Assembly: GCA_022447605.1 (NCBI GenBank)
Contig: JAKVBG010000018.1
Span: 1 to 64,000, forward strand
DNA length: 64,000 nt
Direction: 5' to 3'
Origin: Mariniblastus sp.
Lineage (GTDB): Bacteria; Planctomycetota; Planctomycetia; Pirellulales; Pirellulaceae
The position numbers and the translations under genes are program-made. The notes under the pieces are model-generated. The model ran no database searches, was not told the DNA's origin, and saw only the letters and a program-made list of their open reading frames with translations. Shown in pieces: positions 1 through 64,000 of this stretch (the stretch's first letter is position 1; each line of letters opens with the position of its first letter).

Positions 1-2972
1 GCTCCGAAGGCCAGGGCCAAGGGCACCGTCCCCAGAATAAAGGCAAAGGCCGTCATCAGGATCGGCCGCAGTCGAATTCTGGCCGCGTTGATCCCGGCAT
101 CGCGGGGGCTCTCACCGGCCAGGCGCCGTTCGCGCGCAAACTCGACGATCAGGATCGCGTTTTTGGCACTCAGGCCGATCAACATGACCAAACCGATTTG
201 CGCATAGATATCGAGCTCCCGCTCACAGAAATGCAAGAAGTAAGCCGCCCCCAACAAACCGGTAGGGACTGCCAGCAGCACGACCATCGGCATCGACCAA
301 CTTTCATACTGGGCCGCCAATACGAAGAAGACCAGGACCAGGGAAAGGGTAAACACGATCGGCGCCAGGTTACCGGACAGGTTCTCCTGATAGGTGACGC
401 CCGTCCATTCGAACGAGTACCCCTGGCCCAATGTTTGATTGGCAATCCTTTCCATCGCTTCGATCGCCTGACCGGCGCTGAAACCCGGTTTGGGCTGACC
501 GGTCAAGGCGACCGAGTCGTACATCTGGTAATGCGTCACATTGAAGGGCCCGATCATCGGACTCGGTTGGACCAGGGCACTCAGGTCGATCATCTTTCCC
601 TGGCGATTCCTGACCTTCAACTCGGTGATGTTCTTTTCCGTCTGCCGCGCCGGCTCGTCCGCCTGCAGGTAGACCCGGTAAACCCTTCCGAACTTATTGA
701 ATTCATTGACATATTTCGACCCGAGGTTAATCTGCAACGTGTCAAACAGGTCTTGCAGGGAGACATCCAGCGACATCGCCTTCGTCCGATCAATCTCCAG
801 GTAACGCTGGGGTGTATCCGTTTTAAAGGTCGTAAAGACCTGGGCCAGGGCAGGATCGGCATTCGCTTTCTTGATGACTTCCTGCGCCATATCATTGAGC
901 GCCTCGTACCCCCTGGACATGCGGTCCTGGATCTCCATCTGGAAACCACCTACGGTTCCCAGCCCCGGAATGGCAGGGGCATTGACGCAGATGATCTCGG
1001 CGTCGGGAATATCGAAAAACTTGTTTTGGGCGCGGGAGATAATACTGGACAGGATTCCCTCCATGTTCGTCCGTTCATCCCAAGGCTTGAGCAGGGCAAA
1101 CAGAATCCCGGCATTGGTTTGCTTAATCGAGTCGATCCCATTGAAACCGCTGATCTCCACGACATTTTGCATGTACGGATCGGAGGCCAGGATTTCCCGG
1201 CAGCGGGCCACGACCTCTTCGGTGCGACTGATCGACGAACCGCTCGGCATCGAGACGGCGACCAGGAAATAACCCTGGTCTTCCTCAGGCACAAAGCCGG
1301 TCGGCAATTTGAGCAACATATAACCGCCCAGGAAGCTGACCGCCAAAAAGCCTAACACCGTAAGCGGCCAGGCAAACCACATCATTTTCACACACCAACC
1401 GTACAGCTCGGTCAACTTCTCAAAACCGGAGTTGAACCAGCGAAACAGGATGAACGGTCGGCGGTCTTTATTTTCGGGTCGCAACAGGATGGCGCAGAGC
1501 GCCGGGCTGAGCGTCAGTGAATTGACGCCCGACAGACCAACAGATATCGCAATGGTCAAAGCGAATTGGTTGTAGAGCTGGCCGGTCATGCCCGGCATCA
1601 TGGCCGCCGGAATGAACACGGCCATCAAGGAAAGGGTGGTCGCGATAATCGGGCCCCGCACTTCCAACATCGCCTCGGCCGTCGCCTGCCGCAAGTCGGT
1701 AATCCCTTCCTGCAAACGGCGTTTTACATTTTCCACCACGACGATCGCGTCATCCACCACCAAACCCACGGCCAGCACCATACCCAGCAGGCTCAACGTA
1801 TTGATGGAGAAACCGAACGCCTTCATGAAGGCAAACGTCCCGATCAGCGATACCGGGATTGTGATCAACGGGATCAGGGTGGACCGGAAACTCTGCAGGA
1901 ATATGTAAACGACAATGAACACCAGGAAAATCGCGATCAACAGCGTATCGACCACTTCTTCCACCGAAGCCCGCACGAAGCGAGTCGTGTCAAACGGGAT
2001 CAGGTATTCCAGGTCCTCCGGAAAGAACTTCTCCTGTCGCTTCATTTCTTTCTCTACCGCTTTGTAAAGATCCAGCGCGTTGGCATCCGCCAACTGGTAA
2101 ATCCCCAGAGCGCCGGTGGCTCCCCCATCAAACTTCACGTTCCAGTCATACAGTTCGGAACCCAACTCGACGCGACCAATATCGCTGATCCGCACGACCG
2201 AACCATCGGCGTCGGCGCGAAGAATGATCTGCTCGAATTCCTTCACCTGGTCCAGCCGACCCTTCGTGTTCAACTGGTAAGTGAAAGCCTTGTTGGGAGG
2301 GGCGGGCGCCTGGCCAATTTTCCCGGCAGCCACCTGTTGGTTTTGCTGTTTGATGGCCGTTTCCACGTCCGTTGCTGTCAGGCCCAGGTTGCTCAGCTTG
2401 TCCGGATCCAACCAGACGCGCATGGCATATTTTCGAAACCCGAAATTTTGAATCGAGGCGACCCCGGGAATTCGGGCCAGGGCGTCGGTCAGGTGGATAT
2501 CGGCGTAATTGCCCAGAAATTTGTTGTCATAAGTCCCGTTAGGCGATACCAATTGCACCACCAGAACCATGTTGGTCGATTGCTTTTCGACCGTGACACC
2601 GATCTGGTTGACTTCTCCCGGCAACTGGGGAAGCGCCTGTTGCACTTTGTTCTGTACGTCGACCTGGGCGATCGAAGAATCGTATCCGACGTCAAAGGTG
2701 ACGTTGATGATCGACTCACCATTGTTCGTACTCTGGGACGACATGTAGATCATGCCTTCCACGCCGTTGATCTGTTCTTCCAACGGTGTGGTGACCGAAT
2801 CGGCAACCGTCTCCGACCCGGCACCCAGGTACTGGGAAGTCACCTGGATTTCGGGCGGAACAATCTGCGGGTACTGGGCGATCGGCAGCGTCAGGGCAGA
2901 AATGGCGCCGGCCAATACCATCAGCAAGGCGATCACACCCGCGAAAATTGGTCGTTCAATAAAAAATTTCAT
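1..2972 (-). CDS. RND multidrug efflux transporter, HAE1/AcrB type (3' end outside window)
   Basis: Inner-membrane proton-driven pump of a tripartite RND system that exports hydrophobic compounds through an outer-membrane channel. Translating the minus strand from the ATG at 2972 gives MKFFIERPIFAGVIALLMVL, the standard AcrB-type first transmembrane segment, and the frame stays open for about 990 codons to the window edge. The proton-relay aspartate pair is visible in GLVVDDAIVVVENV, and the matching lysine in LSAKNAILIVEFA close to the edge. Compared with the usual 1,030-1,060 residues only the last few dozen are missing. The gene is divergent from a TolC-family gene at 3303, which fits a pump plus channel pair; the periplasmic adaptor is not in the window. 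The substrate cannot be told from sequence. Confidence 0.96.
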   Translation of the reverse strand, partial: MKFFIERPIFAGVIALLMVLAGAISALTLPIAQYPQIVPPEIQVTSQYLGAGSETVADSVTTPLEEQINGVEGMIYMSSQSTNNGESIINVTFDVGYDSSIAQVDVQNKVQQALPQLPGEVNQIGVTVEKQSTNMVLVVQLVSPNGTYDNKFLGNYADIHLTDALARIPGVASIQNFGFRKYAMRVWLDPDKLSNLGLTATDVETAIKQQNQQVAAGKIGQAPAPPNKAFTYQLNTKGRLDQVKEFEQIILRADADGSVVRISDIGRVELGSELYDWNVKFDGGATGALGIYQLADANALDLYKAVEKEMKRQEKFFPEDLEYLIPFDTTRFVRASVEEVVDTLLIAIFLVFIVVYIFLQSFRSTLIPLITIPVSLIGTFAFMKAFGFSINTLSLLGMVLAVGLVVDDAIVVVENVKRRLQEGITDLRQATAEAMLEVRGPIIATTLSLMAVFIPAAMMPGMTGQLYNQFALTIAISVGLSGVNSLTLSPALCAILLRPENKDRRPFILFRWFNSGFEKLTELYGWCVKMMWFAWPLTVLGFLAVSFLGGYMLLKLPTGFVPEEDQGYFLVAVSMPSGSSISRTEEVVARCREILASDPYMQNVVEISGFNGIDSIKQTNAGILFALLKPWDERTNMEGILSSIISRAQNKFFDIPDAEIICVNAPAIPGLGTVGGFQMEIQDRMSRGYEALNDMAQEVIKKANADPALAQVFTTFKTDTPQRYLEIDRTKAMSLDVSLQDLFDTLQINLGSKYVNEFNKFGRVYRVYLQADEPARQTEKNITELKVRNRQGKMIDLSALVQPSPMIGPFNVTHYQMYDSVALTGQPKPGFSAGQAIEAMERIANQTLGQGYSFEWTGVTYQENLSGNLAPIVFTLSLVLVFFVLAAQYESWSMPMVVLLAVPTGLLGAAYFLHFCERELDIYAQIGLVMLIGLSAKNAILIVEFARERRLAGESPRDAGINAARIRLRPILMTAFAFILGTVPLALAFG

Positions 2973-3302
2973 TCTTGTCAGCCCGTCAGTTGATTCGGGT
3001 ACGGGAAGGTCGATTCCTGCCCCCAGCTTCCCCCCGATCGGGGCGCGGAAGCTACCCAATTTAACAATTTGGATGCGCCGTGGGGCAATTTCAATCCTTA
3101 ATTGCGGTGTTTGGTAAAAATGGGCCATCCGCCGGGCCGCGCATGTTAATTATCGGGACTTCGATAGACTTTGACGATTGGCGAACAATTCCTGAGAACG
3201 TCCGGCCGATTATTCCGATTGAAAGGACTGTATACGAGTTTTGGAGTCAAACCGATTTTACGGTTTGCCCAAGGATTCCCGCTGGCCGGACCGGTTCCAT
3301 TC
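2973..3302. other. Divergent intergenic region between RND pump and TolC-type gene
   Basis: About 330 bases separate the two divergent start codons, so promoters for both should lie here. The clearest structure is the nested inverted repeat at 3025-3053, described separately. A TTGACG at 3171-3176 is a possible -35 for the plus-strand gene but has only a poor -10 (TGAGAA) after it. The TolC frame is open from a TTG at 3171, but the residues before the ATG at 3303 do not look like a signal peptide. Confidence 0.6.
3025..3053. repeat. Nested inverted repeat in the RND gene leader
   Basis: Outer arms AGCTTCC (3025-3031) and GGAAGCT (3047-3053) enclose the palindrome CCCCGATCGGGG. It lies about 50 bases upstream of the RND start codon. 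It could be a regulator binding site or an RNA hairpin in the leader; nothing in the sequence decides which. Confidence 0.5.
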
Positions 3303-5216
3303 ATGTTTCGAGTCTTTCCCAATCCACGGACAAAATGCCCAAGTGGTGATCGCCGTCGGCCCGCGCCTTTTTTGCTGGGCGCCACCCTGTTGGCACTCGC
3401 CGGATTGACACTAACCGGCTGTACTTCGCTGCAGCAATGGTGTGACAACGGATTCAAGGTCGGCCCCAATTACTGCCGACCTCCGGCGACCGTTTCCGAT
3501 TTCTGGTTGGACGTCCATGATCCCCGGGTCAGCCAGGATGGTTCCGACTTCGCCGACTGGTGGTCGGTTTTCGAAGACCCGGTTCTGGATGGTCTGATCC
3601 TGAACGCCTACCAGCAGAACCTGACCTTGCGGGAAGCTGGCTTTCGGGTTTTGCAGGCCCAGGCAACGCGGGACATCGCCGCCGGTGAGATCATGCCCCA
3701 GGTCCAGCAATTCAATGGTACCTATTCGCGCACCCAGTTGAGTACCAACAACCTACTACAGAAAATCCCGAACATCCCCAGATCATTCGACCATTGGTTG
3801 CTCGGGTTTAACGCCTCCTGGGAGCTGGATATCTGGGGTCGTTTCCGGCGGATGGTCGAGGCGGCCGATGCCGAACTGGATGCCTCGGTCAGTTCTTACG
3901 ACGCGATCCTGACCAGTCTGATCGCCGAGGTCGCCATGTCGTATGTGGAGATTCGGACCTATCAACAACAGTTGGAATACACTCGTGCCAATATCGTGGT
4001 ACAGGAAAAATCGCTCGAACTGAGCCAAAACCAGTTCGACGCTGGGGCCACCGACCAGGTCTCGGTCGAATTTGCCCGCGCCAATTTGGAAGAGACACGA
4101 TCAATGGTTCCCCAGTTAGAAACCGAATTGCGGACCTCGGCCAACCGCCTCTGCGTCCTGTTGGGGGTTCCGCCTCGTGAATTGGGGCCGATCCTCGGTC
4201 TCCAACCAGTCCCGCAGGTTCCCAGTGATGTGGCAGTCGGAATCCCGGCAGACTTGATCCGTCGGCGACCTGATATTCGGGCGGCCGAGAGGATGGTCGC
4301 CGCCCGCTGTGCCGAAGTCGGCGTGGCTGAATCAGAACTCTATCCCGCGTTTTACATCAACGGCGATATCTCAGTGAACTCGCGACGCATCAATCAGCTA
4401 TTCAGTGGGGATAGCGTGGGCGGAGTCATCAGCCCCGGGTTCCAGTGGAACATTCTCAATTACGGCCGCCTGGTCAACAACGTGGCAGGCTACGATGCCG
4501 AGTTGGAACAATCCGTAGCGGCCTACCAGCAGACCGTCCTCGAAGCTGCCGAGGAAGTCGAAAACGGTCTGAACGGGTTCCTGAATGCCCAGGATCAATA
4601 CGAAGCGTACCGCAAAAGCACCGAGGCCAACCTGCGGGCTCTCGACCTGGTCACAATCCAGTTCCGCGAGGGGGAAGTCGATTTCACCCCGATCTATGTA
4701 CTGCAAAACAACATCGTTTCCCAACAGATCGAAATGATCGCGGCGCAAAGCAACATCGCGCTCGAGTTGATCGCACTCTACAAAGCGTTGGGTGGCGGTT
4801 GGCAGATCCGTTGCTACCTGGACCAGAAGAACGGGGTGATCACCGATGGTTTCCAGGGACTCCCGACACCCACATCGGGACCGATTCCCGAGTTGCAGGA
4901 TTCGGACGAGAAACTCCCCATCCCCAGCGGTCAGCAGGATGACGAGGCACCGAACCAACCCCCATTGATCAATTCGGTCGGTGACTTGAGCGAGGCGGAC
5001 CTGCAGCGACTGGCCGTCGAATTGTTGAAACAACTCCGACAGATGCCGACCACCGCGACCGAGACGGAAGGGAAATTCGGCCGCCCCAGCTCACCATCCT
5101 CTTTGCCAGCAAAAACGACGGCTGCGCAGACCCGTATCATCGACCACCGCAACGTACCGCCACCGGTCAAACTCGAACGTTTGAGTGACGAGGAACGGGC
5201 CACCCGGTACCGCTAG
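3303..5216 (+). CDS. TolC/NodT-family outer-membrane efflux lipoprotein
   Basis: Trimeric outer-membrane channel component for an RND pump. From the ATG at 3303 the product is 637 residues with a lipoprotein signal ending LTLTGC (Cys40), then the typical GPNYCRPPATVSDFW opening of NodT-type factors. Two OEP repeats of long alpha-helices follow, with DLIRRRPDIRAAE starting the second repeat at about residue 318. After the channel domain (about residue 505) there is a long extra tail rich in Pro, Gln, Glu and Thr ending near RYR, which is unusual for the family and may be an extra periplasmic segment. A TTG start at 3171 would add 44 residues and bury the lipoprotein signal, so 3303 is preferred. 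It is divergent from the RND pump and probably works with it. Confidence 0.92.
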   Translation: MFRVFPNPRTKCPSGDRRRPAPFLLGATLLALAGLTLTGCTSLQQWCDNGFKVGPNYCRPPATVSDFWLDVHDPRVSQDGSDFADWWSVFEDPVLDGLILNAYQQNLTLREAGFRVLQAQATRDIAAGEIMPQVQQFNGTYSRTQLSTNNLLQKIPNIPRSFDHWLLGFNASWELDIWGRFRRMVEAADAELDASVSSYDAILTSLIAEVAMSYVEIRTYQQQLEYTRANIVVQEKSLELSQNQFDAGATDQVSVEFARANLEETRSMVPQLETELRTSANRLCVLLGVPPRELGPILGLQPVPQVPSDVAVGIPADLIRRRPDIRAAERMVAARCAEVGVAESELYPAFYINGDISVNSRRINQLFSGDSVGGVISPGFQWNILNYGRLVNNVAGYDAELEQSVAAYQQTVLEAAEEVENGLNGFLNAQDQYEAYRKSTEANLRALDLVTIQFREGEVDFTPIYVLQNNIVSQQIEMIAAQSNIALELIALYKALGGGWQIRCYLDQKNGVITDGFQGLPTPTSGPIPELQDSDEKLPIPSGQQDDEAPNQPPLINSVGDLSEADLQRLAVELLKQLRQMPTTATETEGKFGRPSSPSSLPAKTTAAQTRIIDHRNVPPPVKLERLSDEERATRYR

Positions 5217-5290
5217 CGCCTGACGGGCGTTATCCATCGCTCCTTTTTTCTTGAGTCGCGTCGGCCGTGGACAGTTGTCTCACCCTTTCC

Positions 5291-5992
5291 TCACCTCTTC
5301 AGCAATTGCTCCGCCAGTTTCCCCGGGTGGGAAAGCATCACATCGTGACCAGATTCGATCATTTCCGGTCGCGCCCCCAGACGTTCCGCCCACTCCTGAC
5401 AGGACGCCTGCGGTAAACATTGGTCCCCCTGACAAATCAGGTACCGCGACGGGCACTTGGCAACCGCGGCTGGAACCGGGTCGAGATAGACCTGGAAAGG
5501 TTGCGGTGTCAAACGTTGGTAAGCCCATTTCGCCCGTTCCTCCGTCAAGTCACTGAAAAAGAGTTGCCGCGCTTTTTCGTAGGGCCAGGTCACCGTGAAA
5601 TCGGCCGACGCTTCGGCCTGCTCGAAATAGCTCGGTCGCCGATCTTCCGGGATCAGGTCGATCGCGCGTTGGCCAGGCTGACAGACCAGCGCAGCGAGGT
5701 AAACAACCTGCTGTAACCGAACCCCACAACGATCCGCCAATTCGGGCAGGACAATGCCTGCCAGGGAATGGCCTACCAGGGTCAAATCCGTTGCTTCGAT
5801 CGATTCCAGACAATCTCGCACCGCCCGGACATATGCCTGCCGGTCAACCGTTTGACGCGGAGTCGGGTCGTCACCATGGCCGGGAAGATCCAAAGCTGAG
5901 GCGGAAGCGCCACGAGCTTCCAGTTGGGCAATCAGATCGTGCCAGCACCACTGACCGTGACTCCCCCCGTGGACCAGCAAAAAATGCCTCAT
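5291..5992 (-). CDS. Alpha/beta hydrolase, methylesterase/hydroxynitrile-lyase-like
   Basis: Cytoplasmic hydrolase of 233 residues with no signal peptide. The start MRHFLLVHGGSHGQWCWHDLI gives the oxyanion-hole HGG at residues 9-11, the nucleophile elbow is GHSLAG (about residue 77), and the catalytic His is in SGHDVMLSHPGKLAEQL near the C-terminus. This arrangement is typical of the salicylate-esterase/hydroxynitrile-lyase-like subgroup, which cleaves small esters; the actual substrate is unknown. It converges on the TolC-type gene, with about 75 bases between the two stops. Confidence 0.85.
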   Translation of the reverse strand: MRHFLLVHGGSHGQWCWHDLIAQLEARGASASALDLPGHGDDPTPRQTVDRQAYVRAVRDCLESIEATDLTLVGHSLAGIVLPELADRCGVRLQQVVYLAALVCQPGQRAIDLIPEDRRPSYFEQAEASADFTVTWPYEKARQLFFSDLTEERAKWAYQRLTPQPFQVYLDPVPAAVAKCPSRYLICQGDQCLPQASCQEWAERLGARPEMIESGHDVMLSHPGKLAEQLLKR

Positions 5993-6033
5993 CGTCTCTC
6001 TCGAATCTACAAAAAATGAATCAGCGGCCTATA

Positions 6034-6060
6034 TTCAGGGTTCAGGGTTCAGGGTTCAAG
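6034..6060. repeat. Short tandem repeat of TTCAGGG
   Basis: Three perfect copies of the 7-base unit TTCAGGG (6034-6054) followed by a degenerate copy TTCAAGG, in the gap between the alpha/beta hydrolase start and the end of the sulfatase gene. It is non-coding; no transposon ends are visible around it. Confidence 0.7.
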
Positions 6061-6172
6061 GAACGCGGAACGGCCAGATCGTTGAGCCTCGGCATCTCGT
6101 TAGCAATCTGACTCACCGGCCGATCCTGCCTCTCCACAGGCCGTTACTCCCTGGGAGTGTTCGACGCGCCGA

Positions 6173-7549
6173 TCAATTCCTGATCTTCAACGGGTAACCG
6201 TCGCTGCCAGCCCGAATCTTCTCCAGCAAGGCTTTCAGTTCGGCGACTTTCTCCGGGTGCTGGGCCGCCACGTTGGTGGTCTCTCCCAGGTCGGCCTCCA
6301 GGTCGTAAAGTTCCTCGACCTCTTCCCGCTCTCGATCTCGAGCGTAGCCATGCATGCAATGCTTCGGTTTCAAGTATTTCCATTTCCCCTGTCGAACCGC
6401 GTTGACGTAAAAGAAGCTGTCACGGTTACCTTGCGGCTTTTTCCCCAACAACAAGTCGGTCTGGTCAACGCCATCGATCAAACGATCTGCCGGCAACGGG
6501 AACCCACAGAGATGGGCGAAGGTCGGCATGAAATCGATGGTGGCAAACATGGCGTCGGACACCTGGCCGGCAGGAACACGACCCGGCCAACGCACGATGC
6601 AGGGGACACGGCAACCACCTTCGTAACAGGACCCCTTGCCGTTGCGGAGCGGACCGGAACTACCCCAGAACACAGAACCTTCGGGATGCCCCTTCTTCTT
6701 GTCCGTGTAAGCCGGTTGGTTCCATGGACCGTTGTCGGTCGTGTAGATCACCAAGGTATTGTCGGCCAACCCCAATTCCTGCAGCGTATCGAGCAACCGC
6801 CCCGTCTCAAAGTCGAACTCCTCTACTACATCGCCGTACAGGTCACCGTCGGACGTACCCCGGAAACGCTCCGAGGCATCGATGATCGTATGCATCATCG
6901 TGTGCGCCACATACAGGACAAACGGTTTGCCCGGGTCGCGGCGGTTCTTCAGGAAATCGATCGCCTTGTCGGTGTACAGCCGGGTCAGGCTCCCCATGTC
7001 ATCGGTCTGGCCCGCTTCCTGGTTGTTCTCATGGAAATTCACGCGACCGTTGTCGTTGGCCCCCAAGGTTCCAAAATAATAATCAAAACCCTGGGCGTTC
7101 GGCATCCGCTCAATGATCGGTTTCCGGTTGGAGACATCCCACTTGCCGATACACGCCGTCTGGTAACCCGCCTGTTGCATCAGTTCGGCAAAGGTGATTT
7201 CAGATGCAGGCATGCCCCACCCTTTGCTCCGATGAGGATAACGACCGGTCAGCAGGGCCGAACGGGAGGGACCGCAGACATGCTGCGCATAAAAGTTGGT
7301 GAACCGGGTTCCCTGCTTAGCCAATTGGTCGAGACGGGGCGTCTTGTTCAATTCGGATCCGTAACAAGCGAGGTCACCATATCCCTGATCGTCGGTAAAC
7401 AGGATCAGGATGTTCGGCTTGCCTTCCGAATCACCAGCCGGCGGTGCCACTTGAGCCTGCAAATAGTTCGACTTCGAAAAGCTGAGTGCAAACAGTAGAG
7501 CACTTAGAAAAAACAGCGAATACGAGACGATTTTCCGCAGGGATTTCAT
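6173..7549 (-). CDS. Exported sulfatase (arylsulfatase family)
   Basis: Type I sulfatase that hydrolyses sulfate esters, probably of algal polysaccharides, in the periplasm or outside the cell. The ATG at 7549 gives 458 residues beginning with a signal peptide (MKSLRKIVSYSLFFLSALLF). Metal-binding FTDDQGYGD is at residues 51-59, and the formylglycine motif VCGPSRSALLTGR has its modified Cys at 92. The second metal site is TTDNGPWNQP. The reading frame extends 23 codons further upstream to 7618, but those residues do not fit a signal peptide. Substrate specificity cannot be inferred. It stands alone between a hydrolase and a candidate selenoprotein gene. Confidence 0.93.
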   Translation of the reverse strand: MKSLRKIVSYSLFFLSALLFALSFSKSNYLQAQVAPPAGDSEGKPNILILFTDDQGYGDLACYGSELNKTPRLDQLAKQGTRFTNFYAQHVCGPSRSALLTGRYPHRSKGWGMPASEITFAELMQQAGYQTACIGKWDVSNRKPIIERMPNAQGFDYYFGTLGANDNGRVNFHENNQEAGQTDDMGSLTRLYTDKAIDFLKNRRDPGKPFVLYVAHTMMHTIIDASERFRGTSDGDLYGDVVEEFDFETGRLLDTLQELGLADNTLVIYTTDNGPWNQPAYTDKKKGHPEGSVFWGSSGPLRNGKGSCYEGGCRVPCIVRWPGRVPAGQVSDAMFATIDFMPTFAHLCGFPLPADRLIDGVDQTDLLLGKKPQGNRDSFFYVNAVRQGKWKYLKPKHCMHGYARDREREEVEELYDLEADLGETTNVAAQHPEKVAELKALLEKIRAGSDGYPLKIRN

Positions 7550-7826
7550 AACGGGCACCCAAATGAACAGTAAATGGATTCGGGCCAGACGATCAACGAC
7601 CAGCCGCTCTCTGACCAATATAGCGGAAGCCGCTTTTCATTGGCCAGTCGATGCGATGCCTTATTCCGACGATCGCACCGCCCCCACGGATGAATTTGGC
7701 ACCGCCTTTTAGGGAACAGTATTCGCCGCAGAACTGCACATCGCCAAGCAATCACCGTATCTGGCTGGACCGACAGGATGGTTGCCGGAATTGGTTGCGG
7801 TCGTGGGCGGCTCAGCGAGCTCTTTT

Positions 7827-9149
7827 TCACTCCTGCCCGGTGTTCCCGTCGCCCGGCAATTCTTTCCGAGGCAGCTCGGCCACGATCCCATAGCGAACCC
7901 GACTTTTCAAATCGATCGTGTGACCGCTGGGCAGGTATGAGACATCACTCTTGGCCAGTTTGCGCTCGGTACCAAATTTGAGTCGCTCCCGACCGTCCGC
8001 CGCCAGGATAATCTCCTTCACACGTCCCGCCTCGATGGAAACGAAACCTTCCCAGTCGAGCTGCACCCGGTGCAGATCACCGCGCGTCGCATTGCTCATT
8101 CTGTCCCCGTTGGAGGTTTCCGATTTTCCCGTGATGCGCCAGAGTCCCTTGCTCCCCTCGACCGGTTGGGCGGAAAAATCACATTGGATTAACTCACCCT
8201 TGCTCGGCCCCGGGTTGAAAATAGGCGCCACGTCGAGCACGCCGAGGTAGGCATGTGCCACAAAGGGTCGGAAGACCTCGACAGGCAATTCAATGGGCAA
8301 GGCCTGCTGGCTGTCGAGACGTTTGGCCAGTTCCTGGGTTACCCGTGGCGAAATGCCAAACCGTTCTTCCGCGTAATGATCCTGACTCAACACCTGATCG
8401 CTCAGTTGCCCGTCCGGTCCAACGGCGCGACCCACCAGTCGCGCATCGAGGGCGCCGGCGGGCAGGATTGGCGTGGCGGGGCAGGGGACCCCGGGACCGT
8501 GTGGTGGGGGAACTTCCAAGACTTGGCCATGGTCGGCCATGTCCTCCAACTTCCGACTCGGAAAATGCATATGCCGTTCGGCGGAGACAGGTTGGCTGGC
8601 ATCAGGAAATTTTTTATAACGCTGCAGCGCGTGGTCCAGGAAACGGACCACTTCCTGGTCGTTGTCAAACGAGACAACCCACTGGAGTACTTTGCCCGCC
8701 GGATTGACGACACAGATCCCCTGGGCCAGCGGTCGGGATCGCCGGATCTCCCGGTACAGGCGGCCCTCCTTATTATCGGGTGGACGATCGACCAAACCCG
8801 CCTTGAGAGAAATGGGAACAAAGTCCTGCGTCACCCGGCGAATCACTTCGGGTTTGGAAAAAACTGCCTCACGGGCAGCACCGGCAAAGACTCAGCAGCG
8901 CGCGTCATCGGCCGGACGATCGATAAACACCCAGAGCAGCGCCGGTTTCCCCTCTCGCCGCGCCTCTTGCAGGCCATCCAGTAGACAGGGATTCCAGGGA
9001 ATATGACGCCAGGCAACCTCCGGCACTCGCAAACGTTCGATCTCCTGCTTGAGTTGGGCCGGCGCGACCGGTTGCTGGGCGGCACTCATCGCGCCACCTA
9101 ATAGCAAAAAACAGCTGGTTGCCCAGATCAGTTTGCTTCGTTTCGGCAT
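7827..9149 (-). CDS. Candidate selenoprotein: exported thioredoxin-like protein with Cys-Sec, read through UGA at 8892-8894
   Basis: Read normally this gene breaks into an 85-residue piece ending DDARC and a separate downstream frame. Both are in the same frame and are separated by one UGA (8892-8894); with UGA read as selenocysteine the product is 440 residues with Sec86. The N-terminus MPKRSKLIWATSCFLLLGGAM is a signal peptide. Residues 60-115 resemble the thioredoxin-like pattern of exported disulfide proteins: EARREGKPALLWVFID, then DARC-U, then VIRRVTQDFVPISL, which puts Cys85-Sec86 at the redox active site. A further strand-like VVNPAGKVLQWVVSF follows. The C-terminal half (after about residue 200) is unrecognised and beta-rich. 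A SECIS-like hairpin lies at 8863-8879. Sec insertion is an inference; a nonsense mutation is the alternative, but the downstream frame is intact for about 350 codons. Confidence 0.75.
8863..8879 (-). promoter_or_regulatory. SECIS-like hairpin downstream of UGA (thioredoxin-like gene)
   Basis: On the coding strand GCTGCCCGTGAGGCAGT folds into a 6-bp stem (five Watson-Crick pairs plus one G-U) with a 5-nt loop CGTGA. The loop begins after 18 nt from the UGA and has G at its second position. This fits the bacterial SECIS rule of a stem-loop immediately 3' of the UGA with a guanosine among the first two loop bases. It is inside the coding sequence, as in other bacteria. Confidence 0.7.
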
Positions 9150-9316
9150 CCGTTGATTCCTTGATTCTCGCGCTCGAGCGGGCCAACCACTCGCCCCTGC
9201 GCGACGGTTCCCAACAGGCACCATAATAGAGCCGACCGTGGCCCGTTTCAATCGTTCCAAGGGGAATGCCCCTGAACAGAAGTGACAGCAAGGCCAGCCT
9301 TTTTGCCACAAACTTC

Positions 9317-9718
9317 CTAGATCAAATAACTAACGACCCGCGCAACGCGGTCCTGGTTGTCTTGTAAAGCGACATCAATCAACCGCAGATTCTGCGTGCC
9401 GTCCGACTGGTTGCTCAGGACAAACAACTTCATGGTCAATCCATCGCGCCGCCAAACACCCCGCGCAACACCCTCAACCGGGGTACCATCTGGCCGCGTG
9501 ATCGATTCGGCACCCGTGAAATCACCGGAGGTACGGCAACCGGGATTCGGTGTGGTGCTCTGGTAACTCAATTGATACTCACCCTGACCCGGAACGTTTC
9601 CGGCAAGCCTGACCTCCACCACGTAAGGCTCACTTTCAGGGTCACTCTGTTCCTCGTAGAAAACAATACTGGACAACGTCATTTGCGAGTCAAACAGAAC
9701 GTTTTCAAAATTTGCCAT
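9317..9718 (-). CDS. Conserved-looking hypothetical protein
   Basis: I do not recognise the family. The ATG at 9718 has a good ribosome binding site (AGGAG, 8 bases upstream) and gives 133 residues, beginning MANFENVLFDSQMTLSSIVFYEE. No signal peptide or membrane segment is visible. The protein is predicted to be mostly beta strands (VVEVRLAGNVPGQGEYQLSY, LTMKLFVLSN, LRLIDVALQDNQDRVARVVSYLI), possibly a small beta-sandwich. The frame is open further upstream to 9790, but the ribosome binding site decides for 9718. It lies between the selenoprotein candidate and a glutamine amidotransferase gene on the same strand. Confidence 0.72.
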   Translation of the reverse strand: MANFENVLFDSQMTLSSIVFYEEQSDPESEPYVVEVRLAGNVPGQGEYQLSYQSTTPNPGCRTSGDFTGAESITRPDGTPVEGVARGVWRRDGLTMKLFVLSNQSDGTQNLRLIDVALQDNQDRVARVVSYLI

Positions 9719-9833
9719 GTTCACAGCTCCTTGCCAAACGGACATCGTTCCATGGGGCGCCCGGGAGGCAACCGACAAGCCCCCGTTCAATCGACTTCAA
9801 GGCAGGCGGTTTTCTCAAAACGTTGCTCCATTT

Positions 9834-10658
9834 TCAGCTCGGGTCAACCGGTGCAAAATCGATCGTCTGCACCTGGCCATCTTCCAGCAGCAACGCCGTC
9901 GATTCCGGCACCTCGACCCAGTGGTCCTGCATGTCATCCAGTGGCTCGGATACAACGGCTAATGCGCCGGGCGAAAACAGACCCGGATCCGGGTTGACCT
10001 GCTGCAGACCCTGTATATCCGTACTGTGGTAGAGGCTGCGAGAGTCGTGTCGGGAGGAATACCGCACCGCGAAGAGTCGCTCGCCATCACTGACGGCCAA
10101 TGTCATCTGCAACGGATACTCGACCCCCTGGGCGTGACCAATTTTTTCTACGAATCCGGCCATCTTCTGCAACGCGCCCAACGGGTCCGATTCCAGACCG
10201 AAGGTCAAGGCCAGAAAAAACATCAGTTCCGAGTCGGTGTTCCCCTCGATCGCCGGGTAGAGCGCCGGCTTTACGGCCAAGGCCAGCTCGCGCTGCAGTT
10301 TGCGGTAATCGTTAATCAACCCGTTATGGGCAAACATCCATTTACCGTGACAGAAAGGATGGCAGTTGGTCTGCTGGATCGGTGTACCGGTCGTGGCCCG
10401 CACATGGGCGATGAACAGGCGGGAACGGATCGTCCTGGCCAACGAGGCGAGGTTGCGGTCATTCCAGGCCGGCTCGGTCGAGCGGAAGACGCCCGGTTCC
10501 ATCAGGTCGCTGTACCACCCCAGCCCGAAACCGTCGCCGTTGGTCAGTTCGGCGCCTTCACGACAGGAATAACTCTGTTCTATCAAGGAATACTCCGGCT
10601 TGAGGATCAACTCCTCCAAACGGAGCGGGGCGCCGGAATAGGCAATCCATCGACACAT
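9834..10658 (-). CDS. Class II glutamine amidotransferase (GATase_4, YafJ-like)
   Basis: N-terminal-nucleophile amidohydrolase domain that releases ammonia from glutamine. The ATG at 10658 is preceded by GAGGAG at five bases, and starts MCRWIAYSGAP, so removal of Met exposes the catalytic Cys2. Further conserved elements are LFIAHVRATTG, the HNGLINDYRKL turn, and EGNTDSELMFFLAL. At 274 residues it is a stand-alone GATase_4 domain similar to YafJ, with no synthetase domain attached; its partner reaction is unknown. A longer frame to 10859 exists but would hide the nucleophile. Confidence 0.9.
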   Translation of the reverse strand: MCRWIAYSGAPLRLEELILKPEYSLIEQSYSCREGAELTNGDGFGLGWYSDLMEPGVFRSTEPAWNDRNLASLARTIRSRLFIAHVRATTGTPIQQTNCHPFCHGKWMFAHNGLINDYRKLQRELALAVKPALYPAIEGNTDSELMFFLALTFGLESDPLGALQKMAGFVEKIGHAQGVEYPLQMTLAVSDGERLFAVRYSSRHDSRSLYHSTDIQGLQQVNPDPGLFSPGALAVVSEPLDDMQDHWVEVPESTALLLEDGQVQTIDFAPVDPS

Positions 10659-10768
10659 CGAATCTCCTCGCACGTTTCTTGATACAGGCGAACGCTTCGC
10701 TGATTTTACGTGCTGGCTGGGCGCTGGAAACCCGCCTGAGGACCGTTTCCTCAATAATGCATGGCGGT

Positions 10769-11188
10769 TCAGGCCGTTTCCGAGATACGTTGTCGACGCG
10801 CCACGACGATCCGAGCTGCCCCGTACGCCACCAGCAGATAGAGGGGGAATTCGATCCACATCCAGGTCGGCAGAGGCATCATCATCATGTTCAGGATCCC
10901 TCCCATCAGCGACAAGAGACCGATGATCATCGCCACCACCATCGGAGCGTTACGACTGATCGCGGAGGCCACCAGCGCTCCAAAGAACGACTGGCCGAGA
11001 TGGGCTACCAGGACGATCAAAAATGCCGTCAACGGCAGACCCGCAAAGTACGTGTCGAGCCCCTCCGGGTCTTCGAAAGTCACACCTTCGGGCATTGGGT
11101 AGAGTGTCGTGTTGAGCACCACCATGCACCTATTGAAAGCCACGCCAACGATCAGGCCGACGACCCCCGCCAAGATATTTCGAATCAT
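10769..11188 (-). CDS. Small integral membrane protein, four predicted TM helices
   Basis: No recognised function. The 139-residue product has hydrophobic segments at about residues 5-28, 52-75, 83-103 and 109-128 and ends in a basic tail (ARRQRISETA). The ATG at 11188 has AAGGAG seven bases upstream. A short extracytoplasmic loop after TM1 carries PMPEGVTFEDPEGLDTYF. The gene sits between an EamA half-transporter and the glutamine amidotransferase on the same strand. Confidence 0.72.
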   Translation of the reverse strand: MIRNILAGVVGLIVGVAFNRCMVVLNTTLYPMPEGVTFEDPEGLDTYFAGLPLTAFLIVLVAHLGQSFFGALVASAISRNAPMVVAMIIGLLSLMGGILNMMMMPLPTWMWIEFPLYLLVAYGAARIVVARRQRISETA

Positions 11189-11251
11189 CTCCGATCTCCT
11201 TGCCCCGGAATGGGCACCTGCTTTTGCACCATCCTCCGAACCGACGTCGCC

Positions 11252-11689
11252 TCAATGTTCATTGAACAGCGTCACCAGTGCCGCCCCGGCGATGCAGAGG
11301 GAGACGCCCAGCCATTGTACCAGCTTGAGGCGCTCTTCCAGAAAAAGAAACCCCAGCAACGTACCAACAACCGGCGTCAAACAGAAAGCGATCGTTAAAA
11401 CGACCGAGATCTGCCCCGACTTGAGGGCGGAGTAGAGAAACACAATCCCCAGGCAGCCGGCAACCAATCCGCCGCCCACGGCGATCAGCAGAACCGGTTT
11501 GACGCCTGCCGATTTTACCTGGCCCCAAAAAGGGTAAGAGAGTGCCAGGAGTAGCAACATCGAAATGACCGTCCGAATGGTGGTTCCCATCACCGGGGTA
11601 AAATCACCCAAGCGAACCCCTTTCTTTTCCAACAGGGAACCAAACGCCCAACACAATGCCGTCAGCACAGCCCAAAATTCCGGTCTCAT
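11252..11689 (-). CDS. EamA/DMT-superfamily half-size transporter
   Basis: Single EamA repeat of 145 residues with about five transmembrane helices: MRPEFWAVLTALCWAFGSLLEKKGV at the start, then TIRTVISMLLLLALSY, VLLIAVGGGLVAGCLGIVFLYSALKSGQISVV, LTPVVGTLLGFLFLEERLKLVQWLG and a final LCIAGAALVTLF. Standard DMT permeases have two such repeats, so this one probably dimerises like the small multidrug proteins. The substrate is unknown. The stop UGA is in frame with the following membrane protein gene, but that gene has its own ribosome binding site and this protein is complete at family length. Confidence 0.85.
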   Translation of the reverse strand: MRPEFWAVLTALCWAFGSLLEKKGVRLGDFTPVMGTTIRTVISMLLLLALSYPFWGQVKSAGVKPVLLIAVGGGLVAGCLGIVFLYSALKSGQISVVLTIAFCLTPVVGTLLGFLFLEERLKLVQWLGVSLCIAGAALVTLFNEH

Positions 11690-11863
11690 TTGAATGCACG
11701 CCTTATGGGTAAAACCATGTTTCTCAATCAGATTTCGTCAAACGGGCGACCCGCCGGCAGACCGTGGTCGTTCCAAAATTGCCCCGACGAGGCCCCAGGA
11801 AGAACTTGTCGCCCCTTCGACCACGAAATTGCCTACGGAGCATTACCAAGCGGAGTCGCCCAG

Positions 11864-13291
11864 CTACTTCTCGCCCGGCTCGTTACTGAATAACTGGAAC
11901 GAGGGAGATACCTCCCGCGCCTGGTCAAACAGTATTTCCATCTCGGCTACCTTGCCCGGGTAGTCGGCCGCCACATTACTCTTTTCTCCCAGGTCACGCG
12001 ACAGGTCGTACAGTTCGATCGGGGCATCCGGGTTCTTGCGCAGATTGCCCCGCACCGCCTTGAAATTCCCCTGACGAATCGCCTGCCAACCTCCCCGTGG
12101 TCCAAATTCCCAATAGAGGTAATCGTGGGCTGGCTGCTGCTCACCGCGAAAGGTCGGCATCATCGAGATCCCATCCAGGCCTTGCGGCGCCTCGACCCCC
12201 GCCATCTGACAGAACGTCGGCAACATGTCCCAAAAGGCGGAGATATGATCCGACGTCGAACCCGCTTTGATCTCTCTCGGCCAGCAGGCGATCATCGGGG
12301 CGCGAATCCCCCCTTCGTACAGGTCCCGTTTGATGCCCCGCAACGGTCCATTGCTGTCCCAGAAGTTCGGATCGTGTCCGCCCTCGCGATGGGGACCGTT
12401 GTCACTGGTAAAAATCACCAAGGTATTCTCGGCGATGCCAAGTTCTTTCAGCAGGGCCAGTACCTGCCCCACCCCCTGGTCCAGATGCTCGACCATCGCC
12501 GGAAAAGCGGCCACCGGGTTGGGGACTTCTTTGCCGGCATACTTACCGACTTTATTTTCGAATTGCGGGAAACGCTGGCGGTATTTCTCGTGCAAGGCGG
12601 GTGGCGCCTGCATCGCCGCATGGGGGATGGTGATCGGCATGTAACAGAAGAAGGGGCGATCCTTGTTCGTGCGGATGAATTTCAAGGCCTGGTCCATGAT
12701 CAGGTCATGGGAATACGTTTCCCCGTCGAGTGGAATCTTCTGCCGGTTATGCCAGAGGTGCCTCGGGTAAAAGTCGTGCGCCTCGCGCTGACAGTTGTAG
12801 CCGTACACCTCGTCAAAAAAATTGGCCGGGTCACTTGTGGAACCGGGCGCCCCCAAGCCCCACTTGCCAAACATGCCCGAAACATAGCCGGCCTGTTTTA
12901 AGAGGGTCGGGATGATCACCGTACCATCGGCCATCGGCGCCTGGCCTTCCGGCTTGACTTCCCGGTTACCCCGCACCTGGGCGTGGCCGGTGTGCAATCC
13001 GGTCATCAGCGCGCAACGGGAGGGCGCACAGACGGTGCTGCCGGAGTAGTGCTGGGTAAACTTCATACCGGATTTGGCCAGACGATCGATATGCGGTGTT
13101 TCGAATTTCTGTTGGCCATAACATCCCAGGTCACCATAGCCTAAGTCGTCGGCCAGGATGTAGACAATATTCGGTGGACGTTCCGCGCCGTCCGGATCAC
13201 CCCCTTCCCCGGCGGACAACCAGCAACTCGCCAGCATCGTCAGCGTGCCAACCAGGCAACCTGTCCATCGGTATTTCATCGCTTTGGCCAT
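11864..13291 (-). CDS. Exported sulfatase (arylsulfatase A-like)
   Basis: Sulfate ester hydrolase of 475 residues. Start chosen at 13291 (MAKAMKYRWTGCLVGTLTML), which gives a signal peptide and has GAGGT upstream; the frame runs on to 13513 without signal-like sequence. Metal ligands are in ILADDLGYGDLGCYG (residues 45-59), the formylglycine motif is VCAPSRCALMTGLHTG with Cys88, and the second metal motif is TSDNGPHREGG. The spacing and the PNIVYILADDLGYGDLG opening match arylsulfatase A-like enzymes common in planctomycetes. Activation requires a formylglycine-generating enzyme encoded elsewhere. Confidence 0.93.
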   Translation of the reverse strand: MAKAMKYRWTGCLVGTLTMLASCWLSAGEGGDPDGAERPPNIVYILADDLGYGDLGCYGQQKFETPHIDRLAKSGMKFTQHYSGSTVCAPSRCALMTGLHTGHAQVRGNREVKPEGQAPMADGTVIIPTLLKQAGYVSGMFGKWGLGAPGSTSDPANFFDEVYGYNCQREAHDFYPRHLWHNRQKIPLDGETYSHDLIMDQALKFIRTNKDRPFFCYMPITIPHAAMQAPPALHEKYRQRFPQFENKVGKYAGKEVPNPVAAFPAMVEHLDQGVGQVLALLKELGIAENTLVIFTSDNGPHREGGHDPNFWDSNGPLRGIKRDLYEGGIRAPMIACWPREIKAGSTSDHISAFWDMLPTFCQMAGVEAPQGLDGISMMPTFRGEQQPAHDYLYWEFGPRGGWQAIRQGNFKAVRGNLRKNPDAPIELYDLSRDLGEKSNVAADYPGKVAEMEILFDQAREVSPSFQLFSNEPGEK

Positions 13292-13383
13292 CCCGTTTAC
13301 CTCGATTTCCCTTGAAGTTCGTTCGATCTGCCAGATCCTAACCACCCACATCTTATCGCAAACGCGGACGCAATTCGATCGAC

Positions 13384-13758
13384 TCAACGATCGGCATGCT
13401 TTTTCCATTGAATCCAGAAACAGAATCTGAGTTGTTCCGCCTCGGCTGTCTCTAATTCCATCGCGGCTGCGGGTCCCGGCCAAGCCGCCGTGACGGTCTC
13501 CAGCCGATCGCACAAAGCTTGCCCGGATTCCGGCCAGGGTTCGATCATGCAGATCTCATCCACGACCTTCGCCTCACCCACCATGATCAAACCCTGCTCG
13601 TGCAAGCGCGTAACGGCTTCCATCACGGCCGCCACATTCTCGCGCTCGCTCTGACGGGGAAATTCCAATCGGGCGATTTGTGCCAGCCATTCAAAGGAGA
13701 GGATGTCATCCTGCAGCTGGTTTCGAATCTCGGCCATCAGTTCTGGAGACGGTGGCAC
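13384..13758 (-). CDS. Hypothetical protein, possible winged-helix fold
   Basis: Unrecognised protein of 124 residues. A GTG at 13758 with AAAAGGA seven bases upstream is taken as start; the ATG at 13737 (MAEIRNQLQDDILSFEWLAQIARL) has no such site. The middle section, DILSFEWLAQIARLEFPRQSERENVAAVMEAVTRLHEQGLIMVGEAKVVDE, reads like a helix-turn-helix plus wing, as in small winged-helix proteins, but no family can be named. It follows the hydrolase gene at 13788 after about 30 bases on the same strand, suggesting co-transcription. Confidence 0.6.
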   Translation of the reverse strand: MPPSPELMAEIRNQLQDDILSFEWLAQIARLEFPRQSERENVAAVMEAVTRLHEQGLIMVGEAKVVDEICMIEPWPESGQALCDRLETVTAAWPGPAAAMELETAEAEQLRFCFWIQWKKHADR

Positions 13759-13787
13759 CCTGGCATCCTTTTCAGGTAAAGACTGAT

Positions 13788-14564
13788 TTATTTTCGCTGT
13801 TTGGAAAACATCCACTCGTAGAATTCGGGTGTCGACAAGACGACTTGCCGGGCGTTGTGCCCCTGCTCCGGGTAGACCTTCAACTTGGCTTGCTGGCCGC
13901 CCGCCTGGCGAATCGCCTTGACCACTCTTTCCGAGCGTTCGGCCGGTACAACCTTGTCCTTCCCACCTGCAAACGCGTAAAGCGGAACCTGGGCCAGCTT
14001 TTTGGCCCACTGGTCGAGCTGCTCGGTCACATCTTTGGGTCCCCCCCGGCCGATGCCACCGGAGATCGGTGCCACGGCAGCGAAATGCTGCGGGGCATTC
14101 GCGGCCCAGACCCACGTCCCGTATCCTCCCATGCTGTTGCCCGTCAGGTAGACCCGCTGGGGGTCGACCGGCAACGTCGCTTTCAACTGCGCTAACAACT
14201 GGTCCAGATCGTTTGGCTCCCAGATACTCTTCTCGGCGCCCTCGACTTTTGCCAGGACTTGCGGCACCACCACGATGCAGGGCCCCTTGTTGAACTTCTG
14301 GATCCCCCGCCAGACAGGCAACGCCTGGCCGCGTACCTTGCGGATCTCACTGCCTCGACCCCCGGCGCCATGCAAATAGATCAGTAACGGGATCTTTTTA
14401 CCCTCGGCCACTTTTTCCGGCAGGAACACGAGGTATTCCGGGTTCAGAAATTTCGTCTGTTTCTGTCGCTCGGCGTCCATCTTATGGACCACGGGTACTT
14501 CGTTTGTCGAGCGATCCGCCAACAGGCCAAACAACGTCAAGATCATCAAGCTGAACGTGTTCAC
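13788..14564 (-). CDS. Exported alpha/beta hydrolase (prolyl-oligopeptidase/PHB-depolymerase-like)
   Basis: 258-residue secreted esterase or peptidase-like protein. It begins at GTG 14564 (AAGGGA upstream) with signal peptide MNTFSLMILTLFGLLA. PLLIYLHGAGGRGSE supplies the oxyanion hole, YLTGNSMGGYGTW the catalytic Ser (GNSMGG), FAGGKDKVVPAE the Asp and YPEQGHNARQVV the His. This order and the GNSMGG elbow are typical of the single-domain prolyl-oligopeptidase-like/phospholipase-carboxylesterase group. The natural substrate is not apparent. Confidence 0.87.
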   Translation of the reverse strand: MNTFSLMILTLFGLLADRSTNEVPVVHKMDAERQKQTKFLNPEYLVFLPEKVAEGKKIPLLIYLHGAGGRGSEIRKVRGQALPVWRGIQKFNKGPCIVVVPQVLAKVEGAEKSIWEPNDLDQLLAQLKATLPVDPQRVYLTGNSMGGYGTWVWAANAPQHFAAVAPISGGIGRGGPKDVTEQLDQWAKKLAQVPLYAFAGGKDKVVPAERSERVVKAIRQAGGQQAKLKVYPEQGHNARQVVLSTPEFYEWMFSKQRK

Positions 14565-14645
14565 ACGTATCCCTTTCTCGTAAGACGAAAATGGGTCGAT
14601 CCCCCTCCGAACCCATCGACGGACCGGGATCGACTTTTGCCGTAA

Positions 14646-15038
14646 TTATTTCCGGAAGCGGGGCCATTCCCTAATCTGAATCGGCTCCTCTCCATCCGAG
14701 TCATCGGGTTCGGACGGATCCCGCTCTTTCAACAGCCCCAGGATGCCCCGCAGCACCCCTGGCTCCAGGTTACCGTCCAGCTCCCCGTCCAGCTGATCGA
14801 TCTCTTCAATCAGGTCTTTCAAATCAACCAGGTTTAACGTCTCCGTTTCGGTCAGTCGTTTAACCAGTGCGGCCACCACCAACGTCAGAAACTTAACGTC
14901 TTCCTGCAACTCGGACAATTCATTCAATTTTCCACTGACCCGGGTCGAGGCGCGCCTTGACATCTTCGAACTGCGAGCGATGTCTCGCAAATGTGTGGCT
15001 TGGGCCTGTTCCGGGAAAAAAAAGTCAAAAAAATCCAC
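14646..15038 (-). CDS. Hypothetical cytoplasmic protein with coiled-coil
   Basis: Not recognised. GTG start at 15038 with AGGAG six bases upstream; 130 residues beginning MDFFDFFFPEQAQATHLRDIA. Residues 24-60 (ASTRVSGKLNELSELQEDVK) and the following LTLVVAALVKRLTET segment are heptad-like and may form a coiled-coil. The C-terminal third is very acidic (PSEPDDSDGEEP) and ends in a basic WPRFRK. No signal peptide is visible. The aromatic N-terminal run is striking and could be a short interaction motif. Confidence 0.65.
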   Translation of the reverse strand: MDFFDFFFPEQAQATHLRDIARSSKMSRRASTRVSGKLNELSELQEDVKFLTLVVAALVKRLTETETLNLVDLKDLIEEIDQLDGELDGNLEPGVLRGILGLLKERDPSEPDDSDGEEPIQIREWPRFRK

Positions 15039-15120
15039 CTGATTCTCCTACTCGGACGACGAACTGAACCGCCTCATTCTACAAATCGGTCGACCCGAGT
15101 CAAAACGGACTGAAACAGGC

Positions 15121-16044
15121 CTAATCATTCCCCTGCCGAGTGACCATATCGGTAAACACCTGGACATCAACCGTCTCGCGGATCGGCGTGACACTCCCGT
15201 CGACAAACAGGCCGACCACGACCCCCGGGTGAAACCCATACGCTTCATTGTTGTTCGTACAATTGATGACGTTTGGGCCCGGCGCGTACAGCCCGTCATC
15301 AGTAAACCCGTGAATCGCAATGAAATTTTGCGGATCGGCCCAACCGGCACCGCCGACCCGGCCGTTGATCACATTCATGTTCGGCGAGCCATTGTCCGAA
15401 TTATCAGGACCGACCCCGCCCCGCACGTAATGCGTAGGGCGTCCTGCATCCTCCACAACGATCAACGTATTGGACAGACCATCCCGGATATCCCTCAACT
15501 CAATTTCTTTGGTCTGGTGCATGGCGCCGCCACGCTCTCCGTTCAGCTCCGCGTAACCCGCCCGATACAACAACATACTGACGCCACCGAGGGCGCAATA
15601 ATCGCTGCAGGCGGCCATCCCACCAGCGGGCAGGTCATCCAACCGCTCCGGGCTGGGCGTGGAGGGACAGACATAAGTCGGGACACTGGTGACGATTACC
15701 GAACCATTGACAGAGTGATGCCAAGGCTTGCTGAAATCGTACTGATCGAACAGGTTCCTCTGCTCCAACATCGGCAGCAGTCGTGTCAGCCAGCTCGATC
15801 CTGATTTATTGCCGGCTGGCAGGCTCCCCCTGGCCGACTCGTGATTCAAAAGGGCCAAACCGATCTGCCGATTGTTGTTCAGGCAACTCGTACGCCGGGC
15901 AGATTCGCGCACCATCTGGACAGCAGGCAACAGCATCCCGATCAGAATCCCAATGATCGCGATCACCACCAGTAATTCGACCAAGGTAAAACCACGTGCC
16001 CCGCCACAGCGGTGCCACGGTTGCCATCGAAAATTGCTACGCAT
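15121..16044 (-). CDS. DUF1559 pseudopilin-like protein
   Basis: Surface or periplasmic protein with a type IV prepilin/pseudopilin N-terminus. From ATG 16044 (GGGAGA six bases upstream) the leader [18 protein letters not shown] precedes [20 protein letters not shown], so prepilin peptidase should cut after the Gly at position 18. The C-terminal [16 protein letters not shown] contains the H-x9-DG motif of the family. 307 residues is a usual length. These paralogues are abundant in planctomycetes and their role is unknown. It lies between the hypothetical coiled-coil gene and a lipid desaturase gene on the same strand. Confidence 0.93.
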
Positions 16045-16265
16045 GACGTTTCTCCCAACCGACCAAGCAATCAAGGAACGGCGACGCCTCTTCCCAGTAA
16101 CCAGCATTACCGCTGACGATTGACGAAGTTTAACGCATGCGCAGCCTGGCATCCAAGGAAAATAAACGGGGGCATCAAAACGGACAGAAATTGATGGTCG
16201 GACGGAGGCCGGCCACCCCTTCCAGAATGCCACCCGGATCGGAATCTACGAACGAATCGCCGTGA

Positions 16266-16910
16266 CTAACGCGGCTCGGCTACCACGCTTCGCGGTATCC
16301 GCACTGTCTTGCGAGAGCGAGCGGGTACCGAGCGGCTTTTCTTCCGCTGAGAAATCGCCTGGCCCCCTTCGCGAATCGGCACCAAACCGAACGTCCTGGC
16401 CAGTAACCATTCAACGCCTCTCCAGAATTTGACGAGTTCCAGCAGCGGGTTCAGGAAACTGGTCAAGACACAATAGTAATTCGTGTGAGGCGGTTTATGA
16501 TGCAGCGAATGTTGCTTTTGCGACTGCACCAGCCCTGTCATCTTGATAAACGTCGGGAGCCAGCCCAACCTCGTGGTATGGTTCCAGTAATGCACCTCGT
16601 TGCCGAAGGAAGTCAGCAGCAGTATCAGGAGCACGGGAAAATATCCCAGGCCCAACAGCCACAATAACCCGTAGGTGACGGCGCAAAGCAACCACTGGAT
16701 CCAGTTTCTGGAAAAGAAATTACCGGTCCGCACCATCAGGTTAGGATCCTCGTGGTGCTTCAGGTTCGGTTCACAAATCAGCGCGCCAATAATCGGGTAA
16801 CCACTCTGACAGTAAGTATCCTCGGCCCAGTGGGCCAGGCCGGTCAAGAAATCGGCGATCCACAGGCAAAGGAAAAAGATTCCGATATAGGTACATACGG
16901 TCATGAACAT
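16266..16910 (-). CDS. Lipid desaturase, CarF/TMEM189 (PEDS1) family
   Basis: Integral membrane di-iron desaturase; characterised members (CarF, PEDS1) introduce the vinyl-ether bond of plasmalogens by desaturating plasmanylethanolamine. The 214-residue product has the family's histidine pattern: H27 in AHWAED, H52-H53 in LKHHEDP, H107 and H111 in EVHYWNH, and H134, H137, H138 in QKQHSLHHKPPHTNYY. Four hydrophobic segments fit the fold. ATG 16910 is used because GGAG is eight bases upstream; a TTG ten codons earlier is possible. The C-terminus is an extra Arg/Lys-rich tail. A small membrane-protein gene precedes it by 42 bases. Confidence 0.88.
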   Translation of the reverse strand: MFMTVCTYIGIFFLCLWIADFLTGLAHWAEDTYCQSGYPIIGALICEPNLKHHEDPNLMVRTGNFFSRNWIQWLLCAVTYGLLWLLGLGYFPVLLILLLTSFGNEVHYWNHTTRLGWLPTFIKMTGLVQSQKQHSLHHKPPHTNYYCVLTSFLNPLLELVKFWRGVEWLLARTFGLVPIREGGQAISQRKKSRSVPARSRKTVRIPRSVVAEPR

Positions 16911-16952
16911 AATCCTGCTCCCGTTGATTACGGTTAACAACTCCGTCCCGAC

Positions 16953-17099
16953 TCAGGCGCCCAAGGCGCGATCCCAAGCCCTCTGATAGCTCAGCGCCGC
17001 CAACAAGGCACACCCGGAAATAAAAGCGGAATAGGCAACCACGTAGCCGACTATCCTGCACGGCAAACGTACCGCTTGTGTCATTTTCAATGGACTCAT
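16953..17099 (-). CDS. Small membrane protein upstream of the CarF-like desaturase
   Basis: A 48-residue open frame, MSPLKMTQAVRLPCRIVGYV to RAWDRALGA, with one clear hydrophobic segment (VGYVVAYSAFISGCALLAAL). GGGAG lies eight bases before this ATG; an ATG two codons earlier would have the same site too close. The stop is 42 bases before the desaturase start on the same strand, so the two are probably co-transcribed. No family is recognised. Confidence 0.5.
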   Translation of the reverse strand: MSPLKMTQAVRLPCRIVGYVVAYSAFISGCALLAALSYQRAWDRALGA

Positions 17100-17269
17100 G
17101 GCCATAACTCCCTGGAAGGTTGTTCACGGACGATGGACGTCAATCGCCCTTCTTGAAAACATGCGATCAATGCTCAACCAACGTGCCAAAAAAAAACGGC
17201 GGCACCCGTCCAACGGGGGAGTTTGGGCCGATCCCACCTGGGGAAGCCAACCGATTGCCCGGTTCTTTC

Positions 17270-17470
17270 CTATTTCGCATGCAGGGCCATGTGTTGCCGC
17301 ACCACTTCCCCCATCTTCTCGATTTCTACATCGGGAAGCTCTGGATTTCAGGGGATGAAAACAACCTGCTGCCAAGTAGATATCGCTACGGTCGCCTGGC
17401 GAGATGCATCCGGTCCCACAACGACCGTCAGTCGGTGGCGACACGTCGCATCAAAACCAGACCGGTTCAT
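17270..17470 (-). CDS. Candidate small UGA-containing ORF (possible selenoprotein or pseudogene)
   Basis: In one minus-strand frame a 40-residue ORF starting MNRSGFDATCRHRLTVVVGP and ending WQQVVFIP stops at UGA (17348-17350). The same frame then continues as NPELPDVEIEKMGEVVRQHM and stops at 17270-17272 after LHAK. Both halves read like real protein, and nothing else convincing occupies this 700-base stretch. A near-perfect hairpin lies 9 nt after the UGA. Read through, the product has 66 residues with Sec41 and one other Cys (Cys10). There is no family assignment and no strong ribosome binding site, and Sec next to Pro without a nearby Cys is unusual. A nonsense-mutated gene is equally possible. 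Confidence 0.35.
17315..17338 (-). promoter_or_regulatory. SECIS-like hairpin after UGA at 17348-17350
   Basis: Coding-strand arms CTTCCCGAT and ATCGAGAAG pair over nine positions with a single C-A mismatch and enclose the six-base loop GTAGAA. The loop starts after 18 nt from the UGA and has G in first position, which meets the bacterial SECIS pattern. The host ORF is uncertain, so this may be coincidence. Confidence 0.4.
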
Positions 17471-17849
17471 CTGGCAGACCAATTCGATCGGTCTCGTCAA
17501 CGGATGTCAAAACGGGTCCGCGCCCACATCAACACCGGACGGTACGTCACCCTGGCCCCTTCCTTTGGTTCTCAAGCCTTACTTGCCCGTTCGCGCATTT
17601 CCTCGCTTGATCGAATCCACCTCCGAACGATCATGCATGGGAGTAAAACCGCCATGTTGTCCCATTTTTTTGATTTTTTTGACGTTGTGTTTGAGGATGG
17701 GGCCTCCGATCAAGAGGCTCCCACCGATCGAGCCCAACCTTGACGGGATATTTATTAAGCTTCCTTAACGTCTCTTCAACTTGTCAAATATGAATTTCCA
17801 ATTAATATTGTGAAACTTCCCCGCTTTGTCGCTCACCTGCTTACCCCCC
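17471..17849. other. Gene-poor stretch before the Cys/His-rich exported protein
   Basis: I see no convincing gene between 17471 and 17849. Plus-strand frames through here (one ends MLSHFFDFFDVVFEDGASD near 17700) have no ribosome binding site or recognisable content. The last 100 bases are AT-rich and hold a promoter candidate at 17781-17808. Confidence 0.5.
17781..17808 (+). promoter_or_regulatory. Sigma70-type promoter candidate
   Basis: TTGTCA (17781-17786) and TAATAT (17803-17808) are separated by 16 bases, each one or two changes from consensus. Transcription would begin near 17815, giving a leader of about 35 bases for the gene at 17850. Confidence 0.5.
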
Positions 17850-18209
17850 ATGTATCCGAATTTTAAACAACTCATCGGATGGCTTACGACGGTTTCGATC
17901 GTCTCGTCGGGGATGTTGTTTGCGGTCCATGTGCATGGTTCAGACGGCTGTGTGATCTGCCACGGCCCTCATCTTGAGACTGGCTGTGGCCAGAATTCCG
18001 CCGATCTTCCCTTTCTGCCACCGCACGAAGCCGAAGATTGTGTCGTCTGTCATTTTTCCGGGGACTCGAGCGATCTCTTACCCGTCACGGTCATGGTACC
18101 GACGGCCCAAGTAGCCGAAGCGGTTTCCCCACGACCCATCGTTCTCAATTTGTTTCCTGGGGTATTGGCCTATCAAGGCCGCGCACCCCCTCAAACTTTC
18201 TCGCTGTAA
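17850..18209 (+). CDS. Exported small protein with two CxxCH motifs
   Basis: 119-residue protein of unknown function. An uncleaved or cleaved signal segment (LIGWLTTVSIVSSGMLFAV) is followed by GCVICHGPH and DCVVCHFSG. The two Cys-x-x-Cys-His motifs could bind c-type haem or a metal, although the protein is very short for a dihaem cytochrome. Additional His and Cys residues (HVHGSDGC, ETGCGQ) favour metal binding. ATG 17850 is used (MYPNFKQLIGW); a start 24 bases earlier is possible and neither has a clear ribosome binding site. The next gene downstream is a His/Asp-rich pseudopilin. Confidence 0.65.
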   Translation: MYPNFKQLIGWLTTVSIVSSGMLFAVHVHGSDGCVICHGPHLETGCGQNSADLPFLPPHEAEDCVVCHFSGDSSDLLPVTVMVPTAQVAEAVSPRPIVLNLFPGVLAYQGRAPPQTFSL

Positions 18210-18467
18210 CAGCTATGCACCTTGGGCTTGCACCCCAAAGTGGGTGACTGCGGTCATCCCAGATGTGGTCTGCCAGGTGTTGTCGCGTCCATGGCCACGC
18301 TGATGAGCTTTTCGCCAAGGCGTTGTAACGATTTACCGCCGTTCGCCCTTGGCAAACCGCTGTAACGTTCATGTGTCCCCGGGTTGAGCCGGGCCCGCCC
18401 CGGATTCTTCGCTCAGCGAATTTTCCCGAGTTAGTTTGATGATTGAAACATTTTTTTTGAGGATTGA

Positions 18468-19376
18468 ATGATGAACCGTAAAAAAGGTTTTACGTTAGTT
18501 GAGTTATTGGTTGTGATTGCCATCATTGGCATTTTGATTGGCATGTTATTGCCCGCAGTCCAGATGGTCCGCGAAGCGGCGCGTCGCACAGCTTGCCTGA
18601 ATAATATCAGGCAAATTGGGTTGGGCCTGATGAATTACGAGAGCAGTTACGAAACGTTCCCTCCAGGTTGGACATCCGAAGACGTTGCAGTCCCTGTGGG
18701 CGAGCCGGGATGGGGTTGGTCCGCAGAAATCCTGCCTTACATGGAGGCTGAAAATTTGCAGGATCGGCTCGACTTTGACTTCGCGATTGACGCGCCGGCC
18801 CACGCCGAGTGGATCCAGACGAGCCTTCCCTTTTACCTCTGCCCCTCGGATCCGGGCGAAGAAATCGTCAATCTCAATGATCATATCGAGGACCATGACC
18901 ACGACGATTTTTCGGGAGCTGATGACGACGACGACGACGATCACCACGAAGATGGAGAGTTGTGGGTCAGTCGCAGTAATTATTCCGGCGTGTTTGGCAC
19001 CACCGAACTGGATGACGGCCCCACCAATGGCAACGGTGCTTTCCTGGCAAACCGCGCAATCCGATTACGCGACTTTACCGATGGCCTGAGCCATACTCTG
19101 ATTGTCGGTGAACGGCGAAGTGACCGAGGATCCGTATCCTGGGTCGGTGTTGTTCCGTGGGTCGACAGCCCCTGCGCCAGGATTGTAGGCGTCGCTTGCC
19201 ACGCTCCGAACGATGAGCATGGACATTGGGAAGATTTCAGCAGTTTCCATCCCGCCGGCATCAATGTTGTCCTGGGTGATGGATCGGCTCATTTCGTCCG
19301 TGAATCCATCGACGAGATGGTTTTTAAAGCACTGGCGACTCGTTCAGGTCGTGAACTCGTCTCGATCGACGATTAA
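18468..19376 (+). CDS. DUF1559 pseudopilin-like protein with His/Asp-rich insert
   Basis: 302 residues. The very short leader MMNRKKG precedes [20 protein letters not shown], a near-ideal prepilin peptidase site, and GAGG lies five bases before the ATG. The C-terminal motif is FHPAGINVVLGDGSAHFV (H-x9-DG). Residues about 137-163 form an insert of mixed His and Asp (NDHIEDHDHDD, then seven consecutive Asp, DHHEDG) that other family members lack and which could bind divalent metal. It follows the CxxCH protein after about 260 bases and is closed by a strong terminator. Confidence 0.92.
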   Translation: MMNRKKGFTLVELLVVIAIIGILIGMLLPAVQMVREAARRTACLNNIRQIGLGLMNYESSYETFPPGWTSEDVAVPVGEPGWGWSAEILPYMEAENLQDRLDFDFAIDAPAHAEWIQTSLPFYLCPSDPGEEIVNLNDHIEDHDHDDFSGADDDDDDDHHEDGELWVSRSNYSGVFGTTELDDGPTNGNGAFLANRAIRLRDFTDGLSHTLIVGERRSDRGSVSWVGVVPWVDSPCARIVGVACHAPNDEHGHWEDFSSFHPAGINVVLGDGSAHFVRESIDEMVFKALATRSGRELVSIDD

Positions 19377-19452
19377 TGTCAGAGCTTACGTTCGTTCGAG
19401 GAACCATTTTTCGGAAGGGTTCCGTCGAAATCGAATTTGATGAAACCTAAGC

Positions 19453-19490
19453 AAGGTCGGCAGAATGCATGATTCTGCCGACCTTTTTTT
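19453..19490 (+). terminator. Rho-independent terminator
   Basis: Arms AAGGTCGGCAGAAT (19453-19466) and ATTCTGCCGACCTT (19472-19485) pair perfectly over 14 positions around a GCATG loop and run into seven or eight T residues. It terminates the pseudopilin gene ending at 19376. It may also act for the minus strand, since the preceding arm begins with AA only. Confidence 0.93.
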
Positions 19491-19547
19491 ATGGAAGGCC
19501 GCAACCGTTTCTACCACGGCTCACCCAAAACCCCGGCGTGCCGTCCA

Positions 19548-20693
19548 TTAAACCTGTCGCAACCCGGTCACGATATCGGTCCGCGCCGCCTGCCAGGCCG
19601 GCAGCAGACCGGCCAGAATCCCGGTCAACAGCGCGACACCCAGTCCCGTTGCCGCCAAGGTAACCGAAGGGGTAAAAGCAATGGTTACCGCCTCGGCCCC
19701 GACCGACAGGCTGCTCCACTGCAATACAATCATGGCGACCGCGACGCCAAACAGGCCACCCAACATCGATAGCGCCACGCTTTCGGCCATCACCAGTTGA
19801 AAGACCCTCCCACCCGAGTAGCCGATCGTCTGCAAGACCGAATGCTCCTGAATGCGGTCCTGCACCGACATCACCGTGGTCGTCGCCACCAACGCCAGCA
19901 CCAACCCCACACAGGCCAACCCGAGGTAATGAGCCAAACCGATTAACTGTGTCAAATCTCCCAGGCTTTTGGCTTGAAAAACACCTTTGGGACGGGTGTC
20001 TGTTTCGACCGGTCCGGCCAGATATTTTTCATCAATCTGGCGGCATATCATGTCGGCATCCGCCGCTTCATCCAGCAGGACCTCCAGCTGGGTAACCGTA
20101 CCCACCAGGTTCATCCCCTTGGTCCGTTGCAAGAAATCGAGGTGCGAATAGATGTAATTCTCCTCGGCCGGGTCATCCGCATCGAAAATACCTGCCACCA
20201 CCACGCTCAAATCACCAATCGAAAACTTATCGCCCACCTTCACCCTTCTTCGATTGGCCACGGCGCGCCCCATCACGGCCGAATCCTGGTTCTTCTGAAA
20301 CTCTTCCCAACTGCCATTGATCATCTGAAAATCGGGTCTGGCCGATTGCAATTTCCGGGGAGGAACCCCGTAAAAAACGACCACGTCCAAACTTGCACGG
20401 CAATTATTGGTGTACACCTGAATCGGCACCACTTCCTTGACACCTTCCATTTTCTGGATATCCGATTCGTAATCCTGGGGCAAGTGACTGGTTGCCGGGC
20501 AAAATTTGTTCGCCTGGAAAGCGATCAGCGAACGCTTGCCCGACTGACGTCGCTGCAGGTCATTCATGCCTTCCTGCACGCTCCCCACGAAACAGAATAC
20601 AAAGAGTGCCACCGCCGAACCGGTCACGGTCAGCAGGGTTCGCGAACGATGCCGCCACAAGGTTTTAAGAACATAGGGGATCAGCTTAATCAT
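19548..20693 (-). CDS. FtsX/MacB-family ABC transporter permease
   Basis: Inner-membrane permease of 381 residues: TM1 at about 15-40 ([20 protein letters not shown]), a large periplasmic MacB-type domain, and three C-terminal TM helices ([45 protein letters not shown], and [22 protein letters not shown]). The end, [17 protein letters not shown], is the coupling-helix signature of the family. It overlaps the ATPase gene upstream by 4 bases. With that ATPase, the HlyD adaptor and a second permease further upstream it forms an export system of the MacAB/LolCDE type. Confidence 0.92.
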
Positions 20694-21379
20694 GACGCCA
20701 CGACCCCCTGTTCCTCCAATTGTCCGGCGACCAATTTGAATTGCCGATCGGCAATCGTGGCCGCCTCGGAATCGTGGGTCACCATCAACAGGGTCGTATT
20801 CAATTCTTCATTCAACCGTTTGAGCAGTGTCAGGATCTGATCGGACGTTTCCGGATCGAGGTCCCCCGTCGGTTCATCGGCAACCACGACCTTCGGGTTG
20901 GCCACAATTGCGCGGGCAATTCCCGCCCGCTGTTCCTGCCCCCCCGACATCTGCCGCGGGTAATGATCAGCCCGGTCCAACAGGTCGACCGCGGCCAGGG
21001 CGACTTCGATCCGGCGACGACGTTCCGCTCGCCCCATTGGCAACAGCAGCAGGGGCATTTCAACATTTTCATAAGCCGTCAGGACAGGGATCAGATTGTG
21101 CGTCTGAAAGATGTATCCGATATTGGCCGCCCGCCAACGGGCCAGCCGTGTACGGGACAATCCCTCAATCTCGACACCGTCGATCTTGACCGAACCGCGA
21201 TCGGGCCGGTCAATACTGGCAACCACGTTCAACAAGGTCGACTTGCCCGTCCCACTGGCGCCCATCAACGAAATGAATTCACCTGATTCGATATCGAGAG
21301 AGACACCGTCAAGCGGCTTGATCGTCTGGCCACCCTTATGGTAATGCTTGCTGACGTCTCGTATTTCAACTAATGCCAT
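20690..21379 (-). CDS. ABC transporter ATP-binding protein, LolD/MacB type
   Basis: 229-residue ATPase. Walker A is GASGTGKST (about residues 40-48), the signature is [14 protein letters not shown], Walker [15 protein letters not shown], and the switch His is in MVTHDSEAA. It starts [20 protein letters not shown] and overlaps the FtsX permease start by 4 bases, showing translational coupling. As the only ATPase in the operon it probably drives both FtsX-type permeases (19548 and 24255). Confidence 0.95.
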
Positions 21380-21451
21380 CGTGCTGTACCCAATTTAAAT
21401 TTGTCACAACCTTCGAAATCCTAACGGCGCGATTTTCCGGAAGCCGACCGT

Positions 21452-23005
21452 TTATCTCGATTCGCCATCGGCTTCACCCGTCACACGCAATCGATCCCCA
21501 TCTTTCAAACCAGCCAGGTTGCCCGTAATCAAACGACTACCGATATCCAGGCCCTCCACAATCTCCCACATCCCATCGTTTCCTTGCTGGCCCGTCACCA
21601 CGTTTGTTTTCACCGCGTAACCACCTGATTGGTCGGCCAACCAGATAAACGGGGCCCCCTCATCCAGCATGACCAACCGTTCCGGCACCAACAGTTTCAG
21701 TTCTTTGTCCACATCGGCCTGATCTGAGTCATTCGGCCGGGGCGCCAGGAACGTCACGTCGACCAGCATCTCCGGCTTGAAGAACGAAGGTGCGTCGTCG
21801 ATCGCCACTTTGACCTGCAGCGTATTTTTTTGAATATCGGCAACCGAGCTGACAAACAATACGCTCCCCAGGATCGGCTCGGTGAGCGCGGGGTTGGAAA
21901 TCTGCACGGTCTGCCCCAGGCTGACCTTGGGAATATCTTCGAATCGCACATCGACCCGGACTTGAAGGCTGTCAGGGCGATACATCGTGACGACACTGCT
22001 CCCGTCATGATCGAACATGGCCGTCATGACACCTGTGCCCACCCGGGCTCCAGGCATACCGTGCAAGTGATAGATGCGGCCGTCGACAGGAGCTCGGACC
22101 GTCATTCGATTTAGCCGGAGCAACGCTTCCGCTTCGATCACTGATTTCTGTTTCAGACTCGCTTCGGCCGCATCGACCTTGGCTTTCGCTTCATCCTTCT
22201 CTCGGGTCTCATCCGCCAGCAGTTGCAGATGGACATTCAATGCCTCACGTTTCTGATAATTGGCGTTGTATTCCTGTTCCAGGAACTGTTTTCGATTTTT
22301 CAATTCAGCAAGCTGGGCCCCGGCCGTCTTCAGATCCGCCAAAGCCCGGTCCAATTCGCGATCCGAAACCGAAGTCGAAGCGTTCTTATGCCGTTCATAA
22401 TCGTTCTCGGCAAAGCGGACTTCCGCTTCTGCCCGGGTTGTTTCAAAGGGCAGATTCTTCAAGGAAGTCTCAATTTTAGCCACGTTGGCATCGGCCTGGG
22501 CCAACAACGCCTCGAGGTGAACCGGTTGCTGAAACCGGGTCAGGGCAGCCGCGTATACCGCTTTTGCCTGCTCCAGTTCCGCCGCCGCCAATTCGCGATC
22601 GGCCACCGCGCGTTCATGCGCCAGGGCGGCATCATCCTTGACCAGTTCAGCAATCGGCTGTCCGGCGGTCACCCATTCGTCTTCCACGACAAACAGTTTT
22701 TCAACCACGCCCGGCGCCAGGGCAACAACCCGTATCAGCGTGGGGCGAGGCTCGACCCAGCCCGCCGCATTGAACAGTGTCGCACCCTCCGTTCTCACTT
22801 CGGACTGCGTGGCAAAGACTGGCACCACCTGAACAGGTCGCGGCGGAAAAAAGTAGTCCCGCGCGGACCAACCAACAAGCGATACAAATCCCAGGATCAA
22901 CGCGCCGGGGAACCCATAGCGGGTCAGCAAGCGCCTCGCCTGAGGACGCCTTCGCTCCACTTCCGGCCGTTCGACTGCCAATTGGGAAAGATCCACTTCT
23001 TTCAT
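21452..23005 (-). CDS. HlyD/MacA-family periplasmic adaptor
   Basis: Membrane-fusion protein of 517 residues. ATG 23005 has AGAGGT six bases upstream; MKEVDLSQLAVERPEVERRR is cytoplasmic and one TM helix follows (FPGALILGFVSLVGW). The lipoyl half-motifs (VVALAPGVVEKLFVVEDEWVTAGQPIAEL and MTVRAPVDGRIYHLHGMPGARVG) flank a long alpha-helical hairpin of about 170 residues rich in Ala, Glu and Lys, followed by a beta-barrel domain. The long hairpin suggests contact with an outer-membrane channel. It lies directly upstream of the ABC ATPase gene in the same operon. Confidence 0.93.
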   Translation of the reverse strand: MKEVDLSQLAVERPEVERRRPQARRLLTRYGFPGALILGFVSLVGWSARDYFFPPRPVQVVPVFATQSEVRTEGATLFNAAGWVEPRPTLIRVVALAPGVVEKLFVVEDEWVTAGQPIAELVKDDAALAHERAVADRELAAAELEQAKAVYAAALTRFQQPVHLEALLAQADANVAKIETSLKNLPFETTRAEAEVRFAENDYERHKNASTSVSDRELDRALADLKTAGAQLAELKNRKQFLEQEYNANYQKREALNVHLQLLADETREKDEAKAKVDAAEASLKQKSVIEAEALLRLNRMTVRAPVDGRIYHLHGMPGARVGTGVMTAMFDHDGSSVVTMYRPDSLQVRVDVRFEDIPKVSLGQTVQISNPALTEPILGSVLFVSSVADIQKNTLQVKVAIDDAPSFFKPEMLVDVTFLAPRPNDSDQADVDKELKLLVPERLVMLDEGAPFIWLADQSGGYAVKTNVVTGQQGNDGMWEIVEGLDIGSRLITGNLAGLKDGDRLRVTGEADGESR

Positions 23006-23059
23006 GATGTTACCTCTGGATAATATCGTTTCAGGTTCCAACCTGTGGGTAAAACCCTG

Positions 23060-23593
23060 TTAATTCTTGACGTACATCTTGTCAGCCACGATCGTCAAAT
23101 TGCCCGCATCATCCCGTTGGGCCACTCCTTGCACCACGACGGTCTGCAATTCGATTAACTGAAACAGCGAACGGGCATCCTGCTTGAGGATGTTCCCCTG
23201 ATCATCGGCAAATTGAACCAGGGCCATGGCCTTGGGCAATTTGTCGGATTCGCAACAGTAATCCCAAGGCGTTTTGCAACTGCACGACTCCCCTTCCTCA
23301 CAATCACTGCATGCCTTCAGCGAGGGGTCGACGATTTGGAAAGCGGCGCGGTTCTGCACCCACGGGTTCAAGCCTCCCCCAATCCGGCCCACCACAACGA
23401 CCGGGTCCTGGTCTTTGACGGATTCGCGGGCTGCCTTCACGCCCAGACTCCCCTCCGGTTCGGCAGTCAACAGATACGGTGTGCTGTTCAACCGGAGCTC
23501 ATTCTTTTCCGCGGTCACATTTTCACGGGGAGAACAACCAATCACAGTCGCCATCACCAATCCCGATCCCAGCAAAATAGATAATCTTTTCAT
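23060..23593 (-). CDS. Cys-rich lipoprotein, paralogue A
   Basis: 177-residue lipoprotein of unknown function. ATG 23593 is preceded by AAGGGGA; signal MKRLSILLGSGLVMATVIGC gives lipidated Cys20. Conserved with its neighbour at 23707 are TPYLLxAEPEGSLGVKAARE, VGRIGGxLNPWV, NRAAFQIVD, TPWDYCCESDKLP and DAGNLTIVADKMxVK. The Cys cluster (ACSDCEEGESCSCKTPWDYCC) with seven cysteines in about 25 residues could bind metal or form disulfides. The C-terminal half (LQTVVVQGVAQRDDAGNLTIVADKMYVKN) looks like a small OB-type or strand-rich fold. Confidence 0.82.
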   Translation of the reverse strand: MKRLSILLGSGLVMATVIGCSPRENVTAEKNELRLNSTPYLLTAEPEGSLGVKAARESVKDQDPVVVVGRIGGGLNPWVQNRAAFQIVDPSLKACSDCEEGESCSCKTPWDYCCESDKLPKAMALVQFADDQGNILKQDARSLFQLIELQTVVVQGVAQRDDAGNLTIVADKMYVKN

Positions 23594-23706
23594 TTTGATT
23601 CCCCTTAAACAGATCGAAGGCCGTCCACTTGGAAATTTCCACTTCTGTCCTGATACAACCTTCGATATTTTTTCTGTTCCGCCTCTTACTGGTTTGAACA
23701 TCCCTG

Positions 23707-24243
23707 TTATTTCTTGACGAACATCTTGTCAGCGACGATCGTTAAATTCCCTGCATCGTCCCGCTTGGCCACGCCCTGAACCACCACGGTCTGCAATTCA
23801 GTCAGATTGAACAGCGAACGTGCATCCTGTTTGACCACACTGCCGCTCTGGTCGGAAAATTGAACCAGCGCCATCGATGTAGGCAACTTGTCACTTTCAC
23901 AACAGTAATCCCACGGCGTGGGACAACTGCTATGAGCGCCCTCGGGTTTGTCATCGCTGCAGGCCTTGAGCGAGGTGTCCACGATCTGGAAGGCAGCGCG
24001 GTTATCGACCCAGGGATTCAGGGCCCCACCGATACGACCCACGATCACGACTGCTTCCTTATCCTTGACCGATTCCCGGGCCGCCTTTACGCCCAGGCTC
24101 CCCTCCGGCTCGGCGTTCAATAGATAAGGCGTGTTATCAAGCTGAGGACCGCTTTTTTTTGCGGTAACCGTTTCACTCGAAGAGCAGCCAACCACGATCC
24201 CCAGAATCAGCCCCAGGCTGCAAACAATTGGTATATTTTTCAT
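23707..24243 (-). CDS. Cys-containing lipoprotein, paralogue B
   Basis: 178 residues, clearly homologous along its whole length to the lipoprotein at 23060 and therefore a tandem duplication. ATG 24243 has AAGGAG seven bases upstream, placed in the last codons of the permease gene at 24255. Lipidation site is MKNIPIVCSLGLILGIVVGC (Cys20). It keeps WDYCCESDKLP but has fewer cysteines in the loop (ACSDDKPEGAHSSCPT). The two copies have diverged mainly in this loop, which suggests the loop decides ligand or partner. Confidence 0.82.
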   Translation of the reverse strand: MKNIPIVCSLGLILGIVVGCSSSETVTAKKSGPQLDNTPYLLNAEPEGSLGVKAARESVKDKEAVVIVGRIGGALNPWVDNRAAFQIVDTSLKACSDDKPEGAHSSCPTPWDYCCESDKLPTSMALVQFSDQSGSVVKQDARSLFNLTELQTVVVQGVAKRDDAGNLTIVADKMFVKK

Positions 24244-24254
24244 TTTGAATCTCC

Positions 24255-25433
24255 TTAAACAGATCGAAGTCCGTCGACAATAGGCATACGTAAGGCGCGG
24301 ATAGCCGGGGGTAGGGCGCCCAGAAAACCGAGCAGGAAACCGACTCCGCAACCGATCAGGATCGAAGTGCTGTCGATTTGCAGTTGAAACGCCCCCATGG
24401 TAAATCGGACCGCCGCCCCATTGACCAAAGTCAAGGCTAGGAACGACGCAAACAGGCTGGCCGCCAAACCGAGAATGACCGCTTCCTGAATCAAACTGAG
24501 GACGATCGCCCGTCGCACAAAACCGATCGTCCGCAACATGGAAAATTCGGAAATTCTCCCCACCACCGAGCCATACATCGTATTCAGCCCGGCGAACACG
24601 CCAGCGCCGGAAACCAATAACACGACCAACCAGGCCAGCCAACGAATCGGTTCATAGTCACGCTGTAAACCGGCGTAGTACTCGGTCTCTGGCATCGTCT
24701 GAAGTTCCAGGTCGAGCCGCTGCTTGCAAAACATATCGAGGTCCACAAAATCGGCACCCGGCTCCAGCGTCAGGGCCACAATACTCAAGTCCTGACGTTT
24801 CATCGCCTGTTGCAATTCGTCCAGGCGACACCAGATTTCCGATTCGAACGCAGCGCCGCCGCAGGAAAACAGACCGACCACTTTCCAATCCCGGTTTTCC
24901 AATCGGACCGAACTCCCGATCCCGACTTCTTCCCGGGTGGCACCCAATTTGGCCGCTGCCAGCCGCCCCATGATCACTTCGCCGGCTTCGGGCCAACGCC
25001 CTTCCTCCAGTTCAAATTGCCGGCGCACCAGGCAGACTGTCGGCGTCACCCCTCGGACAAGGCCCAAGGTTTCCCGCAAACCCGAACCCTCAACTTCCTG
25101 GATGCCGACTTGCGTCCCGAGGTAGAGCTCCGGTGAAACGTATTTCGTCCCATACCGTTGGCGAATCCCCTGAATACTGGCGGGCACCAGGTCATTGGTC
25201 CGCATGGCGATCGATGAGTATTCGACGTTTTCACCCATGCCCAGGGAAAACACGATCGCCGTGCGGTCATCACCACTGACGGCCAACGAATTTTCGAGTC
25301 CCCGTATAAACCCGACCACGACCAGTACCAACAGCACGACCGTCGTCAGACCGATAAAGGTCAGGAAGGTACGAAAGGGTCTTCGAAACAGGTTGCGCAC
25401 CCCGTATTCCCAGGGGAGCATTCGAAAGAACAT
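24255..25433 (-). CDS. FtsX-family ABC transporter permease (second copy)
   Basis: 392 residues with the same layout as the permease at 19548: TM1 (FRTFLTFIGLTTVVLLVLVVVGFI), a periplasmic MacB-like domain and three C-terminal TM helices, ending RALRMPIVDGLRSV. Sequence is quite different from the other permease, so they may form a LolC/LolE-like heterodimer with the single ATPase. It is the second gene of the operon, after the Cys-rich exported protein, and its 3' end carries the ribosome binding site of the next lipoprotein. Confidence 0.92.
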   Translation of the reverse strand: MFFRMLPWEYGVRNLFRRPFRTFLTFIGLTTVVLLVLVVVGFIRGLENSLAVSGDDRTAIVFSLGMGENVEYSSIAMRTNDLVPASIQGIRQRYGTKYVSPELYLGTQVGIQEVEGSGLRETLGLVRGVTPTVCLVRRQFELEEGRWPEAGEVIMGRLAAAKLGATREEVGIGSSVRLENRDWKVVGLFSCGGAAFESEIWCRLDELQQAMKRQDLSIVALTLEPGADFVDLDMFCKQRLDLELQTMPETEYYAGLQRDYEPIRWLAWLVVLLVSGAGVFAGLNTMYGSVVGRISEFSMLRTIGFVRRAIVLSLIQEAVILGLAASLFASFLALTLVNGAAVRFTMGAFQLQIDSTSILIGCGVGFLLGFLGALPPAIRALRMPIVDGLRSV

Positions 25434-25527
25434 GAAAACCGAGCCAAAACTTCAGGAAAGATAGTCGCCACTCAAGGCGCAGCAGGATACGTACAAACGG
25501 GCATTGTGATCAATGCGAGTTCATTCG

Positions 25528-25929
25528 TTAAAGGATCAGCGACCCGTGCAAACAACAGAGGTGGCGGCCGACATTGGGCGCGCAGGGGTAGACCGAAACG
25601 GCACAGATTCGCGACTGGACCATGGCATCGCCCGGCGCGATCGCCACCGACGTAAGCGGAGTCACCCCGTCCCCTGCCCAAATCTGGCTGATCTCGTCGA
25701 TGAAAAAGTCAGTCGCAGGCGGCATCGTAGCGCCACCGCAAATGCACTTGCAATCGTCGACCGGTTCAACCGGGGGAGGGGGAAGTTCCCGATTCGTGTC
25801 ACAGCAGCAATCTTCCATCGACTCGACGGCCACCTGGGCCTGACCACAACAATCGCTCCAACCCAACTGGCAGCGCAGCGGGCAGCTGATCAATATCAGG
25901 ACCAGGAGCAGGTTGAAGAAAGTTCGCAT
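25528..25929 (-). CDS. Cys-rich exported protein
   Basis: 133-residue protein of unknown function with signal peptide MRTFFNLLLVLILISCPLRC. Mature-region cysteines come in clusters: DCCGQ, DCCCD, DCKCICGG, then CAVSVYPC and HLCCLHG at the C-terminus, about 15 in all. A Pro-rich linker (LPPPPVEPVDD) separates the first clusters. This pattern fits metal binding in the periplasm. It is the first gene of the operon with two FtsX permeases, an ATPase, an adaptor and two Cys-rich lipoproteins, so it could be a sensor or chaperone for the exported metal or lipoprotein. Confidence 0.72.
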   Translation of the reverse strand: MRTFFNLLLVLILISCPLRCQLGWSDCCGQAQVAVESMEDCCCDTNRELPPPPVEPVDDCKCICGGATMPPATDFFIDEISQIWAGDGVTPLTSVAIAPGDAMVQSRICAVSVYPCAPNVGRHLCCLHGSLIL

Positions 25930-26318
25930 GGCGAGTTTGGAAAGACAGGAAGGAAGCCGTTCTTGCGCAGCGCTTCACTGCGAAACCGAAGAAACGACCT
26001 TTTACCAAGTCTACTCCTGCCGGCTCATCTCTTCAAATAGCAATCTGTGCATATCGGTGTCGACCGTCTCATTTCTCCTCCCAAAACGGCAGTTTTTTCC
26101 GATAATCGGGGCTAACAGGTCCCACGCCAGCACCTACGCCCGGATGAAAAGACCCGGCGCCATCGTCGCCACTCGAGGCCCGGAACCCCTCACTTCCCCC
26201 CCTCTTCCGGCACCACGGTAATCCTGCCTCTGCAGGGCAGATCTTGTCCCTCAACCGAAGCTTGTTAAACTTTTATCTCAAACAATGAATCTCAGTTTCT
26301 TATCACGGATGAATTTCC
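25930..26318. other. Divergent intergenic region
   Basis: 389 bases between the export operon (minus) and the molybdoenzyme operon (plus). The last 60 bases before 26319 are AT-rich (TTGTTAAACTTTTATC and following), and probably contain the promoter for the ferredoxin subunit gene, but no clear -35/-10 pair stands out. No gene is visible. Confidence 0.5.
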
Positions 26319-27134
26319 TTGTCTGATCAAAACCGCCGAGATTTCATTCGCCGAGCATCTTCCGGTCTGGCAGCCGGTGCTTCCCTTGGTGTGGCTCACC
26401 ACTTGCCGAAAGAGTCCGACAACGATCCGGGAGGAAAAGAATTTCAACCGGCCGAGTACTGGCGCGAACGAATGGCAGATCCCGATGACGGGAAAAAATA
26501 CGGCTGGTTCATTGATACTCGCCGCTGTTTCGGTTGCCATGGTTGCGAAGTCGCCTGCAAGGCGGAAAACGATGTACCCCTGGGCAATTACATTCGGCAG
26601 ACAATTTACAAGGATGTGGGTGAATATCCCAAGGTCGCCCGGATGTTCCTGCCCATGTCCTGTCAACATTGTGAAGATGCACCCTGTATCAAGGCGTGCC
26701 CGACGGGTGCCATCAGCAAGGGAGTCGGGGGGAGTGTGCTGATCGATTACCAGGTCTGTGACGGCAGCGGAGAGTGTGTCAATGCCTGCCCCTACGGCGC
26801 CATCTATATCGACCCGGTCGCCGACCAGGCTGTCAAATGCCACAATTGCTACCATCGCCTGGAACACGGCATGGAACCGGCCTGTGCCAACACCTGTCCC
26901 TCGGATGCCATCTACTTTGGCGATCTGAACGATCCGGACTCCAAAGTCTCGCAAGCCCTCTCTCAGGCCGAGGCCGAATCCTTGCCCCTGGTACAGTTGC
27001 GCGGCGAGAAGAACACGAAGCCGCGGATGTGGTTCACCGGCGACGCACCTGTCGAAATCGAGGAACGCGTTCCCCGCGAGGGGGAATCCCTGCAACCGTC
27101 GGCCTACAGCGTTTTCAACTGGAAAGAAACATAG
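26319..27134 (+). CDS. Four-cluster ferredoxin subunit of a molybdoenzyme (PsrB/NrfC/DmsB-like)
   Basis: Electron-transfer subunit of 271 residues. It starts at TTG 26319 with a twin-arginine signal, RRDFIRRASSGLAAGASLG. Four [4Fe-4S] cysteine sets are visible: CFGCHGCEVACKAEN, CQHCEDAPCIKACPTGA, CDGSGECVNACPYGA and CHNCYHRLE with ACANTCPSDA. The order is typical of PsrB/DmsB proteins, which carry electrons between a quinone-facing membrane anchor and the molybdopterin subunit. The catalytic subunit follows after 54 bases; no membrane anchor (PsrC/NrfD type) is next to it. Confidence 0.93.
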   Translation: MSDQNRRDFIRRASSGLAAGASLGVAHHLPKESDNDPGGKEFQPAEYWRERMADPDDGKKYGWFIDTRRCFGCHGCEVACKAENDVPLGNYIRQTIYKDVGEYPKVARMFLPMSCQHCEDAPCIKACPTGAISKGVGGSVLIDYQVCDGSGECVNACPYGAIYIDPVADQAVKCHNCYHRLEHGMEPACANTCPSDAIYFGDLNDPDSKVSQALSQAEAESLPLVQLRGEKNTKPRMWFTGDAPVEIEERVPREGESLQPSAYSVFNWKET

Positions 27135-27188
27135 GAAACCGAGGGCAGGACCCGTTCCCGGCCCGCCGAACGTACTCAATCAGATTTG

Positions 27189-29966
27189 ATGTCCATGAAA
27201 CACCAGCCGTCTCCCAACCGCCGCAAGTTCTTTCAGTTGGGCGCCGCCATTCTGTCTGGTTCGGCCCTCGGCCTGTCAAGCCGAACTTCACGTCGGTCCA
27301 CGAACCGCCCGGGCCGCGGCCAAGGGCGTGCACGGCCGATCAACCTGGACGAATTCAACATGCCCGGCAATGCCAGCCTGCCCGGGATTGGCGGGGAAGG
27401 GAATTGGCCGGACATGGACAAGTACCGGGATACCGAACAGGTACCCGGCATGTGCCAACTCTGCAGCACGGTTTGCGGAATCGTGGGGCATGTAAAACAG
27501 GGGCGCCTGATCAAGATTGAAGGCAATCCGAAAGACCCGAACAGCCGGGGCAAGTTGTGTGCCCGCGGGCAGGCCGGGCTCAACCACCTCTATCATCCCG
27601 AACGCCTGCTCTACCCGCTGAAGCGTGTCGGCCAACGGGGTGAGGGAAAATGGAAACGGATTACCTGGGATCAGGCACTCGACGAGATCGCCGCCCGGAT
27701 GAAGGCGATCCGCGAATCGGGTCACCCGGAGAACTTTGCCTTCCACCAGGGAAGACAGCGTTCCAAGGATGCCTTGAAACGTTTCCTGAATGCTTTTGGC
27801 ACGAGTACTCAGCTCTCTCACCGCGCGCTGTGCAGTGGAAACCGCCGAGCGGCCAACCTGGCTTACCTGTGGGAAAGTGATTGGGATTTGAATGATGTCG
27901 AACATTCAAAGTACATCCTGAATTTCGGTTCCAACGCATTCGAAGCCCACCAGGGTCACGTCCCGTTTGCCAACCGGATCCAGAATGGCCGGTTCCGGAA
28001 CGGGGCCAAGATGGTCACGTTTGATGTCCGTCTCTCCAACACGGCCGGCAACAGCGACGAGTGGTTTGCCCCGTTTCCCGGCACCGACGGTGCCATCGCG
28101 TTGGCCATGTCCCATGCGATCCTGGCGGCAGGCAAGCACGATGCCGATTTCCTCGATCAGTGGACGACCAGCAGCGTCGACGAATTGAAACAGCATCTGG
28201 CGAACTCGACACCGGAATGGGCCGAGCAGGTCTCCGGGGTTCCCGCTGCAGACATCCGCCGCATCGCCCTCGAGTTCGCCGCAGCGGCCCCGGCCGCCAC
28301 CACGATGTGCAACCGGGGATCGTCGGCCCACCTGAACGGGTTCTACAACGACCGGGCGATCCAACTGTTGAACGCCGTGGTCGGAAGTGTCGGTAAAAAA
28401 GGGGGTTGGTGCTGGTCCCCCTGGGGTGGACTCGATCCGAACGTCAAAACACCGGCCATGCCTCCAGGGGCCAAGACCTGGAGTGTGCTGGAAGACCCCC
28501 CGGAATACCCGCTGGCCAATGTCTGGCGGCGGATGCGGGTCGGCGAAGTTGTCTACCTGTACCTGCTGCAAGGTCGTGCCCAACTCGAGGCGTACATGAC
28601 GTACAACCTCGATTCGCCGTTGACCTGGCCCGAGGAGAGCGTCACCAAAGAGGTGCTCTGCAACGAGGAACTGATCAAGTTTCATGTCTGCATCAACCCC
28701 TTCTACAACGAGACGGCCCACTACGCGGATATCGTCTTACCCTGGACGACCTATCTGGAACGTTGGGATCTGGACGCCCGCGGGAGCTACAACCTGCGAC
28801 CGTATGTCGGACTGCGAACCCCCATGGTGGAGCCGCTCGGTGAGTCGCGGGACGTGCGCGATTTTTTCCCGGAACTGGCCCGCCGGATTGGGGGTGGCAT
28901 GGAGGACTGGTACCAGGAAGATGTGCGCGAGTACATGGAAAAATGGGCCGCCAACGTCCCGGAGAACCCGGAAACGGGAAAACAGGGACTCGATCGCCTG
29001 CTGGACGAGGGAGCCTGGGAAGACACCTCACGGGAGCCGTTTTACGAACCCTTCCTGGCCGACTTGTCAGGCGAAGAGCTGCGGGACACCGAAACGGATG
29101 CCGAGACCGGCATCATCACCCGTGACGGCGTCGGCATCGGGATTCTGATGGACGGGAAACCGGTCCGCGGTTTCAAGACGCCCAGTCGTAAATTCGAAAT
29201 CCGCAGCCTGTTTATCAGCCAAACGGGTCTGAACCAGGACACGACTGAATTGATCAAGCGTTCCAGCCTTTCAAAAACACGCCCGCGCCCCGAAGAGCAT
29301 CACGGTCACGACTACCCCATCGACGAAATGCCCATCTGGTTCCAACCGATCGAGCATGAGGAGATCGAGGACGATCATTTGATCATGACTTCTTTCAAAT
29401 GGAACGTGCACAATCATGGTCGGACCATGAACCTGAAATGGCTGGCGGAGATCGTCCACAGCAACCCGGCCTGGCTGAACCCGCAAACGGCCGAGCGGTT
29501 CGGTGTGGGTGATGGTGATTGGGTCGAACTGACCGCCTATTTCTCAAGAATGCTGGAGTCGACGTCGCCGCACCTGAAATCCGACCATTACGAGCAGGAT
29601 GCCCAAGGTCGGTTGATCGCCGGCCGCCTACGGGTCCCCATCGTCACCATGCCCGGCATCCATCCCCGTGCGATCGCCATGAGCAATAGTTGCGGGCACT
29701 GGCAATACACCAGCGTGGCCCAGGGCAAAAAGAAGGCCGAACCGGCTGCCTCCCGATTGGTTGGCTCCGACGGCCAAACGTATCGCGATCCCGACTGGGA
29801 AGACAATATGTGGTGGGAAGACCGATCGGAAGGTGACCCGCAGCGTTGGGAACCGAACACGGGTAACGGTTGGAACCAGAACCAGATCCTGCCCATCGCA
29901 CCCGACCCCGTGACCGGTCAGCAAGCTTTCCACTCGACGGTCGTCGCCATCCGAAAGATCACCTGA
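27189..29966 (+). CDS. Molybdopterin oxidoreductase catalytic subunit (PsrA/PhsA-like, DMSO reductase family)
   Basis: 925-residue Tat-exported molybdo-bis-MGD enzyme. Signal NRRKFFQLGAAILSGSALGL; one [4Fe-4S] set MCQLCSTVCGIVGHV plus GKLCARGQ at about residues 95-130. The Mo ligand is probably the Cys in SHRALCSGN, as in the thiosulfate/polysulfide reductase and nitrate reductase branches rather than Ser as in DMSO reductase. MGD-binding motifs include NFGSNAFEAHQGH, VTFDVRLSNTAGNSDEW and the C-terminal HNHGRTMNLKWLAE. Unusual are two insertions after residue 580 rich in Asp and Glu. Substrate is unknown; sulfur, selenium, arsenic and nitrogen oxyanions are all possible for this branch. ATG 27195 is an alternative start. 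Confidence 0.92.
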   Translation: MSMKHQPSPNRRKFFQLGAAILSGSALGLSSRTSRRSTNRPGRGQGRARPINLDEFNMPGNASLPGIGGEGNWPDMDKYRDTEQVPGMCQLCSTVCGIVGHVKQGRLIKIEGNPKDPNSRGKLCARGQAGLNHLYHPERLLYPLKRVGQRGEGKWKRITWDQALDEIAARMKAIRESGHPENFAFHQGRQRSKDALKRFLNAFGTSTQLSHRALCSGNRRAANLAYLWESDWDLNDVEHSKYILNFGSNAFEAHQGHVPFANRIQNGRFRNGAKMVTFDVRLSNTAGNSDEWFAPFPGTDGAIALAMSHAILAAGKHDADFLDQWTTSSVDELKQHLANSTPEWAEQVSGVPAADIRRIALEFAAAAPAATTMCNRGSSAHLNGFYNDRAIQLLNAVVGSVGKKGGWCWSPWGGLDPNVKTPAMPPGAKTWSVLEDPPEYPLANVWRRMRVGEVVYLYLLQGRAQLEAYMTYNLDSPLTWPEESVTKEVLCNEELIKFHVCINPFYNETAHYADIVLPWTTYLERWDLDARGSYNLRPYVGLRTPMVEPLGESRDVRDFFPELARRIGGGMEDWYQEDVREYMEKWAANVPENPETGKQGLDRLLDEGAWEDTSREPFYEPFLADLSGEELRDTETDAETGIITRDGVGIGILMDGKPVRGFKTPSRKFEIRSLFISQTGLNQDTTELIKRSSLSKTRPRPEEHHGHDYPIDEMPIWFQPIEHEEIEDDHLIMTSFKWNVHNHGRTMNLKWLAEIVHSNPAWLNPQTAERFGVGDGDWVELTAYFSRMLESTSPHLKSDHYEQDAQGRLIAGRLRVPIVTMPGIHPRAIAMSNSCGHWQYTSVAQGKKKAEPAASRLVGSDGQTYRDPDWEDNMWWEDRSEGDPQRWEPNTGNGWNQNQILPIAPDPVTGQQAFHSTVVAIRKIT

Positions 29967-30786
29967 TTCGCCCAGGGCTGGCTGGAAACAGGTGACGATG
30001 TTTGCGGGGGAGGGCCCGTCGTCGCTGAGGGGAAATGTCGACAGCCACCTGGTCACTGAAATTGTACGCGTCGCGAAACCAGGGACGCGCGTAAACAATG
30101 TACAGGATCGGGCGGACCTGCTCGCTTCGGTTGGCCATCCCGCCGTGGATCAGGCGGTAATCCATCAGGTAGACATCACCGGCCCGGGCCGCCGGAAAGG
30201 TCGTGTCATCCATTTCAGCTCCCCTCGTTAATTCCTGCAGCTTCTGCCGGGCCCGTTCGTCGCTGTGCGAACCCTCCCACCAGGCGGTCGAGCCGATTTC
30301 CGCATCGAGGTCGACCAGGGGAATGACCAAAGTGATGGCATAAGGCGGCAACTGGCAACAGACCTTTTCCGAATCGAACAGGGGCGGGAAGTCGAAGTGA
30401 ATATCCTGGGCCGCTGCGCCCGGGAAGGCCACCACCGATCCGAAACTGGAGATCAGGTAACCGGGCCCCAGCCACGATTCAAACAATGGCGTCAAAAACG
30501 GGTTGGCGAACAGCTTGGGTGAATTGAAGGGGGGCTCGAGCTCCACCGTTGCCATGAATCGGCGATTCCCCACAACCGCGTGCCGCCTGGCCAACTCGCT
30601 GGCACCCTGATCGATGTACCGCTGCTGGTAAGCCCGACGTAAACGGGAGACCATGCTCGGCGAAAATACATTTTCGATCCACAGCGCGCCCCGTTCGCGG
30701 AACAGCCGGTCCGCCTTTTCCGATTGCTGGCAATCCAACACGCCACTCGAGTTTTCCCGCTGGGAAACAGCAATCCGTGATATCAT
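29959..30786 (-). CDS. Phytanoyl-CoA dioxygenase (PhyH) family protein
   Basis: 275-residue non-haem iron, 2-oxoglutarate-dependent dioxygenase. Iron ligands are H130 and D132 (DIHFDFPP) and H214 (RLIHGGMANRS), with the 2-oxoglutarate-binding Arg shortly after, in NRSEQVRP. ATG 30786 is used because upstream residues of the frame have no family similarity. The gene is on the opposite strand inside the molybdoenzyme region: its last 8 bases overlap the end of the catalytic subunit gene, and its start is 155 bases from the chaperone gene. A substrate cannot be predicted; hydroxylation of a small carboxylic acid or alkylamine is usual. Confidence 0.87.
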   Translation of the reverse strand: MISRIAVSQRENSSGVLDCQQSEKADRLFRERGALWIENVFSPSMVSRLRRAYQQRYIDQGASELARRHAVVGNRRFMATVELEPPFNSPKLFANPFLTPLFESWLGPGYLISSFGSVVAFPGAAAQDIHFDFPPLFDSEKVCCQLPPYAITLVIPLVDLDAEIGSTAWWEGSHSDERARQKLQELTRGAEMDDTTFPAARAGDVYLMDYRLIHGGMANRSEQVRPILYIVYARPWFRDAYNFSDQVAVDISPQRRRALPRKHRHLFPASPGRIR

Positions 30787-30940
30787 CTCTACAACGTTTC
30801 CATTCTGCTCTACAATGGGAAAGTCGCCTGCTCGTGGCACGGGCCACGCGGCCCGGCTCGCCAGCCACTTTTTTAACCGCCCCTCGGCGATCCTTAAAGA
30901 AGTCGACCTCCCAGACATTTATCTCCGATCAGGCCGATTG

Positions 30941-31501
30941 ATGGAAGCTGAAATAGACAAGAGCGGCATGGAACAACTCGCCGCCGTATACGGTTTGCTG
31001 GGGAAATTATGGGTCGAGGAAGTCGATCTGACGACCTTGCACGCCCTGGCCTCTCCCCCGTTGAAGGACGTCTGGATTTCCCTCGGTGGCCATGTCCCCG
31101 AGGACACCGACGAACCGACGATCGAGACGTTGGCGGTCGATTACTGCCAGTTATTCATCGGGCCAGGCCAGCCCGTTTCCCCCGTCCAGTCGGTCTGGCT
31201 GGAGAACCGGTTCGAGGGGGCGGCCGCGGTGTCGATGCAGACTTTTTTTGACCTGCTCCCGGATTATCAACCGCCGGAAAAGATCGCCGATCATATCGGC
31301 AACCAGTTTGACTACCTGGCCGAACTGTTTGCCCGCGCCGCCACCGACCCGAACCCGACCAGTTATCTCGGCCTGGCTCGCAATTTCATGCCAAAACACC
31401 TGAACTGGACCGATCCGTTTTTTGACCAGGTCGAAGCCCGCGCCGAAACCGATTTCTATCGCGGCTTGGCCCGAGTCACCCGCAGTTTTCTCGACCAATG
31501 A
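30941..31501 (+). CDS. TorD-family molybdoenzyme maturation chaperone
   Basis: Cytoplasmic all-helical chaperone of 186 residues that binds the Tat signal and apo-form of a molybdoenzyme. Characteristic features are LAVDYCQLFIGPGQPVSPVQSVWLE (the Y-x-x-LF-x-GPG and P-x-x-S-x-[FWY] elements) and HLNWTDPFFDQVEARAETDFYRGLARVTRSFL at the C-terminus. ATG 30941 (MEAEIDKSGMEQLAAVYGLL) is chosen; the frame extends upstream but without family sequence. Its client is almost certainly the oxidoreductase at 27189. The stop overlaps an ATG (31498) of the next frame. Confidence 0.87.
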   Translation: MEAEIDKSGMEQLAAVYGLLGKLWVEEVDLTTLHALASPPLKDVWISLGGHVPEDTDEPTIETLAVDYCQLFIGPGQPVSPVQSVWLENRFEGAAAVSMQTFFDLLPDYQPPEKIADHIGNQFDYLAELFARAATDPNPTSYLGLARNFMPKHLNWTDPFFDQVEARAETDFYRGLARVTRSFLDQ

Positions 31502-31542
31502 ATTTTTTCCCCCAGCCCCGTAAACCCAGGATTGAATCGAAG

Positions 31543-32538
31543 ATGATGACGAACGATGCCTCCATTATTTTTTCTACAGTCCTGGCGTTTTTCGTCACTC
31601 TTTGGATGACCGATGCCGCCCTCGCCCAAACCGAGAACACGCCCCGGTCCAGGAGTTTTTCGTTCTCTTACGGTGCGGAGATTCTCGATTTGAAACCGGG
31701 GGACCATGTTGCGGTCTGGCTCCCGATCGCCCAAACCAACAACCGCCAACAAGTCGAGCTGAAAAAGACCACTGCGCCCGCGCAGGTCGAACAACATACC
31801 GAACCGCAATACGGTAACCGGATCGGCCATGTTCAATGGAAGGCCGACCGGGAACCGGCCCGACTGCAACTGCAATACGCGATCACCCGCAGTGAAGCGG
31901 GCACCGCGCCGCCCGCTGAACTGACCAACAAACAGACGGCACAATTCCTGGCCCCCAACGCCAAGGTCCCGGTCACCGGACGTCCCGTGGAATTGCTGGC
32001 CGATCGGTCGCTCTCCCCGCAGCCCGCGCTGTTGGGCAGGCAGCTGTATGACCTGGTCGAAGACCATATGCGTTACGATAAATCGCGGCCCGGTTACGGT
32101 TCCGGGGATGCCGTCTGGGCCTGCAACAGCCAGTTCGGCAACTGCACTGATTTTCACAGCCTGTACATCTCACTCATGCGGAGCCAGCAAGTCCCGGCCC
32201 GTTTCGAAATCGGCTTCCCGCTGCCGGCCGAGCAAACGTCCGGCAAGATTGGGGGGTACCACTGCTGGGCCTGGTTCCATGTGGCGGGCGAAGGCTGGGT
32301 GCCAGTCGATATTTCGGAAGCGGACAAACACCCGGAGCTTAAGGAATACTACTTTGGCCACCTGACGCCGGATCGGGTGCAATTCACCACCGGCCGGGAT
32401 ATCGAGCTGGTCCCCGCCTCCCGGGCCAGCCCGTTGAATTACTTCATCTACCCCCACGTCGAAGTGAACGGCGAGGTCTACCCGAAAGAGAAAGTCAAAC
32501 TGACGTTCTCCTTCTCCGAGACCGATCCGGCCCAATAG
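31543..32538 (+). CDS. Exported transglutaminase-like cysteine protein
   Basis: 331-residue periplasmic protein. Signal segment MMTNDASIIFSTVLAFFVTLWM is followed by an N-terminal beta domain and a transglutaminase core with the triad Cys201 in GNCTDFHSL, His in GGYHCWAWFHV and Asp in WVPVDISEAD. Such proteins act as proteases or amidases rather than cross-linkers in most bacteria. The ATG at 31498 overlaps the chaperone stop (ATGA) and would add 15 residues; 31543 gives a more normal signal peptide. Probably co-transcribed with the chaperone gene. Confidence 0.87.
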   Translation: MMTNDASIIFSTVLAFFVTLWMTDAALAQTENTPRSRSFSFSYGAEILDLKPGDHVAVWLPIAQTNNRQQVELKKTTAPAQVEQHTEPQYGNRIGHVQWKADREPARLQLQYAITRSEAGTAPPAELTNKQTAQFLAPNAKVPVTGRPVELLADRSLSPQPALLGRQLYDLVEDHMRYDKSRPGYGSGDAVWACNSQFGNCTDFHSLYISLMRSQQVPARFEIGFPLPAEQTSGKIGGYHCWAWFHVAGEGWVPVDISEADKHPELKEYYFGHLTPDRVQFTTGRDIELVPASRASPLNYFIYPHVEVNGEVYPKEKVKLTFSFSETDPAQ

Positions 32539-32593
32539 CCGCACCTGGCGTGGGCGACTTTCCGTCATGGAAGAAACGGGCCCGTCCGCCGTT

Positions 32594-33520
32594 TCAGTCG
32601 ACCTGCTCCCAATCAGCCAGCTTATTGTTCTTTTCTGCCAAAGAGTTCAGCATCGTTTTGACATCGATGGACGCGTCCAACTCGAACAGGCATGTCTGTT
32701 CATCGAGATCCGTTTCGATTCCGCGGACACCCGCCATCGCTTTCAGGTCGCTTCGCACGGAAGCTTCACAACCCGTTCACGTCATGTGAGGAAGGTAGAG
32801 CGAGACGACCTGCATTTTCCCGGCCGAGTCCTGTCGAGTCTGTTTCTTTTTACCGCCGCCGTGGCCCGGCTGCGCGGCGCTGGCACGGGTCGGCTTGCCA
32901 ACCGCGATCTCGATTTCGACCATCTTGTCCACACCGCTCAACATCTGATCCATGCCGAACTCGGACCGGTCGATCTTGAATTGGCTGGTCATCTGCAACC
33001 CACCGTCGGCCGGCTTCCCCGCGGATCCCAACTTCGCCTCGAAGGGGAAACGGATCTCGCGGGTCTGACCATGCAGCGTCAAGTTGCCCGTGATCCAACC
33101 CTTGACCGAAGAACCACTCGTCTCCTGTTCGATTTTGGTGCTGACAAAACGGGCGGACGGGAAACGGTTCGTTTCAAAAAAATCTTCATTCTTCAGGTGG
33201 TTGGTCAATTTTTCGAATTGCGTCCAGATCGATTCGACATCGATATCCACGGCGATCGATTCGAGCGATTCGCCGGACGCGTCGACCGCGATATGACCGT
33301 GAAAATTCTGAAAACCACCGAGTCGCGGTTTCGGATCGTCTCCCACGTGAATCCCCACAAAGCTGATACTGGAATTTGAAGGGGCGAGCAGGGCAGCCGA
33401 ACGCAAAGGGACAGCATTCGTTGCCGGCGCATCGTCACTCGTTTGGCCCGGCAACCAACTGGCCGGCAGGGTGAGGACGACGGCGAGCGTCCAGTAGAGG
33501 GGATTCTTTCGTAGGTGCAT
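32594..33520 (-). CDS. Candidate selenoprotein: exported YceI domain fused to a Sec-containing HMA domain, read through UGA at 32777-32779
   Basis: Conventional reading ends after VVSLYLPHMT. The next codon is UGA (32777-32779), and the same frame continues as TGCEASVRSDLKAMAGVRG and on to DWEQVD, stopping at 32594-32596. Together VVSLYLPHM-T-U-TGC-EASVRSDLKAMAGV is a textbook heavy-metal-associated (HMA) domain whose MxCxxC motif has the first Cys replaced by UGA, giving U248-Thr-Gly-Cys251. The start at 33520 has AAGGA upstream and a signal peptide (MHLRKNPLYWTLAVVLTLPASWL). Residues about 45-220 are a YceI lipid-binding barrel (SSISFVGIHVG, ARFVSTKIEQ, ITGNLTLHGQTREIRFPFEAKL). A Lys/Gly/Gln-rich linker joins the domains. 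Total 308 residues. A SECIS-like hairpin is at 32750-32764. The gene is divergent from a thioredoxin-fold/YHS protein. Confidence 0.82.
32750..32764 (-). promoter_or_regulatory. SECIS-like hairpin downstream of UGA (YceI-HMA gene)
   Basis: Coding-strand GCTTCCGTGCGAAGC forms a perfect 5-bp stem with loop CGTGC. The loop begins 17 nt after the UGA and has G in its second position. Loop sequence CGTG is shared with the hairpin of the thioredoxin-like gene at 8863-8879, although the encoded amino acids are unrelated. Confidence 0.72.
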
Positions 33521-33907
33521 CGATCTATCCTTCGTGGGTCGTTCCTTGATTACGAAAACGTTGTTCGCAACATTCTCACGTTTGGATTCATATTGGTAAA
33601 CGGGAAAGCAAATTTTGTCGGGCGGCATGCTTTCATCATTCGGTGACCGGGGCCAGGCAACGAACCAGCCTAAAATTGGCCCGAATTTACCCCAACCGCT
33701 CTCGGGGACCGTTTTCACACAACTTTTAATCAAACTTAAGGTTTATTGTTACAGGAAGGCGGTTTGGTCAAATTTCGCCTTTGATATACTACACGTACTC
33801 AAGTTGATCGGAGTTCCGGTTTGGGCCGCCATCCTCCCCCGAAAGGGAAATGGATTCGTGGCCCCTACGCCGTTCTTCCAATAAAAATCTTTGGCAAGAA
33901 AGTAAAC
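33521..33907. other. Divergent intergenic region with promoter candidate
   Basis: 387 bases between the YceI-HMA gene and the thioredoxin-fold/YHS gene. For the plus strand TTTGGT (33763-33768) and TATACT (33785-33790) are spaced by 16 bases and would give a leader of about 110 bases. No gene is visible. Confidence 0.5.
33763..33790 (+). promoter_or_regulatory. Sigma70-type promoter candidate
   Basis: A good -10 (TATACT, 33785-33790) with a modest -35 (TTTGGT, 33763-33768) at 16 bases spacing, upstream of the gene at 33908. Confidence 0.4.
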
Positions 33908-35641
33908 ATGATGATCCGTCGCACGATTCAGATTTCTCTGGGGATGCTACTCGTTTTCCTGTTCGCCGCGTGCCAACCGTTGGTTCTCGCGCCCCCAGCC
34001 ATGGCTCAGGAAATCAAATATGAAGATCGGATGGGATCGAACAGAGATTTCGACATGTGTGAAGATTTCCGCTTCAAACAGATCACCAAACTGGTGGCCG
34101 ACGGGAAGATCTCCCAGCAACAAGGTTACAACATCTGGAAGCGGATTCAGTCCGACAAAGCAGCCGTCAAAAAAGTCTTTGACCAGGCGATCGCCGCCGG
34201 CGAATTGACCCAGGATCAGGCCGATCGCCTGCTTCCGCTGCTGGACATGGAAGTGACGTACCTGGAGGGCCGGCACGGTTGGTTCGGCCAGCCGAAAGAA
34301 CTGAGCGAAGGTACATTCCAAGCGGGCGAGGTCAGCCCGAAACATCGAAACGCGGTTTACCAGCGACTGATCGCTGCCAACGAACGGGGCGAGATGTACG
34401 ATTACGATGTCGCCTCGATCATGAAACAGCTGTATGCCGGTTTCGATCCCGATAACGCACCGGTCGAAGAGGTGGCCCAGTACCGTGGCGCCCTGAACCC
34501 CCGGATCGCGCAAAGTGGCTCCCAGGCCCGCGTGCTGCAAAACGCCCAAATGCAGCGAGATCGCACCAAACAGAATGGTTACGGGAAGGCAGAAATCACG
34601 ATCACCGACCCGGCCGAATGGACCAAGACCCTGGAAAAGACCATCTACTCCGGTCCGCAACCAGGTGAAAACGTTCCCTCACTGAACGCCATCAATTTGC
34701 GGGGAGAGGCGGCAGGCCGCGAGTTGGATCCAGTGAAACTGGCCGGCGACAAACTTCACCTGATGTTCTTTGTTGGCAAGTCGCGCACCTTCGGCCGTTT
34801 CATTGGCCAACTGGGCAAACAACTCCAGACCATTGAAGCGAACTCGAAACAACCTTGGGCCATCTCGGTGATTGTCTGTACCGATGACGCCAACGAGGCC
34901 CAGAAAAGTTTCTCGGTACTGGATCAGCGCTATCCCCAGAACGTCACGGTCGCCCTGTCCAAGGATGGTTCGGCCGGTCCCCCGGCGTACGGCCTGGACA
35001 AGAATCTGACGGCCACCGTCATTGTGGTCAAAGATGGGAAAGTCCTGCACAACTTCGCCCACGCGGGTGACGCGTTTTACACGCAACCGCACATCCTGGG
35101 CGCCCTGGCCGACGCGATGCAGGTCGATCACGACACCCTCCGCAAGTACATCGCCAGCACCGCTGGCGATGCGGCTTCCGCCGCTTACCAACGGAACCGC
35201 CCAGGTGACGCGGCTGGCAGCGCCGCACAAAGGACAGGGTTGCGCAACCAACTTGCACCCCTGGTGCGCAGCCAACGGATCACGCGGGATCAAGCTGGAG
35301 AGATCCTGCAGGTGTCCAAAGATGAGGCGGCACTGCGGGCCAAACTAGCAACGATGGTCAAAGCAGATGAACTGACGCGGGAAGAAGCCGACTCCCTGCT
35401 GCCCCAAGGTCAAGCGGACGAAAATTCGTCAAAGCGGATGAAGACCGCTCCTTTGAAATGCCCCGTCATGACATCCCGTGATGCCAAACGGGAGTTTTCT
35501 ACCTCTTACGAGGGTGGAAACGTCTACTTTTGCTGCAAAAATTGCCTGGCCAAATTCAAGGCGAACCCAAAGAAATATCACGCCGCTGCCCAACAGCAGA
35601 TGGCCTTGGCGGGCCAGGCTCGCGGGAAAGGTGAACGCTAA
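33908..35641 (+). CDS. Exported protein with Cys-less thioredoxin fold and C-terminal YHS/TRASH-like domain
   Basis: 577 residues. Signal MMIRRTIQISLGMLLVFLFAAC could be lipoprotein type (Cys22) or be cut after AMAQ. The N-terminal 150 residues are helical repeats (KLVADGKISQQQGYNIWKRI and similar, with ELTQDQADRLL), echoed at about residues 465-515. The centre (KLHLMFFVGKSRTFGRFIGQL to TATVIVVKDGKVLHNFAHAG) resembles AhpC/TSA-like thioredoxin domains but has no cysteine at the active-site position. The C-terminus CPVMTSRDAKREFSTSYEGG plus FCCKNCLAKFKANPKKYH is a YHS/TRASH-like metal-binding domain. A role in metal-linked redox chemistry is an inference, supported by the divergent YceI-HMA gene. 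Confidence 0.8.
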   Translation: MMIRRTIQISLGMLLVFLFAACQPLVLAPPAMAQEIKYEDRMGSNRDFDMCEDFRFKQITKLVADGKISQQQGYNIWKRIQSDKAAVKKVFDQAIAAGELTQDQADRLLPLLDMEVTYLEGRHGWFGQPKELSEGTFQAGEVSPKHRNAVYQRLIAANERGEMYDYDVASIMKQLYAGFDPDNAPVEEVAQYRGALNPRIAQSGSQARVLQNAQMQRDRTKQNGYGKAEITITDPAEWTKTLEKTIYSGPQPGENVPSLNAINLRGEAAGRELDPVKLAGDKLHLMFFVGKSRTFGRFIGQLGKQLQTIEANSKQPWAISVIVCTDDANEAQKSFSVLDQRYPQNVTVALSKDGSAGPPAYGLDKNLTATVIVVKDGKVLHNFAHAGDAFYTQPHILGALADAMQVDHDTLRKYIASTAGDAASAAYQRNRPGDAAGSAAQRTGLRNQLAPLVRSQRITRDQAGEILQVSKDEAALRAKLATMVKADELTREEADSLLPQGQADENSSKRMKTAPLKCPVMTSRDAKREFSTSYEGGNVYFCCKNCLAKFKANPKKYHAAAQQQMALAGQARGKGER

Positions 35642-35695
35642 CGAGCGCCGGTTTCCCGCTCCCATTTCCACCGAACTGGTAACACCCACGGTAAT

Positions 35696-37894
35696 ATGAA
35701 ACTAGTCCTTGCCATTTTGACTGCGACGGCGATCGGCCTCGGATTCTGGAATCCCGGGGACACGAATGACCGGTCCATTCCTGCTGGCGCCACTCACGGG
35801 CCACCTGGAGACGGCGAAGTGGTCGATTTCAAGAACGACCTGATTCCCATGTTTACCAAGTTGGGATGCAATGCCGGGAAATGTCACGGGTCGGCCATTG
35901 GGCGGGGTGATTTCAAGTTATCACTCTACGGGGGCACCCCGCGGGCCGACTACGATGAAATCGTCCGCAAGCTGGGAGGTCGACGGGTCAATTTTAATGC
36001 ACCTTCCTCGAGCCTCTTGTTCCAGAAACCGGCCGAGTACGTCGAACATGGCGGTGGAACCCTGTTGACCGACGGTGACCAGCATGCCGAGCCGTTGCTG
36101 CGATGGATTCGGCAAGGGGCGCCTTACAAGGAACAGCGCCAGTTAACAAAAATCGAGGTCACCCCCAGTCGGTTGGTCGCTCATGCCCCGGGAGAGAAAA
36201 CTACCTTGCAGGTGACGGCCCATTACGATGACGGCCAGGTTCGTGACGTAACCCACCTGACCCAGTTCGTGGCCGAGGATCCGACGGCCGTCTCGGTCGA
36301 CAGTGAACAAGCGACCGCCGTGGTGGCCCGGTCCGGACGACATATCGTCATCGCCCGTTATGCCACCGAAGTGGTACCCATTGAAATCATGGTCCCGGTT
36401 ACCGATTCCGTCGTCGACCTCTCTTCCGAGCCCCGTCACAACGAAGTCGACGAACAGGTCATCAAGGTACTCACGGAACTTCGCTTGCCCCCTTCCCCGG
36501 CGGTCGACGACCGGACTTTTTTGCGAAGAATCACGCTCGACCTGACCGGCCGCCTGCCAACTTCTGGCCGCGCTACTGGTTCGGAATACCAAAACCGCGA
36601 AGCCATGGTCGATGAATTGCTCGCCTCGGAAGAGTTTGTCCATTTTTATACGTTGAAACTGGCCAAGCTATTGCGGATTCAGTCCAAAATTGACAAGAAC
36701 AAGGTCACCACGACCCCCGAGGCCGCACGCGCCTTCCACGACTGGCTGGCCAGCCAGCTGCGCGAGGGAGTCGGCTATGACCAGATGGCCCGCACCATCC
36801 TCACCGCGACCGGCGATTCCTCGAAGTACGGTCCCGCCACCTTTTATACGTCCGCCGAAGACCCCCGGCTACAAACCGAATTCGTCACCGAGGTCTTTAT
36901 GGCGAGCCGGATGAAATGCGCCAACTGCCACAATCATCCTCTCGATAAATGGACACAAGACGACTTCCATGGCCTGACGGCGATGTTTTCCAAGTTGACG
37001 CGGAGCCAGGTCATCCGCATCAACCCGATCGGCAAGAACATCCATCCCAACACGGGTGAGGCAGCCGCCATGAAGATTCCGGGTGGGACGATCCTGCCAG
37101 CCGAAACCCAAGATGGTCGTCAAGCGTTTGCTGACTGGCTAACGGCCCGGGAAAACCGTTACTTCGCCAAGGCGATTGTAAACCGGCTGTGGAAATCCCT
37201 CATGGGTCGCGGCCTGGTCGAACCGGTCGATGATTTCCGATCCACCAACCCGGCCAGCCACCCGGCCCTCCTCGACCAGTTGGCCCAAGACTTCATACAG
37301 CACGGTTATGATTTGCGTCATACACTGAAAACGATCGCCCTCAGTTCGACGTACGGGCGGAGCTCGAACCCTGTCGAGGGGAACGAAGCGGATGACCGGT
37401 TTTATTCTCACATGGTTCGCAAGCCGCTCGAACCGGAAGTGCTGGCCGATGCCATCTCGGACGTGCTGGGTGTGGTCGACCAATATGGCGACGAGCTGCC
37501 CGGCACCCGCGCGGTTCAACTGCGGGATGGCGCGATTCGTTCCGATGCGCTCGATATCCTGGGCCGTTGCAACCGCACCAACTCGTGTGAAGGCGCCCCT
37601 TCGCCGACCGGTCCTCTGGCACAAAAACTACACCTGTTCAACGGTGCACTTTTGAACGGCAGGATTGGCGCCAGCGGCGGGCGACTCGACCGTTTGATCG
37701 AAACGAATCGTAACCCGCTGGAAATTGTGCGGGAATTTTACCAGGTCGCTTTGAATCGAGCGCCGAGCGAAGAAGAGATTAAATTAGTCTCAAGGTGGCT
37801 GGACGATCAACAACCTGCCGCGTCGCAACGTGAGGTGCTGGAAGATTTTGTCTGGAGTATCGTCACCTGCCAGGAATTTGTTGCCAATCACTGA
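35696..37894 (+). CDS. DUF1549/DUF1553 protein (planctomycete cytochrome-associated family)
   Basis: 732-residue exported protein. After a signal (MKLVLAILTATAIGLGFW) comes FTKLGCNAGKCHGSAIG with a CNAGKCH element like that of the planctomycete cytochrome C domain, then a Big-type bacterial immunoglobulin domain (KIEVTPSRLVAHAPGEKTTLQV). DUF1549 follows (TFLRRITLDLTGRLPT, MKCANCHNHPLDKWTQDDFHGL containing CANCH), then DUF1553 (ENRYFAKAIVNRLWKSLMGRGLVEPVDDFR, LRHTLKTIALSSTYGRSS). These proteins always pair with DUF1501 proteins, which is the case here. Function is unknown; it may handle haem-linked oxidation of polysaccharide fragments. Confidence 0.92.
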   Translation: MKLVLAILTATAIGLGFWNPGDTNDRSIPAGATHGPPGDGEVVDFKNDLIPMFTKLGCNAGKCHGSAIGRGDFKLSLYGGTPRADYDEIVRKLGGRRVNFNAPSSSLLFQKPAEYVEHGGGTLLTDGDQHAEPLLRWIRQGAPYKEQRQLTKIEVTPSRLVAHAPGEKTTLQVTAHYDDGQVRDVTHLTQFVAEDPTAVSVDSEQATAVVARSGRHIVIARYATEVVPIEIMVPVTDSVVDLSSEPRHNEVDEQVIKVLTELRLPPSPAVDDRTFLRRITLDLTGRLPTSGRATGSEYQNREAMVDELLASEEFVHFYTLKLAKLLRIQSKIDKNKVTTTPEAARAFHDWLASQLREGVGYDQMARTILTATGDSSKYGPATFYTSAEDPRLQTEFVTEVFMASRMKCANCHNHPLDKWTQDDFHGLTAMFSKLTRSQVIRINPIGKNIHPNTGEAAAMKIPGGTILPAETQDGRQAFADWLTARENRYFAKAIVNRLWKSLMGRGLVEPVDDFRSTNPASHPALLDQLAQDFIQHGYDLRHTLKTIALSSTYGRSSNPVEGNEADDRFYSHMVRKPLEPEVLADAISDVLGVVDQYGDELPGTRAVQLRDGAIRSDALDILGRCNRTNSCEGAPSPTGPLAQKLHLFNGALLNGRIGASGGRLDRLIETNRNPLEIVREFYQVALNRAPSEEEIKLVSRWLDDQQPAASQREVLEDFVWSIVTCQEFVANH

Positions 37895-37948
37895 TTGGAA
37901 TCCGCCAGCGGTGGAACCTTGAAACCACGACCGAGAAAACGAGGCCCC

Positions 37949-39331
37949 ATGAATACCCAGAAACGCTGCGATGGCACGACACGACGTGATTTCGTACGTG
38001 TTGGCGGACTGACAGCCCTCGGTTTGGGTTTGGGTAAGTTCCTGCAGTTACAACGTGCGGCAGCCGCCGTTCCTGTCAACCGCTGGCAATCGGCCGGGAA
38101 AGCGAAGGCGTGTATCCTGATCTGGCTGGATGGTGGGGCGAGCCATCTCGACACCTGGGACCCGAAACCACAAGCGCCCACTGAGGTCCGGGGCCCATTC
38201 GATTCGATCGGCACCAACCTGCCCGGGATCCGGATCAGTGAACATATGCCGCAGACTGCCAAACTTTTGGACAAGCTCGCCCTGATCCGCAGCGTCACGT
38301 CGCCGTTTGGGGTCCACAATTTCGCCGTGCAGTACTTGATGACCGGTTACCAACCGACGCCTGCCATTGAGTACCCGGTGATCGGGTCAGTGGTGGCGCA
38401 TCTTCGAGAGTCGACCGGGGTCCTGCCGGCCAATATTGCTATTCCTCACCTTGTTTCCCGCGATGCGGCCGCCCTGGGCAACGGCTTCCTTCCCAACCGG
38501 ACGAAACATTTCTCGTTGGGCAGCGACCCGGGCAAGTCAGATTACCAGGTTCGCGATCTCGATTTTTTCCAGGGCCTCGATATTGCCAGGCTCGACCGAC
38601 GTCGCAAGATGGTCCAGGCACTGAACGAGTATGGCAGCCGCCAGTCGAAATCGACCGGCCCCGCCGACCCGGATCTCGAACGGGCTTACAACCTGATCGC
38701 ATCCGACCGCGCCAAGGCCGCGTTTGACCTGGCACAGGAACCGCGGCAGGTACGGGAACGTTACACGATCGATCCGCGGGCCAACCTGGCCGATTCCAAC
38801 AACATCGGCCAACAATGCCTGTTGGCCCGCCGCCTGGTCGAACGGGGAGTCCCATTTGTGACGGTTAACAACACCGGCTGGGACAACCACCTCAACCTGG
38901 CTACCTATGCCAATCGGCACCCGGGCGATCCCCGCTCGGCAACCCACGCCTTGGTCCCAGGCCTGGACAAGGCATTGAGCGCCTTGATTGTTGACTTGGA
39001 AGAGCGGGGCATGTTGGAGGAGACGCTCGTCCTGGTCATGACCGACTTCGGACGCACACCGAAAATCAACAGCACAGGCGGTCGGGATCACTGGCCCAAC
39101 TGCTTCAGCGTGGCGATGGCCGGCGGCGGCGTCCAAGGAGGACAGGTGATCGGTGCCAGCGACGCGCTCGGCGAATTTGTCGAGGACCGACCGATCCATC
39201 CCGGCGACCTCTCATCGACCATTTACACGCTACTGGGGATCGACCCGTCCCACGAATTACATACCCCCGACGGGCGACCGATCCGGATCGGCCCCCAGGA
39301 ATCAAAGGTGATCGAGGAACTTCTGGTATGA
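37949..39331 (+). CDS. DUF1501 protein with twin-arginine signal
   Basis: 460 residues, sulfatase/alkaline-phosphatase-fold family of unknown reaction. ATG 37949 has GAGG four bases upstream. Tat signal TTRRDFVRVGGLTALGLGLG; family blocks CILIWLDGGASHLDTWDPKP, TSVPRVRGPFDSI-like start, TVNNTGWDNHLN, LVMTDFGRTPKIN, GRDHWPNCFSVAMAGGGV and ALGEFVEDRPIHPGDLSSTIYTLLGI. Such metal-phosphoesterase-like sites (Asp, His) suggest hydrolysis. It is downstream of its DUF1549/1553 partner by 54 bases and overlaps the next gene by 4 bases (ATGA). Confidence 0.93.
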   Translation: MNTQKRCDGTTRRDFVRVGGLTALGLGLGKFLQLQRAAAAVPVNRWQSAGKAKACILIWLDGGASHLDTWDPKPQAPTEVRGPFDSIGTNLPGIRISEHMPQTAKLLDKLALIRSVTSPFGVHNFAVQYLMTGYQPTPAIEYPVIGSVVAHLRESTGVLPANIAIPHLVSRDAAALGNGFLPNRTKHFSLGSDPGKSDYQVRDLDFFQGLDIARLDRRRKMVQALNEYGSRQSKSTGPADPDLERAYNLIASDRAKAAFDLAQEPRQVRERYTIDPRANLADSNNIGQQCLLARRLVERGVPFVTVNNTGWDNHLNLATYANRHPGDPRSATHALVPGLDKALSALIVDLEERGMLEETLVLVMTDFGRTPKINSTGGRDHWPNCFSVAMAGGGVQGGQVIGASDALGEFVEDRPIHPGDLSSTIYTLLGIDPSHELHTPDGRPIRIGPQESKVIEELLV

Positions 39332-40275
39332 CCAATCGTCCTCTCGATTGGCCTTTCGGCCTTTTCTCGCTGCTGGCACTCGGTGTCGCGAGTCTGTTGG
39401 CCGGACAGGAACCGCCCATCACGGATCTCACCTTTGCGCCCGACGGTCAATCGCTGGTCGCCTGTTCACAACGAGGCCTGCACATCTACCGCTGGCCGGA
39501 CCTGGAATTACAGCAACGTGTCGACGTGGCGGCCGACAACCTGCACGCGGTCCGTTTTTCACCGGACGGCAACCGTTTGGCCGTGGGTGGCGGAAACCCG
39601 GCAGAGGAGGGGAGTGTCGAAATTTTTTCCTGGCCCGATTACCGTTCACTGACCAAGTTATCGGGCCATGACGATTCGGTACTGGCCATCGAGTGGGCTG
39701 GCCCCCAGCAACTCGTGTCGGTCGGCCTTGACCGTCAAGTTATCAGCTGGGACCTTTCACGAGGCGAACCCCAGGCAACCTTGCAGGGTCACTCGCGGGG
39801 AGTGAGCGCCATCGGAATTTTACCCGACAACCAATGGGTCACGGCAGGCCACGATCGATCGGTACGCGTCTGGAATGGTAAATCGGGGGCCCTGGTCCGC
39901 ACCCTCAACCAGCACAACGGCTCGGTACATGCGCTGGCCACCTGTCCCGCGACCGTCAACCAACCGATGATTGCCACGGCCGCAGAGGACCGGAGCATTC
40001 GATTCTGGCAACCGACCATCGGTCGCATGATGCGGTATATTCGGCTGGAATCGGTACCGCTCGACGTCACCTGGATCGACGGATCCCACCTGGTCGCGGC
40101 TTGTGCGGACGGCCAAATCCGCCTGGTGGACACGGACCAGGTTACGTTGATGAAGACGATGCCCGCCATCGACGGTTGGGCGTACGCTGTAGCCCGGCAC
40201 CCCCAGGACGGCACGGTCGTCGTGGGCGGTAGTCATGGTCAGCTGAAATCGCTATCGCTGCCAAGCGAAGAGTAA
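39328..40275 (+). CDS. WD40-repeat exported protein
   Basis: 315 residues with a hydrophobic signal (LFSLLALGVASLLA) followed by about six WD40 blades, for example LTFAPDGQSLVACSQRGLHIYRW, VRFSPDGNRLAVGGG, VLAIEWAGPQQLVSVGLDRQVISWDL, IGILPDNQWVTAGHDRSVRVWNGKSG and IATAAEDRSIRFWQPT. It forms a beta-propeller scaffold. The start ATG overlaps the DUF1501 stop (ATGA), so it is translationally coupled and probably belongs to the same complex. Confidence 0.92.
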   Translation: MTNRPLDWPFGLFSLLALGVASLLAGQEPPITDLTFAPDGQSLVACSQRGLHIYRWPDLELQQRVDVAADNLHAVRFSPDGNRLAVGGGNPAEEGSVEIFSWPDYRSLTKLSGHDDSVLAIEWAGPQQLVSVGLDRQVISWDLSRGEPQATLQGHSRGVSAIGILPDNQWVTAGHDRSVRVWNGKSGALVRTLNQHNGSVHALATCPATVNQPMIATAAEDRSIRFWQPTIGRMMRYIRLESVPLDVTWIDGSHLVAACADGQIRLVDTDQVTLMKTMPAIDGWAYAVARHPQDGTVVVGGSHGQLKSLSLPSEE

Positions 40276-40308
40276 ACCGCGCTGCTTCCGCCTCGCGTGA
40301 ACGACCGC

Positions 40309-41274
40309 TCAGTCGCGAAACGTTCGGTGACAGTCCTGGCAGTTTTTCCGGACCCCTTCCACCAGGCGCTTTACCTCGTCAACCGGCAAGGTAGCACCTG
40401 CTCCCTGGTTTACCTTTAGACGAAGTTGCCGGGCGCTTTCCTCGGCCTGTGCCATCAGCTGACCATATTCCGTGCGAGGCATCGGCTCGTTTCGCAGCAG
40501 TTCGGCCAGTTTTTCCTCCAGCAACAACGCCTGGTGGGCCAGATTGAGATCGGGTTGGTCGGCCGGCGGGCCGCCACCTCGGTTGAGAAGCTGTTGCAAC
40601 GTATCGAAATGTTGTTCCATTTTAACCATCGATTCAACAACGGGCGCCGCCGGAGCAAACGACGGAAACTCGTCGGATGTCTGTCGCAATGTCTCAACCG
40701 AAAACGGTTTCGCCTCGTCGACAGAACGGTACAGTCCCTGGTACCGGGGACTGGTACCGGCCTGTTCCAGGAAACGGCGTGCTCGCCGAACTGAAATCCA
40801 GTCCAGACCGACGCAGGCGACTGCCGCTGCGGCCGGCGCCCGGTGTTGACCACTGTGACAATGGACATAGACGGGAGAACCGGCTGACTGGAGCGCCTTG
40901 GCCAATTTCCTTGCGTGACCGGGGGGAACACCACCATAACCTTGGGGCAAGTGGACGTAGGAGAGCGCAAACCGGGAGGCCAACTCCAGTTTGGGTCGAG
41001 CGCCATCGACCGAGATCACCCGCTTCACACCCAACTCGGCCAAGCTGGCGAAACCGGTTGCACCCTCTGGCTGCCCGCCTGAATAGACCCCGGGACAGAT
41101 TTGATGCAGGTTCGGCAGGCCCTGCTTGGTCAGCGGTCCCAACCGGGATGGAACCGCGACCGGGTCTTCGAACCTGCGAATCGGCCAGGCATCGCCATCA
41201 CTCACCAGGAAATGCCCCAGCCCAATCAGACCCAACGCAAATAGCAGGATTACCAGAATCGATTGGCGGTTCAT
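40309..41274 (-). CDS. Tyrosine-phosphatase-like protein with C-terminal haem-c motif
   Basis: 321-residue protein anchored or exported by MNRQSILVILLFALGLIGLG. Residues 50-200 match the dual-specificity phosphatase fold: ICPGVYSGGQPEG at the start and the P-loop VHCHSGQHR (Cys139-x5-Arg145), with the general acid region YVHLPQGYGG before it. The last residues KNCQDCHRTFRD (Cys312-x-x-Cys315-His316) are a cytochrome c-type motif after a helical segment, similar to cytochrome c prime-like helical domains. Combination of both in one exported protein is unusual. It converges on the WD40 gene. Confidence 0.82.
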   Translation of the reverse strand: MNRQSILVILLFALGLIGLGHFLVSDGDAWPIRRFEDPVAVPSRLGPLTKQGLPNLHQICPGVYSGGQPEGATGFASLAELGVKRVISVDGARPKLELASRFALSYVHLPQGYGGVPPGHARKLAKALQSAGSPVYVHCHSGQHRAPAAAAVACVGLDWISVRRARRFLEQAGTSPRYQGLYRSVDEAKPFSVETLRQTSDEFPSFAPAAPVVESMVKMEQHFDTLQQLLNRGGGPPADQPDLNLAHQALLLEEKLAELLRNEPMPRTEYGQLMAQAEESARQLRLKVNQGAGATLPVDEVKRLVEGVRKNCQDCHRTFRD

Positions 41275-41761
41275 GATGAAATGGGCCTGCCAGCTGAAAC
41301 GAGCCAAGAACCCCACATTTTATCCCTGCCAACAGGTCGAAGCCAGTTGGCAGGACGCGTGGCCGGTTCCAAGGAGTCGACCAATACCAGCCATCGTTTA
41401 GGCGGTAGCCCGTGATTCGGCCAACAACAGGGCGGGTTTCACGAGGCCGTGAACCGCCATTTGAGCCGGTCAAAAAAAACGCGTTTCTGGTCGAACAAGA
41501 CGACACCCCCGGTGGCAAACCGAGCCGGACAGCCCGGCCCGGGAGGCTTTTGGACCTTTTCCTAATGTCCTGATTTTGTAGAATGACGATCCTGCCAGAG
41601 GAGAGCGGCCAACATCGCCCGGCAAAACCGCCATTCAACGGGCGCCCGGGATGATCGCCGACACCTCTTCTAGGCAGACTGCTTCGCAGCATGGGCAAGG
41701 CAGGGGAGGGGTCACCCGCTGGCCAGTTCTCCTGCAAAATCCCATTGCGAACAACCGAAAT
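41275..41761. other. Intergenic region upstream of tRNA-Ser
   Basis: 487 bases without a convincing gene; the frames through it are not supported by ribosome binding sites. A TTTTCC / TAGAAT pair with 16-base spacing near 41558-41585 is a weak promoter candidate, some 180 bases upstream of the tRNA. Confidence 0.45.
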
Positions 41762-41850
41762 GGAGATGTGGCTGAGTGGTCGAAAGCGCCGGTTTGCTAA
41801 ATCGGTGATGGAGTCAAATCCATCCGCAGGTTCGAATCCTGTCGTCTCCG
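41762..41850 (+). tRNA. tRNA-Ser(GCT)
   Basis: 89 bases. The acceptor stem GGAGATG pairs with CGTCTCC (41843-41849) with one T-G pair; discriminator G at 41850. The anticodon loop TTGCTAA has anticodon GCT at 41796-41798, the T-arm GGTTCGAATCC is present, and the long variable arm is typical of serine tRNA. The 3' CCA is not encoded. It reads AGC/AGU codons. Confidence 0.97.
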
Positions 41851-41857
41851 CTTACAG

Positions 41858-41896
41858 AATCGCCCGACTGGCTGTGTGCCATTGGGCGATTTTTTT
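41858..41896 (+). terminator. Rho-independent terminator of tRNA-Ser
   Basis: AATCGCCC (41858-41865) pairs with GGGCGATT (41884-41891); inside, TGGC and GCCA form a second stem. The hairpin is followed by a run of T. It starts 8 bases after the tRNA. Confidence 0.88.
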
Positions 41897-41955
41897 ATCT
41901 GCCAGTGCGCAGCGCGCGATCGCCTGACCGATCGCCTGACCGTTACGGGGAAGGC

Positions 41956-42444
41956 CTACTCCTGGTTGGTCAATTCCAAGTGCAAGGGCCCGTTTTCCGG
42001 GCCGACCTGGACCGTCAATCCCGATGTCTCGAAATCGGCATAACGTTCCGGCACCAAGCTGGTCACCTCAACCTGGTTGGAGACAGCTAACTCGGTACCA
42101 TCGTCCAGCCCCTCTTCCTCTTCTTCGTTCGGCTCCATGTCTGCCGGTTGCACCGTCTTTTTCAACGAGACGATGACCTGGTGGTCGCCGGGCAAGGCCC
42201 CGTCACCCTGTCGGTAGGTGGTGATCTCAAAACGCCCTGCAGCATCCGTTACACCGTAACCGTTGCTCCCCCCATCCACCGGTTTGAGCATGATGGCGGC
42301 CCCTTCCAGTGGTTCGCCATCGAGTGTGACGCTACCCGACAAAGGATACGTCGACGGGTTCGAACCGGAACAGCCAAGCAGACAGGGGAACGTGGCCAGC
42401 GTCATGAGAGCGACGCCAACCGCAAACCGGTTTAGGGATCCCAT
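41956..42444 (-). CDS. Lipoprotein with transthyretin/carboxypeptidase-regulatory-like domain
   Basis: 162 residues, lipidated at Cys25 ([12 protein letters not shown]). [62 protein letters not shown] is a typical small beta-sandwich of the carboxypeptidase-regulatory/DUF4198 type, common behind DUF1559 genes in planctomycetes. An acidic run ([13 protein letters not shown]) breaks the domain. The start lies 13 bases inside the upstream pseudopilin gene, so the two are coupled. Confidence 0.85.
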
Positions 42445-43376
42445 TCGGCCACCTCTTTATCTGCCTTGGCGCCCAGCAGGTTGAACAGGTCCGGGTCGAT
42501 ACTCTCCCGGATGAAATGCGTGCTGTTATCACCCATCAGGATATGCACGCCACTCGGATGATTCGATTTGAAACCGAATTCGCCGTTCCAGTTAGAAGGA
42601 TGAAACCGACCATCGGTAGCGTTCACGTCGCTGCATTCCCAGTTGATCGGAATCAAGGTCGACAACATTCCCTGGCCATTGTTGGTAGCTCCCCAACCCC
42701 GCTGGACGTGTCGTGAATCGGCACGCCGAACCTCGCCAAAGAAGATCACGTTCGATTGCCCATCAATGCAGTCTCGGAACTTGTAACAGACGGACAGGCG
42801 ATTGAATGGCCCGGCCGTCTGTTTCGGGTTGTTATAGGCACCAAACGCATTGGCATTCCAGACCGTCCAGAGCGGATTCGAGTGGTTCGGGTTGTCAATG
42901 TGGGCGGTCGGCCCCTTGGAAGCCAGGTAATTCGTAATCCCACGGCCATTGAAATATGTCTCGTCGCCATCGTCCGACGGGCAGACCAGCGTGGGGATCG
43001 TATGGGCCGCGATCAGCCTCCCATCGGCCATCTTCTGGTAATCCGGCTTGACGTTTGAACGAAAGTCATAGCTTTCATACAGGTTATTCTGCTCCAGGAA
43101 GGGGAGCAGCTGAATGATGATCGTGCCGTAGTTCCGGTCGCTGACATTCGTAAAATATGCCCCGGCCGGCATATGCCCGTGCACCCCTTCATAGTTGTGC
43201 AAGGCCAAACCGACCTGCCGAAGATTGTTGGCACACTGGGTTCGCCGGGCCGATTCTCGCACTTGTTGCACGGCCGGCAACAGCATCCCGATCAGGATCC
43301 CGATAATGGCGATAACCACCAGCAATTCAACGAGCGTAAATGCATTTCTGGAAACAGGGCGGGTTCGAGTCAACAC
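42432..43376 (-). CDS. DUF1559 pseudopilin-like protein (variant DN motif)
   Basis: 314 residues. GTG 43376 is chosen: GGAGG lies eight bases upstream and it gives a short leader [12 protein letters not shown] before [20 protein letters not shown]. An ATG at 43454 would add 26 residues that spoil the prepilin leader. The C-terminal motif reads [18 protein letters not shown], so the DG of the usual H-x9-DG is DN here. Otherwise length and layout are normal. It is followed by a transthyretin-like lipoprotein gene, a common arrangement in this phylum. Confidence 0.92.
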
Positions 43377-43798
43377 AGGGCGCACCTCCACACAAAACCT
43401 AAGAGCAGTCAGCCAGCGGTGGCGGGTTCGCTCAAACGGCAAAATAAACGTCATGAAACGGGTTCATGACCGTAACACAAATTGTGGGCCTGTTTCTGTT
43501 CCAACTGCAGTATGACTGACGTTTGGCTGAAATGCGAGAACGGCAAAGCACAAAATTGGCAGCCCCACCGATTTTTTAGTCGGATGAACGGCACAACCCG
43601 ATTGAAATTTCGATTCGGTTGCCACTGATCCACCCGCCAACCAGCGGCCGATTCCTCATTCGGTTCTTCCGGGTAACGCCCGAAATACGATCCCTCTTCC
43701 CCGCTTCCACCGACTGCGGTCGTGCAGTACCGGTCGCCCCTTGTTATGATCGAGAATCAGACCCGTTTATCGATATTCCGCCAACAATCGCTTCCGCC
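43377..43798. other. Divergent intergenic region
   Basis: 422 bases between the DUF1559 gene (minus) and the first J-domain gene (plus). It holds the perfect inverted repeat at 43451-43469, described separately. For the plus strand TTGTTATGAT (43741-43750) resembles an extended -10 but lacks a -35. No gene is visible. Confidence 0.5.
43451..43469. promoter_or_regulatory. Perfect inverted repeat, possible operator
   Basis: TCATGAA-N5-TTCATGA (43451-43457 and 43463-43469), 75 bases upstream of the DUF1559 start. The size and symmetry suit a dimeric repressor, but it may also be a weak hairpin. Confidence 0.35.
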
Positions 43799-46700
43799 AT
43801 GGCCCTTCGAACGTTCTACGAGATCCTGGGGATCCCGCACGACGCCGATGACGATGAGATTCGTCGCGCCTATCGTCGCGTGATGCAGGAACACCACCCT
43901 GACCAGAACCCGGACGACCGGAAGGCTGCCCGCCGGACCCGTCATTTGAACGCCGCCCGCGATGCGTTGCTCGACCCGGCCAAACGCCGCAAGTATGACC
44001 GGAAACTGCGCCGCAAGGGCCTCATACCGAAACGACCAAAACGGGACCGACACGAGGCCACCCATCCACCGGACCACGTTGAGGAGAGGACTGACAACGC
44101 CGGCGTGGATAACGAGACGACCGACCCACCAGAGGAGAGCGCCACCGGCGCAGAAGCCTCCCCGGCCGACCCGGTGGACCGCTGGAAACGGCATCGCTCA
44201 CGACCCAGCCAATGGATCCCAAAACCTCATTTCCAAGCGGGTCACCAAGGCCATTGGAAATTATGGGTCGCCCTCTTGGGACTGCTCCTGTTGACCGGGG
44301 GACTGGTACTTTCTGTATACCTGTTCGATCTTGGCCCTGGTCCGGATCTGCGGGTGGATCCTGCTGCCGAAAAACCCGATCCAACGGAACCGAAATCGTC
44401 GCCCGCGGACCGGGTCCTTCCGCCGCCGCTGGCCTCCCAACCGAGTAACGCGTCTGCGGCACCGGAACCAGGCAACCCTCCCGCCGCGACGGACCTGGCC
44501 CAGCCGAGCTCTTCCGAACGTTCCTCCGACAAAGGGGAAACGATAGCCAAACCGACCGAAGTAACGAAACGGAAACCGACAGGACCTGTCCCCGCCCCGC
44601 TGATCAGTCCTTTTGAACCACCGGAGGCCGAACAGCGACAGCAACAGTGGGCCGACTGGCTCAACCTGCCATCTCGAGACATGAACGACATCGGCATGGA
44701 GTGGATATTGCTCCCCAGCGGACGTTTCCTGTCGGGGTTTCCCGAGCAGGCGAAGATCGAACAATCGTGGCTACAGGTACCCGCCTTGCAGACAATCGAG
44801 CGACCGTTCTACCTCGCACGCCAGCCGGTGACAAGAAAGTCCTGGTTCGAGGTCATGGGAACGGAACCCTGGAAAGACCAGGAGGACGTCTCCTCCATCC
44901 CGGACGATCATCCGTATGCAACCGGCATGGATTGGCAAGAGGCGGTCGATTTCTGTCAGGAATTGAGTCAACGGGATGGTCATACCTACCGCCTCCCCTC
45001 CCAGTTGGAGTGGGAATTCGCCTGGCAGTCGGGGCGTCCCACATCATTTTTCCTGCCCGATTCTACCTGGGATGCACCGGCCGCGATCGACGCGTCGGCC
45101 GGGGCCGGTTTTGGCCTGACTTTCGCCCCGTTCCTGTGGGAATTCTGTGATGATTTTTTTGACGAGACGCGGCATATCGCGCGAAGACCGGTCGAGTTCC
45201 ACTCATCCCGACTGGGCCGACAACTCGGACGAGGTACGGCCGTGGCGAGCCCTTCACGCGGTTTCCGCGTGGTGAAGGTGCCTGCGGCGATTACCGAACT
45301 CCAGGAGTTTCAGGTTTCGAACAGCGCGGTAGATCCGTCCTTGGCTTGGAAACCTCCCACCTCGGTACCGGACGTCCCCGCCTTGTTCGCTCCCTGGATA
45401 CGTCCCACCGACGCCCAGCGCCCCGCCCTGATCCCGGGCCAGAAAGGAAGGGTCAAAGCGCTGACCACACTTCAAGCGGAGATCCGGTCGCAAGGCCTGG
45501 CATCGACCGAAGGAGCGACCGGTGCCGCCAGCATGAACCGTCTGGGGATGCAGCTGCTGCAGTCGACACGCCGGGAACCGGTGGGCCCGCGGCTATATGC
45601 CAGGCTGGATCGGGCGATTCATTACCTGACCCTCTCCGGCAACCCGACACTGACCGACCACGGGATTGACCTGTTGTGTGAAAAATTTCAGGTCGACCCC
45701 CTCTCCATGCATATCTGGGCAGCCCGGAACTGGCACCGCTTGATTGACGCCAATTGGGTCACAGATCGGGATGCGAAACGAAAATCATTGGCGGTCCGGG
45801 TCCGGCGCTTGGGCGAACGGGCGGGGGAACTTCACCGATACCATGACCAGGTCGGGTTGTTGCAACTTTACCTGGAACTGCTACCCGATAATCACAAGCA
45901 GATCGGACCCACCGAAACACTGCTCAACGGGGCCCGCCAACGATCCCAGCAGCACCTGCAGATGCTGCACCTGCAGGAGACCCTGGTCCAACAGCCCGAT
46001 CGTTCACAGGCATCCCGTTTGGGCGAGTACTTCTGTTTCGAATTGAACGAATGGGACCGGGGCGTCCCCTACCTGGCCCAGGGACAGGAAGGCCCCCTGC
46101 AACAGGTCGCCCAGTACGAAATGCGAAATCACGAATCGGCCGATGCCCGTTTGTGGATTGCCGACGGTTGGTGGAAATTGTCAGAGAACCGAAGCGAGAA
46201 CCGAGGGCCACTCAGGGAGCGAGCTGGCCAGTGGTACCATTCCGCTTACCCCGACTTGCAGGGAGAGGAGAGAGAGCGAGTCGCCAGACGGCTGCAGGAA
46301 TTGTATGCCCAACCGATCGAATGGAATCTCTCTTTCCAGCACGGCGCCCTACCGGAACGCATCATCCAGCGAGGCAAAACAGCCAGGCGCAAGACCGGGC
46401 TGTTACTCTATCCGGGCAGTGCCATCGCACTCGACCAGGTCTTTTCCTCCATTGATTCCGTGTCGATCCGGGGCAGGATCGGCAGTTTCCAGACCGCGGG
46501 GAGACAAAATTTTCATTTCCAGGTCGGACCGGTTCACGCCACATTCAATTCCGAGCAGAATCGGGCAAACTATTTCCGGACCTTGCCGCCCGCTCCTAAT
46601 CCGGACGAAAAACGGCCGACGAGCGAGGCGACGGCGCCCCATGCATTGCAACCTGGCCAGTTTCACGACCTCAAAATCACCCGGACCGAGCCGGGTGAAT

Positions 46701-46891
46701 TGCGTCTTACAGTCGACGGAAAAACGACGTATCGAACGTCGGCAGAGTTCCAAGGTGGTCTGATGATCTTTTCGGGCAACGATCCGATCGAGATCGAATC
46801 TTTGTCCATCCGCGGCATTCCGGACCCGTTGGCGGCACCCCATTTCATGAAACGGTTCAACCTGGACACGGTCGGCCCTAAACGATGGTAA
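43799..46891 (+). CDS. Large membrane J-domain protein with FGE-sulfatase-like domain
   Basis: 1,030 residues. A cytoplasmic J-domain opens the protein (MALRTFYEILGIPHDADDDE, HPD at 33-35), followed by a charged and Pro-rich linker, one TM helix at about 155-177 (LWVALLGLLLLTGGLVLSVYLF), then a Pro/Ser-rich extracytoplasmic stretch. Residues about 294-492 resemble an FGE-sulfatase (SUMF1-type) domain: GMEWILLPSGRFLSGFPEQ, RPFYLARQPVTRKSWFEVMG, WQEAVDFCQELSQRDGHTYRLPSQLEWEFAWQSG. It has none of the paired cysteines needed for formylglycine formation. A TPR-like helical region and a C-terminal concanavalin-like beta domain (FHDLKITRTEPGELRLTVDGK) follow. ATG 43799 is chosen as the natural J-domain start. 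The next gene has the same layout. Confidence 0.87.
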   Translation: MALRTFYEILGIPHDADDDEIRRAYRRVMQEHHPDQNPDDRKAARRTRHLNAARDALLDPAKRRKYDRKLRRKGLIPKRPKRDRHEATHPPDHVEERTDNAGVDNETTDPPEESATGAEASPADPVDRWKRHRSRPSQWIPKPHFQAGHQGHWKLWVALLGLLLLTGGLVLSVYLFDLGPGPDLRVDPAAEKPDPTEPKSSPADRVLPPPLASQPSNASAAPEPGNPPAATDLAQPSSSERSSDKGETIAKPTEVTKRKPTGPVPAPLISPFEPPEAEQRQQQWADWLNLPSRDMNDIGMEWILLPSGRFLSGFPEQAKIEQSWLQVPALQTIERPFYLARQPVTRKSWFEVMGTEPWKDQEDVSSIPDDHPYATGMDWQEAVDFCQELSQRDGHTYRLPSQLEWEFAWQSGRPTSFFLPDSTWDAPAAIDASAGAGFGLTFAPFLWEFCDDFFDETRHIARRPVEFHSSRLGRQLGRGTAVASPSRGFRVVKVPAAITELQEFQVSNSAVDPSLAWKPPTSVPDVPALFAPWIRPTDAQRPALIPGQKGRVKALTTLQAEIRSQGLASTEGATGAASMNRLGMQLLQSTRREPVGPRLYARLDRAIHYLTLSGNPTLTDHGIDLLCEKFQVDPLSMHIWAARNWHRLIDANWVTDRDAKRKSLAVRVRRLGERAGELHRYHDQVGLLQLYLELLPDNHKQIGPTETLLNGARQRSQQHLQMLHLQETLVQQPDRSQASRLGEYFCFELNEWDRGVPYLAQGQEGPLQQVAQYEMRNHESADARLWIADGWWKLSENRSENRGPLRERAGQWYHSAYPDLQGEERERVARRLQELYAQPIEWNLSFQHGALPERIIQRGKTARRKTGLLLYPGSAIALDQVFSSIDSVSIRGRIGSFQTAGRQNFHFQVGPVHATFNSEQNRANYFRTLPPAPNPDEKRPTSEATAPHALQPGQFHDLKITRTEPGELRLTVDGKTTYRTSAEFQGGLMIFSGNDPIEIESLSIRGIPDPLAAPHFMKRFNLDTVGPKRW

Positions 46892-47163
46892 ACCGGCGGC
46901 AAATGCGGGGAATTGACGGTCGACTCGCGGCACCATTGGGCAAATTGCCTGTTTCAAGATTTGGAAAAAATTCCCGAAATCAAGTCGTTCCATGGGGACA
47001 CGGAGACGACCTTCTATTTTAAAATCAGGGGTCGTTCCAGCAGCCGCGTGATTTCAGCCAGCCCTCCAAGCGGTCGGGCAATGCGGATCATCGTCAAGCT
47101 GTTCGCCAGGATGGGTAACAATGACACTCCTGGCAGACCGTATCGGAGTTCGTGAAAACACGC

Positions 47164-50013
47164 ATGGCCACTCGCAACTATTACGAAATCCTGGGAGTCC
47201 CGTACGACGCGGGGACGGAACAGATCCAGAAAGCCTTCCTCAAACTGAAAGCGGACTACAACCCGGATCTGTACCCGAGCGATTCGAAACAGGCAAAACG
47301 CTTTCGCCATATTCGAGCTGCCAAGCGGACGTTGCTCGATCCGGCAAAGCGGAGAAAATACGATTACCTCCTGGTCCAGGAAGGGATCCTGGAAGTGATC
47401 CCCGACTGGAATGTTGAGGCGGAACCCCTGGCAGAAACAGGTAGCAGTCTGTCGAGCGGCTTATCCGATTCCTCACTCGTCGAACCGTCCGTCCCTGAGC
47501 CGGAAACGTTTCCCACCGAAATTTCGCAGCCGGATGCTGTGACCGATTTTCAATTGGCCGACCGCGCCGAACGCTGGAGACGCCTGGACGCGGACGTCGA
47601 AACGTCCGCCGAGGAAACGGCCGCGAGTTCGGCACCCACTACCGCCGGGAACCAGGAGGTTCCCGTCACACCGCCCCAGGAAGATCCTGTCGGGGCGACC
47701 CATGAATCGCCTGCCATTTCGGCGGCCACTCGAACCAAGCAGTCCGAATCGCGCTCGCCTGCCATCCTTCTATTTCAGATGTTGATGTTGCCGTTTGGCG
47801 CCGTGGCGGGTATTTCGGTCGCTATCTTGGTTCTCTGGGTCGGCTTCCAATTCGATCCGTTCGGCCTGTTCGACCGCCCTGAAAAACCGGTCGCTCAGCC
47901 AGTCAGCCAACGACCATCTGAAACAAAACCGAAGCAACCGAGCGTGGACGCCGAACGACCTGACACAGATCCACCCCAACTGGAAACAGAAACAGCACCC
48001 GAGGCAGCCACTGAGCCAATGCCCGAAAATCGGGCGACTCACAACCCGGTTTATGTCGGTCATTACCAGATTACCCATCAGGATAACCCCCAGTTTACTT
48101 GTCGCATTGAAATCAAGCCGGACGGAACCTTCACCAGTACGGAAAAACCAGGCCACCTGGAAACGGGCCAATGGCAGGATACGGAAACCGGGTTTCGCGC
48201 GGTCATCCAGCGGGGCCAATACCAACTGGTCAACGATTTTCACAAGGAAGGTGACCAGTTTCGCTGGGAACATGTCGCTCGGCACGCCGAGACGGGTAGT
48301 CCGATCAACCAATCTTCCGGCCTGGCCAGGGCTATCGCCCAGACTACGGGGGAGAGCCCCATGGCGGATCGCTTGTCGCTCCCCCCCAACAGCCCTTGGC
48401 GATTGTTGTTCAATCACCTGGATCAGACGGGACAAACGTGTGCGGAGTTTGACTGGTGGCCGACCAATCAGGACGAGGCGGATCAACTCCAGAAATTTGT
48501 GGACAACCTGGTAGCGATTGAGCGGGGAATCGCCAGAAAGCCAGAGGATGATCCCGATGTAAGCTTCCTGGCCCGGCAACGGGACCGATGGGCCACTGAG
48601 TTTTTCCGCGGTTTTCGCCCACCCGATGGCCGTTTGGCAGATACCGAATCGGATCTCAATCGGCGTTACGAAACAACACTCAAAACGGGAACAGGCAATT
48701 TCCTCGCTTTTGGAATGTTGCATCTCAATCCGGACGCCGACCCGGCTTCCGGCCACCTCACGTTCAAGATCAGCGGTACCGAGATACAGTTCCAAACGAC
48801 CCCCGCCGATGATTGGCCCGCCATCGACCCGGGGCTGCATTACGTGCTGATCGGTGAAATGACACCCGATTCGCTCGAGCCGCAGGACAACCCGGGGAAC
48901 GACGAAGCCGAAGCAGGCGAACCAGGCCCCAACGATCCTCGCCGGGTGCGAATCGACTTTATCAGCCGTGTCGGTTCACCCTGGCCCGACCCGCAGGCGC
49001 GCGCGGAAACCACCCCCATGGTTCAACTCGACCAGGCCAAGATCGACGAAGCGCGATCCATTCTCGATACGGAATACGGTGCGCGACGGAAACAGCTCGA
49101 ACGAGAACCCTGGGACTTCAAAGAGCCGGCCAACTTTCTGGCGAAGCAGAGTAAAATGGTAGAGCTGCACCGAGAAATCTATGCCTTTAAGGATGAAGAA
49201 CAGGACCCCAACAATCAGTACGCTATCATAATTTACGCCTTGGAAGTGGCGATTGAAGCGGGGCATTGGGAAGAAGCCCTTGCCTACATCGCACGTCTCA
49301 AAGCGGATTTCCCGATCGATGATCTGCCGCTGCAGATCGACGCAGTCAAAACGTGGGACAAGCTGATCAAGAACCTGGTCGGCCAGCTCCGCGCCGAAAA
49401 ACGGCAAGAATTGGAGAAGCTCGTCAACCAGTTTGCCAACCGGGCCTATGCCGATCACCGTTTTGACGAAGCAGCCGAGTTGTTCGAGTTGGCGGACAAG
49501 CTGATTCCTTCGCAGGACGCGCGAAAGAAGGCGGTGCACCGGATGAATCTGCACAGCCATGACCTGGCCAAAAAACACGCGTCGATGATGGCGATACGGG
49601 ACCGTCTGAAAAATAACAACGACCCCGAACAACGACTGCAACTCGGCAAGTTCTGGTGTTTTGACGTCGGCGATTGGCCGCTTGGACTCCCCTACCTGGC
49701 AACCGGATCGGATCCGAAAATCAGCGCGGCCGCGCAACTCGACCTGGCCGGCGCTCAGACCCGGGAACAGCGACGGGCCATAGCCGACGCCTGGTACGAA
49801 CTGGCCCAGGACCTGAAGGGCGCGGACGAACAGGGCACCGGCCAACGGGCGGTGACGCTGTACCGGGACCTGCTGCTCGAAGAAACCGGTTTGAAACTCA
49901 AAGAGACCGAGACACGAATCGAGCGGCTGATGGAGAAGGGTATTTCCGGACCCGTGGATACGGGCGTTGACGAATCGAACGAAGCGGAGCAAGCGGGCCC
50001 GGCCGACGATTGA
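47164..50013 (+). CDS. Large membrane protein with degenerate J-domain (NPD) and TPR-like C-terminus
   Basis: 949 residues, paralogous in layout to the gene upstream. The J-domain MATRNYYEILGVPYDAGTEQ has N33-P-D in place of H-P-D, which in known J-proteins abolishes stimulation of Hsp70. An acidic Ser/Glu-rich linker follows, then a TM helix at about 205-232 (MLPFGAVAGISVAILVLWVGF). The extracytoplasmic part starts with a strand-rich lipocalin-like segment (YVGHYQITHQDNPQFTCRIE) and ends with helical repeats from about residue 630 (EAGHWEEALAYIARLKADFP, AADELFELADKLIP-like). GTG 47152 is a possible alternative start with a closer GGAG. Confidence 0.85.
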   Translation: MATRNYYEILGVPYDAGTEQIQKAFLKLKADYNPDLYPSDSKQAKRFRHIRAAKRTLLDPAKRRKYDYLLVQEGILEVIPDWNVEAEPLAETGSSLSSGLSDSSLVEPSVPEPETFPTEISQPDAVTDFQLADRAERWRRLDADVETSAEETAASSAPTTAGNQEVPVTPPQEDPVGATHESPAISAATRTKQSESRSPAILLFQMLMLPFGAVAGISVAILVLWVGFQFDPFGLFDRPEKPVAQPVSQRPSETKPKQPSVDAERPDTDPPQLETETAPEAATEPMPENRATHNPVYVGHYQITHQDNPQFTCRIEIKPDGTFTSTEKPGHLETGQWQDTETGFRAVIQRGQYQLVNDFHKEGDQFRWEHVARHAETGSPINQSSGLARAIAQTTGESPMADRLSLPPNSPWRLLFNHLDQTGQTCAEFDWWPTNQDEADQLQKFVDNLVAIERGIARKPEDDPDVSFLARQRDRWATEFFRGFRPPDGRLADTESDLNRRYETTLKTGTGNFLAFGMLHLNPDADPASGHLTFKISGTEIQFQTTPADDWPAIDPGLHYVLIGEMTPDSLEPQDNPGNDEAEAGEPGPNDPRRVRIDFISRVGSPWPDPQARAETTPMVQLDQAKIDEARSILDTEYGARRKQLEREPWDFKEPANFLAKQSKMVELHREIYAFKDEEQDPNNQYAIIIYALEVAIEAGHWEEALAYIARLKADFPIDDLPLQIDAVKTWDKLIKNLVGQLRAEKRQELEKLVNQFANRAYADHRFDEAAELFELADKLIPSQDARKKAVHRMNLHSHDLAKKHASMMAIRDRLKNNNDPEQRLQLGKFWCFDVGDWPLGLPYLATGSDPKISAAAQLDLAGAQTREQRRAIADAWYELAQDLKGADEQGTGQRAVTLYRDLLLEETGLKLKETETRIERLMEKGISGPVDTGVDESNEAEQAGPADD

Positions 50014-50162
50014 GCCACCGTTAAACAACCCACGGGGCAGCGCATGGAAAGGGCCAGTCCCAACCGGGAATTAAAATCGGCAACTCTGGCACTCGGTCAA
50101 AGGGAACCAATCGGCAAGCCGCCTATCCGTTCCCGGCAACTCCTCACGCCATGTCGCAGGCA

Positions 50163-50360
50163 CTAAACCCGATCGACAAAGATCCAGTACAGCGCCAGTC
50201 CCAAAATCAGTGCCAGTGGCCCTTTCCAAAGGATCGAGTCGCCGGCCAGCAGGGCCTCGTGGAACCAGGAAAGAAAAGCGAATACGATCCCGAAGGCCGA
50301 AATAAACATCCAAATTCGGCGGGCCATCTCTTGTTTGCTGTTTTCAGGTTGTTCTGTCAT
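50163..50360 (-). CDS. Small two-TM membrane protein
   Basis: 65 residues, MTEQPENSKQEMARRIWMFI followed by two hydrophobic helices (SAFGIVFAFLSWFHEALLA and GPLALILGLALYWIFVD). No family is recognised and no strong ribosome binding site precedes the ATG. Size and topology are like small accessory membrane proteins. It is antisense to its neighbours, between the J-domain pair and the acyl-activation cluster. Confidence 0.62.
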   Translation of the reverse strand: MTEQPENSKQEMARRIWMFISAFGIVFAFLSWFHEALLAGDSILWKGPLALILGLALYWIFVDRV

Positions 50361-50729
50361 CGCAGTTTCAGCCGTCCACTAAGGTCAAGTTCAAGGGGGA
50401 GCGGCTAATATAAACGCCCCATTATCTGGACCACAATCCCCTGCACGTGCCATGCTGACGACCTTTCCTGGCCACCCCCCTAATCCCTGGTCGGATCGGC
50501 TGGGAGATTCTCGTGTCCCTGGGCCGTGGCGAACCCGGACGACGGCTGGAACAATCCGATTCGCCAGCGGACCAGCGCGCCTTTACTGTGCTAGCAAGCC
50601 GCCCGTTTTGGCCTCTTTCCATGAAGTTCCTTCGAACGTCAGGCGATAAATAGAAGTAGGTTCTGCCGTAACCGGCACAACCGCTATCACCCTCAAAGTT
50701 TACCAGCATGGGCAAACGACCGATTCTCC
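50361..50729. other. Divergent intergenic region upstream of the acyl-activation cluster
   Basis: 369 bases with no gene that I can support. It should hold the promoter of the cluster starting at 50730; no clear -35/-10 pair is visible. Confidence 0.45.
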
Positions 50730-52331
50730 ATGAAACACGATTACGCTCTTTCGATTCGATCACTCGCCCAGGCTACGGCTACGGCAAGGGGGGATCAAAA
50801 ACCTTGGTACGGTTGGCAACCCCAACCACCCAATGAACCGACCATCGCCCATCGGTTCACCGCGATCTGCCAGCAGCACGCCGGCCGGCCCAGCATGCAG
50901 GACCGCCGAGGCGAGTTGTCTTACCAATGGCTTTATTGCCAGGCGAATCACCTGGCTCAACACCTGATCGACCACCCTGATTTTGAGACCGGGAGCCATG
51001 TGGGACTCTGCCTTCCCAATTCACCCGAGTACGTCGTGGCATTTTTTGCCGTCCAGCTGGCCGGCGGTGTCGCCGTCCCGATCCCACCCTACCAACAGGG
51101 AAAACGGCGACGGCAACAGATCGCCATGACGAATCTGAAGTTGATGATTGAAGATGAGCGGATTAGCGCAGATCAGAAAACAACACGGGATAATCGGTCC
51201 ATCCGCCTGAACGCGACCACGGCTCCCCTGGAAAGCCAACCGGTACGACCGATGGGACACCTGGCGGCTTTGCTGTTCACCTCCGGTTCATCGGGCGATC
51301 CCAAGGCGGTCATGTTGAGCCACAGGAACATCCTGGCCAATACCCAGTCGATTTCCCAGGTGCTACCACTCGGTTCGACCGACCGCACGTTGGCCAATAT
51401 GCCGTTCGCTCATGCGCTCGGCAACTCGGTCCTGCAAACCCACATTCTCAATGGGGCCACCCTGGTATTTTCCAGTGACCTGCTCTTCCCCACCGCCCTC
51501 CTCAATGCCTTGGAAACGCAAAACTGCACCAGCCTGATCGCTGTTCCGGAGGTTTTCGATTTTCTGTTGAGAGCGTTGGGAACCGATTGTCTGCAATCAT
51601 CCTGCCTCCGTTACATGGCCGTTGCCGGGGGACGATTGGAACCGACCCGAGCGGCCCAATTGGCTGACCAGATAGCACCGGCTGAATTTTTCATCATGTA
51701 CGGCCAAACGGAGGCGACTGCACGGCTTGCCTGTCTCCCCTCCAATCAGATTGAACGGCAGGCCGATACGATTGGTCATCCCATCCCCGGAGTCGAATTT
51801 TGTATTCGCGACCCCCAGGGGGTGCCAGTCCAGGATGGGGAGGTCGGTACGTTGCATGCCCGTGGCGACAATATCATGCTCGGCTACTGGGATGACCCGG
51901 AAACCAACCGCCTGATCCTGAATGATGGGTGGCTTAATACCGGAGACCGCGCCAGGAAAAACCCAAGTGGAAATTATAAGATTTGTGGCCGGGAAAACGG
52001 CCTCGTCAAAATTCAGGGTTACCGTTTTCATCCCAACGAGATCGACAACACGCTACAGGCTTTGATGCCAGACGCCGAGTTTGTCACGGTCCCCTACCGC
52101 GACCAGGGCCAAACGCGACTGGCCCTGTTCGTGCGACCATGCCAGGAGTCGTTGGACGTCAGTCAAATCCGCCAAGCCTGCTCCAGGGAACTCCCGCGCC
52201 ACATGGTTCCGCAGCTTTACCAGGTTGTCAGCCAGTGGCCAGTCAACTCGGCCCACAAAATTGACCGACAGGAATTGGCTGTTCGGGCCAGTCAAGCCGG
52301 CTTGCAATCGAACTACAATCGCAGCGCTTGA
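50730..52331 (+). CDS. AMP-dependent acyl ligase (fatty-acyl-AMP ligase/acyl-CoA synthetase family)
   Basis: 533-residue adenylate-forming enzyme, which activates a carboxylic acid to acyl-AMP and loads it onto a thiol. The P-loop is LLFTSGSSGDPKAVMLSHRN (about residues 185-204), the A5 motif MYGQTEATARL, A7 LNTGDRARK, the hinge around KICGRENGLVKIQGYRFHPNEID and A10 lysine in SAHKIDRQEL. The ACP gene starts 25 bases downstream, so the acceptor is probably that ACP rather than CoA. The fatty or other acid is unknown. It opens a five-gene cluster. Confidence 0.92.
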   Translation: MKHDYALSIRSLAQATATARGDQKPWYGWQPQPPNEPTIAHRFTAICQQHAGRPSMQDRRGELSYQWLYCQANHLAQHLIDHPDFETGSHVGLCLPNSPEYVVAFFAVQLAGGVAVPIPPYQQGKRRRQQIAMTNLKLMIEDERISADQKTTRDNRSIRLNATTAPLESQPVRPMGHLAALLFTSGSSGDPKAVMLSHRNILANTQSISQVLPLGSTDRTLANMPFAHALGNSVLQTHILNGATLVFSSDLLFPTALLNALETQNCTSLIAVPEVFDFLLRALGTDCLQSSCLRYMAVAGGRLEPTRAAQLADQIAPAEFFIMYGQTEATARLACLPSNQIERQADTIGHPIPGVEFCIRDPQGVPVQDGEVGTLHARGDNIMLGYWDDPETNRLILNDGWLNTGDRARKNPSGNYKICGRENGLVKIQGYRFHPNEIDNTLQALMPDAEFVTVPYRDQGQTRLALFVRPCQESLDVSQIRQACSRELPRHMVPQLYQVVSQWPVNSAHKIDRQELAVRASQAGLQSNYNRSA

Positions 52332-52356
52332 CATCACGCCATCGAAGGAGACCCAC

Positions 52357-52611
52357 ATGAATTCAAGAATCGATCAAGAATTACTCGGCTTTGTTCAATC
52401 GAATTCCGTGACGGCGACGACGGTCACGATTCAAACTGACCTGATCGAACAAGAGGTTCTCGATTCTCTGTTGCTAATGGAGTTGGTGCTGTTCGTGGAA
52501 CAGCAATGGGGAGTCCAGTTGATCGGCAACGATTTTTCCCCCAGTCATTTTCGCACCGTGGAACAACTGACGCAATTGGTTGAAACCCGGCGGTTACAGC
52601 AGTCGGCCTAG
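52357..52611 (+). CDS. Acyl carrier protein
   Basis: 84 residues, ATG 52357 with GAAGGAG six bases upstream. The 4'-phosphopantetheine attachment site is Ser37 in EVLDSLLLMELVLFVEQQWG. The first helix (IDQELLGFVQSNSVTAT) and the end (FSPSHFRTVEQLTQLVE) match discrete ACP/PCP proteins of D-alanyl carrier type. The DSL site is followed by a hydrophobic LLLMELV, as in carriers that serve dedicated ligases. It is the thiol acceptor expected for the ligase at 50730. Confidence 0.9.
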   Translation: MNSRIDQELLGFVQSNSVTATTVTIQTDLIEQEVLDSLLLMELVLFVEQQWGVQLIGNDFSPSHFRTVEQLTQLVETRRLQQSA

Positions 52612-52625
52612 TTGAGGAGCAATCG

Positions 52626-53516
52626 TTGAAGTGGCCGTTGGAATCGAGAGCTGCCAGCAGGATGGAGACACCTTTCTTCAACCTTCTGTACCTGCATGCG
52701 CCGGGGCGCGGCGGGCCGGACCCGACCATCGTCTGGGTCAGCGAACTGCCTTGGGAGCCGTTGCAGGATTTTCTGGGCCAGGCCAACCGATCTGCGCCGG
52801 TCATGCTGGGGACCACTCACCTGTTGGTCCAGGCAGTCGGACAAGCCCTCGCCATTCACCCGGAATTCAACCGCCGCGTCGTGGGCCGGAAAGTGCACGC
52901 GTTCAAGGGGACCAACGTTTGCCTGGCAACACGAATACCCGGAAATGACGAAGTCAACCTGGTTCTCATCAAGGACGCCGGGCAAAAACGTCTGCTGGAA
53001 ATCGCGGAGACAATTTGGCACAACCAGCTAGCCTACCGCCGGGAAAAAGAACCGGTGATCCGGGACCGGGACCGTCTCCGTCGTCTACCCGCCTGGTTTT
53101 TCCGCTACACACTTCGGGCGTTTCACGCGATCGAACATTTCTGGCCGATGCCCATTTTTGGTCGTGTCGACCGTTTCCGAAGCTCGCCCGTTTTAGTGAA
53201 CGACTTCTCTCAAAAACGTTTCCCCGCCATGCGTGCGTACAAACCGTCCCGCATGCCCGACGAGAGTAAATCAATGAGCGTAACCCTCGGTCCGCGGGAA
53301 GAGAAGGTGATTTGGCGGGACGGCCAACCCCAACCGGTCCAGGTCGCGCCGTTGTGCGTGCGGGCCGACCATCGGGTCTGCGATGGTTTTCAGCTTTCTC
53401 AATTTGTTTCCACTTTGATTGAGCTACTGTCAGCACCGGAAAAAATGAGAAAGGCACACGTGGTAAATCCACCTGCTATCGACGCGCCCCATGCAACGGC
53501 GAGAAAAACGGCTTGA
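52626..53516 (+). CDS. Acyltransferase of the 2-oxoacid dehydrogenase E2/CAT catalytic domain family
   Basis: 296 residues, TTG start at 52626 with GAGGAG six bases upstream. The catalytic motif RADHRVCDGFQLSQFV (His249, Asp253) is the DHRxxDG signature of E2 and chloramphenicol acetyltransferase-like trimeric enzymes, and TTHLLVQAVGQALAIHPEFNRRVVG is the matching N-terminal block. There is no lipoyl or peripheral-subunit-binding domain, so it is not a 2-oxoacid dehydrogenase component. An inserted Arg-rich hydrophobic stretch (RLPAWFFRYTLRAFHAIEHFWPMP) may contact membrane. It probably transfers the acyl group from the ACP to an unknown acceptor. Confidence 0.87.
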   Translation: MKWPLESRAASRMETPFFNLLYLHAPGRGGPDPTIVWVSELPWEPLQDFLGQANRSAPVMLGTTHLLVQAVGQALAIHPEFNRRVVGRKVHAFKGTNVCLATRIPGNDEVNLVLIKDAGQKRLLEIAETIWHNQLAYRREKEPVIRDRDRLRRLPAWFFRYTLRAFHAIEHFWPMPIFGRVDRFRSSPVLVNDFSQKRFPAMRAYKPSRMPDESKSMSVTLGPREEKVIWRDGQPQPVQVAPLCVRADHRVCDGFQLSQFVSTLIELLSAPEKMRKAHVVNPPAIDAPHATARKTA

Positions 53517-53525
53517 GAGATTATC

Positions 53526-54533
53526 ATGTACGATCGAACTGACAGAAACCGGCAAACCGAAAGGCAATCGGCATCAGGGTCAAGCAGACGGACGGTGCTG
53601 AAGGGGATCGGTTGGCTGGTCCTTTCCATGTTTGGATGGCTCGCCTTGATGGCCAGTTTACAAGAGGGCAATCAAAAGGCTGCGACCCCTTCCACGGATT
53701 CCCCTTCCACGGATTCCCCTTCCACGGATTCCCCCTCGACAGTCCATCCGCAACGTCCCGCAGCTTCTCTCCCCCTGTCAGCGCACCGGCAATCGGAACG
53801 GAAGCAATCGGAACGGAAGCAATCGCTAGTGCAAAACTATGCGCGCGAAAGGATAGCCTCGGCCGACAACATCCCGGGTGCCGTTCCCAAAGGACCGACC
53901 GAAGCGCTGCCGGCCGGCTACCTCGTCGCAGGAAAAAACCGACAAGCGCCGAAAGGTCGCATCCTGATCGTACGGGGAATTTTCACCGTCTTTTCCCTGG
54001 GAATGGACGGCCTGGGAAAGAAACTGAAGAAACTTGGGTACCAGGTCAAGGTCACCCCCTCGGCCAACTCCTACCATGATGCCGACATCCTCTGTGATCA
54101 GATTCTCCAGTCGAAAACCAAGTCTCCCTTGATCATCATTGGGCACAGTCTGGGTGGCGAACTGGCGCCGAAACTTGCCAGATCTTTTGCCGCCAGGAAC
54201 GTGGACGTTGATATGTTGATCATGCTCGACTCCACCATGCCCTCGGCCCCCCCGCAAAACGTGAAGCGCTGCGTCAATCTTTACCAATCCAATGCATCCC
54301 CGTCATGGGCCCGCGTTTTCCGGGGCACCGATATCCAGGCCAAGTCGACCAAAACAGAAATGTTCAACGTCGACATCGGCAAACTTGCAGGCCAGGATCA
54401 GACGGCAGATATCAACCATTTCAACATTGATGCCAACCCCTGGATTCACGAATTGATTGTCGAAGCCGTGGATCTCAGTCACGAACCGCTACAACAGGCG
54501 ACGAGGGCCACGATCTCCAGCCAACCGGAATAG
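53526..54533 (+). CDS. Membrane-anchored alpha/beta hydrolase (lipase-like)
   Basis: 335 residues. An N-terminal anchor (TVLKGIGWLVLSMFGWLALMASL) is followed by a low-complexity linker of Ser-Pro-Thr-Asp repeats and Gln-Ser-Glu-Arg-Lys repeats. The hydrolase domain starts at about 145 (KGRILIVRGIFTVFSLGMDGL) and has its nucleophile Ser208 in IIIGHSLGGELAP; DSTMPSAP supplies a possible Asp and DINHFNID the His. The domain is short and may act on lipids or acyl esters near the membrane. It is 9 bases after the acyltransferase gene. Confidence 0.82.
   Translation: MYDRTDRNRQTERQSASGSSRRTVLKGIGWLVLSMFGWLALMASLQEGNQKAATPSTDSPSTDSPSTDSPSTVHPQRPAASLPLSAHRQSERKQSERKQSLVQNYARERIASADNIPGAVPKGPTEALPAGYLVAGKNRQAPKGRILIVRGIFTVFSLGMDGLGKKLKKLGYQVKVTPSANSYHDADILCDQILQSKTKSPLIIIGHSLGGELAPKLARSFAARNVDVDMLIMLDSTMPSAPPQNVKRCVNLYQSNASPSWARVFRGTDIQAKSTKTEMFNVDIGKLAGQDQTADINHFNIDANPWIHELIVEAVDLSHEPLQQATRATISSQPE
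53686..53825 (+). repeat. Two 15-bp tandem repeats inside the hydrolase gene
   Basis: Three perfect copies of CCCCTTCCACGGATT (53686-53730) and, 60 bases on, 2.4 copies of CAATCGGAACGGAAG (53790-53825). Being multiples of three they keep the frame and encode a linker of variable length. Confidence 0.93.
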
Positions 54534-54620
54534 CGAAACTCATTCGGCAAGCCTGACAAAACGATCAACACCAACCAATCAACGAGTCGCCCTAAACGAC
54601 CGCAAACCTGGAGAAACAAA

Positions 54621-55274
54621 ATGGACTGGAACCAACTTCCTCAATTTGTCGTTGCCAGCACGGTTACCCTTTATTGGACATGCGTTATCGGCATGATCAT
54701 CCGCAGCTGGTCCAAGTACAAAGTCGCTTCCGGTTCCCTGCCGAAAACCCGGCTCGAAAAGAGAATGTGGCTACTCTGGGTGCCCACCATCCTGGCCTGG
54801 AATCTGTTGGCCTGGAATTCGAGCAACGTCGTCACCGAGTCGATCAGCTCACTCGGCATGCCCCTGATGACCGGGCTGTGGTACCTCGTCATCTACCTCG
54901 CCACCGTGGCCGCCTGCTTTGCCTTCCTGACCACAACCCGCTGTTGGCTGGGCATGGGCCGCAACTGGAGCATGGCCGTCACCCCGTCCAAAGATACCGA
55001 GCTGATCACCGAGGGCCTGTTTTCCAAGGTTCGGCACCCGATCTACGCACTTAGCCTGATGTTGATGATCAGCACGATGGTAGTCGTTGCTAACTGGATG
55101 ATGCTGCTGGTGGGGATGATTCACTGTTCCATGCTTTTCCTCAAGGCGTGGAACGAGGAGCGATACCTGTGCCAGACGCACGGACGTCAATACGAAGAAT
55201 ACCAACAGAGGACCAATCGATTTATCCCGGTTCGCGCGTTGTGGACTGCCTGCCTGCCAGCCAGAACTCGTTAG
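54621..55274 (+). CDS. ICMT/PEMT-like membrane methyltransferase
   Basis: 217 residues with about five TM helices. The C-terminal motif ITEGLFSKVRHPIYALSLML, then KAWNEERYLCQTHGRQYEEYQQRTNRFIP, is the SAM-binding signature of isoprenylcysteine carboxyl methyltransferase and phospholipid N-methyltransferase-like enzymes. GGAG lies seven bases before ATG 54621. Substrates of bacterial members are mostly unknown; here the cluster suggests a carboxyl or amine on an acylated product. It is the last gene of the cluster, converging on a sulfatase gene. Confidence 0.86.
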   Translation: MDWNQLPQFVVASTVTLYWTCVIGMIIRSWSKYKVASGSLPKTRLEKRMWLLWVPTILAWNLLAWNSSNVVTESISSLGMPLMTGLWYLVIYLATVAACFAFLTTTRCWLGMGRNWSMAVTPSKDTELITEGLFSKVRHPIYALSLMLMISTMVVVANWMMLLVGMIHCSMLFLKAWNEERYLCQTHGRQYEEYQQRTNRFIPVRALWTACLPARTR

Positions 55275-55297
55275 GGATACCCGCGGTCAGCGACGGC

Positions 55298-56866
55298 TTA
55301 ATCCCCATTGCCTGGCGAATTACCACCGGATTTACCAGATTTTTGGCGGGGGTTCCTGCGCTTGGGCATTTCCTTGCTGTAGGTCCCATCCAGGTCATAC
55401 GGATCCTTCAGGCGCTGCATTTCCAGGGCCAACCGCTTCGCCATCGCCTGCCGCTTCAGTTGATATTCGGGATGGTAAGCCAGGTTCCTCTGTTCGCTGC
55501 CCAGGGGCTGACCCTGTCCTGCCTCCACGCGGGGTGAAAGCTCGGGGCTATTATGCTCGTCCAAAAATTCGTGTGGATTGTTGCTTAAATGAAACAACTG
55601 GGTTTCCCGCACCTCTTTCCCCAGCACGTTGTATTCGATCAGCTTCCAACCATCCGGCGTTTTGATGCTGCGCATTCCCGGTTTGGTCCCACCGCAGTAG
55701 ACGCCGTACACACAGTCTCGTACGCGTTCCTCGTCACCTTCCAAAACCGGCCGGAAACTCTTGCCATCGACAACGTCCGGGATCTCGATTCCGGCCAGAT
55801 CACACAGGGTGGGCAGGACATCGCTCAGGTAGATAAAACCGGAGGCCTTCGATCCCGGCTGGACGCCGGGGCCACGGACAATGAAAGGGACTTTCCAGGT
55901 ATGCTCATACAGGTTCTGTTTGCCCATCAATCCGTGGCGACCGACGGCGATACCATGATCGGAAGTGAACAGGATGTACGTGTTTTCGAGTTCACCCATA
56001 GCTTCCAGTTTTTCCAGCACACGCCCGATCTGCCGATCGATATTTTCAATGCAGGCATATTCACGGGCCAACTCATTACGCACCGTCGCCTCGTCACGAC
56101 GTTCCATTACACCGGGAACCTTCACCTCGTCGCGCAAGTTGGGATGGCCGTGGTGGAACGGGTGTTCCGGCAACCAGTTGATGGGCAAGGGTGGCGCTTT
56201 GGGATTCGGCTTGTCGAGGGGAGCATCCTCGTTGGTCGCACCATATTTTTCTGCCAACACCGGCAGGGCGCGACGCGGGTCATGGGGGTGGGACAGGCCG
56301 AAATAGATCAGAAACGGATCCTTATCCTGATCCGCCCGCCGCTGATCGAGGTAATCCAGGACCTGGTCACCATGCCAGGCACTCCCCTTGTCTTCGGTCC
56401 CTCCCCGCTTCGTCGCGTCCCGCACAACATCGAACAGGGCATTCGCCTCGGCATAGCTGTTACCGGTTTTGCAGGTTCGAAACGTATCGTAACCGGCCCG
56501 GTTAAACACGGCCGGCATCGACTGTTGAGCGGCCGTCTTCAGGAAGTTCGGTGGAGATTCGACTTCCGGTGCGCGGTTGCCGGGAATGTTCCAAACATGC
56601 CGACCCGTCATGATCATCGTCCGCGACGGACGACAGACCGCGCCCACCCAGGCACCCATGTGGTGCGCATCCTGAATCACCATTCCCTCGGCCGCCAGTC
56701 GATCGAGATGGGGTGTGTCACAAACCGTGTTGCCATAACAACGGAGTGTCTCCTGCGATTGGTCATCGGTCAGGATAAAGACAAAATTGGGCCTCGGGTC
56801 TTCGGCCAGGACCGAACCGCTGATCAAAAGAAACAGACAGGCGCTCGAAACAATGGACATTTTCAT
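55298..56866 (-). CDS. Exported sulfatase (heparan N-sulfatase/iduronate sulfatase-like)
   Basis: 522 residues from ATG 56866 (AAGGGAA upstream), signal MKMSIVSSACLFLLISGSVLA. Metal ligands in FILTDDQSQETLRCYGN (residues 30-46), formylglycine motif AVCRPSRTMIMTGR with Cys78, and FTSDHGIAVGRHGLMGKQNLYEHTWKVPFIVRGPG, which is the pattern of the iduronate-2-sulfatase/sulfamidase branch. Like many planctomycete members it ends in a charged Lys/Pro-rich tail. Located just downstream of the cupredoxin-cytochrome gene on the same strand. Confidence 0.93.
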   Translation of the reverse strand: MKMSIVSSACLFLLISGSVLAEDPRPNFVFILTDDQSQETLRCYGNTVCDTPHLDRLAAEGMVIQDAHHMGAWVGAVCRPSRTMIMTGRHVWNIPGNRAPEVESPPNFLKTAAQQSMPAVFNRAGYDTFRTCKTGNSYAEANALFDVVRDATKRGGTEDKGSAWHGDQVLDYLDQRRADQDKDPFLIYFGLSHPHDPRRALPVLAEKYGATNEDAPLDKPNPKAPPLPINWLPEHPFHHGHPNLRDEVKVPGVMERRDEATVRNELAREYACIENIDRQIGRVLEKLEAMGELENTYILFTSDHGIAVGRHGLMGKQNLYEHTWKVPFIVRGPGVQPGSKASGFIYLSDVLPTLCDLAGIEIPDVVDGKSFRPVLEGDEERVRDCVYGVYCGGTKPGMRSIKTPDGWKLIEYNVLGKEVRETQLFHLSNNPHEFLDEHNSPELSPRVEAGQGQPLGSEQRNLAYHPEYQLKRQAMAKRLALEMQRLKDPYDLDGTYSKEMPKRRNPRQKSGKSGGNSPGNGD

Positions 56867-56912
56867 CGGCTTGATTCCCTTCTGGTGATTGGATCTGCAA
56901 GTCGGGGACACT

Positions 56913-58823
56913 CTATTTTTCTGGCGATTCACTCTCGGCTTGCGACGCCTTCAGGTAGGCCAGCATTTCCAGAATTTCATCCTTCGTGAACTGGTTGACC
57001 AGCGCCTTGGGCATGATCGACTTGGAGGTCTTGACCATCTCTTCAATCTCTTCCCGGGCCACAGTTGTCGGCTCTTCTGATTCCGGGTTGTCCAGCAACA
57101 CGACTTGCTCGTCATCCTGTCGCTGAATAATACCGGTAATCGTCAAACCGTCGACGGTCAAAATCATATGGACCGAGTATTTCTCGTCGATTCGATTGGA
57201 GGGTTCCAGAATCTCCTGCAGGACGGCCGACGTGTCTCCCTGATACTTCGCGAACACGGCATCCAGTGCTGGCCCGACCTTCCCCCCCACATCGGCCAGT
57301 TGATGGCACTGGGCGCAGGTTGCCTCCTTGAAGATGCGTTGGCCGATCTTCATCGAACGACCTTCCAGACCACGTTCCAGATCTCCCTGAAAGTCTTCCA
57401 TCTTCCAGTCCTGGACGAAGGATCGATTACTGCCGATCGGGTCCTTGGGCGGAACCGGACTCTGTTGCCAAGCCTCGAGATCTTCGACCACCACCATCAC
57501 ACCGTACATCCGCGACCAGTGCTGGGGGAACGTGCAGACAAACGGGTATTCACCCGGTTCGGTTGGCGCCGTGAAGGTCAGGACTTCCTTTTGAAAAGCC
57601 GGGATCAGGCCACTGGCAAACAGGACATTCTCGTTCTCGGGGACATACGGCTTCCCCTGGTATCCGTTATTGGGACCCGCCGCCAAGCCCGCCTCGGCCA
57701 CCTCCTGCAACGTTCCCGGATTGACGACCAGCAGGTTGTGGGCCATCAGGTCATCATTTTCGAGCACGATCTGCACCGGCCGACCCGCCTGCACAGCAAA
57801 CCAGGGCCGGTCATACCGCATCTCATCTTCAATCGTGGCAATCCGAACCAGCCGAACCGTCACCTGGTCCAGCCGTTCCCGGTATTGTCGAGCCTGTTCG
57901 ACGGGGACCGCTACCATCAACTGATCCACCAACTGCATCGCATCGATAAACGCGTCCGACGTTCGATCCTTGGCGGGCGTCTGTTCGGCCATCGTGACCA
58001 GATCGGACACCAGGCTCCGCGAAGTCGTTTCATCCCGCTGGTCAACCGGCACCGACAGCAGCGTCCCGTAGGCGGCCGATTCCAAGCCAGCTTGATTCAC
58101 CCGGCCAGCGACCCGCTGGAACGTATCGGCCTGGTCGATGTCGATCGCCTGCAGTGCCATGACCGCTGCTCTTTGGACCTCCATTTCCTTGGCGTCAAGA
58201 CGACGAATCACGCTGGTGCGCAAACCGTTCCGGGTGGACTGCGAAGGAACCAGGGGAACGGAGGCCAGCCAATCGAGTTCCGCCTGTTGACTCGCGTCCG
58301 ACGGACCGCCTTGTGCTTCGCCCGATTCGATCAAGGCGGCCTGGCTGGCCCTCCGCACGATGCCGTTTTGACTCGTCGTCGCCTGTTGTAGGGCCGCCCG
58401 GTTTTTCACCAGCAAATCAACCGGCTGTTTCAGCAGCAGCAGGACCAGGGTATTGGCGGTTGTCCGCTGGGGGAGGGTCTCCCCTTTCATCGATTCCAGG
58501 ATCGTCACCAGTTCTTTCACCGGGTCCGATTGATTGATAGTTACCAGCGCGGCCAAGGCCTCACCGCGCTGTTGCAGCGGCATGCCCTCTCGCACCAGGA
58601 TGGCCCGATAAACCGGCAGGTACTTTGGGTCGTCTGTCTTCCGCTCCACCTGCAACAGGCGTTCATTGGAAAGACGCTTGAGCTGATACTCGATGATCCG
58701 GGGGCTCCGCTCGAGGTAGATCTTGGGAGGCGCCAGTTCGTTCTTGTCTTGGCCCCACACCCCATTTCCACTCGAGAGAACGCCGGCCAGGCAAAACAAA
58801 ACGAGGAAAGGAATTCGAGTCAT
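56913..58823 (-). CDS. PVC-type haem-binding protein with cupredoxin domain
   Basis: 636 residues, signal MTRIPFLVLFCLAGVLSSGN. The N-terminal 330 residues are helical repeats (HEAT-like: AALVTINQSDPVKELVTILES, AVMALQAIDIDQ). A type-1 copper site follows: His in DDLMAHNLLVVNPG and Cys-His-Met in FVCTFPQHWSRMYGVMVV. The C-terminus is the planctomycete haem-binding domain: ATCAQCHQLADVGGKVGPAL and MILTVDGLTITGIIQRQDDEQVVL. It probably passes electrons from the dehydrogenase encoded directly upstream (gap of 4 bases). A longer frame to 59021 is antisense sequence of the neighbour. Confidence 0.92.
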   Translation of the reverse strand: MTRIPFLVLFCLAGVLSSGNGVWGQDKNELAPPKIYLERSPRIIEYQLKRLSNERLLQVERKTDDPKYLPVYRAILVREGMPLQQRGEALAALVTINQSDPVKELVTILESMKGETLPQRTTANTLVLLLLKQPVDLLVKNRAALQQATTSQNGIVRRASQAALIESGEAQGGPSDASQQAELDWLASVPLVPSQSTRNGLRTSVIRRLDAKEMEVQRAAVMALQAIDIDQADTFQRVAGRVNQAGLESAAYGTLLSVPVDQRDETTSRSLVSDLVTMAEQTPAKDRTSDAFIDAMQLVDQLMVAVPVEQARQYRERLDQVTVRLVRIATIEDEMRYDRPWFAVQAGRPVQIVLENDDLMAHNLLVVNPGTLQEVAEAGLAAGPNNGYQGKPYVPENENVLFASGLIPAFQKEVLTFTAPTEPGEYPFVCTFPQHWSRMYGVMVVVEDLEAWQQSPVPPKDPIGSNRSFVQDWKMEDFQGDLERGLEGRSMKIGQRIFKEATCAQCHQLADVGGKVGPALDAVFAKYQGDTSAVLQEILEPSNRIDEKYSVHMILTVDGLTITGIIQRQDDEQVVLLDNPESEEPTTVAREEIEEMVKTSKSIMPKALVNQFTKDEILEMLAYLKASQAESESPEK

Positions 58824-58827
58824 CGTG

Positions 58828-61578
58828 TCACTGCATCTCCAACATCCGCATCGTTTCGTCCAGCGTGTACTGCAGGTAGTAGTCCATCTCGAAATCGAGC
58901 ACACCCAGGGCCGTCTCCATCGCTTCGTCGCCTGACATGAAACTGAGCGCCCGGACGGATTCCAATCGAACCCGCGGGTGTTCATCGGCCACATGCTTCT
59001 TGAGAATCCCCAGCGGTTCATCGACCCGATCGATCCAGAACGACAGGACCCTAATGCCGGCTGCGCGGGCCCGGTGGTCCTTGGATGCCAACACCTTTTG
59101 CAGCAACGCCTCGTTCACCTGGTTATGGGTTTGACACAACCAGAGTGCTTCGAGTTGTTGATGCTCAAAGTTCTCATCATCCGGATCCAACCCGGCCAAC
59201 CAGGTTTGCAACGCCGCCATCACCTGTTCGGTATCCCGTTCGGCCAATTCCCGCTTGGCGCGGTAACGGGTTCGATCTTCGTACGCTTTCAACAGGTCCA
59301 GCAATTCCGGGATGGGGGCCCCTTCAATCGTGGGTGGCGTCAACAGGGGGCGATCCTTGTAGGTCACCCGCCAGATCCGACCATGGCTGTGATCCCGGCT
59401 GGGATCCCGCAGGTTGTGCTGCAGGTGCCCGATCAAAGCGTTATGCCAATCGACGATGTAAAGCGAACCGTCCGGGGCAAACTCGATATCGACAGGCCGG
59501 AAATTGCCGTCATCACAGGAAACGATCGGCGGCATCTCGGTCCCCCAGAAGCCAGATTCCTGCTCTTCGATCTTATGGCTCAAGACACAGCGCTCCCCGA
59601 TACAATTGGTCACCAGCCAGTTCCCCTGCACATCATCCGGGAAGTGGCGACTCGAAACGATTTCGCAACCCGCCAACGGACGGGTCCGTTTTTTATACAA
59701 CGTCTTGAACTTGAAACCCTTGTCGCGTCCGACGAACTCCTGCACCCGCTTGTCGTGGCCGCCGCCGCCATGCTTGTAGGGGTGTTCGATCCGGCCGCTG
59801 ATCGGTGCCGCCCAGAAAGAAAAACCGGGGGAGGCGTCCCCGATAAAATCCTGCCCCCAGCGATCAAAGATATGCCCCCACGGATTGGAGAAACTGAACG
59901 AGGAGTGCACTCCAAATTTCTCCGTTTTCGGCTCGTACTTCCAGACGCCCGCCTCGCGCAGGCGGGTCAAACCGTACGGACTCTCGACCTGGGAAAACTT
60001 GAAGGTCCCTTCCTGGAAATAGAGGACGCCACCCGGGCCCCATTGAAACGCCGCAATCCCGTGGTGGGAATCCGCCGAGTCGAAACCGATCAACTGCCGG
60101 ACCATCTCGTCCGCCCGGTCATCTCCATCAGTATCCTTGGCAAACAGGATGTCCGGTTGCTGGGCGATATAGACCCCGTCGTTACCAATCTCAAAACCGG
60201 TCGGCTGGTGTAGACCATCGGCAAACACCTTGCAATCGTCTGCCACGCCATCCTGATCGGTATCTTCCAGGATCAGCAACTTGTCGTTCATCGGGGTTTT
60301 CGGTTTCCAGTGCGGGTACGATTCCATCGTGGCCACCCACAGTCGCCCCTGGTTGTCGAAATTGATCGCCACCGGGTTGGCCAGCTCAGGAAACTGCTCT
60401 TCGGAGGCCACCAGGTTGATTTCGTAACCGGGTGCCAATTTGAAAAGTTTCTTCTGATCTTCAGCAGTGAGGTAGTCCAGGGTTCCCAGTTTCCCTTTCC
60501 CCTTGTTCGGGTCATTGGCCGCACCGACGTTCGTCTGCGGGTTGATGAATGGCAACGTATTTGAATCGTCCACCTGTCCGGCAACGTCCTGCTTGGAGGC
60601 GAGCGCCCAGATCCGCGCATCGCGGTTGGCCACCATCTCATCGAGGATCGACCGCTCCCGCTCCATCACGTCCCGGTTATTGTAAGTCCCCGTGCCATCC
60701 TTACCCGCTTTGCCACGATCGCCGTAGATCGAAAAACCGTTGACCGATCGGTAGCGGTGCCACCAGTGAAAATTCTTGTCATTGATCTCTTCGTGCAGTG
60801 CGGCACGCTTGGCATGCCCATCCAGCTTTTGGCCAGCGCCGTTTCCAAATAGCGCCTGCATCAGGATCGGGGCAAATTTCTGATAACCGGCTCGGTTCAG
60901 GTGAACTCCATTGAGCGTAAGTGTCTCCTCGGATTCGTCAAACAGTTGCCGGGTCGGCTCAAACACGTCGGCAAATTGAACCCCCGTATTTTCAGCCACC
61001 TGGCGCATCGTGTCGGCGTACATTTTCAATCGCTTGTTCTCTTCTTTTCCGTCTGACCAGTTCGGGTTGCCGGTCTCCTCAAACGGGACCGGGGAGATCA
61101 ACACGACCCGGCTAGGCTGGCCGTCTCCGTCGTAATCATCAGCCAACGTCGTCTTAACCAACTCGGTTAAATCGGTTTTAAATTTTTTCAGACCCGCCTT
61201 GCCGTCAAACGACTCGTTCAAACCAAAAAAGAACAGGACGACGGAGGCCTGGCTGTGTTTCAAATGCGATTCGGGATCACCAAAATTCTTGGAGCGAATA
61301 CGCTCCAGCGGTTCATCGCCGGGGAAACAGAGGTTGCGCACCACCAGATTCAGCTGCGGGTACTCCGCGTGGAGCAGCGACTCCCAGTAATTGTGATGCT
61401 GCATCCGCTCGCCCAGCGCATTACCGACCAGGCAGATCCGGTCACCCTTTTCCAGGGAAAGTCCATCGGACCTGAATTCCTCTGGGGCACTGGCCAGGGA
61501 AACCGAACACAAACCGAACGACCAGATCAAACCGGTCATCAAAAAACGCGGGATAGTCATCGTGAAAAACCGTTTCAT
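58828..61578 (-). CDS. GDSL-esterase/PVC-type membrane-bound dehydrogenase fusion
   Basis: 916 residues with a signal peptide (MKRFFTMTIPRFLMTGLIWSFG). Residues about 35-270 are a GDSL/SGNH-type hydrolase domain (RICLVGNALGER, LNGVHLNRAGYQKFAP, FFFGLNES). From about 370 a beta-propeller of the PVC membrane-bound dehydrogenase type begins (PGYEINLVASEEQFPELANPVAINFDNQGRLWVATMESYPHW, DTDQDGVADDCKVFADGLHQPTGFEIGNDGVYI), ending in HEAT repeats (VRALSFMSGDEAMETALGVLD). Likely removes acyl groups and oxidises a sugar, with electrons going to the cytochrome gene that starts 4 bases later. Confidence 0.9.
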   Translation of the reverse strand: MKRFFTMTIPRFLMTGLIWSFGLCSVSLASAPEEFRSDGLSLEKGDRICLVGNALGERMQHHNYWESLLHAEYPQLNLVVRNLCFPGDEPLERIRSKNFGDPESHLKHSQASVVLFFFGLNESFDGKAGLKKFKTDLTELVKTTLADDYDGDGQPSRVVLISPVPFEETGNPNWSDGKEENKRLKMYADTMRQVAENTGVQFADVFEPTRQLFDESEETLTLNGVHLNRAGYQKFAPILMQALFGNGAGQKLDGHAKRAALHEEINDKNFHWWHRYRSVNGFSIYGDRGKAGKDGTGTYNNRDVMERERSILDEMVANRDARIWALASKQDVAGQVDDSNTLPFINPQTNVGAANDPNKGKGKLGTLDYLTAEDQKKLFKLAPGYEINLVASEEQFPELANPVAINFDNQGRLWVATMESYPHWKPKTPMNDKLLILEDTDQDGVADDCKVFADGLHQPTGFEIGNDGVYIAQQPDILFAKDTDGDDRADEMVRQLIGFDSADSHHGIAAFQWGPGGVLYFQEGTFKFSQVESPYGLTRLREAGVWKYEPKTEKFGVHSSFSFSNPWGHIFDRWGQDFIGDASPGFSFWAAPISGRIEHPYKHGGGGHDKRVQEFVGRDKGFKFKTLYKKRTRPLAGCEIVSSRHFPDDVQGNWLVTNCIGERCVLSHKIEEQESGFWGTEMPPIVSCDDGNFRPVDIEFAPDGSLYIVDWHNALIGHLQHNLRDPSRDHSHGRIWRVTYKDRPLLTPPTIEGAPIPELLDLLKAYEDRTRYRAKRELAERDTEQVMAALQTWLAGLDPDDENFEHQQLEALWLCQTHNQVNEALLQKVLASKDHRARAAGIRVLSFWIDRVDEPLGILKKHVADEHPRVRLESVRALSFMSGDEAMETALGVLDFEMDYYLQYTLDETMRMLEMQ

Positions 61579-61663
61579 GGAAGATATTGAGTTTACGCCC
61601 ATAGTATTCTGTCACAAATTTACGGGAAGGGTAAAAATTTCAAACCGCGCCACACCGTCTGGC

Positions 61664-62482
61664 TCAATTCCGGAACAGCTCCCGGAATTTTTTGATCGTC
61701 TGTTCGGCGGCTACCGCTGAACTCGGCAGTGGCAATGCCTCGGCAGAAACGTAGCCTTCAAAACCGATTTGGCGTATCGCTGCCGCGACGACATCAAAAT
61801 CAGTGTGGCCCATTCCGGCCGCCCGGCGATTGGAGTCGACAAAGTGGATATGACCAATATGGGAACCGCCTTCGATGATGGCGGCGGCCATGTCCGTCTC
61901 CTCGATGTTCATATGGAACAGGTCAGCCAGAAGCTTGACGTTTTCCGTGGCCAGGGTCTGCAGGAACGCAACCGTCTCCTGTAGCGTATTCAACAGGTTA
62001 CTTTCGTAACGATTCAGCGGCTCGTAAATCAGGACGCAATTTTGGGAGGCGGCATAGTCACCCAGCTGTTCCAGGCTCGCCTGCAGGTAGCCCAGGGCCG
62101 TTGACTTGTCCAGGTCACCCCCCCAACGACCCTGCATCGACCCGATGATCGCACTGCAATCGAACTCGGCCCCAAAATCGATCATCTCCCGGACAAAACC
62201 GGCCGCCTTTTCCCTTTGACCCGGGTCCGGGTCCGACAGGCTCAAACCATGTTTGACCATACCGGCACCGGTCCCGACCGCCGCCACGCTTAAACCGGAT
62301 TCGTCCACCAGGCGGCGCAGCTCTTCCCGATCGACCGCATCCGGCCCGGGGGCAAAGATCTCCACCGCATCAAAACCGAGTGTGCGGGCCGTTTCAAATG
62401 CGGGCCCCAGACCTTCCCATAAAACAAAGGGGCCGCCCCGGGCTTCCTCCACCAGGCTCACGGTGATCGCCGAGCGAATCAT
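61664..62482 (-). CDS. Sugar phosphate isomerase/epimerase (xylose isomerase-like TIM barrel)
   Basis: 272 residues, ATG 62482 with AAGGA about six bases upstream. TIM-barrel metal ligands: IYEPLNRYESNLLN (Glu), LLADLFHMNIEE (Asp-His), HIGHIHFVDSNRRAAGMGHTDF (His) and YVSAEALPLP (Glu). This is the pattern of hydroxypyruvate isomerase/tagatose-epimerase-like enzymes. No signal peptide. It lies just downstream of a zinc-dependent dehydrogenase gene on the same strand, so both probably act in the same sugar or sugar-acid pathway. Confidence 0.9.
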   Translation of the reverse strand: MIRSAITVSLVEEARGGPFVLWEGLGPAFETARTLGFDAVEIFAPGPDAVDREELRRLVDESGLSVAAVGTGAGMVKHGLSLSDPDPGQREKAAGFVREMIDFGAEFDCSAIIGSMQGRWGGDLDKSTALGYLQASLEQLGDYAASQNCVLIYEPLNRYESNLLNTLQETVAFLQTLATENVKLLADLFHMNIEETDMAAAIIEGGSHIGHIHFVDSNRRAAGMGHTDFDVVAAAIRQIGFEGYVSAEALPLPSSAVAAEQTIKKFRELFRN

Positions 62483-62555
62483 GATGCTTCCTTTCAAAAT
62501 TAACGGGTTGGGAACGATCCGGGTGATCCTCGTTTGCCGCAGATCATCCAGAATC

Positions 62556-63587
62556 TCATTGTGCCGTCACGTCGATGATCGCCTTGATCACGCCGGATTC
62601 AGGCCGGGTAAACTCTTCGAATTCACGCGTCACATCGCGGAACGTAGTCCGGTGGGTAATCCAAGGATCGGTATCGATCGTACCATCGGCGATCAGGCCG
62701 ATGATCCGGGTGAAGTCGGCGGGCAGGGCGTTGCGTGATGCCTTGAGGGTCGCCTCCGGACGATGCATGACCGGGTGCGGAAAACTGACGGTTTGATCGG
62801 TGATTCCGACAAACACAAGTTGGCCAGTCGGGGCCAGGTACTGGATCGCCTGCGCCATCGATCGGTGATTTCCCGTCGCGTCGGTTACCACCGAGTAAAG
62901 GTCGCCCCCGGTGATCTCACGCATCTGGTCAATCTCCTGACCATCACCACGGGACAACACCGTGTTCTCAATCCCGTACGTTTGGCGACAAAAGTCGAGG
63001 CGTTCCGGGACCAGATCCATGACCGTTATGGTGGCGCCAGTCAAGCGGGTAAACTCAATCGTGGCCAGGCCAATCGGCCCCGCCCCAATGACCAGGACGT
63101 GGTGCCCTTCTCCCGGCTCTCCCCGATCCGTAGCGTGACAGCCGATCGCCAAGGTTTCGACCAGCGATAACTGTTCGTACGACAAGTCCTGCGAGGGATG
63201 AAGCTTGTCGGCGCGGACCAGGAACTCTTCCCGCAAACCACCATCGATCATCACGCCGATCACTTCCAATGAAGCGCAGCAATTCGGACTGCCATGCCGG
63301 CAGGCGAAACAGTCACCACAGTTCATGTACGGCTCAACGCTACACCGGTCGCCTGGCTGAACCTGTACCACATCCGGCCCAACGGCCAGCACTTCGACAC
63401 CGAGTTCATGGCCGGGGATACGGGGATATTTGAAGAAGGGCATTTTCCCCAGGTAACCGCCGTAATCGGTTCCGCAAATTCCCATCCGATGGGTTTTTAC
63501 CCGGGCCATCCCGGGACCGGGATCGCCTGGAGATTCGATCTCCAAGGTTTCGAACCGGCCAGGCTCTTTAAGACGGATCGCTTTCAC
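62556..63587 (-). CDS. Zinc-dependent medium-chain dehydrogenase (sorbitol/threonine dehydrogenase-like)
   Basis: 343 residues from GTG 63587 (MKAIRLKEPGRFETLEIESP). Catalytic zinc ligands Cys38 (GICGTD), His60-Glu61 (IPGHELG); structural zinc from Cys90, Cys93, Cys96 and Cys104 (NCGDCFACRHGSPNCC). Rossmann motif VIGAGPIGLATIEFTRLTGA and an acidic residue in VMDLVPERLDF indicate NAD. A TTG at 63608 would add seven residues. Similar genes act on sugar alcohols or sugar acids such as L-galactonate/L-fuconate. It is divergent from a UxaA-type gene. Confidence 0.9.
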   Translation of the reverse strand: MKAIRLKEPGRFETLEIESPGDPGPGMARVKTHRMGICGTDYGGYLGKMPFFKYPRIPGHELGVEVLAVGPDVVQVQPGDRCSVEPYMNCGDCFACRHGSPNCCASLEVIGVMIDGGLREEFLVRADKLHPSQDLSYEQLSLVETLAIGCHATDRGEPGEGHHVLVIGAGPIGLATIEFTRLTGATITVMDLVPERLDFCRQTYGIENTVLSRGDGQEIDQMREITGGDLYSVVTDATGNHRSMAQAIQYLAPTGQLVFVGITDQTVSFPHPVMHRPEATLKASRNALPADFTRIIGLIADGTIDTDPWITHRTTFRDVTREFEEFTRPESGVIKAIIDVTAQ

Positions 63588-63909
63588 AATAACTACTGTC
63601 CCTGTCAAGTTGGGAAGTCTGAACGATTAGAATCCACAATTTTAACGGAGCCGCCCGAAAAAACGACGGTAGTGACAACCGCATTTCCCATTTTTTATCT
63701 CCTGCGCACCACTTGGAAGCAGCTGATTGGAAAACCGCAGTAAACTGCCCGGACCATCCTTCCTGAACGGATCCACGCAAACCGCCTGGGGGCGACCGAC
63801 GGGCGCCGAGGGGTACCGTGGAAAATAAAATCGCCAGCACTTCCATCCTCTACAAATCGTACGCTTCAGCTAGACTGGTAGTGAACCCAAACCACCACCC
63901 CTGCGGCGG
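63588..63909. other. Divergent intergenic region before UxaA-type gene
   Basis: 322 bases with no gene; both flanking genes start here, so shared control of sugar-acid genes is plausible. TTCAGC/TAGACT near 63866-63877 are too close to be a promoter pair. Confidence 0.4.
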
Positions 63910-64000
63910 ATGACCGAAATCGTGCGACAGACTGTAACCCTCAACCTGAATGACAATGTAACGGTCGCGTTGGCTGAGTTGCCCGCAGGGACCGAAATCG
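63910..64000 (+). CDS. UxaA-family hydrolase/altronate dehydratase, SAF domain (5' end only)
   Basis: First 30 codons of a gene cut by the window edge: MTEIVRQTVTLNLNDNVTVA followed by LAELPAGTEI. The L-x-x-x-DNV-x-x-A-l-x-x-l-x-x-G-x-x-i pattern is the SAF domain at the start of UxaA/GarD-type sugar-acid dehydratases. It is divergent from the zinc dehydrogenase, consistent with hexonate or hexarate breakdown. Only the N-terminus is visible, so the exact enzyme is not known. Confidence 0.68.
   Translation, partial: MTEIVRQTVTLNLNDNVTVALAELPAGTEI

Follow-up and report, generated by a model that had tools for sequence, protein, structure and literature searches.

In metal-carrier domains of the Atx1, CopZ and MerP type, the first Cys of the metal loop is exposed and initiates metal transfer. 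The use of selenocysteine (Sec) in proteins is usually explained by redox catalysis. A selenolate is ionised at lower pH than a thiol and is softer than a thiolate. In bacteria, the SECIS element is a stem-loop that follows soon after the UGA codon; its loop lies some 16-37 nt from the UGA and has a G early in its sequence. The relatives of YceI with solved structures bind an isoprenoid-like lipid.

The occurrence of Sec in HMA-type metal proteins is already known in outline. A 2026 review (PMC13188914) includes a table of 119 prokaryotic selenoprotein families or subfamilies, among which are a UxxC cation ATPase, a mercuric transport protein, a UxxU metal-binding protein and CopZ-family 2Fe-2S proteins; the families listed there contain one Sec, and a small subset contains two or three. 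A MerP selenoprotein is listed in PMC2398784, and the use of Sec in planctomycetes is reported in PMC4807772. Within the available portions of the review, the 119-family table contains neither a YceI fusion nor anything recognisable as the planctomycete set of Sec-containing HMA domains (Sec-HMA) described below, and the corresponding portions of PMC9312934, PMC1088965 and PMC12013277 contain nothing nearer to either. An earlier note on this DNA knew of no described YceI-HMA selenoprotein. Our search of the open-licence PMC literature likewise gave no description of one; an earlier listing in the supplementary candidate tables of PMC4807772 is possible.

Here we analysed a YceI-HMA gene with an internal TGA codon in a 64,000-nucleotide stretch of DNA from Mariniblastus sp. 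(the whole of this stretch is called the window) and compared it with related genes in planctomycete genomes.

Gene layout and domains

The gene lies on the minus strand and comprises 308 codons from an ATG to a TGA stop, with a single internal TGA at codon 248 (Table 1). When the protein was scanned against Pfam with U entered as C, both the YceI match (PF04264, E 2.2e-32, 112.9 bits against a gathering threshold of 23.7) and the HMA match (PF00403, E 1.6e-8, 35.3 bits against 24.8) passed the family thresholds. The YceI part is complete upstream of the UGA. Since the HMA match extends from residue 242 to residue 291, the HMA domain spans the TGA. The earlier note had read the frame past the apparent YceI stop as the remainder of an HMA domain and had placed the UGA at the first Cys of the MxCxxC motif; the Pfam match and the metal-loop motif, H-M-T-UGA-T-G-C, agree with it on both points. 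The five-pair hairpin that it had described, with the loop CGTGC 17 nt after the UGA, is also present.

Table 1. Positions of the features of the YceI-HMA gene in the window.
Feature	Position	Strand	Remarks
Predicted YceI-HMA selenoprotein CDS	32594..33520	minus	308 aa with Sec248, ATG to TGA stop
Start codon ATG	33520-33518	minus	Sequence
Final stop TGA	32596-32594	minus	Sequence
Shine-Dalgarno-like GAAGG	33529..33533	minus	8 nt before ATG; sequence
Putative N-terminal signal peptide, about residues 1-26	33443..33520	minus	By eye: charged start and hydrophobic core
YceI (lipocalin-like) domain, residues 46-207	32900..33385	minus	Pfam PF04264; PDB fold matches 1y0g and 3hpe
HMA domain core, residues 242-291	32648..32797	minus	Pfam PF00403; AlphaFold2 model; MerP 1osd fold match
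TGA codon 248, first ligand position of MxUxxC	32777..32779	minus	Sequence; conservation across genomes
SECIS-like hairpin GCTTC-CGTGC-GAAGC	32750..32764	minus	nt 13-27 after TGA; identical in 11/11 YceI-HMA genes

A third Cys, C277 (32690-32692, minus strand), lies close to where the third HMA strand begins. It occurs in 48 of the 70 Sec-HMA domains and in four of the six Cys forms described below, and could act as a resolving Cys or provide a third ligand.

Around 11 loci and the window gene (flanks of 1.5-4 kb or less), we found no conserved gene neighbours that point to a metal. Neighbours were shared only between close relatives, save for one ORF similarity at a different place. Since the neighbours are not conserved between genera, no function can be assigned from an operon. 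In the window, the divergently transcribed neighbour (33821-35641, plus strand) appears by eye to be thioredoxin-like with a C-terminal YHS-type metal-binding motif. Inspection of the ORF list by eye also suggested a large molybdopterin-type oxidoreductase (27186-29966, plus strand) and a TorD-like chaperone (30653-31501, plus strand).

Predicted structure

The AlphaFold2 model, for which eight input sequences were used, has a mean pLDDT of 74.1 and a pTM of 0.58; the pLDDT is below 50 at residues 1-10, 16-32 and 167-171 and in the linker at 218-233. The model consists of a beta-barrel followed by beta-alpha-beta-beta-alpha-beta elements at residues 236-306, in agreement with the ferredoxin-like fold of HMA domains, and Sec248 immediately precedes the first helix (249-260). 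The fold search of the PDB gave 14 matches at E <= 0.001, every one of the YceI type, with 17-28% identity. The HMA part was matched to MerP (1osd; TMt 0.84, E 2.9e-3, probability 1.00) and to domain 4 of the Menkes ATPase (TMt 0.85, E 1e-2, probability 1.00). The results of the PDB sequence search were consistent with these fold matches.

Conservation of the fusion gene

Among the matches listed from a search of 241 family genomes, a full-length match with one internal TGA, at the corresponding codon, was found in 10 other genomes (G137, G115, G119, G025, G022, G042, G140, G043, G124 and G117). These belong to three genera (g1, g6 and g12), and the ten proteins are 42-58% identical to the window protein. 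G140 and G117 are close relatives (dS about 0.16); every other pair among the 11 genes is far more distant. A scan of named genomes, which partly overlap with the numbered ones, gave eight loci (Pirellulaceae, Planctomycetaceae and Mariniblastus sp.), all eight of which encode YceI-HMA when read through the TGA.

No Cys version of the fusion occurs among the matches listed from the 241 family genomes and from 392 phylum genomes. In the 392 phylum genomes, the matches listed at E <= 1e-20 besides the window gene cover the YceI part only, and thus no fusion was found outside the family. In G118, the YceI match ends at the contig end and the C-terminal part is not covered. Random loss of the HMA part among homologues, which the earlier note had named as a sign of a nonsense mutation, was not seen: the HMA part is retained across the fusion homologues, with one decayed copy, in G062. 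This copy (contig C275, about 24894-25268; L028, L075 and L137) has UxxR at the metal loop and in-frame TAG codons. The same genome also holds the four-Sec protein described below.

The codon alignment of the 11 genes contains 69 invariant residues, of which 63 are degenerate, 40 of them four- or six-fold. Among these 40 columns, the codon differs between genomes in 35. The five columns with a single codon throughout are A253, S254, V255, R256 and S257, encoded by GCT TCC GTG CGA AGC, and these are the codons of the hairpin; random placement of five fixed columns would hit exactly the hairpin codons once in 658,008. One two-fold Phe column upstream, among the 63 degenerate columns, is also codon-fixed. 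The codons of the invariant neighbours Gly250, Cys251 and Leu259 vary. Since the frozen codons encode ASVRS, constraint on the protein contributes to their fixation. In the four closest pairs, dN/dS is 0.03-0.06 past the TGA and 0.05-0.08 before it; in distant pairs it reaches up to 0.69 past the TGA, where dS is near saturation.

YceI paralogues of the same genus (L020:1387-2301, L029:1291-2229 and L031:1303-2325) possess a C-terminal EF-hand-like region, with DxDGDG motifs recognised by eye, instead of the HMA domain. The YceI barrel seems to pair with varied metal-binding tails.

Sec-HMA domains in other planctomycete proteins

A profile was built from ten C-terminal domains (alignment A1) and run on the 241 family genomes, 117 of which gave a match at E <= 0.001. 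The 76 matches down to E 1.8e-9 comprise 69 with exactly one TGA, five with no stop and two with other stops. The weaker matches (E 2.7e-8 and above) were mostly without stops and mostly outside the fetched set, and the many weaker stop-free matches in long open frames were taken for ordinary Cys HMA proteins. When the fetched loci were re-read, with loci identical over 48 nt past the codon collapsed to one row, 79 distinct domain rows were obtained. The first ligand codon is TGA in 70 rows and Cys in six, the latter including L080 and the second L073 domain; three rows from the decayed G062 gene (L028, L075 and L137) were left unassigned and excluded from the later counts. The resulting proportions among the resolved domains, 70/76 with TGA and 6/76 with Cys, describe the fetched set only, which is a non-random one in which high-scoring and TGA matches were favoured.

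In all 70 TGA rows, Met stands two residues before the Sec position and the second ligand is Cys. The spacing is UxxxC in L134 and L136 and UxxC otherwise. Ten rows are YceI fusions (11 genes before one duplicate was removed) and 60 are not in YceI proteins. Proteins of 105-197 aa account for 44 rows and proteins of 242-270 aa, which have an extended N-terminal region, for 11; L134 is a protein of 206 aa whose start is uncertain, and four rows are repeats within one ORF. Most of the short proteins begin with a hydrophobic stretch that ends in Gly-Cys, which by eye is lipoprotein-like, and a strict lipobox pattern fits 17 of the 44. In a Pfam scan of six of these 44 short proteins, no further recognised domain was found. 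The source genome itself (G000) carries a second Sec-HMA gene (L090:1510-2010, contig C171), which encodes a signal-bearing protein of 167 aa and has the hairpin GTTTC-GGTCC-GAAAC.

The ORF with the four repeats is found in G062 (contig C92, L118:1534-2886). It encodes 450 aa, with Sec positions U86, U225, U309 and U389, and also has a Cys-rich insert. The repeats differ from one another (dS 0.59-1.38, dN 0.10-0.14) and the UGA is kept in all four. Since the repeats diverge in dS and all of them keep the UGA, they are not an echo of the assembly. Judged from these substitution rates, the four UGA codons are under purifying selection, and L118 is a candidate for a bacterial protein with four Sec residues.

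In a class sample of 397 genomes, matches at E <= 1e-8 were obtained in 56. The same sample contained 14 matches at E <= 1e-20 from outside the family, of which 13 have one TGA, in open frames of 81-191 aa. Three short proteins that are divergent or more CopZ-like, L133, L135 and L136 (in G202, G201 and G192), have TGA as the codon of the first ligand; L133 scores 68.5 bits against CopZ_Bs (cut-off 91). In these three, Sec may have arisen in an HMA domain independently.

Hairpin downstream of the UGA codon

The hairpin of the window gene falls within the SECIS definition, with its loop CGTGC, invariant in the 11 fusion genes, after 17 nt. The five-pair stem was then evaluated in the 70 TGA rows (68 distinct sequences). 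In these, 81.2% of the stem cells are paired against 67.4% (sd 1.3) in shuffled alignments, and none of 500 shuffles reached the observed pairing; when the stem was slid along the alignment, 33-49% were paired. Cells with a double change numbered 46 against 12.5 in the shuffles, and the covariation score was 0.397 against 0.189 (0/500 as high in both cases). All five pairs are changed on both sides somewhere in the alignment, against 3.4 expected, and this is not unusual (37/500 shuffles as high). The slid control is more reliable than the shuffle test, whose result is inflated by relatedness among the sequences.

The stem forms include GCTTC/GAAGC, GCCTC/GAGGC, GCGTC/GACGC and GTTTC/GAAAC. 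At four of the five pairs, 13-17 rows are unpaired, and several such rows carry a different hairpin in about the same position. The alternative hairpin CAGTGC-GGTCT-GCACTG is found in two of the L118 repeats and in L099; we take its loop to resemble that of E. coli fdhF.

Taken singly, the window hairpin is unremarkable (-5.6 kcal/mol), and 15% of synonymous shuffles are at least as stable (p 0.15). The same folding test gave p <= 0.05 for 27 of the 70 rows. Because this shuffle test is weak, the energy of a single sequence was not taken as proof. The proof of the putative SECIS hairpin is the comparison across species, not the stability of any one sequence. RNAalifold gave no consensus pairs on the 70-row alignment, and an Rfam scan of the gene region gave no match.

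Selenocysteine machinery

The source genome has a size of 5.0 Mb in 203 contigs and is 94% complete. The genes for Sec incorporation, which the earlier note had proposed to look for in the same genome, were all detected above the curated cut-offs: SelA (573.5 bits, cut-off 268), SelB (377 bits, cut-off 242), SelD (271 bits, cut-off 125) and tRNA-Sec (68.7 bits, gathering 47). ARAGORN also calls a tRNA-SeC with the anticodon tca.

SelA is above the cut-off in 120 of the 241 family genomes. It was found in 48 of the 55 genomes on the list of those with HMA-TGA domains and in 72 of the 186 others (Fisher p 7e-11), and with a stricter list in 43 of 49 (p 8e-10); these p values are only indicative because the genomes are related. 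One genome, G186, had been mis-listed, as its domain reads Cys, and the proportion becomes 48/54 when it is removed. Among the genomes with an HMA-TGA domain, SelA is not over the cut-off in G124, G140, G113 and G045, yet SelB and tRNA-Sec are. G125 has SelB, a SelA that is truncated at a contig end and below the cut-off, and no tRNA-Sec over the cut-off; G135, an HMA-TGA genome that is 80% complete, has none of SelA, SelB and tRNA-Sec. The genomes compared are mostly fragmented assemblies. Among the 11 YceI-HMA genomes, SelA is above the cut-off in nine.

Discussion

On the comparative evidence, codon 248 is almost certainly read as Sec through SelB, tRNA-Sec and the hairpin at nt 13-27 downstream. 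The whole reading, that of an exported YceI-HMA selenoprotein whose Sec-Cys pair captures a soft metal, is probably correct. Ribosomes would decode UGA 248 as Sec, and the product would consist of the YceI beta-barrel, a flexible linker and an HMA domain with the metal loop M-T-Sec-T-G-Cys. Sec248 would occupy the site where the first, exposed Cys starts metal capture. Its selenolate would stay deprotonated and would bind Hg, Cu(I), Ag and Cd more tightly and faster than a thiol does, with Cys251 as the second ligand, and the predicted export would place this metal site outside the cytoplasm. The YceI part may hold a lipid-like ligand or position the domain at the membrane. The window gene is one branch of the larger planctomycete Sec-HMA set. 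We infer that the capture of soft metal by the selenolate-thiolate pair is the likeliest role.

The Sec-x-x-Cys pair might instead be a redox couple (selenenylsulfide) that, outside the cytoplasm, reduces or exchanges disulfides or acts on the YceI ligand and does not bind metal. The earlier note had suggested, besides soft-metal binding, thiol redox chemistry on a quinone-like ligand. UxxC is a common redox-type motif among prokaryotic selenoproteins (PMC13188914), the protein looks exported, and the third Cys described above recurs in 48/70 domains. However, the fold is that of HMA, not thioredoxin-like, and the Met-x-Sec-x-x-Cys metal pattern is kept, including its Met in every TGA row. We consider the redox function rather unlikely, though it deserves attention. 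Chemistry on the YceI ligand in particular cannot be the general function of Sec-HMA, because 60 of the 70 domain rows are not in YceI proteins.

The internal UGA could also act as a selenium-gated switch that yields the 247-aa YceI protein alone under selenium shortage and YceI-HMA under ample supply. Recoding competes with termination and has an efficiency of 30-40% in vivo, according to the abstract of PMC4513850; the whole YceI part precedes the UGA, and YceI paralogues with other C-terminal parts exist. However, 44 of the 70 rows are short proteins, and the six of these that were scanned contain no further recognised domain, so that the making of two products cannot explain the UGA in general. 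The switch is therefore a very improbable explanation.

It is harder still to believe that the TGA is a nonsense mutation, i.e. a stop by which a YceI-HMA gene has lost its HMA part. In this genome, TGA serves as an ordinary stop, as it does at the end of the window gene itself, and the G062 copy, in which TAG codons interrupt the frame and the second ligand is Arg, illustrates such decay. The same TGA in 11 genomes, the purifying selection past it, the frozen hairpin codons and the full Sec machinery contradict a decayed tail, and this explanation was rejected. A sequencing error or a reassignment of TGA to another amino acid was rejected as scarcely conceivable, for although the source assembly is fragmented (203 contigs), independent assemblies share the TGA, several of these genes end in a TGA stop, and a tRNA-Sec with a TCA anticodon is present.

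Returning to soft-metal capture by the Sec-Cys pair, strong selection appears to keep Sec at the ligand position in a metal-carrier fold, in proteins that are probably exported and belong to many genera of planctomycetes. It is conceivable, although we are slightly more hesitant than confident here, that planctomycetes run an exported selenolate-thiolate metal-capture system in which Sec is a carrier ligand and not catalytic, and that the demand for it helps to keep the Sec trait. If so, the system would comprise dozens of signal-bearing Sec-HMA proteins, the YceI fusions and the four-Sec tandem protein. Since small proteins with natural Cys relatives carry Sec at the ligand position, the question whether Sec was chosen for metal affinity alone is testable. 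Ordinary gene finders would truncate such genes, and the window gene would lose its HMA domain.

Comparison with known systems

In NCBIfam, no match above the cut-off was obtained for the 11 proteins scanned (the window protein and ten Sec-HMA relatives). MerP and CopZ (e.g. PDB 1osd and 1afi) share the fold and the MxCxxC loop with the window protein, whereas they have Cys at both positions; the window protein scores far under their cut-offs (24 of 92.55 for MerP and 24.5 of 91 for CopZ_Bs). E. coli YceI (1y0g) and H. pylori HP1286 (3hpe) have the lipocalin-like barrel in common with the window protein, but match its YceI part alone and possess neither an HMA domain nor Sec.

Among the selenoproteins, NF041115 (UxxU_metal_bind; putative mercuric reductase, UxxU, in the table) is likewise a small HMA-like domain with Sec in place of Cys ligands. 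It has two Sec residues (UxxU), whereas the window protein has UxxC, and against its cut-off of 95 the window protein scores 17.9 bits and the ten Sec-HMA relatives 20-60. NF045683 (MerT_CopZ_Se, MerT/CopZ fusion-like heavy metal transport selenoprotein) resembles the window protein in combining Sec with a CopZ-like part, as judged by its name; it has MerT where the window protein has YceI (19.2 bits against a cut-off of 375). The UxxC of the Sec-containing cation ATPase may lie in an N-terminal HMA domain. The table in PMC13188914 gives this protein the UxxC that is shared with the window protein, but it is a P-type ATPase, whereas the set described here consists of an exported fusion or short signal-bearing proteins. 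Since neither the literature table nor NCBIfam gave a match, what is added to the known use of Sec in HMA-type metal carriers is the YceI-HMA fusion and a Sec-HMA set that spans the lineage and seems not to have been catalogued.
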